64,000 nucleotides of DNA from an uncultured Myxococcales bacterium (GTDB taxonomy: Bacteria; Myxococcota_A; UBA9042), in the NCBI GenBank assembly GCA_903842345.1, contig CAIMLR010000036.1, forward strand, positions 62,001 to 126,000, read 5' to 3'. The notes below the pieces were generated by a model. The model was not told the DNA's origin. It saw only the letters and a list, made by a program, of their open reading frames with translations, and made no database searches. The translations under genes and the position numbers were made by a program. Positions within the stretch are counted from its first letter, which is position 1. Each line of letters starts with the position of its first letter. Positions 1-64,000 of the stretch are shown piece after piece.

Positions 1-468
1 AAGTTGCACGCGCGCCGCGGGGTCATTGCCCGCTTCGTCAATCGCCTCGTTGGCTTCCATCACCTGCATCAGCAGCTGCGCTGGCGGCCGATACCGTTCG
101 TCCAGATTCTCGCCGGCGAGGGTCAGCACATACGCCGCGCGCTGCTCCAGCGTCTTGAGGCCGCGCCACGCGTCATTGACCCGCGAAGAATGCGACTGCG
201 CCTTGGCGACGGCTTGCGGCCCCTGCGCGTGGAAGCGATCCGGGTGCAGGCCGCGAATGAGGCTGCGGTGGGCGATTTCAATGGCGTCCGCGTCCAGCAG
301 GATGCGCTGCGGCAGGCCGAGGATGGCAAAGTGGTCGGGCTCAGGCTCACCGGGCAACGGCTGGCGATCCAGATCGACCGCGCCCGTCTGCGGATTGACG
401 ACCCAAGGCCGCACAGCGCGCGGCGCGTCGGGAGAGTCCGCGGCAGGGTGGTCAAATTGCTCGGCCAT
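1..468 (-). CDS. hscB: HscB-type J-domain co-chaperone (partial, runs off the left edge)
   Basis: This is the N-terminal 156 residues of an Fe-S co-chaperone; the 3' end lies outside the window. The family stimulates the HscA ATPase and delivers cluster-loaded IscU to it in the cytoplasm. The J-domain HPD tripeptide is at about residues 75-77 (context GLHPDRF). It is followed by the HscB-like stretch LKTLEQRAAYVLTLAG and the start of the C-terminal helical domain that binds IscU (LLMQVMEANEAI). About 40 residues precede the J domain. The ATG at 468 lies 22 bases after the iscA stop, and the gene is last in the visible iscR-S-U-A-hscB series. hscA and ferredoxin are expected further left but cannot be seen. 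Confidence 0.9.
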   Translation of the reverse strand, partial: MAEQFDHPAADSPDAPRAVRPWVVNPQTGAVDLDRQPLPGEPEPDHFAILGLPQRILLDADAIEIAHRSLIRGLHPDRFHAQGPQAVAKAQSHSSRVNDAWRGLKTLEQRAAYVLTLAGENLDERYRPPAQLLMQVMEANEAIDEAGNDPAARVQL

Positions 469-490
469 GGCGGATTGTCCGGGACGGAGG

Positions 491-811
491 TCAGGCAGCG
501 AACGACGAGCCGCAGCCACAACTGGCGGTGGCGTTGGGATTCTTGAAGACGAAGCCCTTGCCGTTCAAGCCGCCTTCAAAGTCGAGCGTGGTCCCGTCCA
601 GAAAGACGAGGCTCTTGCGGTCGACGAAGATCTTGGGGTTCTCGCCAAAGACGCGGTCGCCGAGGCGGGCTTCTTTCTCAAAGTCGAGCACATAGCTCAA
701 CCCGGAGCAGCCGCCGCCGGTGACGCCGACGCGAATGCCGGACAGCTCGACGTTGGCTTCTGCGGCAACAATCTTCAGGCGGTCAATGGCGCTTTCAGTG
801 ACGACGATCAT
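491..811 (-). CDS. iscA: IscA/HesB-family iron-sulfur cluster assembly protein
   Basis: A-type Fe-S carrier of 106 residues, the usual family length. The three cluster-ligand cysteines are visible: Cys35 in GGGCSGLSY, and Cys98 and Cys100 in the C-terminal CGCGSSF. Such proteins accept clusters from IscU and pass them to apo-targets. Its place between iscU and hscB makes IscA the natural assignment, although ErpA has the same signature and cannot be excluded from sequence alone. The gap to iscU is 17 bases, consistent with one transcript. Confidence 0.93.
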   Translation of the reverse strand: MIVVTESAIDRLKIVAAEANVELSGIRVGVTGGGCSGLSYVLDFEKEARLGDRVFGENPKIFVDRKSLVFLDGTTLDFEGGLNGKGFVFKNPNATASCGCGSSFAA

Positions 812-828
812 CGTGTGCCTCGCTACGC

Positions 829-1218
829 TTACGCGTTCTTTTCTTGTTTCGCGGCAAAATCAGCCAGCGCCGCGCGAATCGCGTCTTCCGCCAGCACGGA
901 GCAGTGAATCTTGATCGGCGGGAGGTTGAGTTCCTGCACGATGTCCGTATTGCGGATCAGCGCCGCTTCCGCGAGCGTCTTGCCCTTGACCCACTCCGTC
1001 GCGAGCGACGACGAGGCGATCGCCGAACCGCAGCCGAACGTCTTGAAGCGCGCGTCTTCGATCACGCCATTGGCGCCGACCTTGATCTGCAACTTCATCA
1101 CGTCGCCGCATTCAGGCGCGCCCACGACGCCGGTGCCGACGCTGGGATCGTCCTTGGGCAGCGCGCCGACGTTGCGCGGGTTGTTGTAGTGATCCAGAAC
1201 TTTTTCAGAATACGCCAT
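829..1218 (-). CDS. iscU: IscU Fe-S cluster scaffold
   Basis: Scaffold of 129 residues on which [2Fe-2S] clusters are built from IscS sulfur. The three cluster cysteines fall at positions 37, 63 and 106, with the conserved Asp39 after Cys37, so numbering matches E. coli IscU. The HscA recognition motif appears as LPPIK at 99-103 just before Cys106. This fits the hscB gene two genes downstream and suggests a complete HscA/HscB-dependent Isc system, not a Suf or Nif system. The ATG at 1218 lies 39 bases after the iscS stop. Confidence 0.97.
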   Translation of the reverse strand: MAYSEKVLDHYNNPRNVGALPKDDPSVGTGVVGAPECGDVMKLQIKVGANGVIEDARFKTFGCGSAIASSSLATEWVKGKTLAEAALIRNTDIVQELNLPPIKIHCSVLAEDAIRAALADFAAKQEKNA

Positions 1219-1257
1219 GGTTACACGACCTCGTTGCTGTCAAAAACCCAAGTTGCT

Positions 1258-2481
1258 TCAGTGACCCGTCCAGTTGACCGTCCGCAGATCGATGCCTTCC
1301 TGCACCATCTCCCACAGCGGCGACATCTCGCGCAGCCGCGTGACGACGTCGACGACGCGCTCAATCGTGTAGTCGATCTCTTCTTCTGTGTTGAACCGGC
1401 CGATGCCAAAGCGAATCGAGGTGTGCGCCAGCTCATCGTCCACGCCCAGCGCCTTGAGCACGTAGCTCGGCTCCAGGGAAGCGGACGTGCACGCGCTGCC
1501 CGACGAGACCGCGATCTCACTGATGCCCATGAGCAAGGACTCGCCTTCCACGTACGCGAACGACACATTCAAGCTGCCCGGCGCGCGCTGCGTTGCGTGG
1601 CCGTTCAGGAAAATGTGCTGCAGTTGCGACTGCAAACCGCTCCACAGCCGCTCGCGGAGGGCCAGCAAGCGCGCCGTCTCTTCGGCCTGGTTGACGGTGA
1701 TGAGCTCCGCCGCTTCGCCGAACGCCACAATCAGCGGCACCGCGAGCGTGCCAGAACGCAGGCCGCGCTCGTGACCGCCGCCGTGCATCATCGCTTCCAG
1801 ACGCACGCGCGGATTCTTGCGCCGAACGTACAGCGCGCCGATGCCCTTGGGGCCGTACATCTTGTGCGCCGTGAACGCGAGCAGGTCGATGCCCATCTCT
1901 TCCACGTTCAGCTCAATCTTGCCGACAGCCTGCGCCGCATCGCAGAAGAACAGGATGCCGCGCTTCTTGCAGAGCTTGCCGATCTCAGCCAACGGCTGCA
2001 CAACGCCAATCTCATTGTTGACCGCCATGATCGACACGAGGATCGTCTGGTCGGTCATCGCCGCTTCCAGTTCCGCCAGATCGACCAAGCCGTCCGGCTT
2101 CACCTTCAGGAACGTCGTGCGAAAGCCCTCGCGCTCGAGCGCGTGGTGGCTGTCGAGCACCGCTTTGTGCTCCGTGCACACGGTGATCAGGTGGTCGCCC
2201 TTCTCCCGGTGCATGTGCGCCACGCCCTTGATGGCGAGGTTGTCCGACTCCGTCGCGCCCGACGTAATCACGATTTCCTTGTCCGACGACGCGCCAATGG
2301 CCTTGGCCAACTGCACGCGCGCCTTGTCGACCGCTTCTTCCGCAGCCCGGCCAAACGCGTGGGTCTTGGACGCCGCGTTGCCGTAGATCTCGGAGAAGTA
2401 AGGCAACATCTTCTCGACAACGCGCGGGTCAACCCGGGTCGTCGCATGATTGTCCATGTAAATCGGCAGTTTGACAGTCAT
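1258..2481 (-). CDS. iscS: Cysteine desulfurase IscS
   Basis: PLP enzyme of 407 residues that converts cysteine to alanine and transfers the sulfur as persulfide to IscU and other acceptors. The PLP lysine is Lys207 in the [11 protein letters not shown] motif. The persulfide cysteine is Cys331 in [17 protein letters not shown], the long-loop (group I, IscS/NifS) arrangement. The N terminus starts with the usual [16 protein letters not shown]. The gene sits between iscR and iscU, 9 bases after the iscR stop, so all are probably co-transcribed. Confidence 0.97.
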
Positions 2482-2490
2482 CTTTTGTTC

Positions 2491-2892
2491 CTACAGCTGC
2501 GCCAGCGTCATCGTTTCGAGCACTTTCATGACCGCGTCGTTCAACGTGTCCAGCGGACTCTTGATCTCGCAGCCTTCCAGCCGGCTGCACTGGCCCATCA
2601 GGTCGCCCTGCTGACACGGTGCGATGTGCTGCTCCCCGTCCAGGATGCGCACAACTTCCGCGACCGTAATCAACGCCGGCTCGCGCGCCAGCCGGTAACC
2701 GCCCATCTTGCCCATCGACGCGTCCACCATGCCCGCCGTCACCAGCTTGGCCATGACTTTCGGCGTCAGATCCTGCGGCAGGTGATACCGCTCCGCGAGC
2801 TCACGTGCGGACAATGAATCGCCCGTCGGCAGGCCGCTCAGCGCCTTCAAGGCGACGAGACCGTAGTCTGCTTTGCGGGAAAGTCGGAGCAT
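2491..2892 (-). CDS. iscR: IscR-like Rrf2-family Fe-S sensing repressor
   Basis: Winged-helix regulator of 133 residues. The start chosen is the ATG at 2892, giving MLRLSRKADYGLVALKALSG, the canonical Rrf2 N terminus; the frame stays open further upstream but without family similarity. Three cysteines near the C terminus (93, 102, 108) are the likely cluster ligands. The first two are separated by 8 residues instead of the 5 in E. coli IscR. It is first in the isc series, and family members repress this operon when Fe-S supply is adequate. A promoter with an overlapping dyad lies just upstream (2939-2967). Confidence 0.92.
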   Translation of the reverse strand: MLRLSRKADYGLVALKALSGLPTGDSLSARELAERYHLPQDLTPKVMAKLVTAGMVDASMGKMGGYRLAREPALITVAEVVRILDGEQHIAPCQQGDLMGQCSRLEGCEIKSPLDTLNDAVMKVLETMTLAQL

Positions 2893-2938
2893 CAGCGTTC
2901 GTCCCTGGGGCGGCTTCAAGTCCGACCATCCAAGTCGC

Positions 2939-2967
2939 AGATTAGGACTCGTCCGTTTGAGTGTCAA
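2939..2967 (-). promoter_or_regulatory. Candidate isc operon promoter with overlapping dyad
   Basis: Read on the minus strand, TTGACA (2967-2962) is followed after 17 bases by TAATCT (2944-2939), which can serve as a vegetative promoter about 47 bases before the iscR start. Within it lies an interrupted dyad ACTC-N8-GAGT (plus-strand 2947-2962), where an autoregulatory IscR/Rrf2 dimer would be expected. The -10 match is weak; the perfect -35 and the position are the main support. Confidence 0.4.
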
Positions 2968-3038
2968 CGCCAAAGTGTCGCGACGGCCATCCCGTGTCAC
3001 GGTTTTGTCAGTCTGTGCGGCATGTTGAGGTCGACGGA

Positions 3039-3068
3039 TTGACACCCTGTGGCTGTCATCCCTATACC
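3039..3068 (+). promoter_or_regulatory. Candidate sigma-70 promoter of mrp
   Basis: TTGACA at 3039-3044 and TATACC at 3063-3068 are separated by 18 bases (or CTATAC with 17). The element lies about 50 bases before the mrp start and is among the best consensus matches in the window. It is divergent from the isc promoter about 70 bases away. Confidence 0.6.
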
Positions 3069-3119
3069 GCCGCGCTGCTGCGCTTGGCGCCGCCACAACG
3101 CGATACCCGGGAGAAGACG

Positions 3120-4211
3120 ATGCCCTTGAGCCACGACGACGTGATGGAAGCCCTCTTGACGGTGACGGAGCCCGACCTCGGCCAGGATCTCGTCTCGGCC
3201 AAGCTGGTCCGAGACATGGACATCAGCGATGAAGCGCTGGCCGTGACGATCGCGCTGACGACGCCGGCGACGCCGCACAAGGAGCGGATCCGGGCGCTTG
3301 TCGAAGGGGCGCTGCGGCCGTTGCTGGGTCGCCGCAAGCTGTACCTGACGCTGCAGGCCGATGCGCCGCAGGGTCGCTCCAAGCTGCCCAATGTGCGGCA
3401 TGTGCTGGGTGTCGGCGCGGGCAAGGGCGGCGTGGGCAAGTCGACGGTCGCGGTCAACATCGCGCTGTCGCTGGCAAAGGCGGGCGCCAAGGTCGGCCTG
3501 CTGGACGCTGACGTGTACGGTCCGAGCGTACCGATCATGCTGGGCCTGAAGGGCCATAAGCCGGTAGTCAACGCCGATCGCAAGATCGTGGCGTTCGAGG
3601 CGCACGGCATCCGCTGCATCTCGATGGGCTTCCTTGTCGGCGAGGATACGGCGGTGGCGTGGCGCGGCCCGATGGTCGGTCGCGCGGTGCAGCAGTTCGT
3701 GGAAGACGTGGATTGGGGTCCGCTGGATTACCTCATCGTCGATCTGCCCCCGGGCACGGGCGACGTGATCCTGAGCCTGTGTCAGGCGCTGCCGCTGACC
3801 GGCGCGGTTGTGGTCTCGACGCCGCAGGACGTGGCGTTTGCCGACGTGCTGCGCGCGGTGAAGATGTTTGGGATGCTGAAGGTGGACGTGATCGGCCTCG
3901 TCGAGAACATGAGCTACTTCCGCTGCCCGGACAACGGCAAGGACTACAACATCTTTGGCCCGAGCCACAGCGAAGACCACTGCAAGGCGCAGGAGCTCGA
4001 GTTCCTCGGTCAGCTGCCGATCGATCTGGCGCTCTCCGCGAATGCCGATGCCGGTCGCCCGATCGTCGCCGCTGAGCCCGACGGCATGCTCGCTGAAAAG
4101 TACCGGCAGATTGCGGGCCGCGTGGCATCCAAGCTGGCCGTGCTGGCGTTTGCCGCCGAGAAGACGGAAGCCGGCGGTGAAGGTTTCTTTGGCGCGCGTC
4201 CCAGCGCCTGA
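3120..4211 (+). CDS. mrp: Mrp/ApbC-family P-loop ATPase, Fe-S cluster carrier
   Basis: Protein of 363 residues. The first 90 residues form a MIP18/DUF59-type domain, followed by a deviant Walker A GKGGVGKS at 101-108, LLDADVYGPS, and IVDLPPGTGD (switch/Walker B region). Family members bind and transfer [4Fe-4S] clusters. The start at 3120 has GGGAG nearby. Oddity: the usual CxxC near ENMSYF reads Cys-Pro-Asp-Asn here, so Cys269 is kept and the second ligand is Asn272; another cysteine follows about 20 residues later (SEDHCKA). Divergence from the isc genes fits an Fe-S role. Whether this variant still bridges a cluster between subunits is uncertain. Confidence 0.93.
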   Translation: MPLSHDDVMEALLTVTEPDLGQDLVSAKLVRDMDISDEALAVTIALTTPATPHKERIRALVEGALRPLLGRRKLYLTLQADAPQGRSKLPNVRHVLGVGAGKGGVGKSTVAVNIALSLAKAGAKVGLLDADVYGPSVPIMLGLKGHKPVVNADRKIVAFEAHGIRCISMGFLVGEDTAVAWRGPMVGRAVQQFVEDVDWGPLDYLIVDLPPGTGDVILSLCQALPLTGAVVVSTPQDVAFADVLRAVKMFGMLKVDVIGLVENMSYFRCPDNGKDYNIFGPSHSEDHCKAQELEFLGQLPIDLALSANADAGRPIVAAEPDGMLAEKYRQIAGRVASKLAVLAFAAEKTEAGGEGFFGARPSA

Positions 4212-4428
4212 ACGCCGTGACATCCGCATGACAGACGCCCGCGCCCCTTTCGCGCGAGGACGCTTGATTCCGCGGAGTTGGCGCAAATCGGACCAGCAGA
4301 ACGTCTTGACCAACGGTGGAAATCGTCGTTAGCTGACTCCACGGTTGTGCATCACATCGCCCGTGCGGCGAGCGGCCAACCGGATCGCGTGAACCAAACA
4401 CATGTTCCATGTGATGGAGGATCCGCCC

Positions 4429-4668
4429 ATGCATCTGATGCACGTGAATGAAGACGCCTTGAAGATCAAGCTGCGCAAGGAAGACCCGGAATACGCGGAG
4501 TTGGAACTCGCGCACCGGAGGCTGGATGACCAGTTGATGCGCTATGAACTCCACGTCTACCTGAGCCCGGAGGACGAACAGACGCGGCGCGAATTGCAGA
4601 AGAAGAAGCTGGCGCTCAAGGACCAGTTGGCGGCGATGCTGGAGCGGGAAGCCGCGCACGTGAACTGA
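4429..4668 (+). CDS. DUF465 (YdcH-like) small helical protein, copy 1
   Basis: Acidic/basic helical protein of 79 residues. Of three in-frame ATGs (4402, 4414, 4429) I choose 4429, because GGAGG at 4416-4420 sits 8 bases before it. The family pattern is present: a leading EDPEYAELELAHRRLDDQL helix, a loop, then LQKKKLALKDQLAAML, matching the KxxRLxLKDEL ending of DUF465. The family's function is not established. A paralogue lies at 57005-57253. The next gene, mazG, is convergent with no spacer: this TGA ends at 4668 and the mazG stop begins at 4669. Confidence 0.75.
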   Translation: MHLMHVNEDALKIKLRKEDPEYAELELAHRRLDDQLMRYELHVYLSPEDEQTRRELQKKKLALKDQLAAMLEREAAHVN

Positions 4669-5535
4669 TCAGGCGCGTTCGATGGCCTTGGCTTCCTGCC
4701 AGAGCAGCTCCAGTTCATCCAGGCTGGCGCGATAGGCTTTGCCGTGCCGGGCCTCGATGCCCTGCTCCACGTGGCCAAAACGCCGGGTGAACTTGTCGAG
4801 CGTCCCGCGCGCCGCTTGTTCAGCGTCCACGCCCGCGTGGCGCGCGAGGCTCGTCAGGGCAAAGAGCAGGTCGCCGAGTTCCTCTGCGATGTGGGCCTTG
4901 TCACCGTCGCGCAGCGCTTCGCGCAGCTCCAGCAACTCTTCGTCGACCTTGGCCAGCACGCTCGTCACGTTGGGCCAGTCAAAGCCAATGCGCGCCGCTT
5001 TCTCGCCCATCCGCTGGCCGCGCAGCAACGCCGGCAGGTTCTTGGGCACGCCGTCCAGCGCGCCTTTGCCCTCCTTGCGCTTGCGCTGCTCCCACGCGTC
5101 CAGCACTTGCGCGGACGTTTCGTGGTGCTCCGTCTCCGCGGTGATGAACACATGCGGGTGGCGGCGCACCATCTTGTCGGCGATTCCGCGCGCCACGTCG
5201 TTGGCGTCGAACCACCCCATCTCTTCCGCGATGCGCGACTGGAATGCGATCTGCAGCAGCACGTCGCCCAGCTCCTCGCGGAAGTGCGCCACGGCGGCAG
5301 CATCGGCGGCAAATGGCGCGGCGGCCGGCAGCGCATGGGCAGCGGCCCCCAGCGCGTCGATCGCGTCCAGCAGCTCATAGGACTCTTCAATCAGATAGGC
5401 GCGCAGCGTCGCCAGTGTCTGTTCGCGATCCCACGGACAGCCGCCCTGGGCCGCGCGGAGCGAAGCCATGACGGCGGTCAGCCGGGCAAAGCCGTCCGCG
5501 GGCAAGAGCCCAGGATCAAAGCGGGTATCAGACAT
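4669..5535 (-). CDS. mazG: MazG nucleoside triphosphate pyrophosphohydrolase
   Basis: All-alpha NTP pyrophosphohydrolase of 288 residues with the two tandem MazG domains of the E. coli type. Domain 1 shows GCPWDREQT and later FREELGDVLLQIAFQSRIAEE, the EExxD-type metal site. Domain 2 repeats it as IAEELGDLLFALTSLARHAG. The enzyme hydrolyses NTPs or dNTPs to NMP and pyrophosphate, a house-cleaning role. An Ala-rich insertion of roughly 20 residues follows YELLDAID in domain 1. The start lies 15 bases after the stop of the upstream lipoprotein gene, so the two are probably co-transcribed. Confidence 0.95.
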   Translation of the reverse strand: MSDTRFDPGLLPADGFARLTAVMASLRAAQGGCPWDREQTLATLRAYLIEESYELLDAIDALGAAAHALPAAAPFAADAAAVAHFREELGDVLLQIAFQSRIAEEMGWFDANDVARGIADKMVRRHPHVFITAETEHHETSAQVLDAWEQRKRKEGKGALDGVPKNLPALLRGQRMGEKAARIGFDWPNVTSVLAKVDEELLELREALRDGDKAHIAEELGDLLFALTSLARHAGVDAEQAARGTLDKFTRRFGHVEQGIEARHGKAYRASLDELELLWQEAKAIERA

Positions 5536-5550
5536 GGTGGGCGCGCCAGA

Positions 5551-6969
5551 CTACGGCTTGACGGCTGGCGCGGCGGGCAAAGCCTGCACGGCACCCGGCA
5601 GCAGCGGCATCGCGCGGCCAGTCGGCAGCACCGCCGGACGCGTCGGCGCCGCGGCATCGCCCGGATTGTTCGCGCCGTTGGCCAGCACGAGCGTGCCCGC
5701 GCCACTGAGCTGGTGGAAGTCGCCGCCAACCGGCGCCCAGGTCACCATGTGCTGGAAATCATGCGTGCCCTTGTCGTCGATGCGGTAGAGGTTGGCCAGG
5801 AACTTCGCGCCTGCTTCCGGTGCCTTGTCAAAGCCCAGAGACTTCCAAGGAATCGCCGCTTCCACGACCCAGCCCTTGTCCGCGCCATCCGCGTTCACGG
5901 CGCCGTCGACAACGACCTTGGACGTCATGTTGCTCTGAAACTTGGCCGCTTCTTCCCAAGCCGGCGCGCGATGGCCGGTAAAGTGCGCGTCAAACGTCGA
6001 GCCAGCGGGCGTCCACTGTAGCTCGTAGTAATCTTCCTTGCCCGGCACCTGGAGGAACAGCTCGACCACGTCGCCTTCCCACGTCGTGTCGTCGTTCTTG
6101 GTGTGCGTGTTGCGCGCGTCGTCGTCCTTGATGGTCGCGCCGAGGTACAGGTTCTCGCTGTCCCAAGCCAGCTTCACGTCCGCCGCCATCGTCTCAGCCG
6201 CCGCGCCGCCGTTGGGCTGCTTGAACGCGCCAACGGAATGGCTCGACGTCCACACCGCTTCATCCAGCTTGCCGTCGATCGTGATCTTGTCCGTCGCCTG
6301 CGCAACCGCGTACGTCGGGCCTTTCTGCTGCGGCGGCTGGGCATTGCCCGCACCACCCGCTGGCGCGCCCGCACCGCCGATGTCGATCGTCGCCAGCAAC
6401 AGGCGATCTTCCGATTGCGCCGCGCCCGCCGGGGCATTGCTGATCTTCAGGCGGCGATTCTGCTGCGCCTTGTTCCACGCGCCCCAGTCAAACACGCCAA
6501 TCAGCAGCTGCGTGTTGCTCTTCGGCCAGTCGGCCGGAATCTCCATCGTCACGGTATCTTTGATGATTTCACCCTTCTTCCACTGCGCGAGCGGGTACAG
6601 CCCGCCGACGCCGTAATGGTCAAAAGGCTGGCGCTTCAGGCCCGGCGCTTCCATGTGCACAAAGATCTTCCAGTCGCCCGGCAGCGGCTGATCGACGCGC
6701 CAGAAGAGGGAGAGCGTCAGGCTGCCACCGGCCGCGGCCTTGTCCTTGGGCTCCAGCTTGTAGCCGAGCAGCGTGAGCTTGTCCTCGAACTTCACTTCGA
6801 GCTTCTGGTCCAGATCCGCCGGCGGAGCGGTCAGAACGGAAGCAGCGATCTGCTGTTCCTGATCTTTGGTCAGGACAATCGCCTGTGCAGACGGGCGCTT
6901 GCATCCCGTGACGGACAGCGCGACAGCGAGGGTGGCAATCGACAGGACGAGGGTGCGAAGGGTGCGCAT
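5551..6969 (-). CDS. Lipoprotein with a CBM9-like carbohydrate-binding domain
   Basis: Predicted lipoprotein of 472 residues. The ATG at 6969 opens a signal peptide ending in a plausible lipobox (LSVTGC), placing the protein on a membrane facing the periplasm or surface. The middle region (about 45-190) is an unassigned domain. From about 230 onward comes a family-9 CBM-like module: ITIDGKLDEAVW, then LAWDSENLYLGATIKDDDARN and EGDVVELFLQVPGKEDYYELQW. This module occurs in xylanases and many heme or sugar-binding envelope proteins. No catalytic domain is seen. A promoter and paired palindromes precede the gene (7021-7097); mazG follows it. Confidence 0.75.
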   Translation of the reverse strand: MRTLRTLVLSIATLAVALSVTGCKRPSAQAIVLTKDQEQQIAASVLTAPPADLDQKLEVKFEDKLTLLGYKLEPKDKAAAGGSLTLSLFWRVDQPLPGDWKIFVHMEAPGLKRQPFDHYGVGGLYPLAQWKKGEIIKDTVTMEIPADWPKSNTQLLIGVFDWGAWNKAQQNRRLKISNAPAGAAQSEDRLLLATIDIGGAGAPAGGAGNAQPPQQKGPTYAVAQATDKITIDGKLDEAVWTSSHSVGAFKQPNGGAAAETMAADVKLAWDSENLYLGATIKDDDARNTHTKNDDTTWEGDVVELFLQVPGKEDYYELQWTPAGSTFDAHFTGHRAPAWEEAAKFQSNMTSKVVVDGAVNADGADKGWVVEAAIPWKSLGFDKAPEAGAKFLANLYRIDDKGTHDFQHMVTWAPVGGDFHQLSGAGTLVLANGANNPGDAAAPTRPAVLPTGRAMPLLPGAVQALPAAPAVKP

Positions 6970-7020
6970 GCCGGTAAACTCCGTGTGTTCAATGGCGCTT
7001 GATGGCCAAACGTGGCGCGG

Positions 7021-7049
7021 AGGATAGCGGAAGTCCGGCAGCGGTTCAA
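7021..7049 (-). promoter_or_regulatory. Candidate promoter of the CBM9-like lipoprotein gene
   Basis: On the minus strand, TTGAAC (7049-7044) and TATCCT (7026-7021) are separated by exactly 17 bases, about 50 bases before the ATG at 6969. Both hexamers match 4 of 6 consensus bases. The weak -35 with paired palindromes immediately upstream suggests a promoter that needs an activator. Confidence 0.45.
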
Positions 7050-7062
7050 TTGCGCGGGAGCA

Positions 7063-7097
7063 TGACAAGAATGTCAGGGAGCGTGACACAAATGTCA
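7063..7097. promoter_or_regulatory. Two identical-pattern palindromes TGACA-N4-TGTCA, 21 bp apart
   Basis: TGACA-agaa-TGTCA at 7063-7076 and TGACA-caaa-TGTCA at 7084-7097 start 21 bases apart, two turns of the helix. They lie just upstream of the -35 of the lipoprotein promoter on the minus strand; the neighbouring sigma gene ends towards them. This layout suits an operator pair for a dimeric regulator. No regulator can be named. Confidence 0.5.
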
Positions 7098-7106
7098 GCA
7101 GCCTCC

Positions 7107-7132
7107 CCCGCAGCGATCGGTGCTGCTGCGGG
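7107..7132. terminator. Hairpin after the sigma-factor gene
   Basis: A perfect 8-bp inverted repeat, CCCGCAGC-N10-GCTGCGGG, lies 30 bases beyond the end of the sigma-factor gene. It is GC-rich but has no clear T-tract on the minus strand, so it is either a weak intrinsic terminator or a transcript-end stabiliser. Confidence 0.4.
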
Positions 7133-7161
7133 AAAGGCCAGACATGCGGTGGGCGTCGCGC

Positions 7162-8631
7162 CTAGCTCTCCACCAGGTACTCCAGCATCTGACGGTGCGC
7201 CGGGGACTGCAGCTTGCGCAGCGCGCCGGTCTCAATCTGGCGAATCCGCTCGCGGGTCAGATTGAACATCTCGCCGACCTGCTCCAGCGTCAGGCAGTCG
7301 TCGTTGCCGATGCCAAAGCGCAGGCGCAGCACCGCTTCTTCGCGCGGGTGCAGGCGCGTCAGCGCGCGGCGCGTCTGCTCGCACAGGTCTTTTTGCAGCA
7401 CCACGTCCAGCCCCTTGGCCGCGGCATGGTCCTCCACGAAATCAACGAGCTGCGCGTCATCTTCACCGACCGGCGCATCCAGGCTGAGCGGCGACTTGAC
7501 CATGCGCAGAATCACTTCCACCTGGTCGAGCGGCTGCTCGGTCGCGATGGCGAGTTCTTCCACCGACGGCTCGCGGCCGTGCAGCTGCTCCAGGCGCGTC
7601 CGCTCCCGCAGGATGCGGTTGAGCGCCTCAATCAGGTGCACCGGGATGCGAATCGTCCGGCCATGGTCGGCGATCGACCGGGTGATCGACTGGCGAATCC
7701 ACCACGTGGCGTAGGTGGAGAACTTGTAGCCGCGCTGCCATTCGAACTTCTCGACCGCCTTGATCAGGCCGATGTTGCCTTCCTGCACCAGATCCAGCAG
7801 CGCCATGCCGCGGTTCAAGTAGCGCTTGGCAATCGACACCACCAGCCGCAGATTGGCCTGAATCATGACGGACCGGCTCTCGGCGATGATCCGCTGACTG
7901 TTGCGCAAGGTGCGCATGTCACGCGACGCCTGTTCCGCTGAAAAGCCATAGGCCTTCGCAGCTTTGCGCGCAGAATCGCGGCTACCGCCCTCGTCCCCGC
8001 GGCGCGCGCGCTGTTCCGAGCGCACGGCGTTGCGCGCCTGCTCGTTGAACAGGTCCAGCGCCTTCTGGATGAGTTTCTCGCCCGTGCGATCCTCCCAGAA
8101 AGTCCGATACTTGGAGCGCTTGGCCTGGACGAGCAGCGGGCTATCCGCCTCGCCTTCCACGGTCAGACGGGCGATTTCCGCGTCCAACTCGATCACGCGA
8201 TCGCGAAAGCGCTCGGCGCGCGCCAGCGTGGTGATGCGGGCGTCGCGGTCGCGCCACCCATCGGCGTCGGTCCACTGCTTGAGCAGGTCATGATCGGCAG
8301 CCATCGCGATCGGCAGTTCTGAAAGCAGCGGGCGGCAAGCCGGCACGCGCATCAGCAGGTCCAGGATCGCCGCCGACGCATCTTCAATGCGCTTGGAGAC
8401 TTCCGCTTCACCTTCGCGGGTCAGCAGGGAAACGCGGCCGATGTGCTGCAGATACAGCATCGTCGGATCAATGAATTCCTGCGTCGGGACGCTCACGTGG
8501 CCCTGACGGGGCCGGCGGCGTTCGTCTTTGGCGTCCGCGGCATAGCCTTCGCTGATGCCGGTTTCGTCGTCGATGGGCAGCATTTCGTCGTCGGCGAAAC
8601 AGTCCGTCTCACGGGTGGCGGGCGAGTTCAT
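7162..8631 (-). CDS. RpoD-family (group 1/2) RNA polymerase sigma factor
   Basis: Sigma-70 factor of 489 residues. The ATG at 8631 is preceded by CAGGAG. It has no region 1.1-like domain; region 1.2 begins at [22 protein letters not shown] non-conserved spacer follows, then region 2 ([32 protein letters not shown]), region 3 and region 4 with a helix-turn-helix around [21 protein letters not shown]. It would recognise -10/-35 promoters. The modest length and missing region 1.1 leave open whether it is the primary factor or a group 2 factor. It stands alone, divergent from the lipoprotein at 9052. Confidence 0.9.
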
Positions 8632-9051
8632 GGGCGACTCCTGAGCGCGACGACCTTGGTCGCCGCAGTGATTGGCCGTCTGCACGGCACATCAGGAGAG
8701 CATTGCAAGCGGCTTGCCAAGCGCTGAGAAAATCCGCTTTCTCCTGTATCCGCAAATGGTTGGATGTTTCCAGTCGCACAGGCACGCGCGGCGGACGGCG
8801 CAGAAAACGACAGCAATGTCATGGCTGTGGATGGCCCGAACGCCAGTTCGTCTGCCAAGATGGCATTTGATGCGGAACTTCAGCGGGTTGGGCGTTGACG
8901 GGCGCTGTGACTTTTGGATCAGGCCAGCCGATTCTCGCCACCTGTTGACAACCCCACAGGGACCTTTATCCTTTTGCGCGAACCGGCTGTCGATGCGATT
9001 TAGATTCGTGTGCGACAGGCCACCAACGAAATGACTTGGAGGATTCTCACT
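8632..9051. other. 420-bp divergent intergenic region
   Basis: No convincing gene lies here. The part near the sigma gene carries two perfect dyads, GCAAG-N3-CTTGC (8705-8717) and GAGAAA-N6-TTTCTC (8726-8743), 74-112 bases upstream of the sigma-factor ATG. The part near 9052 holds a good promoter for the lipoprotein. The remaining roughly 200 bases show nothing I can interpret. Confidence 0.5.
8945..8972 (+). promoter_or_regulatory. Candidate sigma-70 promoter of the first tandem lipoprotein
   Basis: TTGACA (8945-8950) and TATCCT (8967-8972) are separated by 16 bases and lie about 80 bases upstream of the ATG at 9052. The perfect -35 suggests constitutive, fairly strong expression. Confidence 0.55.
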
Positions 9052-9819
9052 ATGCTGAATTTCAATCGTATCCTGATGACGGTCTGCGCGACGTCGTCCA
9101 TGGTCCTGGCCGCTTGCGGCGCGACGACCGCCGCTGACGGCGACGCCACCGACGGCACCAGCTCGGACGCCACCACCGGCGACACCGCCACTGACACCGC
9201 GATGGGCGACATGTCCATGGGCACCACCTACAAGTCGATCGTGATTTGGGACAAGTCCGCGGACCCGTCCTTCATCAACGGCAAGTGCGGCTCGAGCCCG
9301 GGCGCGGACATCGACGCCGTCGGTCTGTACCGCGCGGGCAAGCTGATCGCTGTCGGCAAGCCCGGCACCGCGAGCTACGTGACCTCGGCCGCGTCGACCT
9401 GCACCGACACCAAGAACATTCCGTCGACTGCGGAAGGCCCGCTGAACGGCCACGTGTACGCGTCGAACCCCGACACCGGCTACATCAGCCTGAACGGCGG
9501 CTCGCTCGAGATCCAGTTCGGCGCGTGCGTCACCGGCACCAAGATCACCGACTGTGACGGCGCTGGCGCCCTGACGGAAGTGATGTCGGGCGACGAGATC
9601 GACGTGTGGGAAGTGGACACGTCCTACAAGGCTGGCAGCGGCACGGCGGCTGACGGCAACGCGTACAGCGGTTGCGTCTGCTACGCCGACGAGTACGAAG
9701 TCGATGCCCGCCCGGCCGTGGGCGTGGACACCGGTTCGGTCGCGCTGCCCAAGGCTGGCGACGGCAACTCGGCTGACAAGAAGTGGTACGCCGGTTCGAC
9801 CACGGTCAAGATCCCGTAG
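9052..9819 (+). CDS. Secreted lipoprotein of an unrecognised family, tandem copy 1
   Basis: Lipoprotein of 255 residues. The ATG at 9052 follows a GGAGGA ribosome-binding site and opens a signal peptide with lipobox VLAAC. An Asp/Thr/Ala-rich linker of about 30 residues leads to a domain of about 190 residues with motifs DPSFINGKCGSSPGADID, LYRAGKLIAVGKPGTA, LDTGYISLNGG-like DTGYISLNGG, GDEIDVWEVD and CVCYADEYEVD. Paired cysteines suggest disulfides. I do not recognise the family. The next gene encodes a close paralogue; both end in a W/YAGxxTVxIP motif, suggesting a compact beta-rich fold. A strong terminator follows, so it can be transcribed alone. Confidence 0.85.
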   Translation: MLNFNRILMTVCATSSMVLAACGATTAADGDATDGTSSDATTGDTATDTAMGDMSMGTTYKSIVIWDKSADPSFINGKCGSSPGADIDAVGLYRAGKLIAVGKPGTASYVTSAASTCTDTKNIPSTAEGPLNGHVYASNPDTGYISLNGGSLEIQFGACVTGTKITDCDGAGALTEVMSGDEIDVWEVDTSYKAGSGTAADGNAYSGCVCYADEYEVDARPAVGVDTGSVALPKAGDGNSADKKWYAGSTTVKIP

Positions 9820-9844
9820 TCTGACCTGAGCGCTTGACGCAGCG

Positions 9845-9883
9845 GAGGGCATCGTTGGCAACAACGGTGCCCTTCGTGTTTTT
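9845..9883 (+). terminator. Intrinsic terminator after the first tandem lipoprotein
   Basis: The stem GGGCA-t-CGTTG and CAACG-g-TGCCC closes a GCAA tetraloop with one mismatch and is followed by TTCGTGTTTTT. This is the clearest rho-independent terminator in the window. It separates the two lipoprotein paralogues transcriptionally. Confidence 0.8.
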
Positions 9884-9930
9884 GGCTTGACCGCCGGACG
9901 TGCTACTGTCGCGCGGTCTGGAGGTCGTCC

Positions 9931-10695
9931 ATGTTCGTCCGCGCCCGCGTTGCTCTTGGCCTTGTCTGCGCGGCCATCCTCGGCTGCGGCGCCAGTCAAA
10001 GCGCGTCGGATCTGGATGCTTCCGGCCCCGACGGCTGCACCCTCGCGATTCCCGTCGCGGACGCGGTCGCCGACGCCGGAGACGCTTCCGCAACCGCGGC
10101 GGGCTACACCGCGATCACAATCCGCGACCGATCAGCCGACCCTGCGTTCATCAACGGCAAGTGCGGCAGCAGCCCCGGCGCGGACATCGACTGCGTCGGG
10201 CTCTACCGGGATGGCAAGCTGATCGCGGTCGGCAAGCCCGGAACGGCAGCCTTCGCGCCCGCGCCCAACGCGACGTGCGCCAATCCACGTGACGTCACCG
10301 CGGCGACGGCGGAAGGCGCGCTCGATGGCCACGTCTACGGCGATCCGCTGCTCGACACGGGCTACATCAGCCTGAACGGCGGCGCGCTGACGCTCCAATT
10401 CGGCGCCTGCTCCGGCGCCAGCAACATCACGAATTGCCACGGCGAAGGCGGCGTCGTCACCGTGCTACCCGGCGACGAGATCGACGTGTGGGAAGTCGAC
10501 TCTGGCTACCTCACCGGCAGCAGCACCGCGGCCGACGGCAACGCGTGGAGCGGCTGCACGTGCTACGCGGACGAATACGAGGTCGACCTCACACCCAGCG
10601 CCGGCGGCCCACCCATCACCCTGCCCCGGGGCTGCGGCGGAAACGGCATAGGCGGACGCTGGTACGCCGGCACCGCGACCGTCGCGATTCCATGA
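9931..10695 (+). CDS. Secreted lipoprotein of an unrecognised family, tandem copy 2
   Basis: Paralogue of the preceding gene, 254 residues. GGAGGT precedes the ATG, the signal peptide ends in lipobox AILGC, and the Asp/Ala-rich linker differs from copy 1. The core domain is nearly collinear with copy 1: DPAFINGKCGSSPGADID, LYRDGKLIAVGKPGTA, DTGYISLNGG, GDEIDVWEVD and GCTCYADEYEVD. It has an extra cysteine in GADIDCVG, where copy 1 has Ala. Conserved core with divergent linkers suggests a duplication under selection on the domain. Function unknown. Confidence 0.85.
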   Translation: MFVRARVALGLVCAAILGCGASQSASDLDASGPDGCTLAIPVADAVADAGDASATAAGYTAITIRDRSADPAFINGKCGSSPGADIDCVGLYRDGKLIAVGKPGTAAFAPAPNATCANPRDVTAATAEGALDGHVYGDPLLDTGYISLNGGALTLQFGACSGASNITNCHGEGGVVTVLPGDEIDVWEVDSGYLTGSSTAADGNAWSGCTCYADEYEVDLTPSAGGPPITLPRGCGGNGIGGRWYAGTATVAIP

Positions 10696-10742
10696 TGCGG
10701 CTCCGGATGGTTTTTACCGGGCAAAATCGCCAGTGGCTGGAC

Positions 10743-11585
10743 ATGGCCGAGAACCGCGCTAGCATGCGCAGACGGTCGCGCGCGCGGTCCGAGGTTTGGG
10801 TGCGTCGGAATTCCTGGCACAACTTGCTGCTGATCCTGGTGTTGCTGGCGCTGCCGGCGACGGCGATGGCTGCGCGTCACAAGGCCAGAGCCAAGCCGGC
10901 GACGCAAAAAGCGCCCGCGATGGACGCCAAACCGGACGCGAAGGCGGACGGCAAACCGGAACCGAAACCCGAGGCCAAGGGTCCAGTCGACGCCGATGCT
11001 GAGTACGGTCCGTCGGTCGACGCGCAGGACGGCCCGGCGTATGAGCCGGTTGAGAGCGGAACGCCAGTGGGCGAGGACGCGCTGCGCCTTGGGCCGTTTG
11101 TCGCGCCGCCCAAGCCGTTTCCATTTCCGCTGCTCGGCGACGATCGCCAGAAAGAAGTATTCGTCGACCGCGAAGGCAAGCTCTACAAGGATCGCCCCTA
11201 CAGCGGCCAAGTCCCCGACTGGAATAGCGAAGTCCCGTCCAACGCCACCGGCCGCTGCAAGGTTGAACCGCAGATGCTGACGTGGGTCGGCTTTCAGAAC
11301 ACGGCCGATGCGTCGCGTGTCTACGTCCAGTTGGAACACGAGGCCTGCGGCTACGTCTACCGACCCGACGACGCGCACATCGTGATCGACTTGCCGCAGG
11401 TCGCCATCGCCAATCCCAACTTGCGGCGGGAGATCCTGACGGGCGCCTTTCCGACCCAGATCGACTTCATCCGCGCGGAAGACGTCGTCGGCCGCGGCAC
11501 CCGCATCGTGATTTCGCTCAAGGACAAGCGCAGCTACCTGTCCGCGCACTTGGGCCGCTACGTCTTTGTCGACATTCCGCGCTAG
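10743..11585 (+). CDS. Exported protein with an AMIN-like C-terminal domain
   Basis: Protein of about 280 residues with an N-terminal hydrophobic segment (LLLILVLLALPATAMAA) acting as signal or anchor, then a Lys/Pro/Asp-rich linker (KPDAKADGKPEPK). The C-terminal 110 residues contain TWVGFQNTADASRVYVQL, AHIVIDLPQVAI and GTRIVISLKDKRSYL, the strand pattern of AMIN-type domains that localise envelope proteins to peptidoglycan or secretin complexes. The start is uncertain: ATGs at 10692 (overlapping the previous stop), 10743 and 10764 are in frame. I prefer 10743 because the earliest start puts the hydrophobic segment unusually far in. Confidence 0.65.
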   Translation: MAENRASMRRRSRARSEVWVRRNSWHNLLLILVLLALPATAMAARHKARAKPATQKAPAMDAKPDAKADGKPEPKPEAKGPVDADAEYGPSVDAQDGPAYEPVESGTPVGEDALRLGPFVAPPKPFPFPLLGDDRQKEVFVDREGKLYKDRPYSGQVPDWNSEVPSNATGRCKVEPQMLTWVGFQNTADASRVYVQLEHEACGYVYRPDDAHIVIDLPQVAIANPNLRREILTGAFPTQIDFIRAEDVVGRGTRIVISLKDKRSYLSAHLGRYVFVDIPR

Positions 11586-11629
11586 GTTTCTCGCGCGCAC
11601 CTCCGACGAACAACTGCGACAAAACTACC

Positions 11630-12973
11630 GTGACTGACACACCGCCACCGAAACAACCCGCGCGTTCCAAGGCCAGGCCGCGGAAATCCGCGAATCTTCA
11701 GACGGATTTGCCGCTGCTGGAAACGCCGCCGATCGCGGCGCCGCCAGCCCCCGCGCCGCCGCCGCCGCCCCTCGTCATGCCGGTTGCGCCTGTCGTGAAG
11801 CCGGTGACGCCCGTCGCGCCCACTGCGCTGGCTGACCGCGCGGCCCGCTACAATCGCCACCGATCGCCGCTGGACGATCGGCCGTTGGCGCAACAGATGC
11901 CGCAAACCCAGCCGGAACCGCGGCCGCTGGCGCCAGCGCGCCCGTATCTGCACCCGCGCGCGCCCGAGCCGGTCCACGTGGACGAGTCCAAGCCCAAGGC
12001 GCTCGACATGGCGGCGATCGCGCTGCGCAACCGGCAAGCCCGGGACGCGGCGCGCGACGAGAGGCCGATGGCCCATCCGGTGCCGATGCCCTCCGCGCGG
12101 CAACGCCACGAGCGCCCGGAGATCGCGACGCCCAAGCCGGAGCCGACGAGGCCGCGTGACGACACGATGTTGGCCCGCGCCGCCCGCCACAACACGCTGC
12201 TGCGCGACGAGCAGGAACGCAGTCAAGCGCTGGCGCAGAAGCCGGTGGAGACCAAGGCGCCTGTGCCGCAGCGGCAGAAGCAGGAGCCGGACGCGCAGTC
12301 GATGGTCGGTCGCGCTGCGGATGCGACGAAGCGGCGGCGACAAGCGCTGGGCGGACCACTGCCCGCGGAGACCGCGGAGGAAATGGCGGCGCCGCCGGTG
12401 CATTTGGCGACGACGGCGTTTGTGCTGATCAGCCGGAACGACGGCGGGCGGGTTGTCGATCGGCTTACGGCATGGCGCGCGCTGATCGAGGCGCCGGATG
12501 TGCGCTGGTGGCTTCTGGATTTGGGATCGGTGGATGACAGCGTCGCCCATGCGGAGGCGCTGCACGCGCAGGTCGTGGTGATTCCGGGGGGTACGGTCGC
12601 CCCCATGGCGACGCTTGCGGCGCTGCTGCGACGGGTCGATGCCGACACGGTCATCCTCGCGGATGCGGACGCGCTGCCGGACCGGCGGGCGCTGCGGGTG
12701 CTGGCGGATGTGCGCGCGGGTCGCCCGGTGTCCGCGGCGCCATCGGATCGGCCCGGCGTGCTGGCGATCGACCGCAAGGCTTGGCAGCGCGATGGTTTTG
12801 GCTCCGCGACCGATCTGGCGACGTGGACAGGCAAGCCCCAGCCGGGCGCCGTGCCGCTGCTGGCCGCGACGGGGCCTTTCATTCCGCGCCTGCTGCACGC
12901 GCCCAAGGCCATGCAATTGCTGGCGATGGCCCAGCCGCTGGTGCGCCGCCTGCGCAAGCTGCTCAACCGCTAG
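11630..12973 (+). CDS. Long Pro/Ala/Arg-rich protein with a glycosyltransferase-A-like C-terminal domain
   Basis: Protein of 447 residues from a GTG start at 11630. The first 260 residues are low-complexity, rich in Pro, Ala and Arg, with repeated short phrases of the type LADRAARYNRHR, AIALRNRQARDA and ARAARHNTLLRDE. The C-terminal 185 residues resemble a GT-A (family 2-like) fold: FVLISRNDGGRVVDRL, LLDLGSVDDSVAHA (compare D-x-S-x-D-x-T), and VILADADALPDRRAL with a DxD-like cluster. There is no membrane segment. Substrate unknown; it may be a degenerate or regulatory glycosyltransferase. It follows the AMIN-like gene by 44 bases. Confidence 0.6.
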   Translation: MTDTPPPKQPARSKARPRKSANLQTDLPLLETPPIAAPPAPAPPPPPLVMPVAPVVKPVTPVAPTALADRAARYNRHRSPLDDRPLAQQMPQTQPEPRPLAPARPYLHPRAPEPVHVDESKPKALDMAAIALRNRQARDAARDERPMAHPVPMPSARQRHERPEIATPKPEPTRPRDDTMLARAARHNTLLRDEQERSQALAQKPVETKAPVPQRQKQEPDAQSMVGRAADATKRRRQALGGPLPAETAEEMAAPPVHLATTAFVLISRNDGGRVVDRLTAWRALIEAPDVRWWLLDLGSVDDSVAHAEALHAQVVVIPGGTVAPMATLAALLRRVDADTVILADADALPDRRALRVLADVRAGRPVSAAPSDRPGVLAIDRKAWQRDGFGSATDLATWTGKPQPGAVPLLAATGPFIPRLLHAPKAMQLLAMAQPLVRRLRKLLNR

Positions 12974-12979
12974 TCGCGC

Positions 12980-14281
12980 CTACTCTTTGGCCTTTTGCGC
13001 CTTGAGCTCGCCAGAACCCTGCGACGGCGCGGTCTTGGCCCGCTGGGACGGCGGCGTCTCCTGCAGGCTCTGCGCCCGCTTGCGCGCCACGACCTGCGCC
13101 TGCGCGGCTTTGAGCGCCTGCTGCGCGGCCTTGGCGATCTTGTCCTCGCCGGCATTTTGCGCCGCCACGACAAGCTGCTTCAGCGCCACAACCCGCTCCT
13201 CCGGCGTCTGCGCGTCCTCCACGGACTGCCGCCAGCGCTCCACCGCGTCCGCGGCAGCTTTTCCCGCAACCTGATTGCGCGTGCCAGCGTTGCGCGTCTC
13301 CGCGTTGTCCTTCTGCTGCGGCTCGGCGGCCATCTGCGCGGCAACTGGCGCGTTGTCCTGAGCCGCTTGCGCCCCGCTCGCCGGCGTCCGATAGCCCGCG
13401 CGTTCGTTGGCGACATCCAGTTTGGCCTGCTCCAGGTTGGCGAGGTTGGCCTTCTTCCCTGCATTGTCGCGGTCATTGGATGCCGTCGCGGCCTGCAGGG
13501 TTTCATCGGCCGCAGCAACTTCCGCCTTGGCTTTCCCCGCGCTGGGCTTCTGTTCCGCGTCCGCCGCCACTTCGCGCTTGGCCAGCTCTTCGCGTGGCGC
13601 CGCGTGGCCGGTCGGCGCATCGGCGGGGGACGGCCCCAGCGACGCCGTCTGCGCTTCGATTGTCCGCATCGGCCTTGCCATGGGCGCGGCGGGCGGGGCC
13701 GCGGCAGCCGGCACTTCCGGGGCTGCAACGACGGCGGGCGGTTCGGGCGTCGGTGCAGCAGCAGGCGCAGGGGCCGCGGGCGCCGGGTCTTGTGCCGCAA
13801 GCGCGGGCGCGGCGGGCTTGGCGACTTCCGGAGCCGCTTGCACGGTCGGCGCGTCTGCCATCGCAACGGCGCTGTCCTCGTGGGCGCCCGCCAAAGGCGC
13901 GTCCTCATGCCGCACAGACACAGCGACAAGCACTGCCGCCGCCGTCACCGCCGCCAGCAGCGGCCCCGGTCGCATGATCCAACTCAGCGCGCGCACCAGC
14001 GGCGATTGCGCGTTCAGCCGCGCCGCGTGTTCCTGCGCGCCCAGGGCGGCCGCGGTCAGCACCACGGAACGCACACCCAGCGCCACGTCGCCCTGCGGCA
14101 GGTTCGCGACGCGCTGGTGCAGCGAAACGTAAGCGCTCAACTCCGCCGCGGCGATTTCCGCCTCCAGCGCTGCATCCTCAGCAGTTGCAGCGTGACCGGC
14201 AACGCGACGCTCGTAGGCATCGACAACAGCCGCATCCACGCGCTCTTGCGCTGTGTTTTCTGTGGCTTGCCGCCGTGTCAT
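12980..14281 (-). CDS. Membrane-spanning candidate anti-sigma factor
   Basis: Protein of 433 residues encoded 78 bases downstream of an ECF sigma factor and in the same direction, the standard arrangement for an anti-sigma partner. Residues 1-100 are a helical cytoplasmic part (VDAYERRVAGHAATAEDAALEAEI). One membrane segment follows near 103-125 (GPLLAAVTAAAVLVAVSV). The outer part is a long Ala/Pro-rich linker and a charged helical tail (QALKAAQAQVVARKRAQ). It contains no cysteine, so it is not a zinc-type (ZAS) anti-sigma factor. The assignment rests on context and topology. Confidence 0.65.
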   Translation of the reverse strand: MTRRQATENTAQERVDAAVVDAYERRVAGHAATAEDAALEAEIAAAELSAYVSLHQRVANLPQGDVALGVRSVVLTAAALGAQEHAARLNAQSPLVRALSWIMRPGPLLAAVTAAAVLVAVSVRHEDAPLAGAHEDSAVAMADAPTVQAAPEVAKPAAPALAAQDPAPAAPAPAAAPTPEPPAVVAAPEVPAAAAPPAAPMARPMRTIEAQTASLGPSPADAPTGHAAPREELAKREVAADAEQKPSAGKAKAEVAAADETLQAATASNDRDNAGKKANLANLEQAKLDVANERAGYRTPASGAQAAQDNAPVAAQMAAEPQQKDNAETRNAGTRNQVAGKAAADAVERWRQSVEDAQTPEERVVALKQLVVAAQNAGEDKIAKAAQQALKAAQAQVVARKRAQSLQETPPSQRAKTAPSQGSGELKAQKAKE

Positions 14282-14359
14282 CGTCCCCTCTCCGCCTGTT
14301 TGGCCCGGATCTACGCAATCCAGCCCGCGTCCAAAGTGTAGCGCATTTCGCGGCCCTGC

Positions 14360-14965
14360 TTACAGGAAGTCGCTCAACGCCTCCCGCAACTGCTTGAGCG
14401 CATAGCGCATTCGGCTCTTCACCGTGTTCTCGTTGCTCGCCGTCGCCTCCGCGATCTCGGCGAAACTCAGCCCGGACAGTTCGCGCAAGGCAAACACCTC
14501 CCGCTGCTCGTCGGGCAACTGCGCCATGGCCGCGTCAAACGCGGTCTGGAATTGGCGATCCGCGAGGTTGCGGCTCGCGTCCGTGCCAATGCTGTCGTTG
14601 GCGATGCGATCGCCCAGGGTGCGGTTGTCCTCGCTGCCCGTCGGCGCGTCGAGCGACGGCCCGGAGCGAAACCGATCGCGTCGCGACGCATCCACGCAGA
14701 GGTTGCGGGCGATTGTGTACAGCCAGGTGCGAAACTTGGCTTGGCCCTGAAAACTCGCGCCATTGCGCACCACCCGCAGGAACGCATCCTGCACGATGTC
14801 ATCCGGTCGCGCCGCTCCGCGCTGTTGGGCAAAGGCCCGCAGCGGCCGCGCGTGGCGGTCGTACAAAGTCGTCATGGCCCGCGCGTCACCGTTCTGGTAA
14901 CGCGCGAACAGCGTTTCATCGCTGACCGGCTCTTCGCCGAGGACCATCAGGAGCCAACTCAGCAC
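14360..14965 (-). CDS. ECF (RpoE-like) sigma factor
   Basis: Sigma factor of 201 residues with regions 2 and 4 only. Region 2: LFARYQNGDARAMTTLYDRH, DDIVQDAFLRV, FRTWLYTIARNLCVDASRR. Region 4: LPDEQREVFALRELSGLSFAEIAEATASNENTVKSRM, a typical helix-turn-helix. It would direct RNA polymerase to an envelope- or stress-related regulon and be held by the downstream membrane protein. The longest frame uses a GTG at 14965 preceded by GAGGTGAT; an ATG at 14947 (MVLGEEPVSD) is an alternative. Confidence 0.92.
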   Translation of the reverse strand: MLSWLLMVLGEEPVSDETLFARYQNGDARAMTTLYDRHARPLRAFAQQRGAARPDDIVQDAFLRVVRNGASFQGQAKFRTWLYTIARNLCVDASRRDRFRSGPSLDAPTGSEDNRTLGDRIANDSIGTDASRNLADRQFQTAFDAAMAQLPDEQREVFALRELSGLSFAEIAEATASNENTVKSRMRYALKQLREALSDFL

Positions 14966-15044
14966 CCATCACCTCAGACGCGCGAGGCGCCCGTTCGATC
15001 TATCCGCGCCGAACAGTAGCAAGATCGGCTGCTTGGGCCAAGCC

Positions 15045-16292
15045 TCAGGACTTGCGCAGCCGAACGACCGCTTCCACGTGTGGCGTGTGCGGAAACGCGT
15101 CGATGACGACCGCGGATTGGACCGCGTAGCCCGCACCCTGCAGCAGTTGCACGTCACGCCGCAGCGTATCCATGGCGCACGAAACGTAGACGATGTGCTC
15201 CGGCCCTTCCATCGCCGCTTGCTGACAGACGCCGCGCGCACCCGCACGGCCGGGATCCAGCAGCCAAAGCTCGCCCGGCACAGCCGCATCGACGAGCTCA
15301 TCGACGTCGCCGCAGAACAATTGCACCTCGGGCGCGGCCGCGAGTGTCGCACGGGCGCGGGTGACGGCGTCCGGATCGCGCTCGATCGTGCGGATCACGG
15401 GCGCGCGACCGATGCACAGCGTGCTCAAGTTGCCTGAACCGGCGAAGAATTCCTGGATGCGTGGCACCGGGCCAATCGCGTCGAACGCTTCAACCACCGT
15501 CTGACGAATCGCGCGGTTGCCCGCTTCCGTCGCTTGGCAAAAGCCCGCCGCATCGACGCGCACGGGCCACTGCCCAACCGTCTCCGGCAACGTCACTTCC
15601 GCCAGCCCCGCTTCCTCCGTGAAGCGCCCAAGGGACAGCTTGATCCCCGCGACGCCCAACTCGTTGAGCAGGTTGGCCGCTTGCGGCATGAGGCGAAAAT
15701 CGTTCGGCAGACCGTGCAGGGACAGCAGGACGCCTTCGACGCCCTCCACCGCATACGCCTCGCCCGTCTTCAGCCACGGCCGCGCGACGTCCGGCAGCTT
15801 CTGGAGCAACCGGCTGAGCGCTTCAGTCAGGACGAGACAATCGTCCACTTCCGCGATGTCATGCGACGCGCGCGCCATCATGCCCGCCACGAGCTTGCCC
15901 TTTTCATGGCGCAAATGCAGGCGCACCCGCCGCCGATGCCGCCACGGCTCGATGGGCTGCGCCGCGATCGCGACTTCCGCCGTCCGGCCCAAGGCGTGGC
16001 GCAGGAAGCTCGCTTTCTCAGTCTGTTGCGTCGTCAGGTCGATGTGCTGCCACGTGCAGCCGCCGCACTTCTCGAACACCGGGCACGGCGGCGCCTGACG
16101 ATGCGGCGATGGCGTCAGAATTTCAGCGATCTTGCCGCGCATCGTGCCGCTCTTTTGCGGCAGCTGCTCGATCAGCAGGCGATCGCCCGGCACGGCGTCC
16201 GGCACCAGCACGACGCGGCCGTCTTCCAGGCGGGCGATGCCGTCGCCCAGACCGCCCAGCGCCGTCACATCGACGATCGCCATCTCCGTCAT
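15045..16292 (-). CDS. RlmD/TrmA-family RNA (uracil-C5) methyltransferase
   Basis: Enzyme of 415 residues. The ATG at 16292 (MTEMAIVDV) is preceded by GAGAAG; an open frame extends upstream but is proline-rich noise over the neighbouring promoter. An N-terminal TRAM domain (LGDGIARLEDGRVVLVPDAVPGD) is followed by the [4Fe-4S] motif CPVFEKCGGCTWQH, then a SAM-binding fold with EFFAGSGNLS. The nucleophile region reads VYVSCAMDTLRRD, where relatives have SCNPATLARD, and the DPP motif is DPG. Probable target is a uridine in 23S rRNA, as for RlmD/RlmCD; the exact position cannot be inferred. Confidence 0.85.
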   Translation of the reverse strand: MTEMAIVDVTALGGLGDGIARLEDGRVVLVPDAVPGDRLLIEQLPQKSGTMRGKIAEILTPSPHRQAPPCPVFEKCGGCTWQHIDLTTQQTEKASFLRHALGRTAEVAIAAQPIEPWRHRRRVRLHLRHEKGKLVAGMMARASHDIAEVDDCLVLTEALSRLLQKLPDVARPWLKTGEAYAVEGVEGVLLSLHGLPNDFRLMPQAANLLNELGVAGIKLSLGRFTEEAGLAEVTLPETVGQWPVRVDAAGFCQATEAGNRAIRQTVVEAFDAIGPVPRIQEFFAGSGNLSTLCIGRAPVIRTIERDPDAVTRARATLAAAPEVQLFCGDVDELVDAAVPGELWLLDPGRAGARGVCQQAAMEGPEHIVYVSCAMDTLRRDVQLLQGAGYAVQSAVVIDAFPHTPHVEAVVRLRKS

Positions 16293-16325
16293 GCGCGACT
16301 TCTCGCGGGGTTTTGGCGGTGACAC

Positions 16326-16355
16326 TTGACGTGAACGGGGTCGCATCCCTAGCCT
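16326..16355 (+). promoter_or_regulatory. Candidate promoter of the OB-fold lipoprotein / methyltransferase pair
   Basis: TTGACG (16326-16331) and TAGCCT (16350-16355) with an 18-base spacer lie 32 bases before the ATG at 16387, in the short divergent gap to the RNA methyltransferase gene. The -10 match is weak. Confidence 0.35.
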
Positions 16356-16386
16356 CTGGGCGCCGCAGGACGGCGTGGGGACTGCG

Positions 16387-17421
16387 ATGAGAACGCGTTT
16401 GTGGGGCTTTGTCACTATTCTCGGCCTGAGCGGCTTGTTCGGCTGCGGCGCCAGCACGGGCGGCGGAGGTGGCGGCGGCGCCATTTACTGCGGAATCGGC
16501 GGCGCCTGCCCCGCAGGCTTCAGCTGCAATCCCAACAATTTCTGCATCCCGGGCAGCGCGGACGCAGGCGTGACCGACACGGGCAGCAAGAACGACACCG
16601 GCAGCGCAGGCACGGACGCGACGTCCGCGGACACCGGCACGGCCAAGGACAGCCAAGTCGACACGAGCAAGCCGGACGTCGCGCCGGCCGACACGTTCAC
16701 GCCGGACGTCCAGACCACCGGCACCACGCAAACGGTCACTGAGGTCGAGCAAGCGCCGTCCAGCGCGGCGTGCAGCACGCCCGACGCGATCGTCGATTCC
16801 GCGAGCGACGTGACGTTGGACCTCGTCGTCGTCACCAGCCCGCCGACCAAGCTGAAGGGCAGCGGCACGACCTATTTCACCAGCTTCTTCGCGAAGTCCC
16901 AGAGCGGCGCGGCCAGCGACGGCAGCTGGGCTGGCATTCAGGTGATCGTCAACTCCGACCCGTTCGCGATCAGCGTCGGCGACGTCGTCCGGGTGAAGGG
17001 CACGGTCAAGGAGTTCTACTGCATGACGGAAATCTCCGCCAAGCCCGAGGACGTGACGATCTACGGCAACGACGGCGAGCCGACGCCCTACAGCGCGCAG
17101 GTCAGCCTGTTTGGCACCAGCAACGCGGAGGCGTTTGAAGGCGACCTCATCAAGATCAGCAACGTGCAGGTACAGGATCCCAATCCGGTCTCCACGGACG
17201 GCAAGAACCACGGCGAGTGCACGATCAACCACAACGGCGGCGCGGACTCCGTCAACATCGCACCCGCGCTCGGCTCGGCCTACCTCACCGCCGGCGCCAA
17301 CGGCACGATGACCACGTTCAGCGCCGGTCAAGGCTTCCTGAGCATCACCGGCAACCTGCAGTGGTCGTTTGGCCACTGGGTCGTCCGCGTGCGGTCAGAC
17401 TCCGACATCGTCCTCAAATGA
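16387..17421 (+). CDS. Lipoprotein with Cys-rich and OB-fold-like domains
   Basis: Lipoprotein of 344 residues; signal peptide with lipobox GLFGC. A Gly-rich stretch and a small Cys module (CGIGGACPAGFSCNPNNFC) are followed by an Asp/Thr/Ala/Ser linker of about 60 residues. The C-terminal half (SGTTYFTSFFAKSQS, WAGIQVIVNSDPFAISVGDVVRVKGTVKEFY) resembles the OB-like domain found beside extracellular nucleases of the ExeM/NucH type, but no nuclease domain is present. The stop overlaps the start of the DNA methyltransferase gene (ATGA at 17418-17421), so the two are translationally coupled despite acting in different compartments. Confidence 0.75.
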   Translation: MRTRLWGFVTILGLSGLFGCGASTGGGGGGGAIYCGIGGACPAGFSCNPNNFCIPGSADAGVTDTGSKNDTGSAGTDATSADTGTAKDSQVDTSKPDVAPADTFTPDVQTTGTTQTVTEVEQAPSSAACSTPDAIVDSASDVTLDLVVVTSPPTKLKGSGTTYFTSFFAKSQSGAASDGSWAGIQVIVNSDPFAISVGDVVRVKGTVKEFYCMTEISAKPEDVTIYGNDGEPTPYSAQVSLFGTSNAEAFEGDLIKISNVQVQDPNPVSTDGKNHGECTINHNGGADSVNIAPALGSAYLTAGANGTMTTFSAGQGFLSITGNLQWSFGHWVVRVRSDSDIVLK

Positions 17422-18656
17422 CCGGCGTGCGTTTGAGCTGGCCTGGGCGCCAGCCGCCGGATGCGCCCACGCTGCACACGCTGACGTCGCTGCTGACGAT
17501 TCCGCAGCAGAGCTCCACGGTTGGGCCCGCGCGGCTGCTGGCGGGCCAAGCGCTTGCGGTGCTCGATCGCCTGCTGCAGGAAGGCCGCGCGGGGCAGATT
17601 GACCTCGTGTACCTCGATCCGCCGTTTGGTGCGGGCGTCGCCTGGCCGCGGCGGCGGGATGTGCAGAATGCGCTGGGACAGACGACGCAGGACGTCGTGG
17701 CGTACGAAGATCCCGCCGATGACCTCGTCGACTGGCTGCAACATCTCGACACAGTGCTGGATCGCGTGCACCGGCTGCTGTCCCCGCGCGGATCGGTCTA
17801 CGTCCACCTCGATTTTCGCCGCGCGCACCACGCCCGCCTGTTGCTGGACGAGCGCTTTGGCCCGTCGAACCTGCGCAATGAGATTGTGTGGGCCTATGGC
17901 CTCGGCGGTTCGAGCAAGGATCGCTTTGGCCGCAAGCACGACGTCATCCAGTTCTACGCCAAGGACGCGCGGCACACGTGGTTCCAGGCGCCGCTCCAGC
18001 GCGCCACGTCCCAGCGCATGAAGGGGTTGGCCAAGCGCGCGACGGATGTGTGGCAAACGCCGCACGCGGGCGCAGATGCGCCGATCCTGGGCGCGTGGCC
18101 GGATACGCTTGTCGATTTGACGCTCTCCAACAGCGACAGCCAGCGCACGGGCTATCCGACGCAGAAGCCGCTGGCGCTGCTCGAGCGCATTGTCCACGCG
18201 TCCCTGCCGCCGGGCGGAATCGCGCTGGATCCGATGGCGGGCTCAGGCACGCTGGGCGTGGCCGCGGTGCGAGCGGGCAGTCAGGCGATTCTGGGCGATC
18301 GCAGCCTTGTGGCGCTGGACGCGAGCCGCGGGCGACTTGTGGAGGCGGGCAGCGCGGTGCAATTGGACAACGTGGACGACACGCTCGCGGTGCTGGCGCT
18401 GCCGCACCCGGGCGCGCGGATTGTCGGCGAGCGGGCGCAGTTGCTCCCGCTGGCGATGGGCGCGCAGGACGCGGACGCGCTCTCCGCGTGGGGCGTCGCG
18501 GATGCCAACGGGCAGGTGCTGGCGTGGTGGGATGGCGGCGCGCAGCGGACCCGGACGCAGGTGCCGCAGGAACTGCCGTTGCGCGCGGGTCAACCGCAGA
18601 CGCTGGTGGCGATCGATACGAGCGGGCGTATGTGGCAGGGCGAGCTGTTGCGGTAG
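17418..18656 (+). CDS. Beta-class site-specific DNA methyltransferase
   Basis: Methyltransferase of 412 residues. Motif IV DPPF is at 67-70 (VYLDPPFGAG) and the SAM-binding motif DPMAGSGT at 271-278, that order defining the beta class; TGYPTQKP at 244-251 is the usual phrase before it. DPPF suggests N6-adenine methylation (N4-cytosine is possible). After the catalytic core comes an extra C-terminal region of about 100 residues (AWGVADANGQVLAWW, TLVAIDTSGRMWQGELL) that I do not recognise. No restriction nuclease gene is nearby, so it looks like an orphan methyltransferase. Confidence 0.85.
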   Translation: MTGVRLSWPGRQPPDAPTLHTLTSLLTIPQQSSTVGPARLLAGQALAVLDRLLQEGRAGQIDLVYLDPPFGAGVAWPRRRDVQNALGQTTQDVVAYEDPADDLVDWLQHLDTVLDRVHRLLSPRGSVYVHLDFRRAHHARLLLDERFGPSNLRNEIVWAYGLGGSSKDRFGRKHDVIQFYAKDARHTWFQAPLQRATSQRMKGLAKRATDVWQTPHAGADAPILGAWPDTLVDLTLSNSDSQRTGYPTQKPLALLERIVHASLPPGGIALDPMAGSGTLGVAAVRAGSQAILGDRSLVALDASRGRLVEAGSAVQLDNVDDTLAVLALPHPGARIVGERAQLLPLAMGAQDADALSAWGVADANGQVLAWWDGGAQRTRTQVPQELPLRAGQPQTLVAIDTSGRMWQGELLR

Positions 18657-18684
18657 CCGCGACGCGCAGGGACGGACGCCGGAA

Positions 18685-20259
18685 TCAGACGCCGTCGCCG
18701 AGGCCTTTGCCGAGCGCCGCGAGCAGGTCCAACAGCGTCTTGGACTCCGACTCAAAGGCCGAGCGCTCGCGGGCATTGACGGCCGGCTGCACCACGTCGC
18801 CGAGCGACGCCGGGTCCAGATACTTGCTGTTGTGCTTCACGCCAAAGTGCAGGTGCGGCCCGGTCGACAGGCCGGTTGACCCGACGAAACCGACGACCTG
18901 CCCCTTGTGCACGACGTCGCCCGGCTTGACCGAAGTGACAAAGCGCTGCAGGTGCATGTATTCCGTGAGGTAACCGCCCTCGTGGCGCAGGCGAACCACA
19001 TTGCCCGCGGCGCCAGCGCGATCGGCCGAGACGAGGTGGCCATCGCCCGCAGCGTAGACCGGCGTGCCCACGGAAGCGGCAAAGTCGACGCCAAAGTGCG
19101 CCTTCATCTTGTGCAGAATCGGATGCAGACGCATGCCGAAGTTGGAAGTCTGGTGCCCGACCTGCAGCGGCTGGCGCAGGAACAGCGGCTCCAGGCCTTC
19201 GCCGTCGGGCGCGTACAAATCGCCGTGGAAATTGAGCGCCACGGTGTGGCCGTCGTGCGGCTTGAGCACGCTGCGGTGCTCCAGCGCGGCGACGCCGAGG
19301 TAGCGCTCGACGTGATCGCCGTCGACAAGCTTGTCGAGCACGATGCGCAGCTCGTCGCCCGTGTGGAGTTCGATCGGCCGCAGCAGGCGGTCCGTCAACA
19401 TCGGCTGCAGGAGTTCAACGAGGCCTTCGCCCTCGCCGCAGCGGCGGAGCGACGTTTCCAGCGAGCCGATGATGCCGCAGCGCAACGCGGTGCGAACGAC
19501 CGTGCCGGGCAGGCCACCTTCGCTGACGTCAAAACCGTCGGCGGTGCGCTGGATGGTCATGCCTTCCGCGTGGCTCGGGGCAATGACGAGCGTCTGCAAC
19601 GCGCTGGCATCCATGACGCCGGCTGTGTCAAAGCGCGCCCACAGACGCCAACCGGCTTGGAGCTTCTGCGGATTGCGGAGCTGGCTGTACGCCGCGATGA
19701 CTTTGCGCGCCGTTTCGCCGTGAATGAACAGCCGCGACAGGGCTTGCGATAGGCTCTCGCCCTGCTCCACCAGGACGGAACGCGTCACACCCGGCGTGCT
19801 CTCAGGCTGGCCGCCCGGCGTCGACTTGGTCGTGGACATGCGCACCGCGGGCTGCGCCTTGCCAAACACGGCATCGACGCGCGCGCCGCTCGGCTGACCG
19901 GATGGGGCAGAAGCCAAGGCGCTGTCCGGGAGCGCCGATTTCTCCGCCGCGTCCTGCAGCGTGCTCAGGCGCGCCATGGGATCCATCGGCGCCAATTCCG
20001 GCGAGGCGTGCCACATCGACCAGCCATTGGCCACCACAACGCCGAGAATGACCGCGACCGCGCCCAGGGACGGCAGCACGGAGCGTTTCTCGTAGCGATG
20101 ACTCAGGCTCAGGCGATTCAAGGCCAGTGACTCCGGTGACGGTCGGTTTCGACGGGCACGGAGATAACGCAGACGCAACGGCTCTGTCAACTCCAAACGC
20201 CCCCGGAATTGCCACGTCAGTGTCAGCGCGGACCGGCCGGCGCGGACCTTGTGATTCAT
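18685..20259 (-). CDS. M23-family peptidoglycan endopeptidase with LysM/OapA-like region
   Basis: Envelope protein of 524 residues. The ATG at 20259 is chosen because earlier frames overlap cysS. One N-terminal membrane segment (SLGAVAVILGVVVANGW) anchors it facing the periplasm. A middle region (LVEQGESLSQALSRLFIHGE, LQAGWRLWARF) resembles the LysM/OapA module preceding many M23 domains. The catalytic domain carries all zinc ligands: HFGVD (HxxxD) and GPHLHFGV (HxH). It would cleave peptide cross-links in murein, as MepM does, and is predicted active. Divergent from cysS by 46 bases. Confidence 0.9.
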   Translation of the reverse strand: MNHKVRAGRSALTLTWQFRGRLELTEPLRLRYLRARRNRPSPESLALNRLSLSHRYEKRSVLPSLGAVAVILGVVVANGWSMWHASPELAPMDPMARLSTLQDAAEKSALPDSALASAPSGQPSGARVDAVFGKAQPAVRMSTTKSTPGGQPESTPGVTRSVLVEQGESLSQALSRLFIHGETARKVIAAYSQLRNPQKLQAGWRLWARFDTAGVMDASALQTLVIAPSHAEGMTIQRTADGFDVSEGGLPGTVVRTALRCGIIGSLETSLRRCGEGEGLVELLQPMLTDRLLRPIELHTGDELRIVLDKLVDGDHVERYLGVAALEHRSVLKPHDGHTVALNFHGDLYAPDGEGLEPLFLRQPLQVGHQTSNFGMRLHPILHKMKAHFGVDFAASVGTPVYAAGDGHLVSADRAGAAGNVVRLRHEGGYLTEYMHLQRFVTSVKPGDVVHKGQVVGFVGSTGLSTGPHLHFGVKHNSKYLDPASLGDVVQPAVNARERSAFESESKTLLDLLAALGKGLGDGV

Positions 20260-20305
20260 CGGGCCGGGCGCTACACTACAGCCCCTTTCACGCACCTGTG
20301 GCACC

Positions 20306-21817
20306 GTGCAAATCCGTATTACCAACAGCTTGACCCGTCAGAAGGAACCGCTTCGCACGCTGGAGCCCAACAAGTTGGGCCTCTATGTCTGCGGCGTAAC
20401 GGTTTATGACTTCAGCCACGTCGGCCACGCCCGCGTCTACATCGTGTTTGACGTCGTGCAGCGCACCGCGCGGCGGATGGGCTACGACGTGAAGTATGTC
20501 CGTAATTTTACCGACGTAGACGACAAGATCATCAATCGCGCCAACCAGAACGGCGAAACGACGGAAGCGCTGACCAACCGCATGATTGCGGCGTTCCATG
20601 AAGACATGGATCGTTTGGACTGCGAGCGGCCGGAGATCGAGCCGCGCGTGACGACGCACATGCCTGAAATCGTGGCGATGATTGAGCAGATCATCCAGCG
20701 CGGTCACGGCTACGTCGTGGCGGGTGAGACGCAGCCTGACGGGTCGATCGCGCAGGACGTCTACTTTGATGTGCGGACGTTCCCGCCGTACGGCGCGCTT
20801 TCTGGCCGCAGCCAGGACGACAACGCCGATGGCGCGAGCGAGCGCGTCCAACACGATGCCCGCAAGCACAGTCAGGCGGATTTTGCCCTGTGGAAATCGG
20901 CCAAACCCGGCGAGCCCTTCTGGACTTCGCCGTGGGGCAAGGGCCGGCCGGGCTGGCACATCGAATGCTCGGCGATGGCGTGCAAGCACCTCGGCGAGAC
21001 CTTTGACGTCCATTGCGGCGGCAAGGACCTGGTGTTCCCGCACCACGAGAACGAGATCGCTCAGGCGCGCGCCGCCAACGGTCAGGAATTCGCGCGGCAG
21101 TGGATGCACAACGGCTTTGTGACGATCGATTCCGAGAAGATGTCGAAATCGCTCGGCAATTTCTTCACGATTCGCGACGTGCTCGCACGCTTTCATCCGC
21201 AAGTGCTGCGCTACTTCCTGCTGACGGCGCACTACACGCACCCGCTGAACTTCAGCGATCGCTCGCTGGAAGAGGCGCAGAAGCGCGTGCTGGCGATCTA
21301 CGAGAAGCTCGCGGCGGCCGATGCGCTGCTGAAGGCGCGCGGGATCACGAGTGGCGCGATCGCGGACGACCCGGAGCTGGACCTCGTGGTCAAGGCGCGC
21401 GACGAGCTGCGGGAAGCGCTGTGCGACGACTTCAACACGCCGCGCGCGTTGGCGGCGCTCTCAGAGCCGATCACGGCGCTGTCGCTCGCGCTGGACAAAC
21501 CGAAGGCGACCGGCGCGCTGGACGTGATCACGCAAGTTCGCGCTTTCCTGAAGGAAGCTTCAGGCTGGCTGGGATTATTCCAACATCCTGCCGCAGATAC
21601 GGTAGAAGCGATTGTCGCTCAGGCGCGCGATCGCCTGTTTCCGGCAGGCAGTGAAGCGCTGGCCAACGTGGAGCGCCTGCTGGTTGAACGCCAGGAAGCG
21701 CGTGCCGCCAAGGACTGGAAGCGCGCCGATGAAGTACGCGATGCGCTGACGCAAGTCGGCGCGGAAGTGCGCGACACGCCGCAGGGCACAGTTTGGCGGC
21801 CACGACTGACCGACTAG
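20306..21817 (+). CDS. cysS: Cysteinyl-tRNA synthetase
   Basis: Class I synthetase of 503 residues, GTG start at 20306. It charges tRNA-Cys. Signature elements: [20 protein letters not shown] (Zn cysteine and the HIGH-equivalent), [23 protein letters not shown] and [10 protein letters not shown] (Zn ligands), and KMSKS in [14 protein letters not shown]. The C-terminal anticodon-binding part ends with [11 protein letters not shown]-type sequence ([15 protein letters not shown]). A moderate insertion ([17 protein letters not shown]) lies in the connective region. Only 46 bases separate it from the divergent M23 gene. Confidence 0.97.
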
Positions 21818-21873
21818 ACGCGACAGACGGAAAATGACAGACGCAGGCGCCGCGCGCCCGCAGGGAGAGACTG

Positions 21874-22092
21874 ATGGATCCAGATTTCATTCGTGAGTTC
21901 AGCGTGCTGGCGGGCTTCGCCGGCCTCTACATCGTCGGTTCGATTTTTCTGCTCAAGGGCCACAAGACCGACCTGTCGGCCGTGGGCACCCATGGCGCGC
22001 TGTCGCCTGAGTCCGGCGTGCCGACCCCGCAGCGCCTGAATCGCCGCCGCAAAGCCATCGCGCGCGAGCAGTCGGGCAAGTCCGCGGAATAG
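21874..22092 (+). CDS. Small single-span membrane protein
   Basis: Protein of 72 residues preceded by GGGAGAG. One membrane segment occupies roughly residues 11-27 (LAGFAGLYIVGSIFLL), followed by a basic tail (RLNRRRKAIAREQ) predicted cytoplasmic. It lies 56 bases after cysS and 136 before korA. I do not recognise a family; coding is supported by the ribosome-binding site and the TM-plus-basic-tail pattern. Confidence 0.6.
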   Translation: MDPDFIREFSVLAGFAGLYIVGSIFLLKGHKTDLSAVGTHGALSPESGVPTPQRLNRRRKAIAREQSGKSAE

Positions 22093-22151
22093 CCAACGCC
22101 CCTGCGGTGTCTTGCCTGGACGACGCCAAGACCACGTCGTGACAAGCGCTG

Positions 22152-22163
22152 CGCCAATTGGCG
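22152..22163. promoter_or_regulatory. Perfect 12-bp palindrome upstream of korA
   Basis: CGCCAATTGGCG is a perfect palindrome 66 bases before the korA start, in a 136-base gap. It could be an operator for a dimeric regulator of korAB. There is no further evidence. Confidence 0.3.
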
Positions 22164-22228
22164 GTGGACGAGCCGCGTCCGCGCCTCGAGTTCCGGCAGG
22201 AAGTCGATTTCCGTCAGGGAGTTCTGTG

Positions 22229-24097
22229 ATGACCGCAAGCGCCACCTCGGCCAAGCCGCGTGAAGTCCGTGATTCCGTTGTCATCCGTTTTGCCGGCGAC
22301 TCCGGTGATGGCATCCAGTTGACCGGCAGCCAGTTCTCGGCCGCCTCGGCGCTGGCCGGCAACGACACCGCCACGTTCCCTGATTTTCCCGCGGAGATTC
22401 GCGCGCCTACGGGCACACTCGCGGGCGTGTCGGGCTTCCAGCTGCACTTCGCGAGTCGGGACATCCTGACCCCGGGTGATCGCGCCGACGTGCTCGTCGT
22501 GATGAATCCAGCCGCGCTGGCAGCCAATCTCAAGTGGCTGAAGCCAAATGGCATCCTGATCGCCAACGCCGATTCGTTTCAGGCCAAGAACCTGCGGATG
22601 GCCGGCTATGCCGAGAATCCGCTGGAAGATGGCTCGCTGGCCGACTACCAGCTGTTCCAGATCGATCTGAGCCGCCTGACCAACGACGCGCTGCAGGGCT
22701 TTGGCCTCTCGGCGAAGGAAGTCGAGCGCTGCAAGAACTACTTTGCCCTCGGCCTGGTGTTCTGGCTGTTTGAGCGCAACGGCGAGATGGTTGAAGGCGA
22801 GATTCGCCGCAAATTCGCCGCCAAGCCCGTGATGATGGAAGCCAACCTGAAGGTGTTCCACGCCGGCTGGGATTATGGTGAAAACACGGAGCTTTTCGCG
22901 CTGAGCTACTCAGTGCCGGCCGCCCAGGACATCGCGCCTGGCACGTACCGCAGCATCGCCGGCAATGAAGCGACAGCGCTCGGTTTGGTCGCCGCGGCGC
23001 ACAAGGCTGGCCTGGATCTGTTCTACGGCAGCTACCCGATCACGCCCGCGTCCGACATCCTGCACACGTTCGCCGGCCTCAAAGAGTACGGCGTGCGCAC
23101 CTTCCAAGCTGAAGATGAGATCGCGGCGATCTGCGCGGCCATCGGCGCGGCGTATGGCAATCAGTTGGCCGTCACGGGCACGTCGGGACCGGGCATCGCG
23201 CTCAAGTCAGAAGCGATGGGCCTGGCTGTGATGACGGAACTGCCGCTGGTCATCGTCAACGTGCAGCGCGGTGGACCGTCAACGGGGCTGCCGACCAAGA
23301 CGGAGCAGGCCGATTTGCTGCAGGTGCTCTACGGCCGCAATGGTGAATCGCCGATGCCCGTGCTGGCGGCGCGCAGTGCCGGGGACGCCTTTGACACGGC
23401 GTTTGAAGCGGCGCGCGTGGCGATCAAATACCGGGTGCCGGTTGTGCTGCTGACCGACGGCGCGATTGCCAATGGCGCAGAGCCGTGGCGCATTCCGGAC
23501 GTGGACGCGCTGCCGACGATTGAGCCCAATCTGCTGGATGACGCGGCCAAGCTCGAGGGCGGGCCGCTGCTGCCCTACCTCCGCGACGTCGAGACGCTGG
23601 CACGGCCGTGGATCAAGCTCGGCACGCCGGGGCTGGAACACCGCATCGGCGGCATTGAGAAGTGGGACAAGACGGGCCACATCAGCTACGACCCGCAGAA
23701 CCACCACAACATGGTCAAGCTGCGGCAGGCCAAGGTGGACGCGATCGCCGCGGAGATTCCGCCGATGCATCTGGAAGGCGCGCCCGAAGGCGACGTGCTG
23801 GTGCTGACGTGGGGCTCGCCGTATGGCGCCGCGCTGACCGCGGTGCGCGAGTTGCAGGCGCAAGGCCGCTCGGTGACCCATGCCAACCTGCGCTGGCTCA
23901 ATCCGCTGCCGCTGGATCTGGGCGCGCTGCTGCTGAAGTTCCGCACGGTGCTGGTCCCGGAGATCAACAATGGCCAGTTGGTCAAAGTGCTCCGCGCCGC
24001 TTATGCCTTGGATATCAAGCAGTACAATCGCATTTCCGGTCAGCCGCTCTCCGTGATGGAGCTGCGCGACGCCATCCTCAATGTCCTGCCGCACTAA
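22229..24097 (+). CDS. korA: 2-oxoacid (2-oxoglutarate):ferredoxin oxidoreductase, alpha subunit (gamma-alpha fusion)
   Basis: Subunit of 622 residues; ATG at 22229 with AGGGAG upstream. The first 190 residues are a gamma-type domain (VIRFAGDSGDGIQLTGSQF, FPDFPAEIRAPTGTLAGVSGFQ). The pyrimidine-binding alpha domain follows (YGSYPITPASDILHTFAGL, AEDEIAAICAAIGAAYGN, TGTSGPGIALKSEAMGLAVM). With KorB it oxidatively decarboxylates 2-oxoglutarate to succinyl-CoA, reducing ferredoxin. No ferredoxin-like Fe-S domain is fused. This is the two-subunit layout known from Mycobacterium KorAB. Other 2-oxoacids cannot be excluded as substrates. Confidence 0.93.
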   Translation: MTASATSAKPREVRDSVVIRFAGDSGDGIQLTGSQFSAASALAGNDTATFPDFPAEIRAPTGTLAGVSGFQLHFASRDILTPGDRADVLVVMNPAALAANLKWLKPNGILIANADSFQAKNLRMAGYAENPLEDGSLADYQLFQIDLSRLTNDALQGFGLSAKEVERCKNYFALGLVFWLFERNGEMVEGEIRRKFAAKPVMMEANLKVFHAGWDYGENTELFALSYSVPAAQDIAPGTYRSIAGNEATALGLVAAAHKAGLDLFYGSYPITPASDILHTFAGLKEYGVRTFQAEDEIAAICAAIGAAYGNQLAVTGTSGPGIALKSEAMGLAVMTELPLVIVNVQRGGPSTGLPTKTEQADLLQVLYGRNGESPMPVLAARSAGDAFDTAFEAARVAIKYRVPVVLLTDGAIANGAEPWRIPDVDALPTIEPNLLDDAAKLEGGPLLPYLRDVETLARPWIKLGTPGLEHRIGGIEKWDKTGHISYDPQNHHNMVKLRQAKVDAIAAEIPPMHLEGAPEGDVLVLTWGSPYGAALTAVRELQAQGRSVTHANLRWLNPLPLDLGALLLKFRTVLVPEINNGQLVKVLRAAYALDIKQYNRISGQPLSVMELRDAILNVLPH

Positions 24098-24125
24098 GCG
24101 ACCCTTGCCCCTGGAGTAGTCGAAC

Positions 24126-25145
24126 ATGACGCTCGCGACCGACATTGCCCTCAAGCCCAAAGACTTTGCCACCGACCAGGACGTCCGCTGGTGCCCCGGC
24201 TGCGGGGACTACGCCATCCTCGCGGCGGTCCAGCGCGCGCTGGCCAAGCAGGGCATTCCGCCCCATCAAATCGCCACGATTGCCGGCATCGGCTGTTCGT
24301 CGCGGTTTCCGTACTACATGGCGACCTACGGCTTTCACACCATCCACGGCCGCGCGCCGGCGGTGGCGACTGGGCTGAAGGTGGCGCGCCCGGACCTGCA
24401 AGTCTGGGTAGCGACGGGCGACGGCGATTCGCTGTCGATTGGCGGCAACCACTTCATTCACCTCCTGCGCCGCAACGTCGACCTCAAGGTGCTGCTGTTC
24501 AACAACCGCATCTATGGCCTGACCAAGGGCCAGTATTCGCCGACGTCAGAGCTGGGCAAGAAGACCAAGTCCTCGCCGCAGGGCTCGGTCGACAACCCGT
24601 TCCTGCCGATGTCCTTGGCCGTTGGCGCGGAAGGCAGCTTCCTCGCGCGCTCGATTGATGTGGACGCCAAGACGCTGGCCGACGTGCTGGCGGCGGCGGG
24701 CGCGCACCAAGGCACGGCGCTCGTGGAGATCCTGCAGAACTGCAACATCTTCAACGACGGCGCTTGGGATCACCTCTCGAGCAAGGAATTCCGCGCCGAC
24801 CAGACGATCCTCGTGGAACACGGCAAGCCGATGATTTTTGGCGCCAATCGCGACAAGGGCATCCGCCTGAACGGCCTGCGTCCGGAAGTCGTCAAGATTG
24901 GCGAGAACGGCGTGACCGAGGCCGACCTCTGGGTGCATGACGCCCACGATGAAGACCCGACGCGCGCGTTCCTGCTCTCCCGCATGGAATACCCGTTGTT
25001 CCCGGTGCCGGTGGGCGTTCTGCGTTCCGTGCAGCGGCCGGTGTACGACGCGCTGGTCAATGCCCAGGTCGACGAGCAGAAGGCGACGCGCAAGGCCAAT
25101 CTTCAGGGTCTTCTGAACGGCCGCAGCACGTGGGTCGTCGGCTGA
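24126..25145 (+). CDS. korB: 2-oxoacid (2-oxoglutarate):ferredoxin oxidoreductase, beta subunit (TPP-binding)
   Basis: Subunit of 339 residues, 28 bases after korA. It holds thiamine diphosphate and the single [4Fe-4S] cluster: WCPGCGDYAIL supplies two cysteines, IGCSSRFPYY a third, and QNCNIFND a likely fourth. The TPP/Mg motif is GDGDSLSIGGNHFIHLLRR with LFNNRIYGLTKGQYSPTS. The phrases are close to those I recall for the actinobacterial KorB that works in aerobic cells. It acts as an alternative to 2-oxoglutarate dehydrogenase, or reductively if low-potential ferredoxin is available. Confidence 0.95.
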   Translation: MTLATDIALKPKDFATDQDVRWCPGCGDYAILAAVQRALAKQGIPPHQIATIAGIGCSSRFPYYMATYGFHTIHGRAPAVATGLKVARPDLQVWVATGDGDSLSIGGNHFIHLLRRNVDLKVLLFNNRIYGLTKGQYSPTSELGKKTKSSPQGSVDNPFLPMSLAVGAEGSFLARSIDVDAKTLADVLAAAGAHQGTALVEILQNCNIFNDGAWDHLSSKEFRADQTILVEHGKPMIFGANRDKGIRLNGLRPEVVKIGENGVTEADLWVHDAHDEDPTRAFLLSRMEYPLFPVPVGVLRSVQRPVYDALVNAQVDEQKATRKANLQGLLNGRSTWVVG

Positions 25146-25264
25146 GCGCCCCGTGACCGGACCATGATGGAACGCTGGGGTCCCGGCGGCCAAAGCGAGA
25201 CAGAAACGCCATCGGGCGGGCACAAAGGACTGGCGTTGAATCGCCGACCAGCTATGCTGGAACC

Positions 25265-25279
25265 ATGGTGCTTCACCAT
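25265..25279 (+). promoter_or_regulatory. Leader hairpin adjoining the hpf ribosome-binding site
   Basis: ATGGTG-ctt-CACCAT forms a perfect 6-bp stem with a 3-base loop, ending two bases before the strong AGGAGG (25282-25287) of hpf. Its closeness to the ribosome-binding site suggests influence on translation initiation. A chance repeat is possible. Confidence 0.3.
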
Positions 25280-25292
25280 CCAGGAGGAAAGA

Positions 25293-25643
25293 ATGGAACT
25301 TACAGTCGCTACAAAGTTGGGCTCGGAAGGGAACATCGTCACGGTGGACGGTTCAGTTGAGAAACACCTGGAGAAGAAGCTCGAGAAGCTCGAAATCCGT
25401 TGGGGCAAGCCGGTTGCGGCGCGCGCGGTCCTGGAAGAAGTCGCCGTGGGCTATGACTGCACCCTGACGGTCACGCTGCACGGCACGCCCGAACTTATCA
25501 GCCACGGCCATGCGGATACGCTGGTCAAGGCCGTGGACACCGCCGTCGAGCGCGTGACCCGGCAGTTTGAAGCCGAAGCCGACAAGCGCACGGGCCGTGA
25601 ACGCCAGCGCAAGAACGGCGCCGAGAAGCCCGTCATCAGCTGA
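25293..25643 (+). CDS. hpf: Ribosome hibernation-promoting factor (HPF/RaiA, S30AE domain)
   Basis: Short-type HPF of 116 residues, starting at 25293 behind a consensus AGGAGG. The S30AE fold is recognisable from VDGSVEKHLEKKLEKLE, AVGYDCTLTVTLHGTPELISHGHADTL and AVDTAVERVTRQFEAEADK, with a basic tail. The family binds the decoding centre of idle ribosomes in stationary phase. The long-form C-terminal dimerisation domain is absent. It is a single gene after korB with a 147-base gap that includes a small hairpin. Confidence 0.85.
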   Translation: MELTVATKLGSEGNIVTVDGSVEKHLEKKLEKLEIRWGKPVAARAVLEEVAVGYDCTLTVTLHGTPELISHGHADTLVKAVDTAVERVTRQFEAEADKRTGRERQRKNGAEKPVIS

Positions 25644-25748
25644 AGTTGTCGCCGCATCAGGGCCTGAAAAATTGCCCGGCGGAACTGGCGCAGCAACCCC
25701 ACCTCGCATAGCATCCACAACGTCGCGATTGCGCGATGGGGTGTCGTC

Positions 25749-27389
25749 ATGCTCAGGAACGGCCTTGCTTGTGCTGCGATTTTCGGGGCGATGCTCGCGC
25801 TTTCGGCGTGCACGAACTGGGACGTCGGCGTCAACGGCACGATTGCAGTCTCCAACGACCCGCGCGGCGTCGCCGATGTCGACCGTACCGGCCTTGTGTG
25901 GTGGGAGACGCAGGGCACGGCCGGCGCGGATGGCCTGGTTGCCAGCGACACCGCCGAAGATGCGACGACGACCGAGGATGCGACGGCCGGCAGCGATGAC
26001 GTGCTTTCTGTCGAGATTCTGAACGGCGACGTGGTTGGTGCGGACGTGGCCGATGCCAGCGCGCCGGATGCGGGCCAGGATGGCTTGATTGCGCCGGACG
26101 GCGTGCTCGATTCGGTCAATCCTTGTGGCGGCGCCGACCGGCCCATCGGCTGCGCGTGCCTGAACAGCCAACAATGCACCAGCGGCCTGTGCGTCTACGG
26201 CGCCAATGGCTTGGTCTGCAGCCCGTCGTGCACCAACGTCCAATGCCCCGCCGGTTGGACGTGCACAATGCCGGCAATGGTCTGCAAACTCGTGCCTGAC
26301 GCAACGGTCGCCGACGCCGGTCCGACGGACGCGAACGGTGTGGACGCGATCCCCGACGGATCGCCGGTGGACGCGGTTGAACCTTTTGACATCGCGCTCG
26401 TTGACGGCGCCGCAGACGACGCGCAGCAAACAGACGCAGGCCTGACGGACGCGGCCGAACCCGACGCACTCGTGGCCGACGGCGAACTGGCCGACGCAAG
26501 CGCAGTGGATGCCGGCGGCGATGCGGCAACCGACCAAGCCGATGTGCCGGTACCGGACGCTCAGCTTGTCGACGTTGGGCTCGCGGATATCGCCGTCACC
26601 GACGCCAGCAGCGACGTGGACACCGACGGCTTGACCGGCCTGGACTGGCAGGGCTACCCCGACGCGAGCTTCCCCGACGACGCCGACATCTACGGCGGTG
26701 CCATCAACAGCTGCCTCAGCCTCTACCTGTACCAGCAGGAGACGTGCGGCAAGAACAATCCGACGGCGGCATGCATCGACGGCGTCGCCAACCAAGGTTC
26801 GCTTTACGCCAACTACCTGTTTGAGCCCGTGCGCGCATGCCAGGACGCCCTGTGCGTAGACCTCTGCGCGGCCGCAACGGACGAAACGTGCATGAACCAG
26901 TGCATCGGCAAGAACTGCCCCAATCAGTTCTTGTCCTGCGTCTCCAACGACCAGCACGGCACCGCGGACTGCAAGGCCACCTTCAGTTGCTCGATGGGCT
27001 ACCCCGGCAAGCTCCTGACAATCGGCGCCAAATGCTACGCGAACGGCACGCTGGATGCGCAATTGCAGGTCGGCGGCCTGATTTCCTGCGAGACCAAGCC
27101 CAACATCGACAGTTGCTTTCAGGCCATCGGCGACTGCTACGACCAGGGCGCGGCGGCAACCAACACGTGCATGCAGACGATCACGTGCACACAAAACTGC
27201 GCGGGTGCCCAGGAGTGCGTGTGGCAGTGCCTCGGAAAGTCGACGGCCGCCGCGCGCAAATCCGTCGACGCGCTGGGCGATTGCATGGTCCTCGTCTGCG
27301 GCCCCAAGTGCAACGGCGACCAGAACTGCCAGAACGCGTGCCTGAGCACCGACTGTTCCGCGCAGTTCGGCAACTGCATCAGCAACTGA
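25749..27389 (+). CDS. Large Asp/Ala-rich lipoprotein with Cys-rich C-terminal repeats
   Basis: Lipoprotein of 546 residues, lipobox LALSAC. A first Asp-rich linker (about 45-120) precedes a small Cys module (CACLNSQQCTSGLCVYG, CPAGWTCTMPAMVC). A second, longer Asp/Ala linker (about 180-300, DAG/DAA phrases) follows. The C-terminal 230 residues hold about three loosely repeated modules with spacing C-x4-C-x3-C-x4to7-C-x3-C (for example CQDALCVDLCAAATDETC). Many disulfides are likely. No enzyme motif is visible. The acidic spacer plus Cys module is shared with other lipoproteins in the window and suggests surface display. Confidence 0.8.
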   Translation: MLRNGLACAAIFGAMLALSACTNWDVGVNGTIAVSNDPRGVADVDRTGLVWWETQGTAGADGLVASDTAEDATTTEDATAGSDDVLSVEILNGDVVGADVADASAPDAGQDGLIAPDGVLDSVNPCGGADRPIGCACLNSQQCTSGLCVYGANGLVCSPSCTNVQCPAGWTCTMPAMVCKLVPDATVADAGPTDANGVDAIPDGSPVDAVEPFDIALVDGAADDAQQTDAGLTDAAEPDALVADGELADASAVDAGGDAATDQADVPVPDAQLVDVGLADIAVTDASSDVDTDGLTGLDWQGYPDASFPDDADIYGGAINSCLSLYLYQQETCGKNNPTAACIDGVANQGSLYANYLFEPVRACQDALCVDLCAAATDETCMNQCIGKNCPNQFLSCVSNDQHGTADCKATFSCSMGYPGKLLTIGAKCYANGTLDAQLQVGGLISCETKPNIDSCFQAIGDCYDQGAAATNTCMQTITCTQNCAGAQECVWQCLGKSTAAARKSVDALGDCMVLVCGPKCNGDQNCQNACLSTDCSAQFGNCISN

Positions 27390-27454
27390 ACAAGCTGGCT
27401 GTTGGCGAACGCCCAAACGGGGCGGTCAGGCAGCTGTAGCCCACCTGACAGCGC

Positions 27455-27712
27455 TCAACCCGCAGTGCTGGCGCGCACCCGCAGAACCTCGCGCCAAATC
27501 CGCTCCACGTCCGCCGGGTCCATGCCCAGCGCCGCACCGCGCTCACGCAGCCGCAACAGCACCGCGGCCTCGCGCGCCACGTCCAGCCTCTCCAGCCCAG
27601 CCGCCTGCTTGAGTGCCCACGCCGCGCGCACGAGCCGTCCACGCTGCGCCAGAAGTTCCAGCAACTGCGCATCGGTCGCGTCGATCTCCGCGCGAATGGC
27701 CTCCAGCGTCAC
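27455..27712 (-). CDS. aroQ: Stand-alone AroQ-type chorismate mutase
   Basis: All-helical protein of 85 residues that would convert chorismate to prephenate. Active-site positions line up with the E. coli AroQ domain at a constant offset of four: Arg7, Arg24, Lys35, Asp44, Arg47 and Glu48 correspond to Arg11, Arg28, Lys39, Asp48, Arg51 and Glu52. The C-terminal glutamine (Gln88 in E. coli) falls on an alanine here, so activity may be altered. Its start overlaps the stop of the U32 gene by four bases. No other aromatic-biosynthesis gene is nearby. Confidence 0.8.
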   Translation of the reverse strand: MTLEAIRAEIDATDAQLLELLAQRGRLVRAAWALKQAAGLERLDVAREAAVLLRLRERGAALGMDPADVERIWREVLRVRASTAG

Positions 27713-30291
27713 GGCTGACCTCCCAAGGTGCGCATCGTGCCGGCGGTGACGCCGAACTGCTCATGCGCCTCAATCTTGCGAACCAGATCCGCCGGCTGGA
27801 GCGTCCCCGCCAGAAGCGCCTGCCACGCGGTCAGCACGGCCAGCGCCTCGTCGTGGGTCTCCCGCACGAACTCGACGCGGAACCGCTTCACGCCGCGCGC
27901 CAGCAGCGTCGGCACCACGCTCGCTGCGCTCTGCGCCTGGGCGTTGAAAACCGTGTTGCGGCAGCCCACGTCCACGATGACCGGATGCATCTGGCCAACG
28001 TGGTCGCGCAGGCTCAGCGCGTGCTGCTCGCAAGGCCGCCCGCAGGTGCGAAAATCCTTGCCCTGGCTCAACACGTGGGCGTACACGCAGTGCTCCGTGT
28101 GGAACGTCGCGATGTGATGGTGCACCGTCACCGTCAGCCGTTCCGCCGGCACCCGCGTCAGCAACGCCAGGAGCTGCGGCTCGTCCAGGTCGTGGGCGAC
28201 CGTCAGCGTGTCCGCACCCAGCGCCAGCAGGTGATGCGCCGTCAGCGAATTCGTCACGTTCAGGGAAAAGTCGCCGTGTACCGCCGGCCGTTCCGTCAGC
28301 GGCGACTGGGCAAACTGCATCAAGCCGCCCCAATGCCGCACCAGCACGCCGTCTGGCTGCAGCCGGGCGATGCGCCGGTCGTAGCCATCCTCGCCCGGTT
28401 TCTGCACGCGCACCGTCGCGATCGTCACGCGCAGACCCGCCGCGCGCGCCTTGTCGACCGCGCGCGTCAGGCCGACCAACTCCATCCAGTCGAGTTCCAC
28501 CTCCGCCAGCCCGGCGGCGATCACGGCATCCAGTTGCGCGTCGTTGCGGCACAGCGGCAGGAGCTGCGGCGTCTGGGTCGGCTGCCACGGCGTCACCGCG
28601 CGGCGTGCCATCGCGGCTTCAACGAGCGCCAACGCCTGCGGCTGCGGGTTCACGGCGTGGCGGTGCTTGGCCTCAACGGCGGGCAGCAGTTTGTCCACGA
28701 GCGCGCGGCGCAGCGCTTTCAGCGCCGAAACCGGAACGTGCAGCCCGGGCTGCAACTGCGCGACATCGAGATCCTGCAGCCGGAACGGCGTGCCGCCCAG
28801 CGCGGCGAGCTTGTCCTTCAGCACGGCAGCATCCAGTCCGCCCGCGGACGCCACTTGCAGCAGCGCCTCGGTCTGGCCGGAGACCGTGGCGCCCAAGCCG
28901 ATCGGCCCCGTCGCGGTCAGCTGCACCGACAGCGGCACGTCCGGCGCGCCACGGACCGCGAACGTCACGGGAATCCGCCCGGTCGGCAGCTGCCGCAGCA
29001 CGTCGGCCGTCTCATTCGCCACCTTGGGATCGCCCGTCAGCCACACACGATCGCCCGCGCGCACGCGCCCAAGGTCCGGCCCCGGCTGGCCAAAACGCAG
29101 CAGCCACCCGTCGTCGCGCACATCCACGCCAAAAAGCGGCCCACCCGGCTCGTCCGACTCGGGTCGGCCACGCTCAAACCCCACGCCCATGCCCGCGCGC
29201 GGCGCCAGCGGCGGCATCTCCGGCGTTTGCGGCTGGGCATCGGTCGTCAGTCCCAGCGCCACGCCGCCCGTGCCCGTGCGGGCCTGCGCGCGCACCTTCA
29301 CCGTGTTGCGGCCCACCGCCGTGACTTCGCCCAGCAGCAAGCCGCGGTGCTTGGGAAAGCGGCCTTCCACGAGCGTCTGGTGATCCGTGCCGCCCAGAAA
29401 GCCTTGCGAAAACCCGCGGCTGTACGACAGCGCCATCTGCGTCGCGGCATCCTCCAGGCGAGTCGGCGTGGGTCGGCCAGCGATGCCGTCCAGCCGCTGC
29501 CGATAGGCCTTGACCGCCGTCGCGACGTACTGCGCGTTCTTTTGGCGGCCCTCGATTTTCAAACCGTGCACACCGATCGCCGCGAGATCCGCCACGACGT
29601 CCAGACCCGCCAGGTCCAGCGGGCTCAGCAGGTACTCCACGTCGCCCAGCGGCCGCACGACGTCGTCGACAACCAGCTGGTACGGCATCCGGCACGACTG
29701 CGCGCACTGCCCGCGATTGGCTGAACGGCCGCCCCAGGCTTCTGACGTCAAGCACTGCCCCGACCAGGACATGCAGAGCGCGCCGTGGATGAACACTTCC
29801 AGCTCCAGCGACGTCCCCGCGGCGAACTGGCGAATCTCGGCAACAGAAAGTTCGCGCGGCACAACGACGCGCGTGCAGCCGAGCGTCGCAGCAAACGCCG
29901 CCGCTTCCGCGGAACTGATCGTCATCTGGGTCGACGCGTGAATCTCCAAGGACGGCGCCAGCGCGCGCGCCAGCATCGCGACCGCCGGATCCTGGACGAT
30001 GAGCGCATCCACGCCCGATTCCGCCACCGCCCGCAGGATCGTCTCAACCGCCGGCAACTCGGGCTCAAAAACCAGCGTGTTCAACGTCAGATAGGCGCGG
30101 GCACCGGCCGCGTGGATCGTCGCGACGGTTGCTGCCAGTGTCTCCAACGAGAAGTTCGCGGTGCGCGCCCGGGCATTGAAGCCGAGATCGAGGCCAAAGT
30201 AGACGGCATCCGCGCCCGCGGAAAGCGCAGCGCGCAGCGCCTCGGCGTCGCCGGCAGGTGCCAGCAGTTCGGGAAAATGGCCTGGCGGCAT
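27709..30291 (-). CDS. U32-family protein with two U32-like domains (RlhA/TrhP relatives)
   Basis: Protein of 860 residues, annotated by family as peptidase U32; characterised E. coli members (RlhA, TrhP) hydroxylate RNA instead. The N-terminal domain has ELLAPAGDAEALRAAL, VYFGLDLGFNARARTANF and a four-cysteine cluster at 173, 180, 196 and 200 (HGALCMSWSGQC, NRGQCAQSC). A beta-rich linker follows, then a second U32-like half with cysteines at 735, 750, 754 and 777 (TEHCVYAH, RTCGRPCEQH, VGCRNTVFNA). Two Fe-S clusters are therefore plausible. Single-domain relatives are 450-650 residues. It overlaps the chorismate mutase gene by 4 bases. Confidence 0.88.
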   Translation of the reverse strand: MPPGHFPELLAPAGDAEALRAALSAGADAVYFGLDLGFNARARTANFSLETLAATVATIHAAGARAYLTLNTLVFEPELPAVETILRAVAESGVDALIVQDPAVAMLARALAPSLEIHASTQMTISSAEAAAFAATLGCTRVVVPRELSVAEIRQFAAGTSLELEVFIHGALCMSWSGQCLTSEAWGGRSANRGQCAQSCRMPYQLVVDDVVRPLGDVEYLLSPLDLAGLDVVADLAAIGVHGLKIEGRQKNAQYVATAVKAYRQRLDGIAGRPTPTRLEDAATQMALSYSRGFSQGFLGGTDHQTLVEGRFPKHRGLLLGEVTAVGRNTVKVRAQARTGTGGVALGLTTDAQPQTPEMPPLAPRAGMGVGFERGRPESDEPGGPLFGVDVRDDGWLLRFGQPGPDLGRVRAGDRVWLTGDPKVANETADVLRQLPTGRIPVTFAVRGAPDVPLSVQLTATGPIGLGATVSGQTEALLQVASAGGLDAAVLKDKLAALGGTPFRLQDLDVAQLQPGLHVPVSALKALRRALVDKLLPAVEAKHRHAVNPQPQALALVEAAMARRAVTPWQPTQTPQLLPLCRNDAQLDAVIAAGLAEVELDWMELVGLTRAVDKARAAGLRVTIATVRVQKPGEDGYDRRIARLQPDGVLVRHWGGLMQFAQSPLTERPAVHGDFSLNVTNSLTAHHLLALGADTLTVAHDLDEPQLLALLTRVPAERLTVTVHHHIATFHTEHCVYAHVLSQGKDFRTCGRPCEQHALSLRDHVGQMHPVIVDVGCRNTVFNAQAQSAASVVPTLLARGVKRFRVEFVRETHDEALAVLTAWQALLAGTLQPADLVRKIEAHEQFGVTAGTMRTLGGQP

Positions 30292-30348
30292 CAGTTTGGT
30301 CCGGGGTGAGTGCAGATGGGGAGGCAGCGCGGTGCGGAACGCACGGGA

Positions 30349-31656
30349 TCAATCAGCGCTTTCAGCAGGATCGCGCGGAAACGGCGTTGTCGGCAAGCTC
30401 GCGGCATCCAACTGCGCGGACAGGCGGTCATTCTCAGCCAGCGCCTCCGTCAGCTGCCGACGCAATTCAACCGCTTCCGCCTCCGATTGGTCGTCCAGCC
30501 CGCGGAGCGCCGTCTGGGCCGCCGTGAGCTCTGCGCGCAACCGCTGCATTTCGCCGTCCGCGGCCGGACTCGGGCGACCCGCGCGCGCCGCGGCAAGTTC
30601 AGTCAGCAGCGCCTGTTCCGCCGCCGCGTACTGACCATCCAGCATTTCCAGACGCGCCGACAACTGCCGCCGCGCCGAATCCGCCTCGGCAAACGCCGTT
30701 TGCAGGTGGTCGCGCTCAGCCTGCAAAGCGTCGGCACGGGTCGCCGCCGCCGCGGCTTCCTGATGCGCGTCGGACAAATCGGCCAACGCCTGTCGCCAAA
30801 GCGCCGTTCGGGCTTCCACTTCCTCGCGCGCCGCAACCAGCAATTCACCGAGCGCGGCATCATCGGCCGCCGTTGCCGTCGCGTCGGCCTCAGGCGCCGC
30901 GATCGCCGCTTCCGGCTCTGCGGCTGCTTCTTCCTCGGGCGCTGACTCGGGCTCGTCGGCCGCATCGCGCGTGGCTGCCTCTTGCTCGGGCAGAACGGGC
31001 ACGTCCATGCCAAAATTGTCGTCCAGAATCGGCACCGCGTCCGGCTCGTCGATCGGCCCCGCGGGCGCTTCCTCCGGCCAGGCTTCCGGCGGCGCGGCCT
31101 GGACAGCGGCTTGGGCCGACGAAACGTGAATCTTCACTTCCTGATGCGCCTCGTTGCCCAAGGCAAAACCGGACGTTGAGGCGTCTTCAATCGACGACTC
31201 CACGCGCGGGGACGGCGGTGGCGGCGGGGGAGGCGGCGGCGGAATCGCGAAAGGCGGCGGCGGGATCTGCATCGGCGGCGGCGGAATATCAAACGGTGGC
31301 GGCGGGATGCCCACTTCCGCGTACACAACCGGCTGCTCCAACGTCGCGTCCAGCGCCTCGCGCTCAAACCGCAGTTCAAACGCGCCGCAGCGGAAGATCA
31401 CACCGTCTTCCAGGATGACCGGGACGTTGGGATCGAGGCGGTCCGTGAAATAAAACGTGCCGTTGGACGAACCGAGGTCCTCCAGAACGTACAAACCGTC
31501 CTGCCAACCGATGCGCGCGTGCTTGCGGGACACGGAATGCCCGGCCGTGCGGATCTGGCAATCGGAGGACCGCCCCACCAGCACATCGCCAGAAGTCTCA
31601 TTCACATCAATCACTTGCGGCTGATTGTTGTCATCCAGATAGTGAATCCGCGCCAC
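30349..31656 (-). CDS. FHA-domain protein with polyproline repeats and coiled coil
   Basis: Protein of 435 residues. The start is the GTG at 31656, 4 bases after GGAGG. Residues 1-100 are an FHA phosphothreonine-binding domain: VLVGRSSDCQIRTAGHSVSRKHARI and LEDLGSSNGTFYF, with the key Arg, Ser, His and Asn. A tandem IPPPPx repeat follows (IPPPPFDIPPPPMQIPPPPF, then P10), then an acidic Ala/Glu region and a long coiled coil (about 275-420). No kinase is in the window. It likely reads a Ser/Thr-kinase signal and scaffolds partners, common in Myxococcota. It lies 57 bases upstream of the U32 gene. Confidence 0.8.
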   Translation of the reverse strand: MARIHYLDDNNQPQVIDVNETSGDVLVGRSSDCQIRTAGHSVSRKHARIGWQDGLYVLEDLGSSNGTFYFTDRLDPNVPVILEDGVIFRCGAFELRFEREALDATLEQPVVYAEVGIPPPPFDIPPPPMQIPPPPFAIPPPPPPPPPPSPRVESSIEDASTSGFALGNEAHQEVKIHVSSAQAAVQAAPPEAWPEEAPAGPIDEPDAVPILDDNFGMDVPVLPEQEAATRDAADEPESAPEEEAAAEPEAAIAAPEADATATAADDAALGELLVAAREEVEARTALWRQALADLSDAHQEAAAAATRADALQAERDHLQTAFAEADSARRQLSARLEMLDGQYAAAEQALLTELAAARAGRPSPAADGEMQRLRAELTAAQTALRGLDDQSEAEAVELRRQLTEALAENDRLSAQLDAASLPTTPFPRDPAESAD

Positions 31657-31806
31657 AGGAGCCTCCGTTCGCAAGAGCCCGATTGTCGGGGACTATGGCC
31701 GCCGTCGCAAGTTCCGCCGGATGGGACTTTGGTGCGGCTACTGGCGCAGCGACGAATTCCGGTTAGAGTGCCGGTGGGCGGCCAGCGATGACGAGGGGCG
31801 GAGCCG

Positions 31807-33021
31807 ATGAAACGATTGTATTTTCTGATCCTTGTGATGACGGCCGCACTGCCGGCGCACGTCCATGCTGCGGGCGTCAAGCCGGGCATTGAGGTGCTTG
31901 TTGAAGAGCAGCTCGATTTGGTGCGCGACAAGCGCGTGGGATTGCTGACGAATCCATCCGCGGTGGACAGCCAGTTGGTGCCGACCCTCGATCGCCTGCG
32001 CAAAGTGGGCGTGGAAGTGACCCAGCTGTACGCGCCGGAGCATGGCATCGCAGCGGCGCTGGCCAACGGCAAGGGCGGCGACAAAGGCGTGGATCCAGGC
32101 AGCGGGCTGCCGGTCGAACCCGTGTGGGGCGCGCATTTCTCGCCAAGCAAGGCGTCGCTGGAGCGCATCGACGTGCTGGTGTTCGACATCCAGGACCTCG
32201 GCTCCCGCACCTACACGTTCGCCACGACGCTGGGCAAACTCATGATCGCAGCGGGCGCCGCGGGCAAGACGGTGATTGTGCTGGACCGACCCAATCCGGG
32301 CGGCGGGCTGCTGTTTGAAGGGCCGATCATCGAAAAGAAGCACAAGAGCCTGGTCGGCTGGGGACCGCTGCCGGTCACGCACGGCATGACGCTGGGCGAG
32401 TTGGCGCGTTTCTACCAGCAGGAGCTGAACATCAAGGTCGACCTGAAAGTCGTGCCGATGAAAGGCTGGCGGCGGGACATGGTCTGGGAGGATACCGGCT
32501 TGCCGTGGGTGCCGAGTTCGCCGGGCATTCCGCACGAGCTGAACGCGCACCTGTACGTCGCCACAGGCATGGTCGGCGGCTGCGGTGCGAACGTGAATGA
32601 AGGCGGCGGGAACTCCATGCCCTTTGAGCTGATTGGCGCGCCCTACATCGATCCGCAGAAGCTCGCAGACTGCCTGCGCGCGGAAAACCTGCCGGGCGTG
32701 CTGTTCCGGCCGATGAGCTGGAAGCCGCGCGCCGGGGCGCAGTTCTCCGGCAAGCTGGTCCACGGCGTGCAGTTGGTGCTGACCAATCCGCGGATTTTCA
32801 AGCCGCTCAAGACCGCGCTGGCGATCCTGCACAACCTGTACAAGCTGTTCCCGGAAGAAATGCAGATCAAGGACGTGGGCAAATTTGGCCGCGTCTGGGG
32901 CACGGAGCGCGTGCTGACAGCGCTGAAAGAGGGCGTGGACTGGCGCAAGATCGAGGAGAGCTGGCAGCCGGAACTTGCGCTCTTCGCCGTGCGACGCCAG
33001 AAAGTGCTGCTCTATCCGTAA
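31807..33021 (+). CDS. namZ: NamZ-like exo-beta-N-acetylmuramidase (DUF1343)
   Basis: Secreted enzyme of 404 residues; signal peptide MKRLYFLILVMTAALPAHVHAAG. DUF1343 hallmarks are all present: VGLLTNPSAVDS, LYAPEHGI, DVLVFDIQDLGSRTYTF, VIVLDRPNPGGG, GIPHELNAHLYVATGMV and NVNEGGGNSMPFELIGAPYID. Characterised relatives remove N-acetylmuramic acid from the non-reducing ends of peptidoglycan fragments. No MurNAc transporter or MurQ-type gene lies beside it, so it may serve wall turnover or digestion of other bacteria instead of a local uptake pathway. Confidence 0.87.
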   Translation: MKRLYFLILVMTAALPAHVHAAGVKPGIEVLVEEQLDLVRDKRVGLLTNPSAVDSQLVPTLDRLRKVGVEVTQLYAPEHGIAAALANGKGGDKGVDPGSGLPVEPVWGAHFSPSKASLERIDVLVFDIQDLGSRTYTFATTLGKLMIAAGAAGKTVIVLDRPNPGGGLLFEGPIIEKKHKSLVGWGPLPVTHGMTLGELARFYQQELNIKVDLKVVPMKGWRRDMVWEDTGLPWVPSSPGIPHELNAHLYVATGMVGGCGANVNEGGGNSMPFELIGAPYIDPQKLADCLRAENLPGVLFRPMSWKPRAGAQFSGKLVHGVQLVLTNPRIFKPLKTALAILHNLYKLFPEEMQIKDVGKFGRVWGTERVLTALKEGVDWRKIEESWQPELALFAVRRQKVLLYP

Positions 33022-33054
33022 GTTCCCCGGCGCGTGCGCCAAGGTGTGCTGCCG

Positions 33055-34407
33055 ATGCCGACCAAGACGCCGAACCTGATGACCCTCGCGCTGCTGGCCG
33101 GCGTTGCCGCGCTGTGCTGGTGGCTCTCCGGCGTGCTGCTCCCGCTGGTGCTGGGCGCCGTGCTGTCGCTGGTGCTCGCGCCGATGGTCGAGCGGTGGAC
33201 GCCGCGCGTCCGGTCCCGCGTGCGGGCGATCGCGCTGGCGCTGGGCGCCGTTGTGCTGGTGTTTGGCGTGCTGGCGGCGATCGCGGTGCCGATGATGATC
33301 GCCGAAGCGCGGCACTGGACCGTGGCGGTGACGGGCGAAGGCGGCGCCGCGATGGCGACCGTGGACCACCCGCTGGACTACGGCAGCTACGCCGATCCGG
33401 ACCTGACGCAATGGCAGGGCGCGCGGCTGGCGAGCGAGGCTCAGGCGCACGGCGCGCCCGTCGAGACGGTGCGGCTGCTGCGCGATTTGCCGGCGCCGAG
33501 TCGCGATCAGACGCTCGCGGAGGTTGTCGGCGATCGCGACGGCGATGGCCGACTGGAGCCCGGCTATTCCCGGCGGCTCCGGCTCCTGCAGCGCGATCGC
33601 GCGAGCAGCGTCGGCCAAGCGATCGGCTGGCTGGACCGCAATGGCGTGTTGCGCGGCGCGCGGCGGGCGGTGCAGCAAGCGCTGTCGCGTGAGCGCGTGG
33701 TCAAGCTGCTTTCCGGGCCACAGCTGTCGGCCGCCAGCGACGTGGGCATGCGCGTGCTGGGTTCCGTGGGCGACGTGCTGATGGCGCTCTTTGGCTTGGC
33801 GGTGACGGCGATTCTCACGCCGCTCTACGCTTTCCTGTTGCTGCTGGCGCTGCCGCGCTGGCAAGCCTCGCTGCCGCACTACGTCCCGCAGGCGCAGCGG
33901 GCGCATTGGCTGCGCATTCTCGGCCGGATCGGCGAATCGATCAGCGCGTTTGTCCGCGGCCGCGTCGTGGTCTGCGCCATTGTCGGCGCAATCACCGCGA
34001 TCGGCTGGGCCTTGCTGGGCGTTCGCCTCGGCATCCTCGCGGGCTTGGCGATCGGCGCGCTCACGCTGGTGCCGCTGGCCAACGTGCTCGCGTTGGTCCC
34101 GGTGCTGCTCATGAGCGCCATTGAATGCGCGACCGGCGCGCACGGCTGGGGCTGGCTGCTCGGCGTTCTCGGCGTTTACGCGGTCGGCCAGATCGCGGAA
34201 TCGGTGCTCAATCCGCTCATCGTCGGTGACGCCGTTGAGTTGGATCTGCTGACGATGATTGTGGCGCTGACCGTCGGCGGCGCCGTCGCGGGCTTTGCCG
34301 GCCTGGTGCTGGCGGTTCCGGTCGCGGCGACGCTGCGCATTCTGGCCGAGGAACTGTGGCTGCCGCGGTGGCGCAATTGGGCCGCCGGTCCGGTCGAGCC
34401 GCAGTAA
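33055..34407 (+). CDS. AI-2E-family (PF01594) membrane protein with a DxDxDG insertion
   Basis: Polytopic inner-membrane protein of 450 residues. The ATG at 33055 has AAGGTG upstream; a GTG at 33034 is in frame. Membrane segments occur at the N terminus (LALLAGVAALCWWLSGVLLPLVLGAV) and again from about 245 to the end, with the family phrase GRIGESISAFVRGRVVVCAIVGAI. An insertion of about 100 residues after the second segment contains an EF-hand-like loop at 160-168 (DRDGDGRLE). Family members are permeases of varied substrates, including Na+/H+ exchange. The substrate here is unknown. Confidence 0.82.
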   Translation: MPTKTPNLMTLALLAGVAALCWWLSGVLLPLVLGAVLSLVLAPMVERWTPRVRSRVRAIALALGAVVLVFGVLAAIAVPMMIAEARHWTVAVTGEGGAAMATVDHPLDYGSYADPDLTQWQGARLASEAQAHGAPVETVRLLRDLPAPSRDQTLAEVVGDRDGDGRLEPGYSRRLRLLQRDRASSVGQAIGWLDRNGVLRGARRAVQQALSRERVVKLLSGPQLSAASDVGMRVLGSVGDVLMALFGLAVTAILTPLYAFLLLLALPRWQASLPHYVPQAQRAHWLRILGRIGESISAFVRGRVVVCAIVGAITAIGWALLGVRLGILAGLAIGALTLVPLANVLALVPVLLMSAIECATGAHGWGWLLGVLGVYAVGQIAESVLNPLIVGDAVELDLLTMIVALTVGGAVAGFAGLVLAVPVAATLRILAEELWLPRWRNWAAGPVEPQ

Positions 34408-34554
34408 ACGCAGTTGACAGGACAGCTTTTCGCGCTTTTCTGATCGCGTCGTGCTTTTCCAAGCGAATCAGCACATTTTCATGCCGTTGCGAGGCACCTT
34501 GCCGCGGACGGTCGGGGGCAACTGGCAAAGTTTTGTGAACTTCTGACGGAATTC

Positions 34555-34583
34555 TTGAAGCGCCGCGCGGAAACCCCTAAAAA
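34555..34583 (+). promoter_or_regulatory. Candidate promoter of the cytochrome-like lipoprotein
   Basis: TTGAAG (34555-34560) and TAAAAA (34578-34583) are separated by 17 bases, about 70 bases before the ATG at 34657. The surrounding 249-base gap contains nothing else clear. Confidence 0.5.
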
Positions 34584-34656
34584 GCACGGTTGGCGGTGGC
34601 TACTCGCTGCCCGCCGACAATTTCTTGTCCTTCCCCCATGAACTCTGGAGCTCACC

Positions 34657-35220
34657 ATGCGCACCCTGTCCTTCCTCCGCCTTGCCCTCACCGGCGCCGT
34701 CCTGACGGTCGCCCTCATCGCCAGCGGCTGCGGCAGCACGACGTCGTCGAGCGGCGGCACCACCGACACCGGCACGACTGAAGACACCGGCGCGGGCAGC
34801 GATGCCGCCAGCAGCGACACCTCGACGGACACGACCACCGGCACGGACACCACGGCTGGCACGGACACGACGAGCGGCGTCAGCTTCTCGACGATCTACC
34901 CGAAGATGGCGGCGACGTGCGCGGCGAGCGGCTGCCACACGACCAAGGACGCCAAGTTCAGCGGCAAGCTGGACCTGAGCGCGCAGGACACCGCCTACGC
35001 GGCGCTCGTGACCTCGGGCACTGCCGACGGCGTCTGCGGCCCGACCCTCCGCGTCAAGGCCGGCGATCACGCCAACAGCTCGCTGTGGATTCGCCTGAAT
35101 CCGACCGCCACGACGTGCGGTGGCGCCGACACCGGCAAAATGCCGTCCGGCGGCACGCCGTACACCACGGCCGAGTTGGCCGCCGTCGCCGCGTGGATTG
35201 ACGCGGGCGCTGCCAAGTAA
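34657..35220 (+). CDS. Cytochrome-c-like lipoprotein with an unusual heme motif
   Basis: Lipoprotein of 187 residues; GGAG precedes the ATG and the lipobox is LIASGC. A linker of about 45 residues is almost only Asp, Thr, Ser and Gly. The domain has the plan of small planctomycete-type cytochrome c modules: an N-terminal TCAASGCH and a C-terminal KMPSGGTPYTTAELAAVAAWIDAGA with a candidate axial methionine. The putative heme site is CxxxxCH instead of CxxCH; two more cysteines (GVCGP, TTCGG) could form a disulfide. It may be heme-free. It probably acts in or outside the periplasm. Confidence 0.7.
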   Translation: MRTLSFLRLALTGAVLTVALIASGCGSTTSSSGGTTDTGTTEDTGAGSDAASSDTSTDTTTGTDTTAGTDTTSGVSFSTIYPKMAATCAASGCHTTKDAKFSGKLDLSAQDTAYAALVTSGTADGVCGPTLRVKAGDHANSSLWIRLNPTATTCGGADTGKMPSGGTPYTTAELAAVAAWIDAGAAK

Positions 35221-35240
35221 TTTCGCAGATTTCGCCTTTG

Positions 35241-37016
35241 ATGCGCGCGCCACGCCTCCGTTTGCAGCAGCTGACGGGAGCGTGGCGTGCGCGTTTTTTG
35301 CCCGATGATTGGCGCGCCCTGCGCTGGCTGCTGGCGCTCCACGTCGTCCTGCAGCTGACGGGCATCGGCTGGGATCTGCCGTGCTCGTTTGAATGGGAAA
35401 ACGACGGCGTGGCGCCCCGCGACTTCTTCGCCGGGATCGCGCTCAACCTGCCGCCGGGCCACGGTCACACGTACCCGCTGCTCCACAACCTGTTGCTGGG
35501 CGTTCTGAACCTGCCGGTGCTGGTGGTGAGCGCGCTGACGGCGCCAGCGTGGACGCCCGACGCGATCCTGCACCACGTGCTCGGCTATCCGACGATGACC
35601 GCGGTCCACTTGACCGCAAAGCTGCTGTCCGTGCTCATGAGCGTCGTGGCGCTGGCTGCGCTGGCGCGGATCACGGCGCGGCTTTTTGACCGCCGCGCGG
35701 CGACGTGGGCCGTGCTTTTTGCCATGGCCAACCTCTCGTTTGCGTACTACGGGCGGACGACAAACCTGGATGGCCCGTACCTCTGCTGGATGGCGCTGGC
35801 GGCCGATCGGCTGCTGGACGTTGTGGACACCGGTGCGTGGCGCGACTATCGGGCTTTTGCACTGCTGCTTGCCGCTTCGATCGCGACCAAGGACCAGGCG
35901 TACGCGGCGTGGCTCCTGCCGGGTCCGCTGCTGCTGATCGTCTGGCCGCTTCTGCGCCCGGGCGCGCTGGCCGCGGGTCGCGACCACTGGCGGCTGCTCG
36001 GCAAGGGGCTTCTGTGGGGCGCGCTGGGGCTGGCGGCGTTCGGCGGCGCGCTGTGGAATCCGCCGGGCTTTCTGAATCGGCTGCACACGCTGACCGGTCA
36101 CGCGAGCCAGGATTGGCGCAGCTATGAGGCCACGGTGACCGGCGTCCTGCAAAATCTGCGCGACCTGGCCATCGCGACGCCCGACGAGTGGTGGCCGCTG
36201 CCCGTCCTGTTGCTGGTGCTCGCCGGGCTTCTGGTCGCGCTGCGCAGCGCCACGGCCACGCGGTTCCTGCCGCTTTGGCTCGCCGTCAGCCAAATCACGT
36301 GCTTCACGCTCGTCGTCGGGCGCATCGGCCACCGTTTCGCCCTGCCCACGGGTTTCTGGCTGGCGGCATACGCGGGCGTCGGTGCGGCAGCGCTGATTGG
36401 CCGCTATCGCGCCGTGGCGCGCGAAGGCGTTGCGCTGCTGTGGCTCTGGGCGCTCGCGCACACCCTGACCGTCCAAGTCGCGCAGTGGACCGACGCGCGG
36501 CGGCCGGTCGAGGACTGGCTGGCGCAGTTGCCGGCACAGACGCGGATCCGGATCGCAGGTCCCGTGGTGTCGCAGCCGCGCTGGGGACGGACGGCGGTGG
36601 CGCAACTGGACGTGACGCGGCTCGGGCCCCAGGCGGTCGACCAGCGCAACCCGCTGCTGGGCGTCAAGGAGCTTCAAGGCGACCTCACGGACTTGCCGAA
36701 CACGCGCCCGGATGCGATCGTCCTGCCCGCGCCGTTCGTCAGCGAGTTCGTGCCGCACGCCATGCGGTCGGGTGAGCGAGTCCAGGTCGTCGTGCAGGAA
36801 CGGCGGGCGGCGGGCGGCCAGACATTTTTCCAGGACGTGGCGGCGGGGAACGTGCCCGGCTATCGCGTCCTGCAGGTGGCCAATCAGTGGCCGCCGTTCC
36901 TGGATCGAATCGGCCTGCACGTGCCGCACGTGCACAGTTCCGTGGGCGAGGCGATGGTGGTCTTGATCCGCAATGACGCGCACCTGCCGCCCCTGCCCGA
37001 AGGCGTAAAACCGTGA
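35241..37016 (+). CDS. GT-C-fold polytopic glycosyltransferase (PMT/ArnT type)
   Basis: Membrane protein of 591 residues with about ten to twelve hydrophobic segments and a soluble C-terminal part (from about 420). The first extracytoplasmic loop carries acidic residues in SFEWENDGVAPRDF, where GT-C enzymes keep catalytic carboxylates. Such enzymes transfer sugars from lipid-linked donors. The ATG at 35241 follows a TTG. Its TGA overlaps the GTG of the next glycosyltransferase (37013), so the two act probably in one pathway of glycan or glycoprotein assembly. Exact family and acceptor unknown. Confidence 0.75.
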   Translation: MRAPRLRLQQLTGAWRARFLPDDWRALRWLLALHVVLQLTGIGWDLPCSFEWENDGVAPRDFFAGIALNLPPGHGHTYPLLHNLLLGVLNLPVLVVSALTAPAWTPDAILHHVLGYPTMTAVHLTAKLLSVLMSVVALAALARITARLFDRRAATWAVLFAMANLSFAYYGRTTNLDGPYLCWMALAADRLLDVVDTGAWRDYRAFALLLAASIATKDQAYAAWLLPGPLLLIVWPLLRPGALAAGRDHWRLLGKGLLWGALGLAAFGGALWNPPGFLNRLHTLTGHASQDWRSYEATVTGVLQNLRDLAIATPDEWWPLPVLLLVLAGLLVALRSATATRFLPLWLAVSQITCFTLVVGRIGHRFALPTGFWLAAYAGVGAAALIGRYRAVAREGVALLWLWALAHTLTVQVAQWTDARRPVEDWLAQLPAQTRIRIAGPVVSQPRWGRTAVAQLDVTRLGPQAVDQRNPLLGVKELQGDLTDLPNTRPDAIVLPAPFVSEFVPHAMRSGERVQVVVQERRAAGGQTFFQDVAAGNVPGYRVLQVANQWPPFLDRIGLHVPHVHSSVGEAMVVLIRNDAHLPPLPEGVKP

Positions 37017-38116
37017 ATCCGTCGCCGCGCATCCTCCTTTTTGGCGAAGCACCGCCGCCCTACGGCGGCATCCAGGCGCACTGCACGCGTCTGCTCGCGT
37101 GGCTGCGTACGCAAGGCGCCGTCGTCCGACTGGCCAATACCCATTCGCGCGGCGTGGCGGCGTCTTCGGTCGCCGATCCGGACATCGTGCCGTCCCGCAA
37201 CGGCGTCATCCCGGCGCTCCGGCAGATCCGCGCGTTCCAGCCCGATCTCATCCACCTGCACGTCTACCGCTGGCGCATTACGGCGCTGCTGGGCTGGCTG
37301 CGGTTGCATCCGCGGGCTTTTGGCACCGCGCCGCTGCGCACGGTCGTCACGATCCACGGCGAGGCGCACTTCACGACGATTCCGCACCTTGTCCGGCCGC
37401 TTGTCCATGAAGCGCTCCGTCGCGCCGACGTGCTCATCGCCGACAATCCCATGCTGCTCGAGCACCTGCACACGGAGATTGGTGCCGATCCGCAGCGCAC
37501 GCGGCTCATCGGTGCGTTCCTGCCGCCGTCGGCCGCCGAGCTGGATCGCGCGCTCCTGCCACCGGCCGTGCTGGCGTTCGCGGCGGCGCATTCGCCGCTG
37601 ATTGTCGGCAATGGCGCGGTCGCGACGTTCAAGGATGAAGACAAGTACGGCGTGGATCTGCTGATTGCGGCCATCGACGCGCTGCGGGATTCGCATCCGG
37701 GCATCGGCGCGATCTTCTGCATCACGGCTGTGCATGACCGCGCCCGCATGCAGATCCTGGAGAAGGACCTCGCGCAGCGCGGGCTGGCTGATCGCTTCGT
37801 TTTTGTGCAGGATTTGCCGTCGCTGGCGCCGCTGTTCGCGATGGCGGACGCGACGGTGCGCGCGACAAACACCGATGGGGACGCGCTCTCGGTGCACGAA
37901 TCCGCGATGCTCGGCACCCCGGTGCTGGCGTCAGACGTCGTGTCGCGGCCTGCGTACGCGGATCTCTTCCGCAACCGCGACGCCGCCGACCTCGCGCGCG
38001 TGATGGGTGAAGTGCTGGCGCGCGGCCGTCTGGATGCGGACGTGGCGTCCCGTGTCGAGCACGCGGGCGCGGCGCTGTGGCAGCTGTATCAGGAAGTGCT
38101 GGCGAAGGCGGACTAG
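37013..38116 (+). CDS. Glycosyltransferase family 4 (GT-B fold)
   Basis: Cytoplasmic GT-B enzyme of 367 residues starting with GTG inside the previous stop. The N-terminal domain has PRILLFGEAPPPYGGIQAHC, the Gly-rich acceptor loop typical of GT4. It then has FQPDLIHLHVYRW and a second domain (IVGNGAVATFKDEDKYGVDLLIAA) ending in ALSVHESAMLGTPVLASDV, the nucleotide-sugar site; of the usual E-x7-E only the first glutamate is clear. Donor and acceptor are unknown. Confidence 0.83.
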   Translation: MNPSPRILLFGEAPPPYGGIQAHCTRLLAWLRTQGAVVRLANTHSRGVAASSVADPDIVPSRNGVIPALRQIRAFQPDLIHLHVYRWRITALLGWLRLHPRAFGTAPLRTVVTIHGEAHFTTIPHLVRPLVHEALRRADVLIADNPMLLEHLHTEIGADPQRTRLIGAFLPPSAAELDRALLPPAVLAFAAAHSPLIVGNGAVATFKDEDKYGVDLLIAAIDALRDSHPGIGAIFCITAVHDRARMQILEKDLAQRGLADRFVFVQDLPSLAPLFAMADATVRATNTDGDALSVHESAMLGTPVLASDVVSRPAYADLFRNRDAADLARVMGEVLARGRLDADVASRVEHAGAALWQLYQEVLAKAD

Positions 38117-38132
38117 CGTTCTGACCGGCGCT

Positions 38133-38465
38133 CTAGTGCGCGTTCAGCGCGCCCTGAATCAGCGGGGCAAGCTCGCCGCTCTGGAACATGTCCATCGCGA
38201 TGTCGCAACCGCCGATGAGCTGGCCGTTGACGTAGAGCTGCGGAATCGTCGGCCACTTGCCGTAGATCTTCACGCCTTCGCGGATGTCGGCATCTTCCAG
38301 GACGTTGACGGACTTGATCTGCGCCGTCGACATCCCGCAGGCCTTGAGAATTTCCGCGGTGCGTGCGGAGAAGCCACACATCGGGAAGCTCACGGTGCCC
38401 TTCATGAAGAGGACGACCGGGTTGGATTTGACGAGCTGATCGATCTCAGCGTTGACATCACGCAT
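38133..38465 (-). CDS. grxD: Monothiol CGFS glutaredoxin (Grx4 type)
   Basis: Glutaredoxin of 110 residues. The active site is CGFS in PMCGFSARTAEILKACG, with glutathione-binding elements WPTIPQLYVNGQLIGGCDI. Class II glutaredoxins bind a glutathione-ligated [2Fe-2S] cluster, alone or with BolA, and shuttle Fe-S clusters. The ATG at 38465 starts MRDVNAEI; earlier open frame overlaps bolA. It lies 28 bases after bolA in the same direction, a partner arrangement seen in many bacteria. Confidence 0.95.
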   Translation of the reverse strand: MRDVNAEIDQLVKSNPVVLFMKGTVSFPMCGFSARTAEILKACGMSTAQIKSVNVLEDADIREGVKIYGKWPTIPQLYVNGQLIGGCDIAMDMFQSGELAPLIQGALNAH

Positions 38466-38493
38466 GGCACACTCCTTACTGCATTGGTCTTGG

Positions 38494-38721
38494 TTAGTTG
38501 GCGAGGACGCGGGTCTTGAGCGCCAGCGCGTGGATTTCCACGCCGACACGGTCGCCCAGAGCGTCGTACACCATCCGGTGCTGTTGAATCATGCTGTGAC
38601 CGGCAAACTGCGGGGCAGCGATTTCGACCTCAAAGTGGTCGCCGCCGCCCGTGGTGTCGGTCACCCGCATTTCCGCGCCGGGGAATGCAGTGCGTAGGGT
38701 TGTCTCGATGAACGCGTGCAT
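38494..38721 (-). CDS. bolA: BolA-like protein
   Basis: BolA-family protein of 75 residues with the class II KH-like fold. GAGGGTGACT precedes the ATG at 38721 (MHAFIETTLRTAFPGAEM). The pattern DTTGGGDHFEVEIAAPQFAGHSMIQQHRMVYDAL contains the conserved histidine region used with monothiol glutaredoxin to bind a shared [2Fe-2S] cluster. Relatives act in Fe-S delivery or iron sensing. The next gene is its probable partner Grx4. Confidence 0.9.
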   Translation of the reverse strand: MHAFIETTLRTAFPGAEMRVTDTTGGGDHFEVEIAAPQFAGHSMIQQHRMVYDALGDRVGVEIHALALKTRVLAN

Positions 38722-38904
38722 AGTCACCCTCGCGCCAGAAACGGCGTCCGCGCAAAGTAATGCGTTTGACGCGCCGCGCAAGGGGTCAGACGAAAACTCT
38801 CGTCGCACACGACGCTTTTGTTGTCCGCGCCGGGCAAGTTGGATGCGCCACAACATCGTGCTACCATGCTCCAGCGGCTTGTGCGCCGGCACGTTGGAGT
38901 TTTG

Positions 38905-39375
38905 ATGACCCGCAATCGCCTGTCGTTCTTCGTGATGCTTCTGGCCGCAGCCGTGTTGCTGCCCGCCTATCGGCCGTTCGCCAACGTGCAGACCGTGTGC
39001 CCGAATTGCCCGGAGAAGTCCGACAAGCTGATTCTGCCCGACGGCAAGACGCAGCTCGGGGACGTCATCGCCAAGAACCAGGATGGCTACGTGGTCTCGC
39101 GCTTTGGCGAGCTCCGCTTCATCCAGTTTCCGGAAATTGCCAAGGTCCAGTGGGCCGCGGGCAAGGAGCCGGTCGGCTTGGAGAACGACGACCAGATCCT
39201 GTTGAAGAACAAGGACCAGACGGTGCTCAACGGCACGCTGTTTGAGAACGAACCGGGCAAGCGGATGTCCATGCGCAATCGCAAGGGCGTTGTGTACGTC
39301 GTTCTGCCCAAGGAAGTGCTCGTGTATTATCAGCGCGGCGTGCGCAAAGCGCCCGTGCTGACCGTCCCGCAGTAG
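38905..39375 (+). CDS. Secreted or anchored protein of unknown function
   Basis: Protein of 156 residues; GGAG precedes the ATG at 38905. An N-terminal hydrophobic segment (SFFVMLLAAAVLLPAYRP) is a signal or anchor. A CxxC (VCPNCP) follows at once, then a beta-rich part: LPDGKTQLGDVIAKNQDGYVV, RFGELRFIQFPEIAKVQW, KGVVYVVLPKEVLVYY. Two similar halves of turn-rich strands suggest a small barrel. Family not recognised. Convergent with maf, with adjacent stops and no spacer. Confidence 0.7.
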   Translation: MTRNRLSFFVMLLAAAVLLPAYRPFANVQTVCPNCPEKSDKLILPDGKTQLGDVIAKNQDGYVVSRFGELRFIQFPEIAKVQWAAGKEPVGLENDDQILLKNKDQTVLNGTLFENEPGKRMSMRNRKGVVYVVLPKEVLVYYQRGVRKAPVLTVPQ

Positions 39376-39975
39376 TCAGCCCGCCGCCATCCGCAGCAAC
39401 CGCGCGACCGCAATCAACGGCAGGCCTTCAATCGCCGTCGGATCGTCGGTCTGGATCGCGTCAAACAGCCACGGCCCGGCGCACTCGATCTTGTAGCTTC
39501 CCGCGCAATCCAGCGGTTTGTCGCGCGCCACGTAGGCCTCCGCCTCCGCCCGCTTGAGCGGCCGCACCCGCACCTGCGCGACCGAGGTTTCCTCCCATTG
39601 GTGGCCCGGCACGTCCAGCACCACGTGGGTGCGCAGCTCGTGCGTCTTTCCCGCCATCTCCAGCAGCTGCTGCACCGCGTTTTCGGCCGTATGCGGCTTG
39701 CCCAGCAGACGCGCGCCCGCGTTATCCTGCAGCACAACACCCTGATCCGCCGCGAGAATCCACGCCGACTTGTCAGGATGCGCCAACCGCGTCGCCAGCG
39801 CCTTTTGCCGCGCGTGGTGGTCGATGAGCTGACGCGGATCCAGACCGGCGACGGCATCCTCCGCATAGGGCGGCGCAAAAGCGGTGAACGCCACGCCGAG
39901 GCGCTGCAGCTGCGCCTGCCGGTACTTGGACGTCGATGCCAGCACGAGAGGCGCCGGCAAGGGCCACCAGGTCAT
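39376..39975 (-). CDS. maf: Maf-family nucleotide pyrophosphatase
   Basis: Enzyme of 199 residues that hydrolyses non-canonical or modified NTPs (house-cleaning). The N-terminal LVLASTSKYRQAQLQRLGV is the family's S-x-R nucleotide-binding motif. Later come AADQGVVLQDNAGARLLGKPHTAENAVQQLLEMAG, with the catalytic Asp in AADQG, and DCAGSYKIE. The Gln after the Asp and the LGVAF start resemble the YceF subgroup. It precedes nothing obvious functionally and lies 15 bases after hutH, probably co-transcribed with it. Confidence 0.92.
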   Translation of the reverse strand: MTWWPLPAPLVLASTSKYRQAQLQRLGVAFTAFAPPYAEDAVAGLDPRQLIDHHARQKALATRLAHPDKSAWILAADQGVVLQDNAGARLLGKPHTAENAVQQLLEMAGKTHELRTHVVLDVPGHQWEETSVAQVRVRPLKRAEAEAYVARDKPLDCAGSYKIECAGPWLFDAIQTDDPTAIEGLPLIAVARLLRMAAG

Positions 39976-39990
39976 GGGATGCTCCGTGGG

Positions 39991-41556
<1,566 letters not shown>

Positions 41557-41607
41557 GAGATGCCTCGGGTCGATGGCCAACTGCGGCGACCGCGGATGCA
41601 CGTCCGG

Positions 41608-44616
<3,009 letters not shown>

Positions 44617-44685
44617 CGTTTGATTCCTGGCCCGAGCCTATTGGGCGGCCGCATAGGGTAAGTTGCACCTTGCTTTGGCGCAAGC

Positions 44686-44727
44686 GCGGCAATCTCCTTG
44701 CCGCAAGGGCAGGCAAACCGGTATTCT
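44686..44727 (+). promoter_or_regulatory. Candidate promoter with dyad, upstream of the giant lipoprotein
   Basis: TTGCCG (44698-44703) and TATTCT (44722-44727) with an 18-base spacer lie about 40 bases before the ATG at 44769. A perfect 7-bp dyad, GCGGCAA-N5-TTGCCGC (44686-44704), covers the -35 box. This could be an operator or part of the secA regulatory region on the other strand. Confidence 0.35.
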
Positions 44728-44768
44728 AACGTGGGTTGAACTCACCCGTGAGTACCCGGAGCGAAACC

Positions 44769-47700
44769 ATGCGCCTGTCCTCCCCGTCGATCCTGCGTTT
44801 GCTGTGTACTTCTGCGCTGCTGGCGTCGCTGACAAGCGCGACCGCTTGCACACAGCTGAGCGCGCTTTTTGGCAAGAAGACGGCCGACACCGCGGAAGAA
44901 GATCCGGGCACCGATGACGTGGACCAAACGACCGACGAATCCGATGTGATCGACGACGTGGAAGACGTGGTCGACATCAAGGACACCAAGGATACCAAGG
45001 ACACCAAAGACACGAAGGATACGAAGGACACGGGGCCGGATCTGGAAGATGAGCCGACCGACGAAGACGTGCCGACCGACGACGTGGACGACGCCACGGA
45101 CCTGACGGACGCGATCGACGACGTGGACGCGGGCTCCGATGCGGACGATGTGGACGTGGGCGTGGATGCGCCGGACGTGGATGCGGCGACCGACACGGGC
45201 ATCACCGTCGTCGGCTGCAAAATCGACAGCGATTGCGGCGTGGTGCCGTCGAGCCCGTGCGCGGCGAAGTTCCTTTGCCTTGTGGACCCCGCGACGCAGA
45301 TCGGCGCGTGCGTGGCCAGCCTGCCGGCCGAAAACGGCACCGCATGCGACGACAAGAACCAGTGCACGGTCAATGACGTCTGCAACGCCGGCAGCTGCCT
45401 CGGCATCGCCAAGGACTGCGAAGACGGCAACCCGTGCACGCTGGATTCCTGCGTCCCCGCGCTTCCGACCGCGGGCGGCTGCAAGCACGACTCGGCCAAG
45501 GCCGGCTCGGCGTGCAGCGACGGCGATTCGTGCACGGTCGGCGACGGCTGCGTGGGCAAGGTCTGCCAACCTGGCAACAAAAACATCTGCGACTGCAAAG
45601 TGGACGCCGATTGCGCCGTCCAGGACAGCCCGAACGCGTGCGACGGCAAGCACGTCTGCTCGAACAACGCGTGCATCCTCGACCTGACGACCGTGACGCC
45701 GCCGTGCGCCGACCTCGGCCTGCCCTGCCAGACCAACGTCTGCAATCCGACGACCGGCAAGTGCACACCGGTGAACCGCAACAACGTGTCACCGTGCAAT
45801 GACGGCAACGTCTGCACCTACCCGGACTTGTGCCTGGACGGCGCCTGCCTCTCCGCGCCGCTTGTCTGCAACGATGGCAACCCGTGCACCGACGACAGTT
45901 GCGTCCCCGGCAAGGATTTGGCCAGCGGCGCCGGCTGCAAGTACACAAACAACGCCGCGCCGTGCGACGACGGTGACCTGTGCACCGGCGACGGCTACTG
46001 CAGCTTTGGCTCATGCGCCAAGGGCGCGCTCGACCCGGCGATGTGCGGATGCGCCGTGGACGACGACTGCGCCAGCTTGAACACCAAGTGCGGCGGCACC
46101 TTCCATTGCAGCGCGACCAAGTGCGTGCTGGACACGACGACGGTCGTGAAGTGCTCCAAGGCCGCCAACACCGCGTGCCAGACGTACGCGTGCGAGGAGG
46201 CCTCGGGCACATGCCAATTCGCCTATGCCGACAACACGACGAAGTGCAGCGACGGCAACGTCTGCACGACGGGCGACCACTGCGACGGCGGCGGCAAGTG
46301 CGTCAAGACGGCGACCGCCAATTGCGCCGACGCGGATCTGTGCACCAACGACTTCTGCTCGCCGATCGTCGGCTGCATTCACCCGTTCAATTCCGTGGCG
46401 TGCGACGACGGCAACACGTGCACGCAGGGCGACAAGTGCACGTTGGGCCAATGTCTGGGCAACGCCTTTGACGCAACGGGCAAACTGTTCTGCCAGTGCA
46501 CGACCGACGCGGACTGCAAGAAACTCGACACCAACAAGTGCCAAGCTCCGCACGCGTGTTCCTCGACGCAGTCGTGCACGCTGACCGGCACGGCGCCGGC
46601 CGATCCGTGTGCGAGCGTCACCAAGTCGCCGTGCCACACGTATTCCTGCAATCCCACGACCGGCGGCTGCAATCAGCCCAACAAGCCCGACGGCGTGACC
46701 TGCTCGGACGACAACTGGTGTACCACGGCCGACGCCTGCTTCGCCGGCAACTGCACGGGCACGCTGAACAAATGCGACGACGGCAACGACTGCACGACCG
46801 ACGACGCGTGCGATCCCGCGCAGGGCGCGCAAGGCTGCTCCTCGCACCCGGCCATCGACGACGGCACGACGTGCACGCTGAACGACAAGTGCCAACTTGC
46901 GCCGACCTGCACGTCGGGCAAATGCGCGGGCACGCCGCCGAACTGCGAGGACAACAATCCGTGCACCGTCGATTCGTGCGATCCCAAAGTTGGCTGCAAG
47001 CACTTCTCCGCGGTCAATGGCTCCGCGTGCACCGACGGCAACCCGTGCACGGGCGAAGACGTCAAGCTCGCGGACGGCTCAGTGAACATCGGTCAGGACA
47101 GCTGCATGTTCGGTAAATGCGTCCCCAACAAGGCCAAGGACTGCAAGCCCGCCAGCAACGCCGTTTGCTACACAAGCACGTGCGACGCCGCGAGCACCTC
47201 GTTTGATTCCATTACCAAGAAGTACGCCTGCATCCAGGCGACAAACAACAACCCGTGCCAGGGCGGCGATTTGTGCATCGTCGGCCAAACCTGCAGCAAC
47301 GGCCTGTGCCAGGGCGGCGGCGACAAGAACTGCGACGACGGCAACGTCTGCACCACCGACGAGTGCCAGAAAGCCGGCGGCATCGACCCGTTGAAACCGC
47401 CGGGGAGCTGCCAACACTCCGGACTGACGTCGCAGACGTGCGATGACGCCAACCAGTGCACCAAACAGGACGTCTGCATCGGCAGCACGTGCACGGGCAA
47501 GTTGTTGAGCTTTGACGACGCCAACCCGTGCACGCTGGATTCCTGCGACGCGGTGAACGGACCGACGCACGTCAACAACCCGAATGGCGACTGCGGACCG
47601 CTGGCGAAGTGCAACAACGAGGCGATTCCGTCGTGCGTGTTCGCCACCAAGCCGATCGTCATCAGCGAGCTTTACCTCGGCGCGCCCAACGACGCGAGCG

Positions 47701-49874
47701 ACGACTGGATCGAGATCCACAATCCGACCGTGAACGACGTGAGCATTCCGTCGTATGCGATCGAAGTCGCGGAAGCCAAGCCGGCGGTCGGCATCGGCTG
47801 GACCAAGCTCGCGGGCACGGACACCGGCGCGGTCATTGCCGCGCACGGCTACCTGTTGTTCGGCCACAGCGCCACGGTCACCGGCGGCCAAGCGCCGGAC
47901 GTCATCTCCTCGGCGCTCGATTTCCGCCACGCGGCGCAGGTCGACAGCAAGGGCGTGCAGATCTTTGACCAATACGGCGTCGCGCTGACCATCAACGTGG
48001 GGCAGATTCGCCTGCGCGACGGCGTGACTGGGCTGGTGCAGGATCGCCTGTGCCTGGACGCGGGCGGCTGCACGGACCTGGGCATGGACGTCACGCCGCT
48101 GACGCTGGCCAAAGCGTCTTCCGCCAATTCGCTGGAGCGCAAAGCCGACGAGACCAGCTCGGCGGACACGATGGCGTATCACCACGTTGAATGGCTGGCC
48201 GGCAACGACTACACGGAAGGCGCGATGCCGAACGACAACTACGTCGTGCGCTTGACCCCCGATCCGCAGACCAAGAAGTCCGGCGTGTATGAACCTGCGT
48301 GCGGCGGCAACTGCCCCGCAGCGCCTTTGCCCATGATCTGCAACTTCAACGCCGCGTCGGAATCGTGCATCGACGACGTCAAGTGCGCGGTGGGCTGCGG
48401 CAGCGGCAAGTTCTGCAACGGCGACGTGCAGACCTGCATCCCGAACCAACCGGGCTTGCTCTTCTCCGAGGTCCTGCCGGGTGGCCAACTGGACGCCAAC
48501 TTGCAGTTTGTGGAGCTGTACAACGCCAGCGCGCAGCCGATCGACCTGAGCGGGTTCGCGATCCAGCGCAAGGTGGCGACGGCCACGCCTGCCGATCCGT
48601 GGACGCTGCTGTTCCAGTTGCCCGCGGGCCTGACGCTGCCGTCGCATCGCTACTACACCGTCGCGACGCAGGCGTATGCGCTGACTGAAGGCGGCGTGGA
48701 TGCCGTGCTGGCTGGATCGATGGGCCTGGATCCGGCGGGCAGCGCGCTCCGGCTGTGGGATCCGCGGACGGACGTGGAATTGGACACGGTCGGCTGGGGC
48801 AACGCGCTCTCCTACAGCAACGGCGCCAACGCGAGCTACATGGCCGCCACGGCGGTCACGCCCGGCGACTCGCTGGAGCGCAAGTCCATGAGCGCTGACT
48901 ACTCCGAGACGATGGCACCCGGCGGGCTGCATTGCCTCGCCGGCAACGCGTTGGACACGGACGCCGACGACAAGGACTGGTTTGAGCAGGACACGACCGG
49001 CGCGCAATCCCTGGCGTCCGGCCAGTTTGAACCGGCGTGTGGCGGCATGTGCTCCAAGGGCCTCCTGTGTCCGTTCACCGGCACCGACGGCGGCAAGTGC
49101 GCCGACCCGCAGTGCGGCGGCTTGTGCAACCTCCAGAGCGCGACATCCGGCGGCGGCTTCTCCTGCAACACCGCGCTGGCGACGCCCGTGTGCGACCCGA
49201 GCGGCTTGGTCATCGCGGAAGTCAGCCCGCAAGGCCCGACCTCGACGGGAGCCAGCGGCGGCACGCTCGCAGCGGCGGCCAACGAGTACATCATGCTCTA
49301 CAACCGCAGCAACCAGGACATCGTGCTGGACAACCTGTACATCACGTACCGCTATTCAACCGTGGGCAACATGCTGAAGGCGACGGACGTGGACCTGACC
49401 AAGAAGCCGCTGACGGGTGTGATTCATGCGCACGCGTACTTCCTCGTCGCGCCCAGCACGTACGATAGCAAGCTGCCCGGTCCGGACTTTGTCGCCGGGC
49501 TGACCTGGGGCCTCGATCCGACAATCGGCGTCGTGCGCTTGAACCGCTTTGACACGGCCGGCAGCGGCGTCGTGCTGGATCGGCTGAGCTGGGGCTTGAA
49601 TCAGACGATGTGGGGCTACGGCGAAGGCAATGGCGCTCCGGCGTGCCCAGACGCCACCCAGCCGTGCGCCATCAAGCGCCTGCCTGCGCCCGGCGTAAGC
49701 GCGGACGACGTGGTGTCCCTCTTCTCCCCGTGGTACTACGCGGGCGCAGGCTGGGACACCAACAGCAACAAAGACAACTTCGTCGCGACCCAAACACGCA
49801 CGCCGCGCAACAACTGCATGCAGTCGGTGGGCGTCTGCGGGGCCAACTCAAGCAGCGTGCCGCAAAAGCCGTAA
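44769..49874 (+). CDS. Giant Cys-rich lipoprotein with lamin-tail-like domains
   Basis: Secreted protein of 1701 residues, the largest in the window. The signal peptide ends at a weak lipobox (TSATAC). Residues 30-150 are an acidic Asp/Thr linker that includes six DTK-type tandem repeats. Residues 150-950 hold about 17 disulfide modules of the form C-x-D-G-N-x-C-T-x2-D-x-C (CEDGNPCTLDSC, CNDGNVCTYPDLC, CDDGNDCTTDDAC). Then come three lamin-tail-domain-like units: IVISELYLGAPNDASDDWIE, LLFSEVLPGGQ with FVELYNAS, and LVIAEVSPQGPTS with YIMLYNRS. Probably a surface adhesin or cell-coat protein. Function not known. Confidence 0.85.
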   Translation: MRLSSPSILRLLCTSALLASLTSATACTQLSALFGKKTADTAEEDPGTDDVDQTTDESDVIDDVEDVVDIKDTKDTKDTKDTKDTKDTGPDLEDEPTDEDVPTDDVDDATDLTDAIDDVDAGSDADDVDVGVDAPDVDAATDTGITVVGCKIDSDCGVVPSSPCAAKFLCLVDPATQIGACVASLPAENGTACDDKNQCTVNDVCNAGSCLGIAKDCEDGNPCTLDSCVPALPTAGGCKHDSAKAGSACSDGDSCTVGDGCVGKVCQPGNKNICDCKVDADCAVQDSPNACDGKHVCSNNACILDLTTVTPPCADLGLPCQTNVCNPTTGKCTPVNRNNVSPCNDGNVCTYPDLCLDGACLSAPLVCNDGNPCTDDSCVPGKDLASGAGCKYTNNAAPCDDGDLCTGDGYCSFGSCAKGALDPAMCGCAVDDDCASLNTKCGGTFHCSATKCVLDTTTVVKCSKAANTACQTYACEEASGTCQFAYADNTTKCSDGNVCTTGDHCDGGGKCVKTATANCADADLCTNDFCSPIVGCIHPFNSVACDDGNTCTQGDKCTLGQCLGNAFDATGKLFCQCTTDADCKKLDTNKCQAPHACSSTQSCTLTGTAPADPCASVTKSPCHTYSCNPTTGGCNQPNKPDGVTCSDDNWCTTADACFAGNCTGTLNKCDDGNDCTTDDACDPAQGAQGCSSHPAIDDGTTCTLNDKCQLAPTCTSGKCAGTPPNCEDNNPCTVDSCDPKVGCKHFSAVNGSACTDGNPCTGEDVKLADGSVNIGQDSCMFGKCVPNKAKDCKPASNAVCYTSTCDAASTSFDSITKKYACIQATNNNPCQGGDLCIVGQTCSNGLCQGGGDKNCDDGNVCTTDECQKAGGIDPLKPPGSCQHSGLTSQTCDDANQCTKQDVCIGSTCTGKLLSFDDANPCTLDSCDAVNGPTHVNNPNGDCGPLAKCNNEAIPSCVFATKPIVISELYLGAPNDASDDWIEIHNPTVNDVSIPSYAIEVAEAKPAVGIGWTKLAGTDTGAVIAAHGYLLFGHSATVTGGQAPDVISSALDFRHAAQVDSKGVQIFDQYGVALTINVGQIRLRDGVTGLVQDRLCLDAGGCTDLGMDVTPLTLAKASSANSLERKADETSSADTMAYHHVEWLAGNDYTEGAMPNDNYVVRLTPDPQTKKSGVYEPACGGNCPAAPLPMICNFNAASESCIDDVKCAVGCGSGKFCNGDVQTCIPNQPGLLFSEVLPGGQLDANLQFVELYNASAQPIDLSGFAIQRKVATATPADPWTLLFQLPAGLTLPSHRYYTVATQAYALTEGGVDAVLAGSMGLDPAGSALRLWDPRTDVELDTVGWGNALSYSNGANASYMAATAVTPGDSLERKSMSADYSETMAPGGLHCLAGNALDTDADDKDWFEQDTTGAQSLASGQFEPACGGMCSKGLLCPFTGTDGGKCADPQCGGLCNLQSATSGGGFSCNTALATPVCDPSGLVIAEVSPQGPTSTGASGGTLAAAANEYIMLYNRSNQDIVLDNLYITYRYSTVGNMLKATDVDLTKKPLTGVIHAHAYFLVAPSTYDSKLPGPDFVAGLTWGLDPTIGVVRLNRFDTAGSGVVLDRLSWGLNQTMWGYGEGNGAPACPDATQPCAIKRLPAPGVSADDVVSLFSPWYYAGAGWDTNSNKDNFVATQTRTPRNNCMQSVGVCGANSSSVPQKP
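44973..45026 (+). repeat. Six tandem 9-bp repeats in the giant lipoprotein gene
   Basis: Six in-frame copies of GAC/T-AYC/ACG-AAG/A encode DIK-DTK-DTK-DTK-DTK-DTK, and a partial seventh (GACACG) follows. The copies differ at third codon positions, so they are not a fresh expansion. Length could still vary between strains by slippage, changing the acidic/basic stalk length. Confidence 0.85.
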
Positions 49875-49883
49875 AGTCACTTC

Positions 49884-51902
49884 ATGCTTCAGCTCCAGAG
49901 CATCGCCAAGTCGTTTGGCCGTCAAGCGCTTTTTGCCAACATCCAATGGCAGATCAAGCCCAAGTGCTGCTATGGCCTCGTGGGGCCAAACGGCGCGGGC
50001 AAGACCACGTTGTTGCGGATCCTGGCGGGCGAACTGCCGGCGGATTCGGGCGGCATCGTGCGGCCCAAGCAGTACAGCATCGGCTTCCTCGCGCAGGAGA
50101 TGGAGGAGTTCGGCGAAGGAACGGTGCTCCAGGCGGTGCTGTCCGGCATGCCGGGCTGGATCGCCGCGCGCGACGCGCTGACCGGCATCCACGAGCGCAT
50201 GGCCCACGACCACGCGTACGGCCAGACCGAGCAGGCGCTGGCTGATCTGGACGCGGTACAGACGCGTTTTGAGCGTCTGGGCGGCGAGGACGTGCCGATT
50301 CGCGCGCAACAGGCGCTTGGCGGCCTTGGTTTTACGCGCGAGCAGGTGGAACTGCCGGCTGGCGCGCTGTCAGGCGGTTGGCGGATGCGCGCGGCGCTGG
50401 CGCGGCTGCTGGTGCTCGCCCCGGATCTGCTGCTTCTGGATGAGCCGACCAATCACCTCGATTTCGAGTCGTTGGCGTGGTTTGAATCCTTCCTGGAGAA
50501 CTATGAAGGCGCGATTGTCGCCGTCAGCCACGATCGCTACTTCCTCAACCGCGTGCCTAGCCACATCGTCGAGCTGACGCCCAAGGGCGTGTTTGAGCAC
50601 GTCGGCGGCTACGAGGACTTCCTGGAAGGCAAGGCGCTGCGGCTGGAGCAGCAGGACGCGGCCAAGGCCAAAGTCGACAAACAGCGCGCGCATCTGCAGA
50701 ACTTTGTCGATCGCTTCCGCGCCAAGGCGAGCAAGGCCAAGCAGGCGCAATCGCGCATGAAGATGCTGGCGAAGCTGGAGAACGTGGACGTGGAGGGCGA
50801 TGCGGCGAGCATCACGCTGCGCTTTGCCGAGCCGCCGCGGACGGGCAAGGAAGTCATCCGGCTGGAGCACGTGAACAAGGCGTGGGGCGCCAACACGGTC
50901 TACACGGACCTGAGCACGACGATTTGGCGCGGTGACAAAGTCGCGCTCGTCGGTCCCAACGGCGCAGGCAAGTCGACGCTGCTGAAGATCCTCGCGGGCG
51001 TGACGGACATCCAGGGCGGCGAGCTGATCTACGGCGCGGGCGTCAAGACCGATTACTACGCGCAGCACCAGCTGGAGCAACTCGACCCGGCGAGCTCGGT
51101 CATTGACGAAGCGCGGCGCGCGGCGGCGAGCGATGCGACGATCTCCTCGGTGCGCAGCCTGCTGGGCTCGCTGCGTTTCTCCGGGCAGATGGTCGACAAG
51201 AAGATCAGCGTGCTTTCCGGTGGTGAAAAGGCGCGGGTGGCGCTGGCCAAGATGGTGCTGCGGCAGCCCAACGTCCTGTTGCTGGACGAACCGACCAATC
51301 ACCTGGATCTGACGAGCCGCGAGGTCCTGGAAGACGCGCTCTCCGAGTTTCCGGGCACGGCGGTGCTTGTGAGCCACGATCGCTACTTCATCAACGCGGT
51401 TGCCACGCACGTGCTGGAAGTGCAGCCGGGCGGGCAGACGACGCTGTATCCGGGCGACTATGACGCGTATTTGTACCGCAAGAGCGGCGGCGATCCCGCG
51501 GTGATTGAACGGCTGCTGCGCGGCGAAACGGTGCTGGATCGCGAACCGGGGCGGGCGTCGGCACCGGTCGCACAGGCGGGCACGGGCGAGTCGCGCGCGG
51601 ACGACAAGGCGCGCAAGCGCGAGGAAGCGGAGCGCCGCAATGAACTGGGTCGGCGCACCAAACCGCTGCGGGAGCGCTTGACTGCAACGGAGGCGGAGAT
51701 CGCCACGGCAGAGAAGCGGCTCGGGGCGATCGCGACGCTGCAATTGGACCCGGAGCTCTATGCGGACGGCGAGCGCGTGCGGACCCTGCAGATCGAGCAG
51801 GCGAGCCTGCAAACTGCGGTCGACGCGGCGATGGCGAAATGGGAAGATCTGGCGCTGCGGATCGAGGCGATCGAGTCTGAACTCGCCGAAACGGCCGCGT
51901 AA
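49884..51902 (+). CDS. ABC-F family ATPase (Uup/YheS-like)
   Basis: Cytosolic twin-ATPase of 672 residues with no membrane segments. NBD1: GPNGAGKTTLLRILAG, LSGGWRMRAALARLL, LLLLDEPTNHLDFESL. NBD2: GPNGAGKSTLLKILAG, LSGGEKARVALAKMVL, LLLDEPTNHLDLTSR. The inter-domain linker (KVDKQRAHLQNFVDRFRAKASKAKQAQSRMK) is the P-site tRNA interaction motif of ABC-F proteins, and a C-terminal coiled coil follows (ATEAEIATAEKRLGAI). Members act on stalled ribosomes or confer antibiotic protection; this one looks like a housekeeping type. The start lies 9 bases after the giant lipoprotein stop. Confidence 0.92.
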   Translation: MLQLQSIAKSFGRQALFANIQWQIKPKCCYGLVGPNGAGKTTLLRILAGELPADSGGIVRPKQYSIGFLAQEMEEFGEGTVLQAVLSGMPGWIAARDALTGIHERMAHDHAYGQTEQALADLDAVQTRFERLGGEDVPIRAQQALGGLGFTREQVELPAGALSGGWRMRAALARLLVLAPDLLLLDEPTNHLDFESLAWFESFLENYEGAIVAVSHDRYFLNRVPSHIVELTPKGVFEHVGGYEDFLEGKALRLEQQDAAKAKVDKQRAHLQNFVDRFRAKASKAKQAQSRMKMLAKLENVDVEGDAASITLRFAEPPRTGKEVIRLEHVNKAWGANTVYTDLSTTIWRGDKVALVGPNGAGKSTLLKILAGVTDIQGGELIYGAGVKTDYYAQHQLEQLDPASSVIDEARRAAASDATISSVRSLLGSLRFSGQMVDKKISVLSGGEKARVALAKMVLRQPNVLLLDEPTNHLDLTSREVLEDALSEFPGTAVLVSHDRYFINAVATHVLEVQPGGQTTLYPGDYDAYLYRKSGGDPAVIERLLRGETVLDREPGRASAPVAQAGTGESRADDKARKREEAERRNELGRRTKPLRERLTATEAEIATAEKRLGAIATLQLDPELYADGERVRTLQIEQASLQTAVDAAMAKWEDLALRIEAIESELAETAA

Positions 51903-51911
51903 GGACTCGGG

Positions 51912-53336
51912 ATGCTGAAACTGGCCCTGGCAATGGCGACGCTGCTGCTGTTTGGCTGTGCAACGGGCGCGGTCCGCCAGACGCGCGTGGCGCCGCTCGC
52001 GCAGTATGACGGCGTGCGGGCGGTGCGGGTCGTGGCGACGGAGCCGGATTCGCAGATGGCGGCGGAGCTCGTGGCCGGCGCGCGCGTCGGGCTGCCCAAG
52101 GCCGGCTGGCGCATGGCCAATGACGGCGAGCCGGCGTACACGCTGGAGCTGCACATCGCGGAGGCGCAGACGCCCGTGGCCGCGGAAGCGTCGCTGGAAG
52201 ACCAGATTCTCGGCGGCATGGCGACGTTTGGCGGCTTTCGCAATGCCGATCGCGGGCTGCTGGAAGTTGAAGCGACGCTGCGCGGTCCCGATGGCGGTGC
52301 TGCGCTCGGCGCGTCGCGTTGGCAGGCGGTCGGCGCACCGGCGAGTCTGGCGGGGACTGCCGGCATCGACCTTGGACGCGCCGTGGGCAAAGCGATGACG
52401 ACACAGCAGAGCGAGTGGTATCCGCGCCGCGGCGCCGACGAACGGCTGTTTTTCACGCCCACCGCGCGCACGGTTCCCGACGGCGCATTCGTCCTCAGCG
52501 ACGATGAAGCGCTGCTCGTCCGGGCCGCGTATGGCATCACACGGCGCCTGCAAATCGACCTTTGGCTCGGTGGCCTGCCCGTCCCGGCCGTCGGCGGCGG
52601 CGCCCTGCCCCTGCCCGGCGCGATCGTCGCGGGCGGCGGTGGCGGCGGCGCACTTTTTGGCATCTTCGACCTCGGCCTCAAGTTCGTCGCGCTGGAAGAA
52701 ACCCGCACGCTGCCCGGCATCGCGATTTCCTACGACATGCTCGACGTCTTTGGCACCGCGATCGGCGGCGGCGGCGGCGTGGGCATCGGCGGCAGCGGTC
52801 TGGGCGGCGCTGGCTTCGTGGGCATCGGCGGCGCCAACGCGCAGTTCAACCTGTTCACGATCACCGCCGGCAAGCACTTCAGCAGCGGCACGCAGGTCAC
52901 GCTCGGCGCCTGGCTGCTGGACAACCACGCGTACCTGCCGCAATCCGCGCACTTCACAGCGGCGTGCGGCGTTGCAGGTAGCACCGGCACGACGTCGGGC
53001 GCGGCGATGACCAAATGCAGCGGCGGGGCGGATCTCCCGCATCTCCCGCTGCAGTTCCAGAGCTTCTTTGGCGTGGAGCAGATTCTCAACGACAGTTGGT
53101 CGGTCGCCGTGGAAGTCCTGCCGCGCAATCCGCTCAGCAACACGATGTGGACCACCGGCGTGCGCTGGCTGCCGGGGAGCGACGCGCCCGCGGGCTTTGT
53201 CGCGCTCGATCGCATCAAGCCGCGCATTGATCTCGCGCTTGCGTGGATGATCCTGGAGGCCAACGCGGATGCTGGCCGTCCGCACGCTTCGCCCGTGTAC
53301 TTTCCGTGGATTGGCGTTGGACTCTACGTGTGGTGA
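51912..53336 (+). CDS. Lipoprotein with a beta-rich, probably outer-membrane-associated domain
   Basis: Lipoprotein of 474 residues, 9 bases after the ABC-F gene; lipobox LLLFGC. Residues 25-170 form an alpha/beta domain (RVVATEPDSQMAAELVAGARV, YTLELHIAEAQ). From about 190 there are alternating strands with glycine-rich turns (IAISYDMLDVF, GGGGGVGIGGSG, FNLFTITAGKHFSSGTQVTLGAW, DSWSVAVEVLPR) ending in an aromatic residue (GLYVW), suggestive of a porin-like barrel. A lipobox with a barrel-like ending is unusual. No family recognised. The last 13 bases overlap the end of the convergent GH25 gene. Confidence 0.65.
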   Translation: MLKLALAMATLLLFGCATGAVRQTRVAPLAQYDGVRAVRVVATEPDSQMAAELVAGARVGLPKAGWRMANDGEPAYTLELHIAEAQTPVAAEASLEDQILGGMATFGGFRNADRGLLEVEATLRGPDGGAALGASRWQAVGAPASLAGTAGIDLGRAVGKAMTTQQSEWYPRRGADERLFFTPTARTVPDGAFVLSDDEALLVRAAYGITRRLQIDLWLGGLPVPAVGGGALPLPGAIVAGGGGGGALFGIFDLGLKFVALEETRTLPGIAISYDMLDVFGTAIGGGGGVGIGGSGLGGAGFVGIGGANAQFNLFTITAGKHFSSGTQVTLGAWLLDNHAYLPQSAHFTAACGVAGSTGTTSGAAMTKCSGGADLPHLPLQFQSFFGVEQILNDSWSVAVEVLPRNPLSNTMWTTGVRWLPGSDAPAGFVALDRIKPRIDLALAWMILEANADAGRPHASPVYFPWIGVGLYVW

Positions 53337-55279
53337 ACGCGGCCGCGCCGACGCAAGAGCAACGCGCTCGCGAACAGCGCGCCCAGGAGCCAGCCGCCGC
53401 TGCCTGCACGCCGTCCCGCGGTGCAACCCGATGAGGCCACGCCCCCGCCGCCAAAGTACTTCACGTCTGACTTGCTGCCGTCGCCGCTGATGCCCGCGCT
53501 GTCGCCGATCGCGCCCGCGTCCGCCACGACGTCGAGCCCGACCGTGCCGTCCGCCATCGCGTCCTTGCCGCTGCCGCCATCCTTGCCGCTGCCGGTGTCG
53601 CCAGGGCCGCCGACGTCGCTCTCGCCGACGTCCGTTGCGCCGGCGTCCGGCACGCTGCTCTGCGTCATGCACTTGCCCAGATAGCAGACCAGCCCGCTGG
53701 CGCAGTTCTTGTCCGGATCCCAGCCCAGGCAGCCGCCGACGCCTTTTTGGCACGTGTGGTAGCTCGCGCCGCCGACGCATGCGCTGCTGTACAGCTTGAC
53801 GCACGTGTCGCTGCAGCCGGCGCCGCCGACGCACGCGCCGTTGACGCATTGCAGGCCGGTGGAGCACGGGCAGTCGACGCAGCACGTCTGGTTGGACTCG
53901 TCGCCGGCGCACTGGCCGTCGCCGCAGACCGAGACGCAGGTGTGGTTGGCTGTGCACGTACCGCCGCCGATGCAGTCCCAATTGGCGTTGCACTGGACGC
54001 ACTGGCCGGTCGCCACGTTGCAGACGTTGGGGCACTGGGCGTCGGCGGTGCAGCCGCTCGGTCCGCCGCCGGCGTCGAACTGGAAGATGTCCAGGCTGCC
54101 TGCGTCCTTGGCGCACGGTCCGCAGTCGGTGGCGCAGTTGCCGCACGTCTCCCCGCTGCCGCACGTGCCGTCGCCGCAGTAGCCGGCGCAAGGGCCGCAA
54201 TCGGCAGGACAACTGCTGCACGTCTCGGCCGAACCGCACGTGCCGTCGCCGCAGACGTCGGAACACGGGCCGCAGTCCGTGGCGCACGTCGTGCAGTCCT
54301 CCGTGCCGTTGCAGCTGCCGTCTCCGCAGACTGGCGCGGCGGTGCAGTCGGACGCTTCCCAGGTGCAGAAACCGCCGCAGTCGCAATAGCCGTCGTTGCC
54401 GTAGCCGCACGCGTTCGCCGTTGTGCAGCACGGATCGGTGCCGGTGTAGCCCGGGCAATTGGGCGCGGCGCAGACGCCCGCTTGGCACGATTCGCCGTTC
54501 GCGCACGGGCAATCGCCGGGACACGAACTGCAGTCTTCCGCGGCGTCGCACGTGCCGTTGCCGCATGCGTTGGCTGGACCGCTGCCGCCGCCGGCAAAAG
54601 TCTGGAGCGAGGCGAGGTCGCCGTTCCACAAGTTCATGTCGCAATCGCCGCTGACGCCCGCGACGGTGCCTTTGTCGTCGTATTGCCAGATGACCCAGTC
54701 GGTCCAGGGCTCGGGAATCTTGGGGCAGCAGTTGGTGCAGTAGTAGGATTCCCAGAGCGGCAAGCCGGCCTGCGCCGCGCTGTTCACGCTCGGGTCCCAG
54801 AACCAGTTGCCCGTGTAGACGACCGGCGCGACGCCGAGCTTGGCCTGCACGTAGTCCACCCACTGCTGGACCGCTGCTTCCACTTCCGCAGGCGTCAGCC
54901 CGCCGGTCGCTTCCACGTCGAGCGTCGGCGGCAACATGCCCGCTTCCATCGGACCCATCTTGTTCAGCAGGATGTCAGCCTGGGCGATCGGGTCCTCAGC
55001 CGGTTCAAAATACTGGTAGGCGCCGCGGATCATGCCGTTGGCCTTGATGTCTGGCCAGTAGCTGTCAAACCACGTGTCGAGGTACGTGCCGTCGCTGACG
55101 CGGGCGATCACAAACTGCTGGCTGCCGGCGACCTGCGTCCAGTCGACGGCGCCCTGCCACTTGGAGACGTCGATGCCGGGCGTGGTGGTGCCGGCGGCGC
55201 AGACGGTTGGACCGGCCAACGCCGCGCTGCTGACGAGGAGACTGCCGAGCAGGCTGAGGATAAGACCGTGTCGCATCAT
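53324..55279 (-). CDS. GH25-type lysozyme with Cys-rich repeats and MYXO-CTERM-like tail
   Basis: Exported protein of 651 residues. Signal peptide, then a GH25 muramidase domain (about 30-235): PGIDVSKWQGAVDW, FVIARVSDGTY, IRGAYQYFEP, and the catalytic LDVE in PPTLDVEATGG; it closes with WQYDDKGTVAGVSGDCDMN. Four repeats of the type CGDGxCxxxExCxxCxxDCGxC follow (CGNGTCDAAEDCSSCPGDC), then further Cys modules and an Asp/Gly linker. The C terminus has SSGC, a hydrophobic helix (GGWLLGALFASALLL) and RRRGR, the plan of MYXO-CTERM sorting signals. Predicted to cut peptidoglycan at the cell surface. Confidence 0.85.
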   Translation of the reverse strand: MMRHGLILSLLGSLLVSSAALAGPTVCAAGTTTPGIDVSKWQGAVDWTQVAGSQQFVIARVSDGTYLDTWFDSYWPDIKANGMIRGAYQYFEPAEDPIAQADILLNKMGPMEAGMLPPTLDVEATGGLTPAEVEAAVQQWVDYVQAKLGVAPVVYTGNWFWDPSVNSAAQAGLPLWESYYCTNCCPKIPEPWTDWVIWQYDDKGTVAGVSGDCDMNLWNGDLASLQTFAGGGSGPANACGNGTCDAAEDCSSCPGDCPCANGESCQAGVCAAPNCPGYTGTDPCCTTANACGYGNDGYCDCGGFCTWEASDCTAAPVCGDGSCNGTEDCTTCATDCGPCSDVCGDGTCGSAETCSSCPADCGPCAGYCGDGTCGSGETCGNCATDCGPCAKDAGSLDIFQFDAGGGPSGCTADAQCPNVCNVATGQCVQCNANWDCIGGGTCTANHTCVSVCGDGQCAGDESNQTCCVDCPCSTGLQCVNGACVGGAGCSDTCVKLYSSACVGGASYHTCQKGVGGCLGWDPDKNCASGLVCYLGKCMTQSSVPDAGATDVGESDVGGPGDTGSGKDGGSGKDAMADGTVGLDVVADAGAIGDSAGISGDGSKSDVKYFGGGGVASSGCTAGRRAGSGGWLLGALFASALLLRRRGRVHHT

Positions 55280-55770
55280 CGCTGGCCTCGCGCGTGCTTG
55301 GCCTGCAGGAGCGCTTGGACTTCAGCCGCGCGTTCCCCGCGATCCAGCGCGAAATCGGCCGCCAACTCCAGCTCGCCCTTGGCATTGCGCCGCAGGAACA
55401 CGAGCACCTGCGCGCCCGGATTGGGCTCGCGCGCCAACTGGCCACGGTAGCGATCGCCGACCAACTGTGGACACGACTCCGGCGCGCGGCACTGCTGCCA
55501 CGCGGCATAGCGCGCCGCCCAATGCGGCTCATCCACGCGCAGGTGCGCGGGCACGTGGCCGCGGAATGTCGTCAGCACGTCCAGATGGCGGCGCATGCGC
55601 TGATACGGCTGGCGCGCGTGCAGCGCGGGCAGGTCTTGCACGTCCATGCGCGGGTCCGCCACGCGCGCGAGCACGACGATCGGCGCGCGTGCGAGCACAC
55701 CCGGCAAGTCCAACTCCGCTTGCGGCGGCGCTTGCAGCCCGGCGCACAGTGTCAAAAGAGCCCAGAGCAT
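55276..55770 (-). CDS. Small secreted protein of unknown function, coupled to the GH25 gene
   Basis: Protein of 164 residues with a short signal peptide (MLWALLTLCAGLQA). The mature part begins with a strand pattern APIVVLARVADPRMDV, later LDVLTTFRGHVPAHLRV and GAQVLVFLRRNAKGELEL, which recalls small beta-barrel proteins of the type 'G/A-x-V-V-x-V-x-V'. One cysteine pair (CRAPESC) may form a disulfide. I do not recognise the family. Its stop overlaps the GH25 start (ATGATG region), so translation is coupled and it may assist the lysozyme. Confidence 0.6.
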   Translation of the reverse strand: MLWALLTLCAGLQAPPQAELDLPGVLARAPIVVLARVADPRMDVQDLPALHARQPYQRMRRHLDVLTTFRGHVPAHLRVDEPHWAARYAAWQQCRAPESCPQLVGDRYRGQLAREPNPGAQVLVFLRRNAKGELELAADFALDRGERAAEVQALLQAKHARGQR

Positions 55771-55877
55771 TGCGTTTGAGTCCTCAGGCGGCCCACGGGT
55801 GGACAGCGCGATTATTGGCGAACGACCCCGCTTTGTCCAAGCGTTTCTTGGAGTTCCAAACCTACGCAGCGGGTCGG

Positions 55878-56834
55878 CTAGGAGGCGAACAGCTCCGTGG
55901 AGAAATAGCGCTCCATGCGGTCGGCAAACACCGTCACGACCTGCGCATCCGGCCCCAGCTCGCGGGCGATTTGCTCCGCCGCGCAGAAGTTGAGGCCGGT
56001 CGACGGCCCCACCGGAAAGCCCTTGCGGATGAGCGCCTTGGTCGTCCGCAGCGCGTCCTCCTCGTCGACGTCCAGCTCGCGCAGGCCCGGCAGCGCCGCG
56101 TGCGTATAGAGCTTGGAGATGCCATCGACGACGCCCGGCACGCGGGTAGAAAAACTGCAGCACTCGATTTCCGCGTGCGGACCCTCGCCACCGACCCGGA
56201 CGGGACGCGCGGCCACGGGAATGGTCGGACAGCCCGCCTGACTGAATGCGCTGTACAGGCCAACGATCGTCCCGCCGGTGCCAACGCCGCTCACGACCGC
56301 GTGGACCATGCCGCGCGGAATCTGCGACAGGATCTCCTGTCCGGTCCACAGCCGGTGCGCCTCAGCGTTGTCGGGATTCTCAAACTGCCGCGTGTGAAGC
56401 GCGCCGTGCTGTGTGGCGTAGCGCTCCGCCGTGTCGATCGCGCCGCGAATCCCCGCTTCCCGCGGCACCAGGATGATCTCGGCGCCATACGCCCGGATCA
56501 TCAGGATCCGTTCATGGCTCACGCCTTCCGGCATGACGGCCACAAATTTCAGGCCCATCTGCGCGCACGTCAGCGCCAGCGCGATGCTCGTCGATCCCGA
56601 GGACGCCTCCACGACCGTGCCGCCTTCTCGCAAGTGCCCCATGCGCCAGGCTTTCTCCAGCATGTAGCGGGCAATGCGATCCTTGGTCGAACCGGACGGA
56701 TTGAGGAACTCCAGCTTGCACCAGATCATCGGCGCGTCGTCGCGCAACTGCACGGGCACCAACGGCGTTGGCCCGCACAGGTTGAGAAAGCGCCCCAGTT
56801 GCGGGAGCGGACGATACACGTTGACGTTGGCCAT
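55878..56834 (-). CDS. PLP-dependent enzyme of the cysteine synthase / cystathionine beta-synthase family
   Basis: Fold-type II PLP enzyme of 318 residues. The PLP lysine is Lys51 in LEFLNPSGSTKDRIARYM; the glycine-rich phosphate loop is SGVGTGGTIVGL. The substrate-carboxylate loop reads EASSGSTSIALA at 77-88, where O-acetylserine sulfhydrylases have TSGNTGIALA, so the substrate may differ (for instance a cysteine desulfhydrase or another beta-replacement). The middle (PDNAEAHRLWTGQEILSQI) resembles the family's usual NPANP-x-H region with changes. Single gene; no CBS regulatory domain. Confidence 0.82.
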   Translation of the reverse strand: MANVNVYRPLPQLGRFLNLCGPTPLVPVQLRDDAPMIWCKLEFLNPSGSTKDRIARYMLEKAWRMGHLREGGTVVEASSGSTSIALALTCAQMGLKFVAVMPEGVSHERILMIRAYGAEIILVPREAGIRGAIDTAERYATQHGALHTRQFENPDNAEAHRLWTGQEILSQIPRGMVHAVVSGVGTGGTIVGLYSAFSQAGCPTIPVAARPVRVGGEGPHAEIECCSFSTRVPGVVDGISKLYTHAALPGLRELDVDEEDALRTTKALIRKGFPVGPSTGLNFCAAEQIARELGPDAQVVTVFADRMERYFSTELFAS

Positions 56835-56889
56835 CAGTCACCCCGGGCGGAGGCTAGACACTGCGCGGCGGAAGGGCAAGCCGCGGCCA

Positions 56890-56903
56890 TTGACCTGCAT
56901 CAA
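56890..56903. promoter_or_regulatory. FNR/CRP-type box upstream of DUF465 copy 2
   Basis: TTGAC-CTGC-ATCAA matches the FNR/ANR/DNR half-site pattern TTGAY-N4-RTCAA exactly. It lies 102 bases before the ATG at 57005 and 56 bases before the divergent PLP-enzyme start. The site could activate the DUF465 gene under low oxygen or nitric oxide. No FNR-like regulator is encoded in the window. Confidence 0.5.
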
Positions 56904-57004
56904 GGACGCGCGTGATCCCGGTGAATGCGCGCGCCGATCAACCGGTCCAGCATGGGTTCTTGGCCGATGCGTTCGCCCAGCGGACGCCAGAAGGGGGAAG
57001 CGCC

Positions 57005-57253
57005 ATGACCATTGAACAACATGATTTGTATCGTGAATTTCCAGAATATCGCGCGGTCATCGCGGCCCTGCGCGCCGCCGATCCAGCTTTCGCCGCGCGG
57101 ATGGCGATGTACGACGAGCTGGACGCGGAGATTCACCTCCACGAGAACAACGTCGCGCCGGTTGCCGACGAGTATCTGGAAGCCAAGAAAATCCGCCGCG
57201 TGCAGCTGAAGGACGAGCTGTACGCAGCGCTCCGGACGTCCGGGTTGAACTGA
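57005..57253 (+). CDS. DUF465 (YdcH-like) small helical protein, copy 2
   Basis: Protein of 82 residues, starting at 57005 behind AAGGGGGA. The DUF465 pattern is clearer than in copy 1: LYREFPEYRAVIAALRAADPAFAARM, YDELDAEIHLHE, a short loop with DEYLEAKKIRRVQLKDELYAAL. The fold is a two-helix hairpin; function is not established. Together with the FNR-like box upstream it suggests expression under low oxygen. Copy 1 at 4429 has no comparable box, so the paralogues may be deployed under different conditions. Confidence 0.85.
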   Translation: MTIEQHDLYREFPEYRAVIAALRAADPAFAARMAMYDELDAEIHLHENNVAPVADEYLEAKKIRRVQLKDELYAALRTSGLN

Positions 57254-57313
57254 TTTTGCCCGCAGCGCCGGTCTCCGCTATGGTGGCGGTCGCGACGAGC
57301 GGGAGCGGCGAAC

Positions 57314-58489
57314 ATGACGATCAAGATGTGGAATGCGTCAGCACGCGTGCTGGCTTGTGTGGTGCTGTCAGCGTGCGGCAATGCAGCGACGTCAGCGACG
57401 GCGACCGATGATGCAGCAGCGGCGGCAGATGCGAGCGACGCGGCACTGGACGATGCAGCGCCGAGCGTGCGCGAGGATCTGACGTGGCCGCCGGACAAGC
57501 CTGGGCCGTTTCAGGTCGGCTATCGGACGTTTCCGCTGACCTACGTGCCCGCGCCCGACGGCGTGACGCGCACGATTCAGGTCAACGTGTGGTATCCGAC
57601 CCACGATGCGACAGGGACGCCGTCGGTTTACTTTGACGCCTATCCGGTGGCGCATGACGACGTCTTCAAGGACGCTTCACTCGCCCATCCCGTGGATGCT
57701 GCCGGCTATCCGGTGCACTTGTTCACGCACGGCCATCTCGGCTTTGGCGGCTCCGCGCCGTACATGGTGAAGCATTTTGCGACGCACGGTTGGATCGTGA
57801 TCGCGCCGGATCACACGGGCAACACGCTGGTCAACAACGCCGATCCCAAGCCGCCGGCGATCTACTGGTGGCGCGAGACCGACGACGAAGCGTGCCTGGA
57901 TTGGCTGGAGAAACTGCCGCCTTCTGACCCGCTGTACGGCAAGGTGCGAACGGACAAGGTCTTCCTCTCGGGCCACAGCTTTGGCAGCACGGATGTCTGG
58001 GCGCTGGCCGGCGTGCCGTATGACGCCAAGATGATCGCGGCGAACTGCGCGGCTGGGAAGACCAACATCGATTGCGCGCAGGTCGCACAGGCCAAATACA
58101 AAGCCGGTTTCGCCGACAAGCGGATCGCAGGCGCGGCGCAGTTGGCCGGCGGCGTCGATGACGGCGTGTTTGCCCCGGAAGCGCCGACCGCGGTGACGAT
58201 TCCGATGCTGATCATGACCGGCACGGACGATCAGGGCCATCCGTCGGCGCCGCTTTGGGATCCGTTGCCGCATGGCTGGTGGGTGGAAATCACCGGTGGC
58301 TGCCACCAGACGTTTGGCCTGGGCGACTGCAATCCGCCGATGACCGCTGAAGTGGGCCCGCCGATCGTCTGGACCTACACGCTGGCGCTCGCGCGGCGGG
58401 CGGTGCTGGGCGACACGGGGGATCAGGTCAAGGGCCTCCTGGACGGCACGACGCAGGTGTCGCCGCTGGCCGCGCTCAAGACAAAATAG
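57314..58489 (+). CDS. Lipoprotein alpha/beta hydrolase (PAF-acetylhydrolase/chlorophyllase-like)
   Basis: Lipoprotein of 391 residues; lipobox VVLSAC, then an Ala/Asp linker of about 35 residues. The hydrolase core has an oxyanion-type region VHLFTHGHLGFGGSAPYM, APDHTGNTL, the nucleophile elbow GHSFGS (Ser in GxSxG), and later MLIMTGTDDQGHP (Asp) and GGCHQTF (His), giving a plausible catalytic triad. These features match the platelet-activating-factor acetylhydrolase / chlorophyllase type of serine esterase. Substrate unknown, probably a short-chain ester outside the cell. It follows the DUF465 gene by 60 bases. Confidence 0.8.
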   Translation: MTIKMWNASARVLACVVLSACGNAATSATATDDAAAAADASDAALDDAAPSVREDLTWPPDKPGPFQVGYRTFPLTYVPAPDGVTRTIQVNVWYPTHDATGTPSVYFDAYPVAHDDVFKDASLAHPVDAAGYPVHLFTHGHLGFGGSAPYMVKHFATHGWIVIAPDHTGNTLVNNADPKPPAIYWWRETDDEACLDWLEKLPPSDPLYGKVRTDKVFLSGHSFGSTDVWALAGVPYDAKMIAANCAAGKTNIDCAQVAQAKYKAGFADKRIAGAAQLAGGVDDGVFAPEAPTAVTIPMLIMTGTDDQGHPSAPLWDPLPHGWWVEITGGCHQTFGLGDCNPPMTAEVGPPIVWTYTLALARRAVLGDTGDQVKGLLDGTTQVSPLAALKTK

Positions 58490-58495
58490 CCGCCG

Positions 58496-59437
58496 TCACG
58501 CCTTCTGGAGCTGCGCCGTCAGCCGCGGCAGGATGCCCGACAGCCCGCGGTGGCTCACGCTGAGCACGAGATCGCCGCTCTGGCGGTAGTGGATCGTCGT
58601 GTCGTGGTCGACTTCACTGCCGCCCCAAATCACGATCAGCCCGCGCGCCGCCTGAGCCCGCTTGCCCTCGCCGGGCCGCTTCTTGCCCACAGCGTCGAGC
58701 GCAAAGCCCGGATTCAGTTCGCGGTGCAGCGCGCGCAGCGTCTCGCGGTAAGCCGGCGATCCGCCGATGAAGGTCACGCTGGGCAGCCGCGCCACGCCCA
58801 TCCCTTGGGCAAACGCGCGATAGGCCGCGCGCAGATCGGACCCGCCGCACAGCTCACAGCGTTCGACCGGCACCGCGAGCAGCAGCGCCTCGCCCGCGGG
58901 CTCGCACGTCGGCGCGCCGCAGACCAGCGCCAGCCGATCATTGAGCAGCTGCGCCAAGGGCTGCGGCTCCACCGCCATCACGGCCGCCAGCAGCGCCTGC
59001 GGTTGCGCCGCGGCCAACAGGCCAAGCGCTTGGAGCACTTCCGGCTTGGTCAGGCCACGATCCGTCCACAGCGCCGACTTGTCCGCCGCGGCGAGCCGCA
59101 TTTCCAGCTCGCGCACGCGATCGCGGGCGTCCTCCGCGCGCTTGTCCGCCAGCCGCCGCTCGCGATCCAAGCGATCCTGCGTCGTCCGGGCCACTTCCAG
59201 CGCCGCGCGGGCCTGCGCCACTTCCGCCTCGATGCGTTGCAGCGCGGCTTTTTGCCCGGCAACCTCCGTCCGGAGCGCGACAAGCTGCGGGTCTTCCGGC
59301 GGCGGTGCCGGCGGCAGCGCCTTGGCCGCCAGCGGTTTGGCCGCTACCGGCTTGGCGACAAAGCCAGTTTCCTTGCGCTTTTCCTGCTGGAACGCACCCA
59401 GGAAGTCGTCCTCACGCATTTCATCGAGCTTTTTCAT
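58496..59437 (-). CDS. Coiled-coil protein with CxxC and DUF2325-like C-terminal domain
   Basis: Protein of 313 residues. The ATG at 59437 (MKKLDEMRED) is chosen because GGAG lies 6 bases upstream; an ATG two codons earlier overlaps that site. After an Ala/Pro/Lys-rich start, residues 50-125 are a coiled coil (VAGQKAALQRIEAEVAQARAAL). A CxxC (RCELCGGSD) follows a helical part. The last 110 residues (LPSVTFIGGSPAYRETLRAL, GLIVIWGGSEVDHDTTIHY, GDLVLSVSHRGLSGILP) resemble DUF2325-type alpha/beta domains. Function unknown. Confidence 0.6.
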   Translation of the reverse strand: MKKLDEMREDDFLGAFQQEKRKETGFVAKPVAAKPLAAKALPPAPPPEDPQLVALRTEVAGQKAALQRIEAEVAQARAALEVARTTQDRLDRERRLADKRAEDARDRVRELEMRLAAADKSALWTDRGLTKPEVLQALGLLAAAQPQALLAAVMAVEPQPLAQLLNDRLALVCGAPTCEPAGEALLLAVPVERCELCGGSDLRAAYRAFAQGMGVARLPSVTFIGGSPAYRETLRALHRELNPGFALDAVGKKRPGEGKRAQAARGLIVIWGGSEVDHDTTIHYRQSGDLVLSVSHRGLSGILPRLTAQLQKA

Positions 59438-59542
59438 CCGCATCTCCTGCCCTGCACACTACGGGCGGGCGCAGCGGGGGGCAAGCCCGCTCTCGCGCAG
59501 ACTGGGCTTCACGAATGCGCGCCCGCACCGTACACTCGCCGC

Positions 59543-60952
59543 ATGAAGCTGACGGCCTCCGTACACGGCGATTCCTTTACCTTCAAGAGCCTCAAGGACG
59601 CGCTGAACAAGGCGTCTGAGCTGAAGTCCGGCGATCGCGCAGCGGGCTTGGCGGCGCACAATGCCCGGGAACGCGTGGCGGCAAAGCGCGTGATCGCCGA
59701 CATGCCGCTGCAGAAATTCTACGAATTTCCATCTGTTGCCTATGAACTGGACGAAGTGACGCGCGTCATCATCGATGACCTGGATGCGCGCGCTTACCAG
59801 AAAATCAGCGGCTGGACGGTCGCGCAACTGCGCGAGTGGATCCTCGATCGCAAGACAACGGCGGATGAGATTCGGGCGATTTCCATGGGCCTGACGCCGG
59901 AAATGATCAGCGCGACCGCCAAGCTGATGTCGACGATGGACCTCGTGGTCGCCGGCAAGAAGATTACGCAGGTGCGGCGCTGCAACAACACGATCGGCCT
60001 GCCGGGGCGGATCTCGTCACGGCTGCAGCCCAATCACCCCGTCGACGACGTGCCGGGCATTCTCGCGGCGATCAAGGAAGGCCTGAGCTACGGCAACGGC
60101 GATGCCGTGATTGGCATCAATCCGTCGACGGAAAGCGTGGAGAATACTGCGGCGATCCTGCACGCGGTCAAAGACCTGATGCGGCAACTGCGCATCCCGA
60201 CGCAAGTGTGCGTGCTCGCGCATGTGACCGTGCAGATGGAGGCGATCCGCCGCTACAAGGCGCCCGTCGACCTGTGCTTCCAGTCCATCGCGGGTTCAGA
60301 GAAGGCCAACCGCAACTTTGGCGTCAGTTTGTCCCTGCTCGACGAAGCGTATGACCTGACCAAGCGCGAAGGCACGGCAGAAGGGCCGCACGTCATGTAT
60401 TTTGAGACGGGCCAAGGCACCGCGCTGTCAGCCAACGCCCACCACGGCACCGATCAGACGACGATGGAGGCGCGCGCGTATGGCTTGGCCCGCCGCTATA
60501 CACCGTTCCTCGTGAACACGGTTGTTGGCTTCATCGGCCCGGAATACCTGCAGAACGGCAAGCAAATCACCCGCGCCGGGCTGGAAGATCACTTCATGGG
60601 CAAGCTCGCGGGCATCTCCATGGGCTGCGATGCGTGCTACACGAACCACGCAGACGCGGACCAGGACGATCAGGAAAACCTGGAGATGCTGCTGGCGAGC
60701 GCGGGCGTGAACTACCTGATGGGCATTCCGCTGGGCGACGACGTGATGCTCAACTACAACACGACGAGCTTCCACGACAACGCCCAGGTCCGCGAACTGT
60801 ACAGCCTGCGACCCGCGCCGGAGTTTGAAGCGTGGCTGGAGAAAGTCGGGCTGTGGCGCGCCGGCAAACTGACCGAGCGCGCGGGCGATGCGACGGTCTT
60901 TGAGAGTCCGTGGAGCCTGCGTGCGGAACGGAAATACACGTCGACGCCGTAG
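59543..60952 (+). CDS. eutB: Ethanolamine ammonia-lyase large subunit
   Basis: EutB of 469 residues, the full family length; start at 59543 (MKLTASVHGDSFTF). Diagnostic blocks are IGLPGRISSRLQPNHPVDDV, SYGNGDAVIGINPSTESVENT, VCVLAHVTVQMEAIRRYKAPVDLCFQSIAGSEKAN, YFETGQGTALSANAHHGTDQ and KLAGISMGCDACYTNHADAD. It supplies the substrate/B12 active site for converting ethanolamine to acetaldehyde and ammonia. The small subunit EutC, normally the next gene and needed to hold adenosylcobalamin, is absent: only 131 non-coding bases follow. No other eut gene is visible. Confidence 0.93.
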   Translation: MKLTASVHGDSFTFKSLKDALNKASELKSGDRAAGLAAHNARERVAAKRVIADMPLQKFYEFPSVAYELDEVTRVIIDDLDARAYQKISGWTVAQLREWILDRKTTADEIRAISMGLTPEMISATAKLMSTMDLVVAGKKITQVRRCNNTIGLPGRISSRLQPNHPVDDVPGILAAIKEGLSYGNGDAVIGINPSTESVENTAAILHAVKDLMRQLRIPTQVCVLAHVTVQMEAIRRYKAPVDLCFQSIAGSEKANRNFGVSLSLLDEAYDLTKREGTAEGPHVMYFETGQGTALSANAHHGTDQTTMEARAYGLARRYTPFLVNTVVGFIGPEYLQNGKQITRAGLEDHFMGKLAGISMGCDACYTNHADADQDDQENLEMLLASAGVNYLMGIPLGDDVMLNYNTTSFHDNAQVRELYSLRPAPEFEAWLEKVGLWRAGKLTERAGDATVFESPWSLRAERKYTSTP

Positions 60953-61083
60953 CGCCGTCAGGCGCCGCGCAGCAAGAACCCGTCGTGTGGGACGCTTGTC
61001 GCTGGGTCGCCAACTGCGCCCGCTGCGCGGTACGCCCGGTGACACACAGCTGGGACTTGATCGATTTGGTCTTGCACGCGCCC

Positions 61084-61947
61084 TTACGCCATCGGAATGC
61101 GCCAATTGCGCTTGCTGATCGTTGAATCGATGACGCACAGACCCAGCGTTCGCGTCTCGATGCTGATCGCCACGCGCGAATCCGCCTGGATCTTCTGCCA
61201 CGCCCGCTTCATGCCGTCGGACCAATCGACATCGTCAAATACCAGCAGCGCGCGCGGCGCGAGGTGCGGCAGGAGCTGCTCAAAGTAGTCCAGCGTCGCC
61301 TGCTCATCGTGATGGCCATCGATGAACGCGTAATCCACCGGCGCGGCCTCCGCGATCACGCCGTCCAGCGTGTCCTGAAAGCGCCCTGGCACGACGGTCA
61401 CGTTGTCCAGCGCGAGCTCAGCAAAGTGTCCCCGCGCCACCGCCGCCAGCTCCGAGGCGCCTTCCAGCGTCCACAGCCGGCCGCGTTCGTTGAGCTTTTG
61501 CGCCGCGGCTTGATAGCTGGCCGAGATGCCCACGCAGCAGCCGAGTTCAATGATCGTCTCCGGCTGGAACTTGCGCACGAGGTGAAACAGCACGGACGTC
61601 CACAGATACGGCTTTGACGCGTGGCTGAACGCACCGAGCGTCTTCTCAATGAACCGGCCGCGGTACATCTCCTCCGCGCTCAGATTGGCGGTCGGCGAAC
61701 CCGCGCCAAAGTCCTCCATGCGAATCATGTGCTTGGACGCATCAGCGCGCTTGCGCAGCGCCTCGATGCTGTCGACCCACGCCCGCTCGCGGGTCGTCAG
61801 GCGGTCGCCCAGCGCAGCGTCCAACGCTTCGGCCAGCAGCCGGGACGGTTCGTCGCCGATCATGCGCAACTTGTCGATTTCCCGGTGACTCGTCAGCAGC
61901 CACGGCAGGGTGTGCGGCGTCAGGACCGCCTTGCGAATGAGGGACAT
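61084..61947 (-). CDS. Class I SAM-dependent methyltransferase
   Basis: Protein of 287 residues. An N-terminal helical part (about 1-110, HREIDKLRMIGDEPSRLL) precedes a Rossmann methyltransferase domain: ETIIELGCCVGISASYQAAA (SAM motif I), LWTLEGASELAAVARGHF, NVTVVPGRFQDTL, VDYAFIDGHHDEQATLDYFEQLLPHL and LLVFDDVDWSDGMKRAW. The last two resemble the Methyltransf_24 / O-methyltransferase group. Substrate unknown, possibly a sugar or lipid. It lies 25 bases after the stop of... the M74 endopeptidase gene start side is upstream: both run leftward and are probably co-transcribed. Confidence 0.83.
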   Translation of the reverse strand: MSLIRKAVLTPHTLPWLLTSHREIDKLRMIGDEPSRLLAEALDAALGDRLTTRERAWVDSIEALRKRADASKHMIRMEDFGAGSPTANLSAEEMYRGRFIEKTLGAFSHASKPYLWTSVLFHLVRKFQPETIIELGCCVGISASYQAAAQKLNERGRLWTLEGASELAAVARGHFAELALDNVTVVPGRFQDTLDGVIAEAAPVDYAFIDGHHDEQATLDYFEQLLPHLAPRALLVFDDVDWSDGMKRAWQKIQADSRVAISIETRTLGLCVIDSTISKRNWRIPMA

Positions 61948-61972
61948 GGGAACTCCGGTGGCAAGTGGATCG

Positions 61973-63571
61973 TCAGCGACTGGGATACGCCAAAGCGCGC
62001 GACGAGGCGGCAGTCGACGAAGGCGGCGGCGCAGTAACCGGGACGAGCGGCGCCACGCACACCGCTTGGGCGCGGATCCAGGAGTCGCCCGGCATGCTCA
62101 CGCCAACGGCGTCTTCCATCGGCAGAACCGGCGTGAACAGGTCCACAAGCGCCGCGCCTTCGCGCTCCGCCGGCGCTGAGGCCAGCCGGACGTGATGGTG
62201 CGCGTCGTGCCCCTGCGAGACGGCGATGATGTCCTGCCACAGCAGCGTCGCCTTGGCTTCCGCGGGCAGGTGCTTGGCAAACAGCGTGCGCACCTTGCCG
62301 TCGATGAAGATGCGCTCCAGCGGCGTGCCCGCCGCGCGCGAGGTCTCGTCCAGCAGCTGCCACCAGCGCCAGGTGCCCATCACATCGATGCGGTTCAGCC
62401 GCACGCGCAGGTGGTCCGTGTTGTCGGCCGTCACATAGCTGATATCGGCATCGCGACCGCCCGCGTGGGTCATGTGGCCGGCCTCACTGAGCATCAGCCA
62501 ACGCTGCCAGCCGCCTTCCGTGGGCCGCCAACGCACTTCGCCGTTGCCGTTTCCGGGCTTGCGATCGTGCCAGCGCGACAGGCGGATTTCGATGGCGCTC
62601 TGCGGATCCAGCGTCGCCCCGGGAAGCGCGCGCGCCAGCACGGTGATCTGCAAGCCAGCGCGCTGGTCGACCTTGTGGACCATCCAGACTTGGCGCTGCC
62701 CCGCGGCCGGGTCAAAATCGTTGACCTGTTCGCTCTGAATCGTCTGACCGCTCGCCCACAGCTTCTGCACCGCGCGGGTCATGCCCGCCACGAGGCGCTT
62801 CTGCTGGCGCGGCTTCGGCAGGTCCGGCAAGAGCGCGTAGCGACGCGTGGCGACGCGCAGCACGGTACGGCCTTCGCCGTCCTCCGACAGCCCCCGGGCG
62901 AGGATGCGATGCTCGACGAGGACCGGCTGGCTCTGGCTGTGAAAGCGCTCGTGCTCCAGCGGAAAGTCAGCCGCCGTGTGCATTTCCGCCGCGCCGGCCT
63001 GACCGACGAGAAACTGCACTTCCGCGAGCAGGCGCTGCGTCTCGGACGGACCATCGCCGTCCAGGCTCGCCGCGTTCAGACCGGCCACGCGACCCGCGGT
63101 CGCCCGCGCCTCAGCGGATTGGCCGTCTTCCACCATGCGCACCAGTGTGCCGTAGGACAGCTGCCCGCAGCCCGGCTGCGTCGCGTCGGCGACCGTCACC
63201 CAATTGGTCGGCCGTTCGGCGCGAAACGCCTCGTGCGCGCGCAGGACCACGCGCGCCAGCGCCGGGCGCATCCAACTGCGGCCGCGAAACTGGTCGCGAT
63301 AGCCAAAGCCACCGGTGCGCACAGCCGTCAGGCCGCGAAAGTCGATCAGACCGCGGCAAGCCATCTGCTCCAAGCCCGCTTCCGCGACTTCATGCAGCTG
63401 TTCCTTGGCGTCGCCGAGGCCGCGCACCCGCGCCAGGGTGTACTCGATGGCGTCAGGCTCCACCCATTGCAGCGGCGCAATCGCCGCCAACGCGCGCGGA
63501 TCGGCCGCCAACGCCGTGGACACGGGCAGGCTCAGGAGCGCGGCAGCAACGGTCAGGATGAGCTTCTTCAC
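61973..63571 (-). CDS. M74-type (MepA-like) murein endopeptidase with long N-terminal extension
   Basis: Secreted protein of 532 residues. The GTG at 63571 opens a clear signal peptide (VKKLILTVAAALLSLPVSTALAA). The first 280 residues are not recognisable beyond a GCGQLSYGTLVRM block. The catalytic part shows HMTHAGGRDADISYV, i.e. His366-x2-His369-x6-Asp376, the zinc ligands of MepA, and GHDAHHHVRL with the second histidine pair. MepA cleaves D-Ala-meso-DAP cross-links independently of penicillin; E. coli MepA is about 275 residues. Predicted active. The methyltransferase gene follows 25 bases downstream. Confidence 0.85.
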   Translation of the reverse strand: MKKLILTVAAALLSLPVSTALAADPRALAAIAPLQWVEPDAIEYTLARVRGLGDAKEQLHEVAEAGLEQMACRGLIDFRGLTAVRTGGFGYRDQFRGRSWMRPALARVVLRAHEAFRAERPTNWVTVADATQPGCGQLSYGTLVRMVEDGQSAEARATAGRVAGLNAASLDGDGPSETQRLLAEVQFLVGQAGAAEMHTAADFPLEHERFHSQSQPVLVEHRILARGLSEDGEGRTVLRVATRRYALLPDLPKPRQQKRLVAGMTRAVQKLWASGQTIQSEQVNDFDPAAGQRQVWMVHKVDQRAGLQITVLARALPGATLDPQSAIEIRLSRWHDRKPGNGNGEVRWRPTEGGWQRWLMLSEAGHMTHAGGRDADISYVTADNTDHLRVRLNRIDVMGTWRWWQLLDETSRAAGTPLERIFIDGKVRTLFAKHLPAEAKATLLWQDIIAVSQGHDAHHHVRLASAPAEREGAALVDLFTPVLPMEDAVGVSMPGDSWIRAQAVCVAPLVPVTAPPPSSTAASSRALAYPSR

Positions 63572-63861
63572 ACGGCGAAGATGCACCCGACCGATAACTT
63601 GCGCCAGTTTTGTCAACTTTGGTTGCAACAACTTGAAATCCCGACTCTTTTCCAAATGCAAACGGTCAACTGCCAGCTTGATGAACGCAACCCTAAGCCA
63701 GTACCTTTTGGCAGGCCGCGCGTCAAGCGTCGGGAGCAGGTGCCCAACGCGCCGCGGTGTGGCAGAATCGCACGGTTCCTGCTGGAGCTCAGCCGCGCAC
63801 CGGACGACTCCCGGAGCAAAGCGCGAACGTGCGGGCCTTTTGGCGCCGGATACGAGGCAAA

Positions 63862-64000
63862 ATGACAGAGTTGCACGCGGCGCCCAGCCACATCCAGGAA
63901 GGTTCGCAGATCCACGTTGGCCGCTTCCGCGGGGCGATCGCGAACCCCAACGTAACAGCGCCTGGCGGCCGTTGGCGCTTGAAAGAATGGAACTATTTGT
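63862..64000 (+). CDS. N-terminus of an unidentified protein (partial, runs off the right edge)
   Basis: An ATG at 63862 with GAGG eight bases upstream opens a frame that stays open for the remaining 46 codons to the window edge. The phrase RFRGAIANPNVTAPGGRWRLKEWNYL is reminiscent of the N terminus of DUF2804 proteins (a tryptophan-rich KEWxY element), but 46 residues are too few to be sure. The direction is divergent from the M74 gene, with 290 bases between that show nothing else definite. Confidence 0.45.
   Translation, partial: MTELHAAPSHIQEGSQIHVGRFRGAIANPNVTAPGGRWRLKEWNYL

Follow-up and report, generated by a model that had tools for sequence, protein, structure and literature searches.

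The closest described counterpart of the protein analysed here is TraA of Myxococcus xanthus, a MYXO-CTERM protein sorted by the myxosortase MrtX (PMC11980579). As published accounts describe it (PMC3325183, PMC11980579), TraA carries a signal peptide, a functional N-terminal domain, Cys-rich repeats proposed to form a stalk, and a C-terminal tail made up of a cysteine, a helix and an Arg cluster; the muramidase described below has the same layout. A tripartite C-terminal tag combined with type II secretion, as here, is also reported for the GlyGly-CTERM/rhombosortase surface proteins of Vibrio (PMC11980579), whose signature, protease family and substrates differ. The catalytic part has its own precedent in Cellosyl, a GH25 muramidase of Streptomyces coelicolor (1jfx), which shares the catalytic domain and acidic residues but whose solved chain has neither stalk nor sorting tail. 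In the literature on muramidases or GH25 enzymes in myxobacterial predation, we found no title on a sorted GH25 enzyme.

Here we describe a GH25 muramidase encoded in a 64,000-nucleotide stretch (hereafter the window; GCA_903842345.1, contig CAIMLR010000036.1) from the genome of a lake myxobacterium. It departs from TraA in being an enzyme rather than a PA14 receptor, in carrying the single-Cys signature SGCxAG instead of GCGC, in having a tail below detection by TIGR03901, the standard MYXO-CTERM model, in being accompanied by a protease that is MrtP-like rather than MrtX-like, and in having a coupled partner gene (Table 1).

Results

A GH25 muramidase on a Cys-rich stalk

The muramidase ORF has exactly the bounds given in Table 1 and runs from an ATG through 651 codons to a stop. 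Its product begins with a Sec signal peptide (residues ~1-23; MMRHGLILSLLGSLLVSSAALAG), as read from the sequence, within which AlphaFold predicts a helix at residues 2-19. The GH25 domain is followed by a Cys-rich stalk (~239-540), an acidic/Gly-Ser linker (~541-615) and the MYXO-CTERM-like tail. There are 64 Cys in all. The sequence-only reading had described a GH25 lysozyme with four CGDGxC repeats, and exactly four such units are present, along with a degenerate fifth, CGNGTC; regular 25-aa spacing is confined to the units at 318, 343 and 368. The GH25 domain lies far above the gathering cut-off of PF01183, with 124.1 bits against 27.

Table 1. Features of the muramidase locus, in window coordinates
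Feature	Position	Strand	Basis or details
GH25 muramidase precursor, 651 aa	53324..55279	(-)	ORF translation, PF01183, AlphaFold
GH25 catalytic domain, residues 36-209	54653..55174	(-)	PF01183; D37, D121, E123 invariant in 14 relatives
CGNGTC/CGDGxC stretch of muramidase	53909..54565	(-)	units at residues 239, 318, 343, 368, 452
C-terminal sorting tail (putative), residues 616-651	53327..53434	(-)	SSGC(619)TAG, helix 629-648, RRR
Exported partner protein, 164 aa	55276..55770	(-)	TGA overlaps muramidase ATG (ATGA, 4 nt); predicted netrin-like (NTR/TIMP) fold

The three acidic residues found to be invariant in the alignment of relatives fall on the D9, D98 and E100 region of Cellosyl (1jfx). The predicted fold also matched GH25 structures in Foldseek (1jfx, TM 0.86 by target), and all 19 matches at E ≤ 0.001 were titled as GH25-type lysozymes or endolysins. 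Judged from its sequence, the muramidase has the complete set of GH25 catalytic residues. The region between the GH25 domain and the tail differs completely among the 14 relatives.

The tail is a variant of MYXO-CTERM

The C-terminus reads SSGC(619)TAGRRAGS, followed by a hydrophobic helix (predicted by AlphaFold) and RRR, just as had been read from the letters. Cys619 is invariant among the 14 relatives despite their differing stalks. The tail combines this Cys before the helix with a helix that leads into a C-terminal Arg cluster. TIGR03901, which has a cut-off of 20 bits, was not reported on this tail at E ≤ 10 by hmmscan or by a whole-genome search, a point that the sequence-only reading had missed. 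In contrast, it scored 36.6 bits with a profile derived from the tails of 25 other proteins that the genome encodes. The best of 2000 shuffles of the muramidase C-terminus reached 10.6 bits with this profile, and the runner-up when all 322 ORF segments in the window were scored had 7.7 bits; by this measure the resemblance to the genome's own tails is not due to chance. Since TIGR03901 misses the tail, we class it as a MYXO-CTERM variant rather than a standard member: the proposed likeness stands in layout and in own-genome score, but not by the standard model. The original authors likewise report applying a species-specific model to low-scoring cases (PMC3325183).

The sequence-only reading had named the lack of any other carrier in the genome as grounds for refuting it; in fact, at least 25 other proteins carry the tail at their C-terminus. 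These carriers were retained by eye from 41 TIGR03901 matches (C-terminal position, Cys, helix, Arg), and 16 were dropped. Two of these 16 are above the model's cut-off, C27:77737, rejected for an internal match, and C30:19078, rejected for want of a helix. Hydrolases are common among the 25 and include an Amidase_2 protein, three subtilases, three matrixins, an M64 protein and a polysaccharide deacetylase.

Among GH25 relatives, the tail ends 26 of 38 Myxococcota-like sequences but does not occur in any of the 42 that come from other phyla; it is absent from seven of the 38, and three are truncated by a contig end. Some of the relatives' tails score within the shuffle range of the own-genome profile (L020, 9.1; L027, 7.6; L032, 6.2; L031, 4.7), and those of L022, L028 and L030 are not among the matches listed for it. 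A crude regular expression for an N-terminal lipobox matched 23 of 38 Myxococcota-like GH25 sequences outside family f1 (a different set of 38 from that used for the tail count) and three of 13 f1 sequences. The f1 matches look spurious, as they fall either ahead of the start or within the core of the signal, and the remainder are suggestive of an N-terminal lipobox outside f1.

Candidate processing and secretion machinery in the genome

The sequence-only reading had called for a search for the MYXO-CTERM machinery, and candidates for it are indeed encoded. One of the five CPBP proteins of the genome passes the myxosortase core model Mrt_core (111.4 against a cut-off of 100) and has the EExxxR and HxxxN motifs; it misses all the equivalog cut-offs (MrtP, 185.5/250; MrtC, 115/195; MrtX, 87.3/180). 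We know of no lipid enzyme that acts on this tag. A type II secretion cluster, gspC, D, E, F, with each gene above its model cut-off, lies on the same contig as the muramidase; the pseudopilin genes of the genome are below theirs.

These data bear on whether the tail might be a plain, uncut anchor that keeps the muramidase on the periplasmic side of the inner membrane, where it would remodel the cell's own wall. The failure of TIGR03901 and the presence of the same tail on an amidase would both fit, and an Arg-flanked helix can simply hold a protein in the membrane. Nevertheless, we regard such an anchor as unlikely: it would have no need of the invariant Cys619; the genome encodes a myxosortase, and in 46 of the 52 relatives' genomes the core model likewise scores above cut-off; and so many Cys together with a long disulfide-rich stalk suggest an extracellular life. 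As judged by sequence, the predicted anchoring of the muramidase on the cell surface is well supported.

A co-translated, exported partner

Immediately upstream of the muramidase lies a gene that had been overlooked in the earlier reading and is new here. It occupies this position in all 13 GH25 loci of the muramidase's family, with a 4-nt overlap in 11, a 1-nt overlap in one and a 13-nt gap in one. Pfam matched no family to the partner, and no NTR or TIMP model was found at E ≤ 10 in eight members and two more. Its structure was predicted confidently (pLDDT 89), and the fold matches were topped by NTR/TIMP domains (agrin NtA, Z 10.0; N-TIMP-1, Z 9.2), with Z 8-10 and an rmsd of about 3-4 over 102-109 residues. 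Foldseek gave no match at E ≤ 0.001, and comparison of the partner profile with the sequences of solved structures gave no credible match (best E 0.16). The partner is predicted to have a netrin-like fold, as in TIMP inhibitors.

This fold is shared with the NTR domains of TIMPs, agrin NtA and PCOLCE1, from which the partner differs in being bacterial and muramidase-linked, and in having no N-terminal Cys and no detectable sequence family. TIMPs bind the metal of metalloproteases through their mature N-terminal Cys; this residue is absent from the alignment of partners, in which Cys94 and Cys100 are the only invariant Cys. A shared fold does not in itself show function. We found no literature on netrin-like or TIMP-type periplasmic proteins in bacteria.

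Because the folded muramidase must traverse its owner's periplasm, we tentatively propose that the partner binds it during this passage, either guarding the cell as an inhibitor or escorting the enzyme. The pairing itself is plain from the loci, and the role is a possibility that we hold loosely. A related reading, to which we would give somewhat less than an even chance, has it help the muramidase to fold or to be secreted, or bind the wall as an accessory subunit, rather than act as an inhibitor. An upstream, co-translated position suits an escort, and animal NTR folds have diverse binding partners; agrin NtA and PCOLCE1 are top matches beside TIMPs. The partner was also not found beside GH25 enzymes of other families, which can therefore work without it. 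Against this, substrates of type II secretion are generally known to have escorts only seldom. The partner did not extend to tailed hydrolases as a general rule: the exported 214-aa upstream neighbour of a tailed metalloprotease (C47) resembles it loosely in pattern, but comparing the profiles gave a probability of 1.3.

A possible helix-less tag in two related genomes

In two relatives, G052 and G053, helix-bearing tails are absent and the sole CPBP protease is a myxosortase. Here, 20 proteins, made up of the muramidase's GH25 family and 18 others, end in GCGC-x-hydrophobic-[LIV]-x-stop, which looks like an undescribed helix-less tag; it did not appear in the titles and abstracts of the literature on C-terminal tags. 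A helix concealed by a frameshift beyond the short tag was rejected, as no Arg-flanked helix occurs in the three downstream frames of L094 and L095; hydrophobic 15-mers, with means of up to 2.63, do occur in some of the frames downstream of the 20 tags. The pattern occurs in 31 of 377 genomes of the phylum, not above a control pattern, and the short tag is therefore not general. That myxosortase-served Cys tags can dispense with a membrane helix is, in our estimate, just short of an even call.

Discussion

Our results suggest a model in which the muramidase is probably displayed on the producer's outer surface by a variant MYXO-CTERM route. The parts are recognised by sequence and we infer every step, the route as far as secretion being modelled on the scheme published for TraA of M. 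xanthus (PMC11980579). The signal peptide would direct Sec export, after which the C-terminal helix would lodge transiently in the inner membrane, leaving the Arg cluster on the cytoplasmic side. Cys619 would then be lipidated and the helix removed by the MrtP-like myxosortase, and the folded enzyme would reach the outer leaflet by way of the type II secretion system. The NTR-fold partner, translated ahead of the muramidase and likewise exported to the periplasm, would bind it there as guard or escort. Foreign peptidoglycan, from prey, competitors or cell debris, could finally be cut by the enzyme at the tip of its exchangeable, disulfide-rich stalk.

The original suggestion, that prey or competitors are lysed on contact, is plausible, since a muramidase that faces outwards has no access to the wall of the cell that bears it. 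It is also conceivable, though we would not count on it, that the surface enzyme serves to digest dead cells and fragments of wall in the lake for food instead of killing live neighbours on contact: the other tail carriers, among them proteases and a deacetylase, are enzymes of general degradation, and it is general knowledge that a lone muramidase cannot cross the outer membrane of a live Gram-negative cell. Set against debris feeding is the partner, which is consistent with self-protection and fits a potent enzyme.

The CAAX box of eukaryotes is trimmed by Rce1, a homologue of myxosortase. If the helix-less tag is real, it would be an exported bacterial counterpart of that box, and the muramidase tail would be an extended version of a Cys tag in wider use. 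Confirmation would also bear directly on whether lipidation precedes or follows cleavage by myxosortase, a point listed as unresolved by those who discovered the route (PMC11980579).

Surface display of the muramidase would place muramidases among the cargo of a newly characterised sorting route across much of Myxococcota, and would mean that TIGR03901 undercounts sorted cargo in this lineage. The muramidase and its partner would, moreover, provide a testable case of how a Gram-negative cell can move a folded enzyme that cuts cell walls across its periplasm and stay unharmed.

Architecture of the muramidase

A sequence-only reading had described the gene at 53324-55279 as a GH25 lysozyme with four CGDGxC repeats and a C-terminal tail of cysteine, helix and arginines. 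All of these elements are indeed present, along with a single CGNGTC. Cellosyl, the Streptomyces coelicolor enzyme, and other solved GH25 muramidases align with the catalytic domain, and a Foldseek search with the AlphaFold model returned 19 matches at E<=0.001, all GH25-type enzymes by title. The barrel is modelled confidently and the remainder mostly with low confidence (pLDDT about 38-62 for the C-terminal helix, residues 629-648). Across 14 relatives D37, D121, E123 and Cys619 are invariant, and the Cys-rich modules between domain and tail are quite different. To judge from these alignments, the enzyme and the tail are kept by selection, while the stalk is free to change.

Features of the muramidase locus and of related loci
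Feature	Location	Strand	Description
GH25 muramidase ORF	53324-55279	-	651 aa
N-terminus			signal peptide
GH25 domain	residues 36-209		PF01183, 124.1 bits
Middle region			Cys-rich; 64 Cys in whole protein
Linker	between middle and tail		acidic, Gly/Ser-rich
Tail	C-terminus		SSGCTAGRRAGS-helix-RRRGRVHHT
Partner	55276-55770		exported, 164 aa
Convergent gene	51912-53336	+	product resembles exported protein; 13-nt overlap with muramidase 3' end
Tailed protein	L053:226-2709	-	HEEGHFFGAQH, metzincin-type zinc site
Protein preceding it	L053:2713-3354	-	exported, 214 aa; loosely like partner
Internal tail, L082	G000:C27:71737-78120		longer open frame
Internal tail, L059	G000:C44:50056-56487		longer open frame
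Helix-less GH25, L094	JAOAFA01; 2875-4527		
Helix-less GH25, L095	DYEF01; 206-1873		
Tagged proteins of genomes G052/G053	L094, L095 and 18 others (L283-L300)		[SG]GCGC-x-hydrophobic-[LIV]-x-stop
GH25 with lipobox-like N-terminus	L099, L108, L110, L113, L114, L119, L121, L126, L031, L032		

The tail within the source genome and beyond

TIGR03901, the standard MYXO-CTERM tail model, did not match the muramidase tail by hmmscan or whole-genome search (E<=10). At this threshold it gave 41 matches in the source genome, 8 of them over the cut-off. When each was read in frame, 25 of the 41 were true C-terminal tails (6 over the cut-off), most with the signature [SG]GCxAG, in which a single Cys replaces GCGC. 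With a profile of these 25 tails the muramidase reached 36.6 bits; the best of 2000 shuffles had 10.6 and the runner-up among 322 ORF segments of the window 7.7. For other GH25 tails the scores were 29.3, 28.5, 22.8, 19.6, 18.7, 16.1, 9.1, 7.6, 6.2 and 4.7, and 3 of the 14 did not appear among the matches listed. Tail carriers in this genome include an N-acetylmuramoyl-L-alanine amidase, three subtilases, three matrixins, an M64 peptidase, a polysaccharide deacetylase, a GH15-like protein and four DUF2330 proteins. In L082 and L059 the Arg run of an internal tail runs straight into an apparent second signal peptide and a further exported domain; from their sequences these are apparent natural polyproteins, comparable with MXAN_5598, for which PMC11980579 describes an internal motif. 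Kinship of the 214-aa L053 protein with the muramidase partner was unsupported by profile comparison.

When named genomes were scanned with the GH25 alignment, 80 loci were retained, of which 38 are Myxococcota-like by record title ('Deltaproteobacteria' and some vague labels are counted here; at least six are contigs of the earlier GH25 locus set). The tail was found by a fixed rule in 23 of the 38 and by eye in three more (L091, L097, L102); in two others (L094, L095) the tag is helix-less, and of the rest seven are tailless and three are cut off by the contig end. It was absent from all 42 loci of other phyla. A lipobox-like N-terminus with a C-terminal tag is common in GH25 of other Myxococcota families; the window family has the partner in place of this N-terminus. 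In L113 (a 'Deltaproteobacteria' record), the start of the tailed GH25 shares 4 nt with a gene upstream of 2902 for an exported protein of 337 aa, which has an amidase-like VVIDAGHGG at its mature start; two wall hydrolases are apparently coupled here.

Sorting and secretion machinery

The source genome, an assembly about 96% complete, encodes five proteins of the protease family CPBP, of which one, on contig C2, exceeds the myxosortase core cut-off (111.4 vs 100), as do proteins in 46 of 52 related genomes. It is closest, over nearly its full length, to the myxosortase MrtP (185.5, under the cut-off of 250) and has EExxxR and HxxxN, motifs that PMC11980579 gives for MrtX. Genes gspC, D, E and F, all over their cut-offs, cluster with four weaker pseudopilin-type genes on the window's own contig.

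A co-translated partner

The partner's stop codon, TGA, overlaps the muramidase ATG. In each of the 13 GH25 loci of this type in the family, a partner homolog directly precedes the muramidase gene (L015, the window; L016-L022; L025-L028; L030; the tail end of L019 lies beyond the contig stop). The junction is a 4-nt overlap in 11, 1 nt in L022 and a 13-nt gap in L021. Among 7353 ORF segments (fetched loci and window), the partner profile found only these homologs and named duplicates, with none beside the untailed GH25 L035 or tailed GH25 of other families. R58, D80, W84, C94, C100 and P116 are invariant. No credible Pfam match was found; the AlphaFold model (pLDDT 89) placed TIMP and NTR chains on top in Foldseek (best E 4.8e-3), and VIA-align gave Z 10.0 for agrin NtA, 9.2 for N-TIMP-1 and 8.5 for N-TIMP-3, with unrelated rows at about 6. 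Fold alone shows no function; we infer a putative role as guard or escort of the muramidase, a wall-cutting enzyme that would have to fold and wait in the periplasm of the producing cell.

A possible helix-less tag in relatives

In L094 and L095 the C-terminus consists of an acidic linker and SSGCGC[VS]IIE-stop and has no helix. In three genomes, the DNA pattern GCGC-x4-stop against its reversed control gave 8 vs 0 (G052), 17 vs 1 (G053) and 1 vs 14 (G379, of the same class). C-termini of acidic-linker proteins account for 20 of the 25 matches in G052 and G053. At the pattern-free positions -3 and -2 all 20 are hydrophobic, with L, I or V at -2 throughout, and 18 have a visible N-terminal hydrophobic signal. 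Among them are proteins with GH25, amidase, matrixin, papain-like and phosphatase domains, cargo types also seen with MYXO-CTERM tails. G052 and G053 each have exactly one CPBP protein, which scores above the core cut-off for myxosortases (117.9 and 109.6), and both lack helix-bearing MYXO-CTERM tails; TIGR03901 had no match in G053 and a single one in G052 (E 1.31), and four over the cut-off in G379. We read these GCGC ends as a helix-less tag, possibly CAAX-like. Across the window's phylum (377 genomes) a narrower E-stop pattern stayed at control level, and a literature search on C-terminal tags found nothing on a helix-less tag in titles or abstracts.

Implications

The proposal of a surface-anchored lysozyme is partly supported: export signal, intact muramidase, stalk, tail, myxosortase, secretion genes and coupled partner are present by sequence, and the route itself is drawn from work on TraA of Myxococcus xanthus. 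By that model the tail Cys would be lipidated, the tail cleaved, and the protein transported via type II secretion and displayed on the outer leaflet. Since a muramidase that faces outward has no access to the wall of its own cell, it is likely to act on foreign walls or debris, and may serve either contact killing or scavenging. The protein would be MYXO-CTERM cargo, to which an NTR-fold, co-translated partner and the helix-less tag in relatives add interest.
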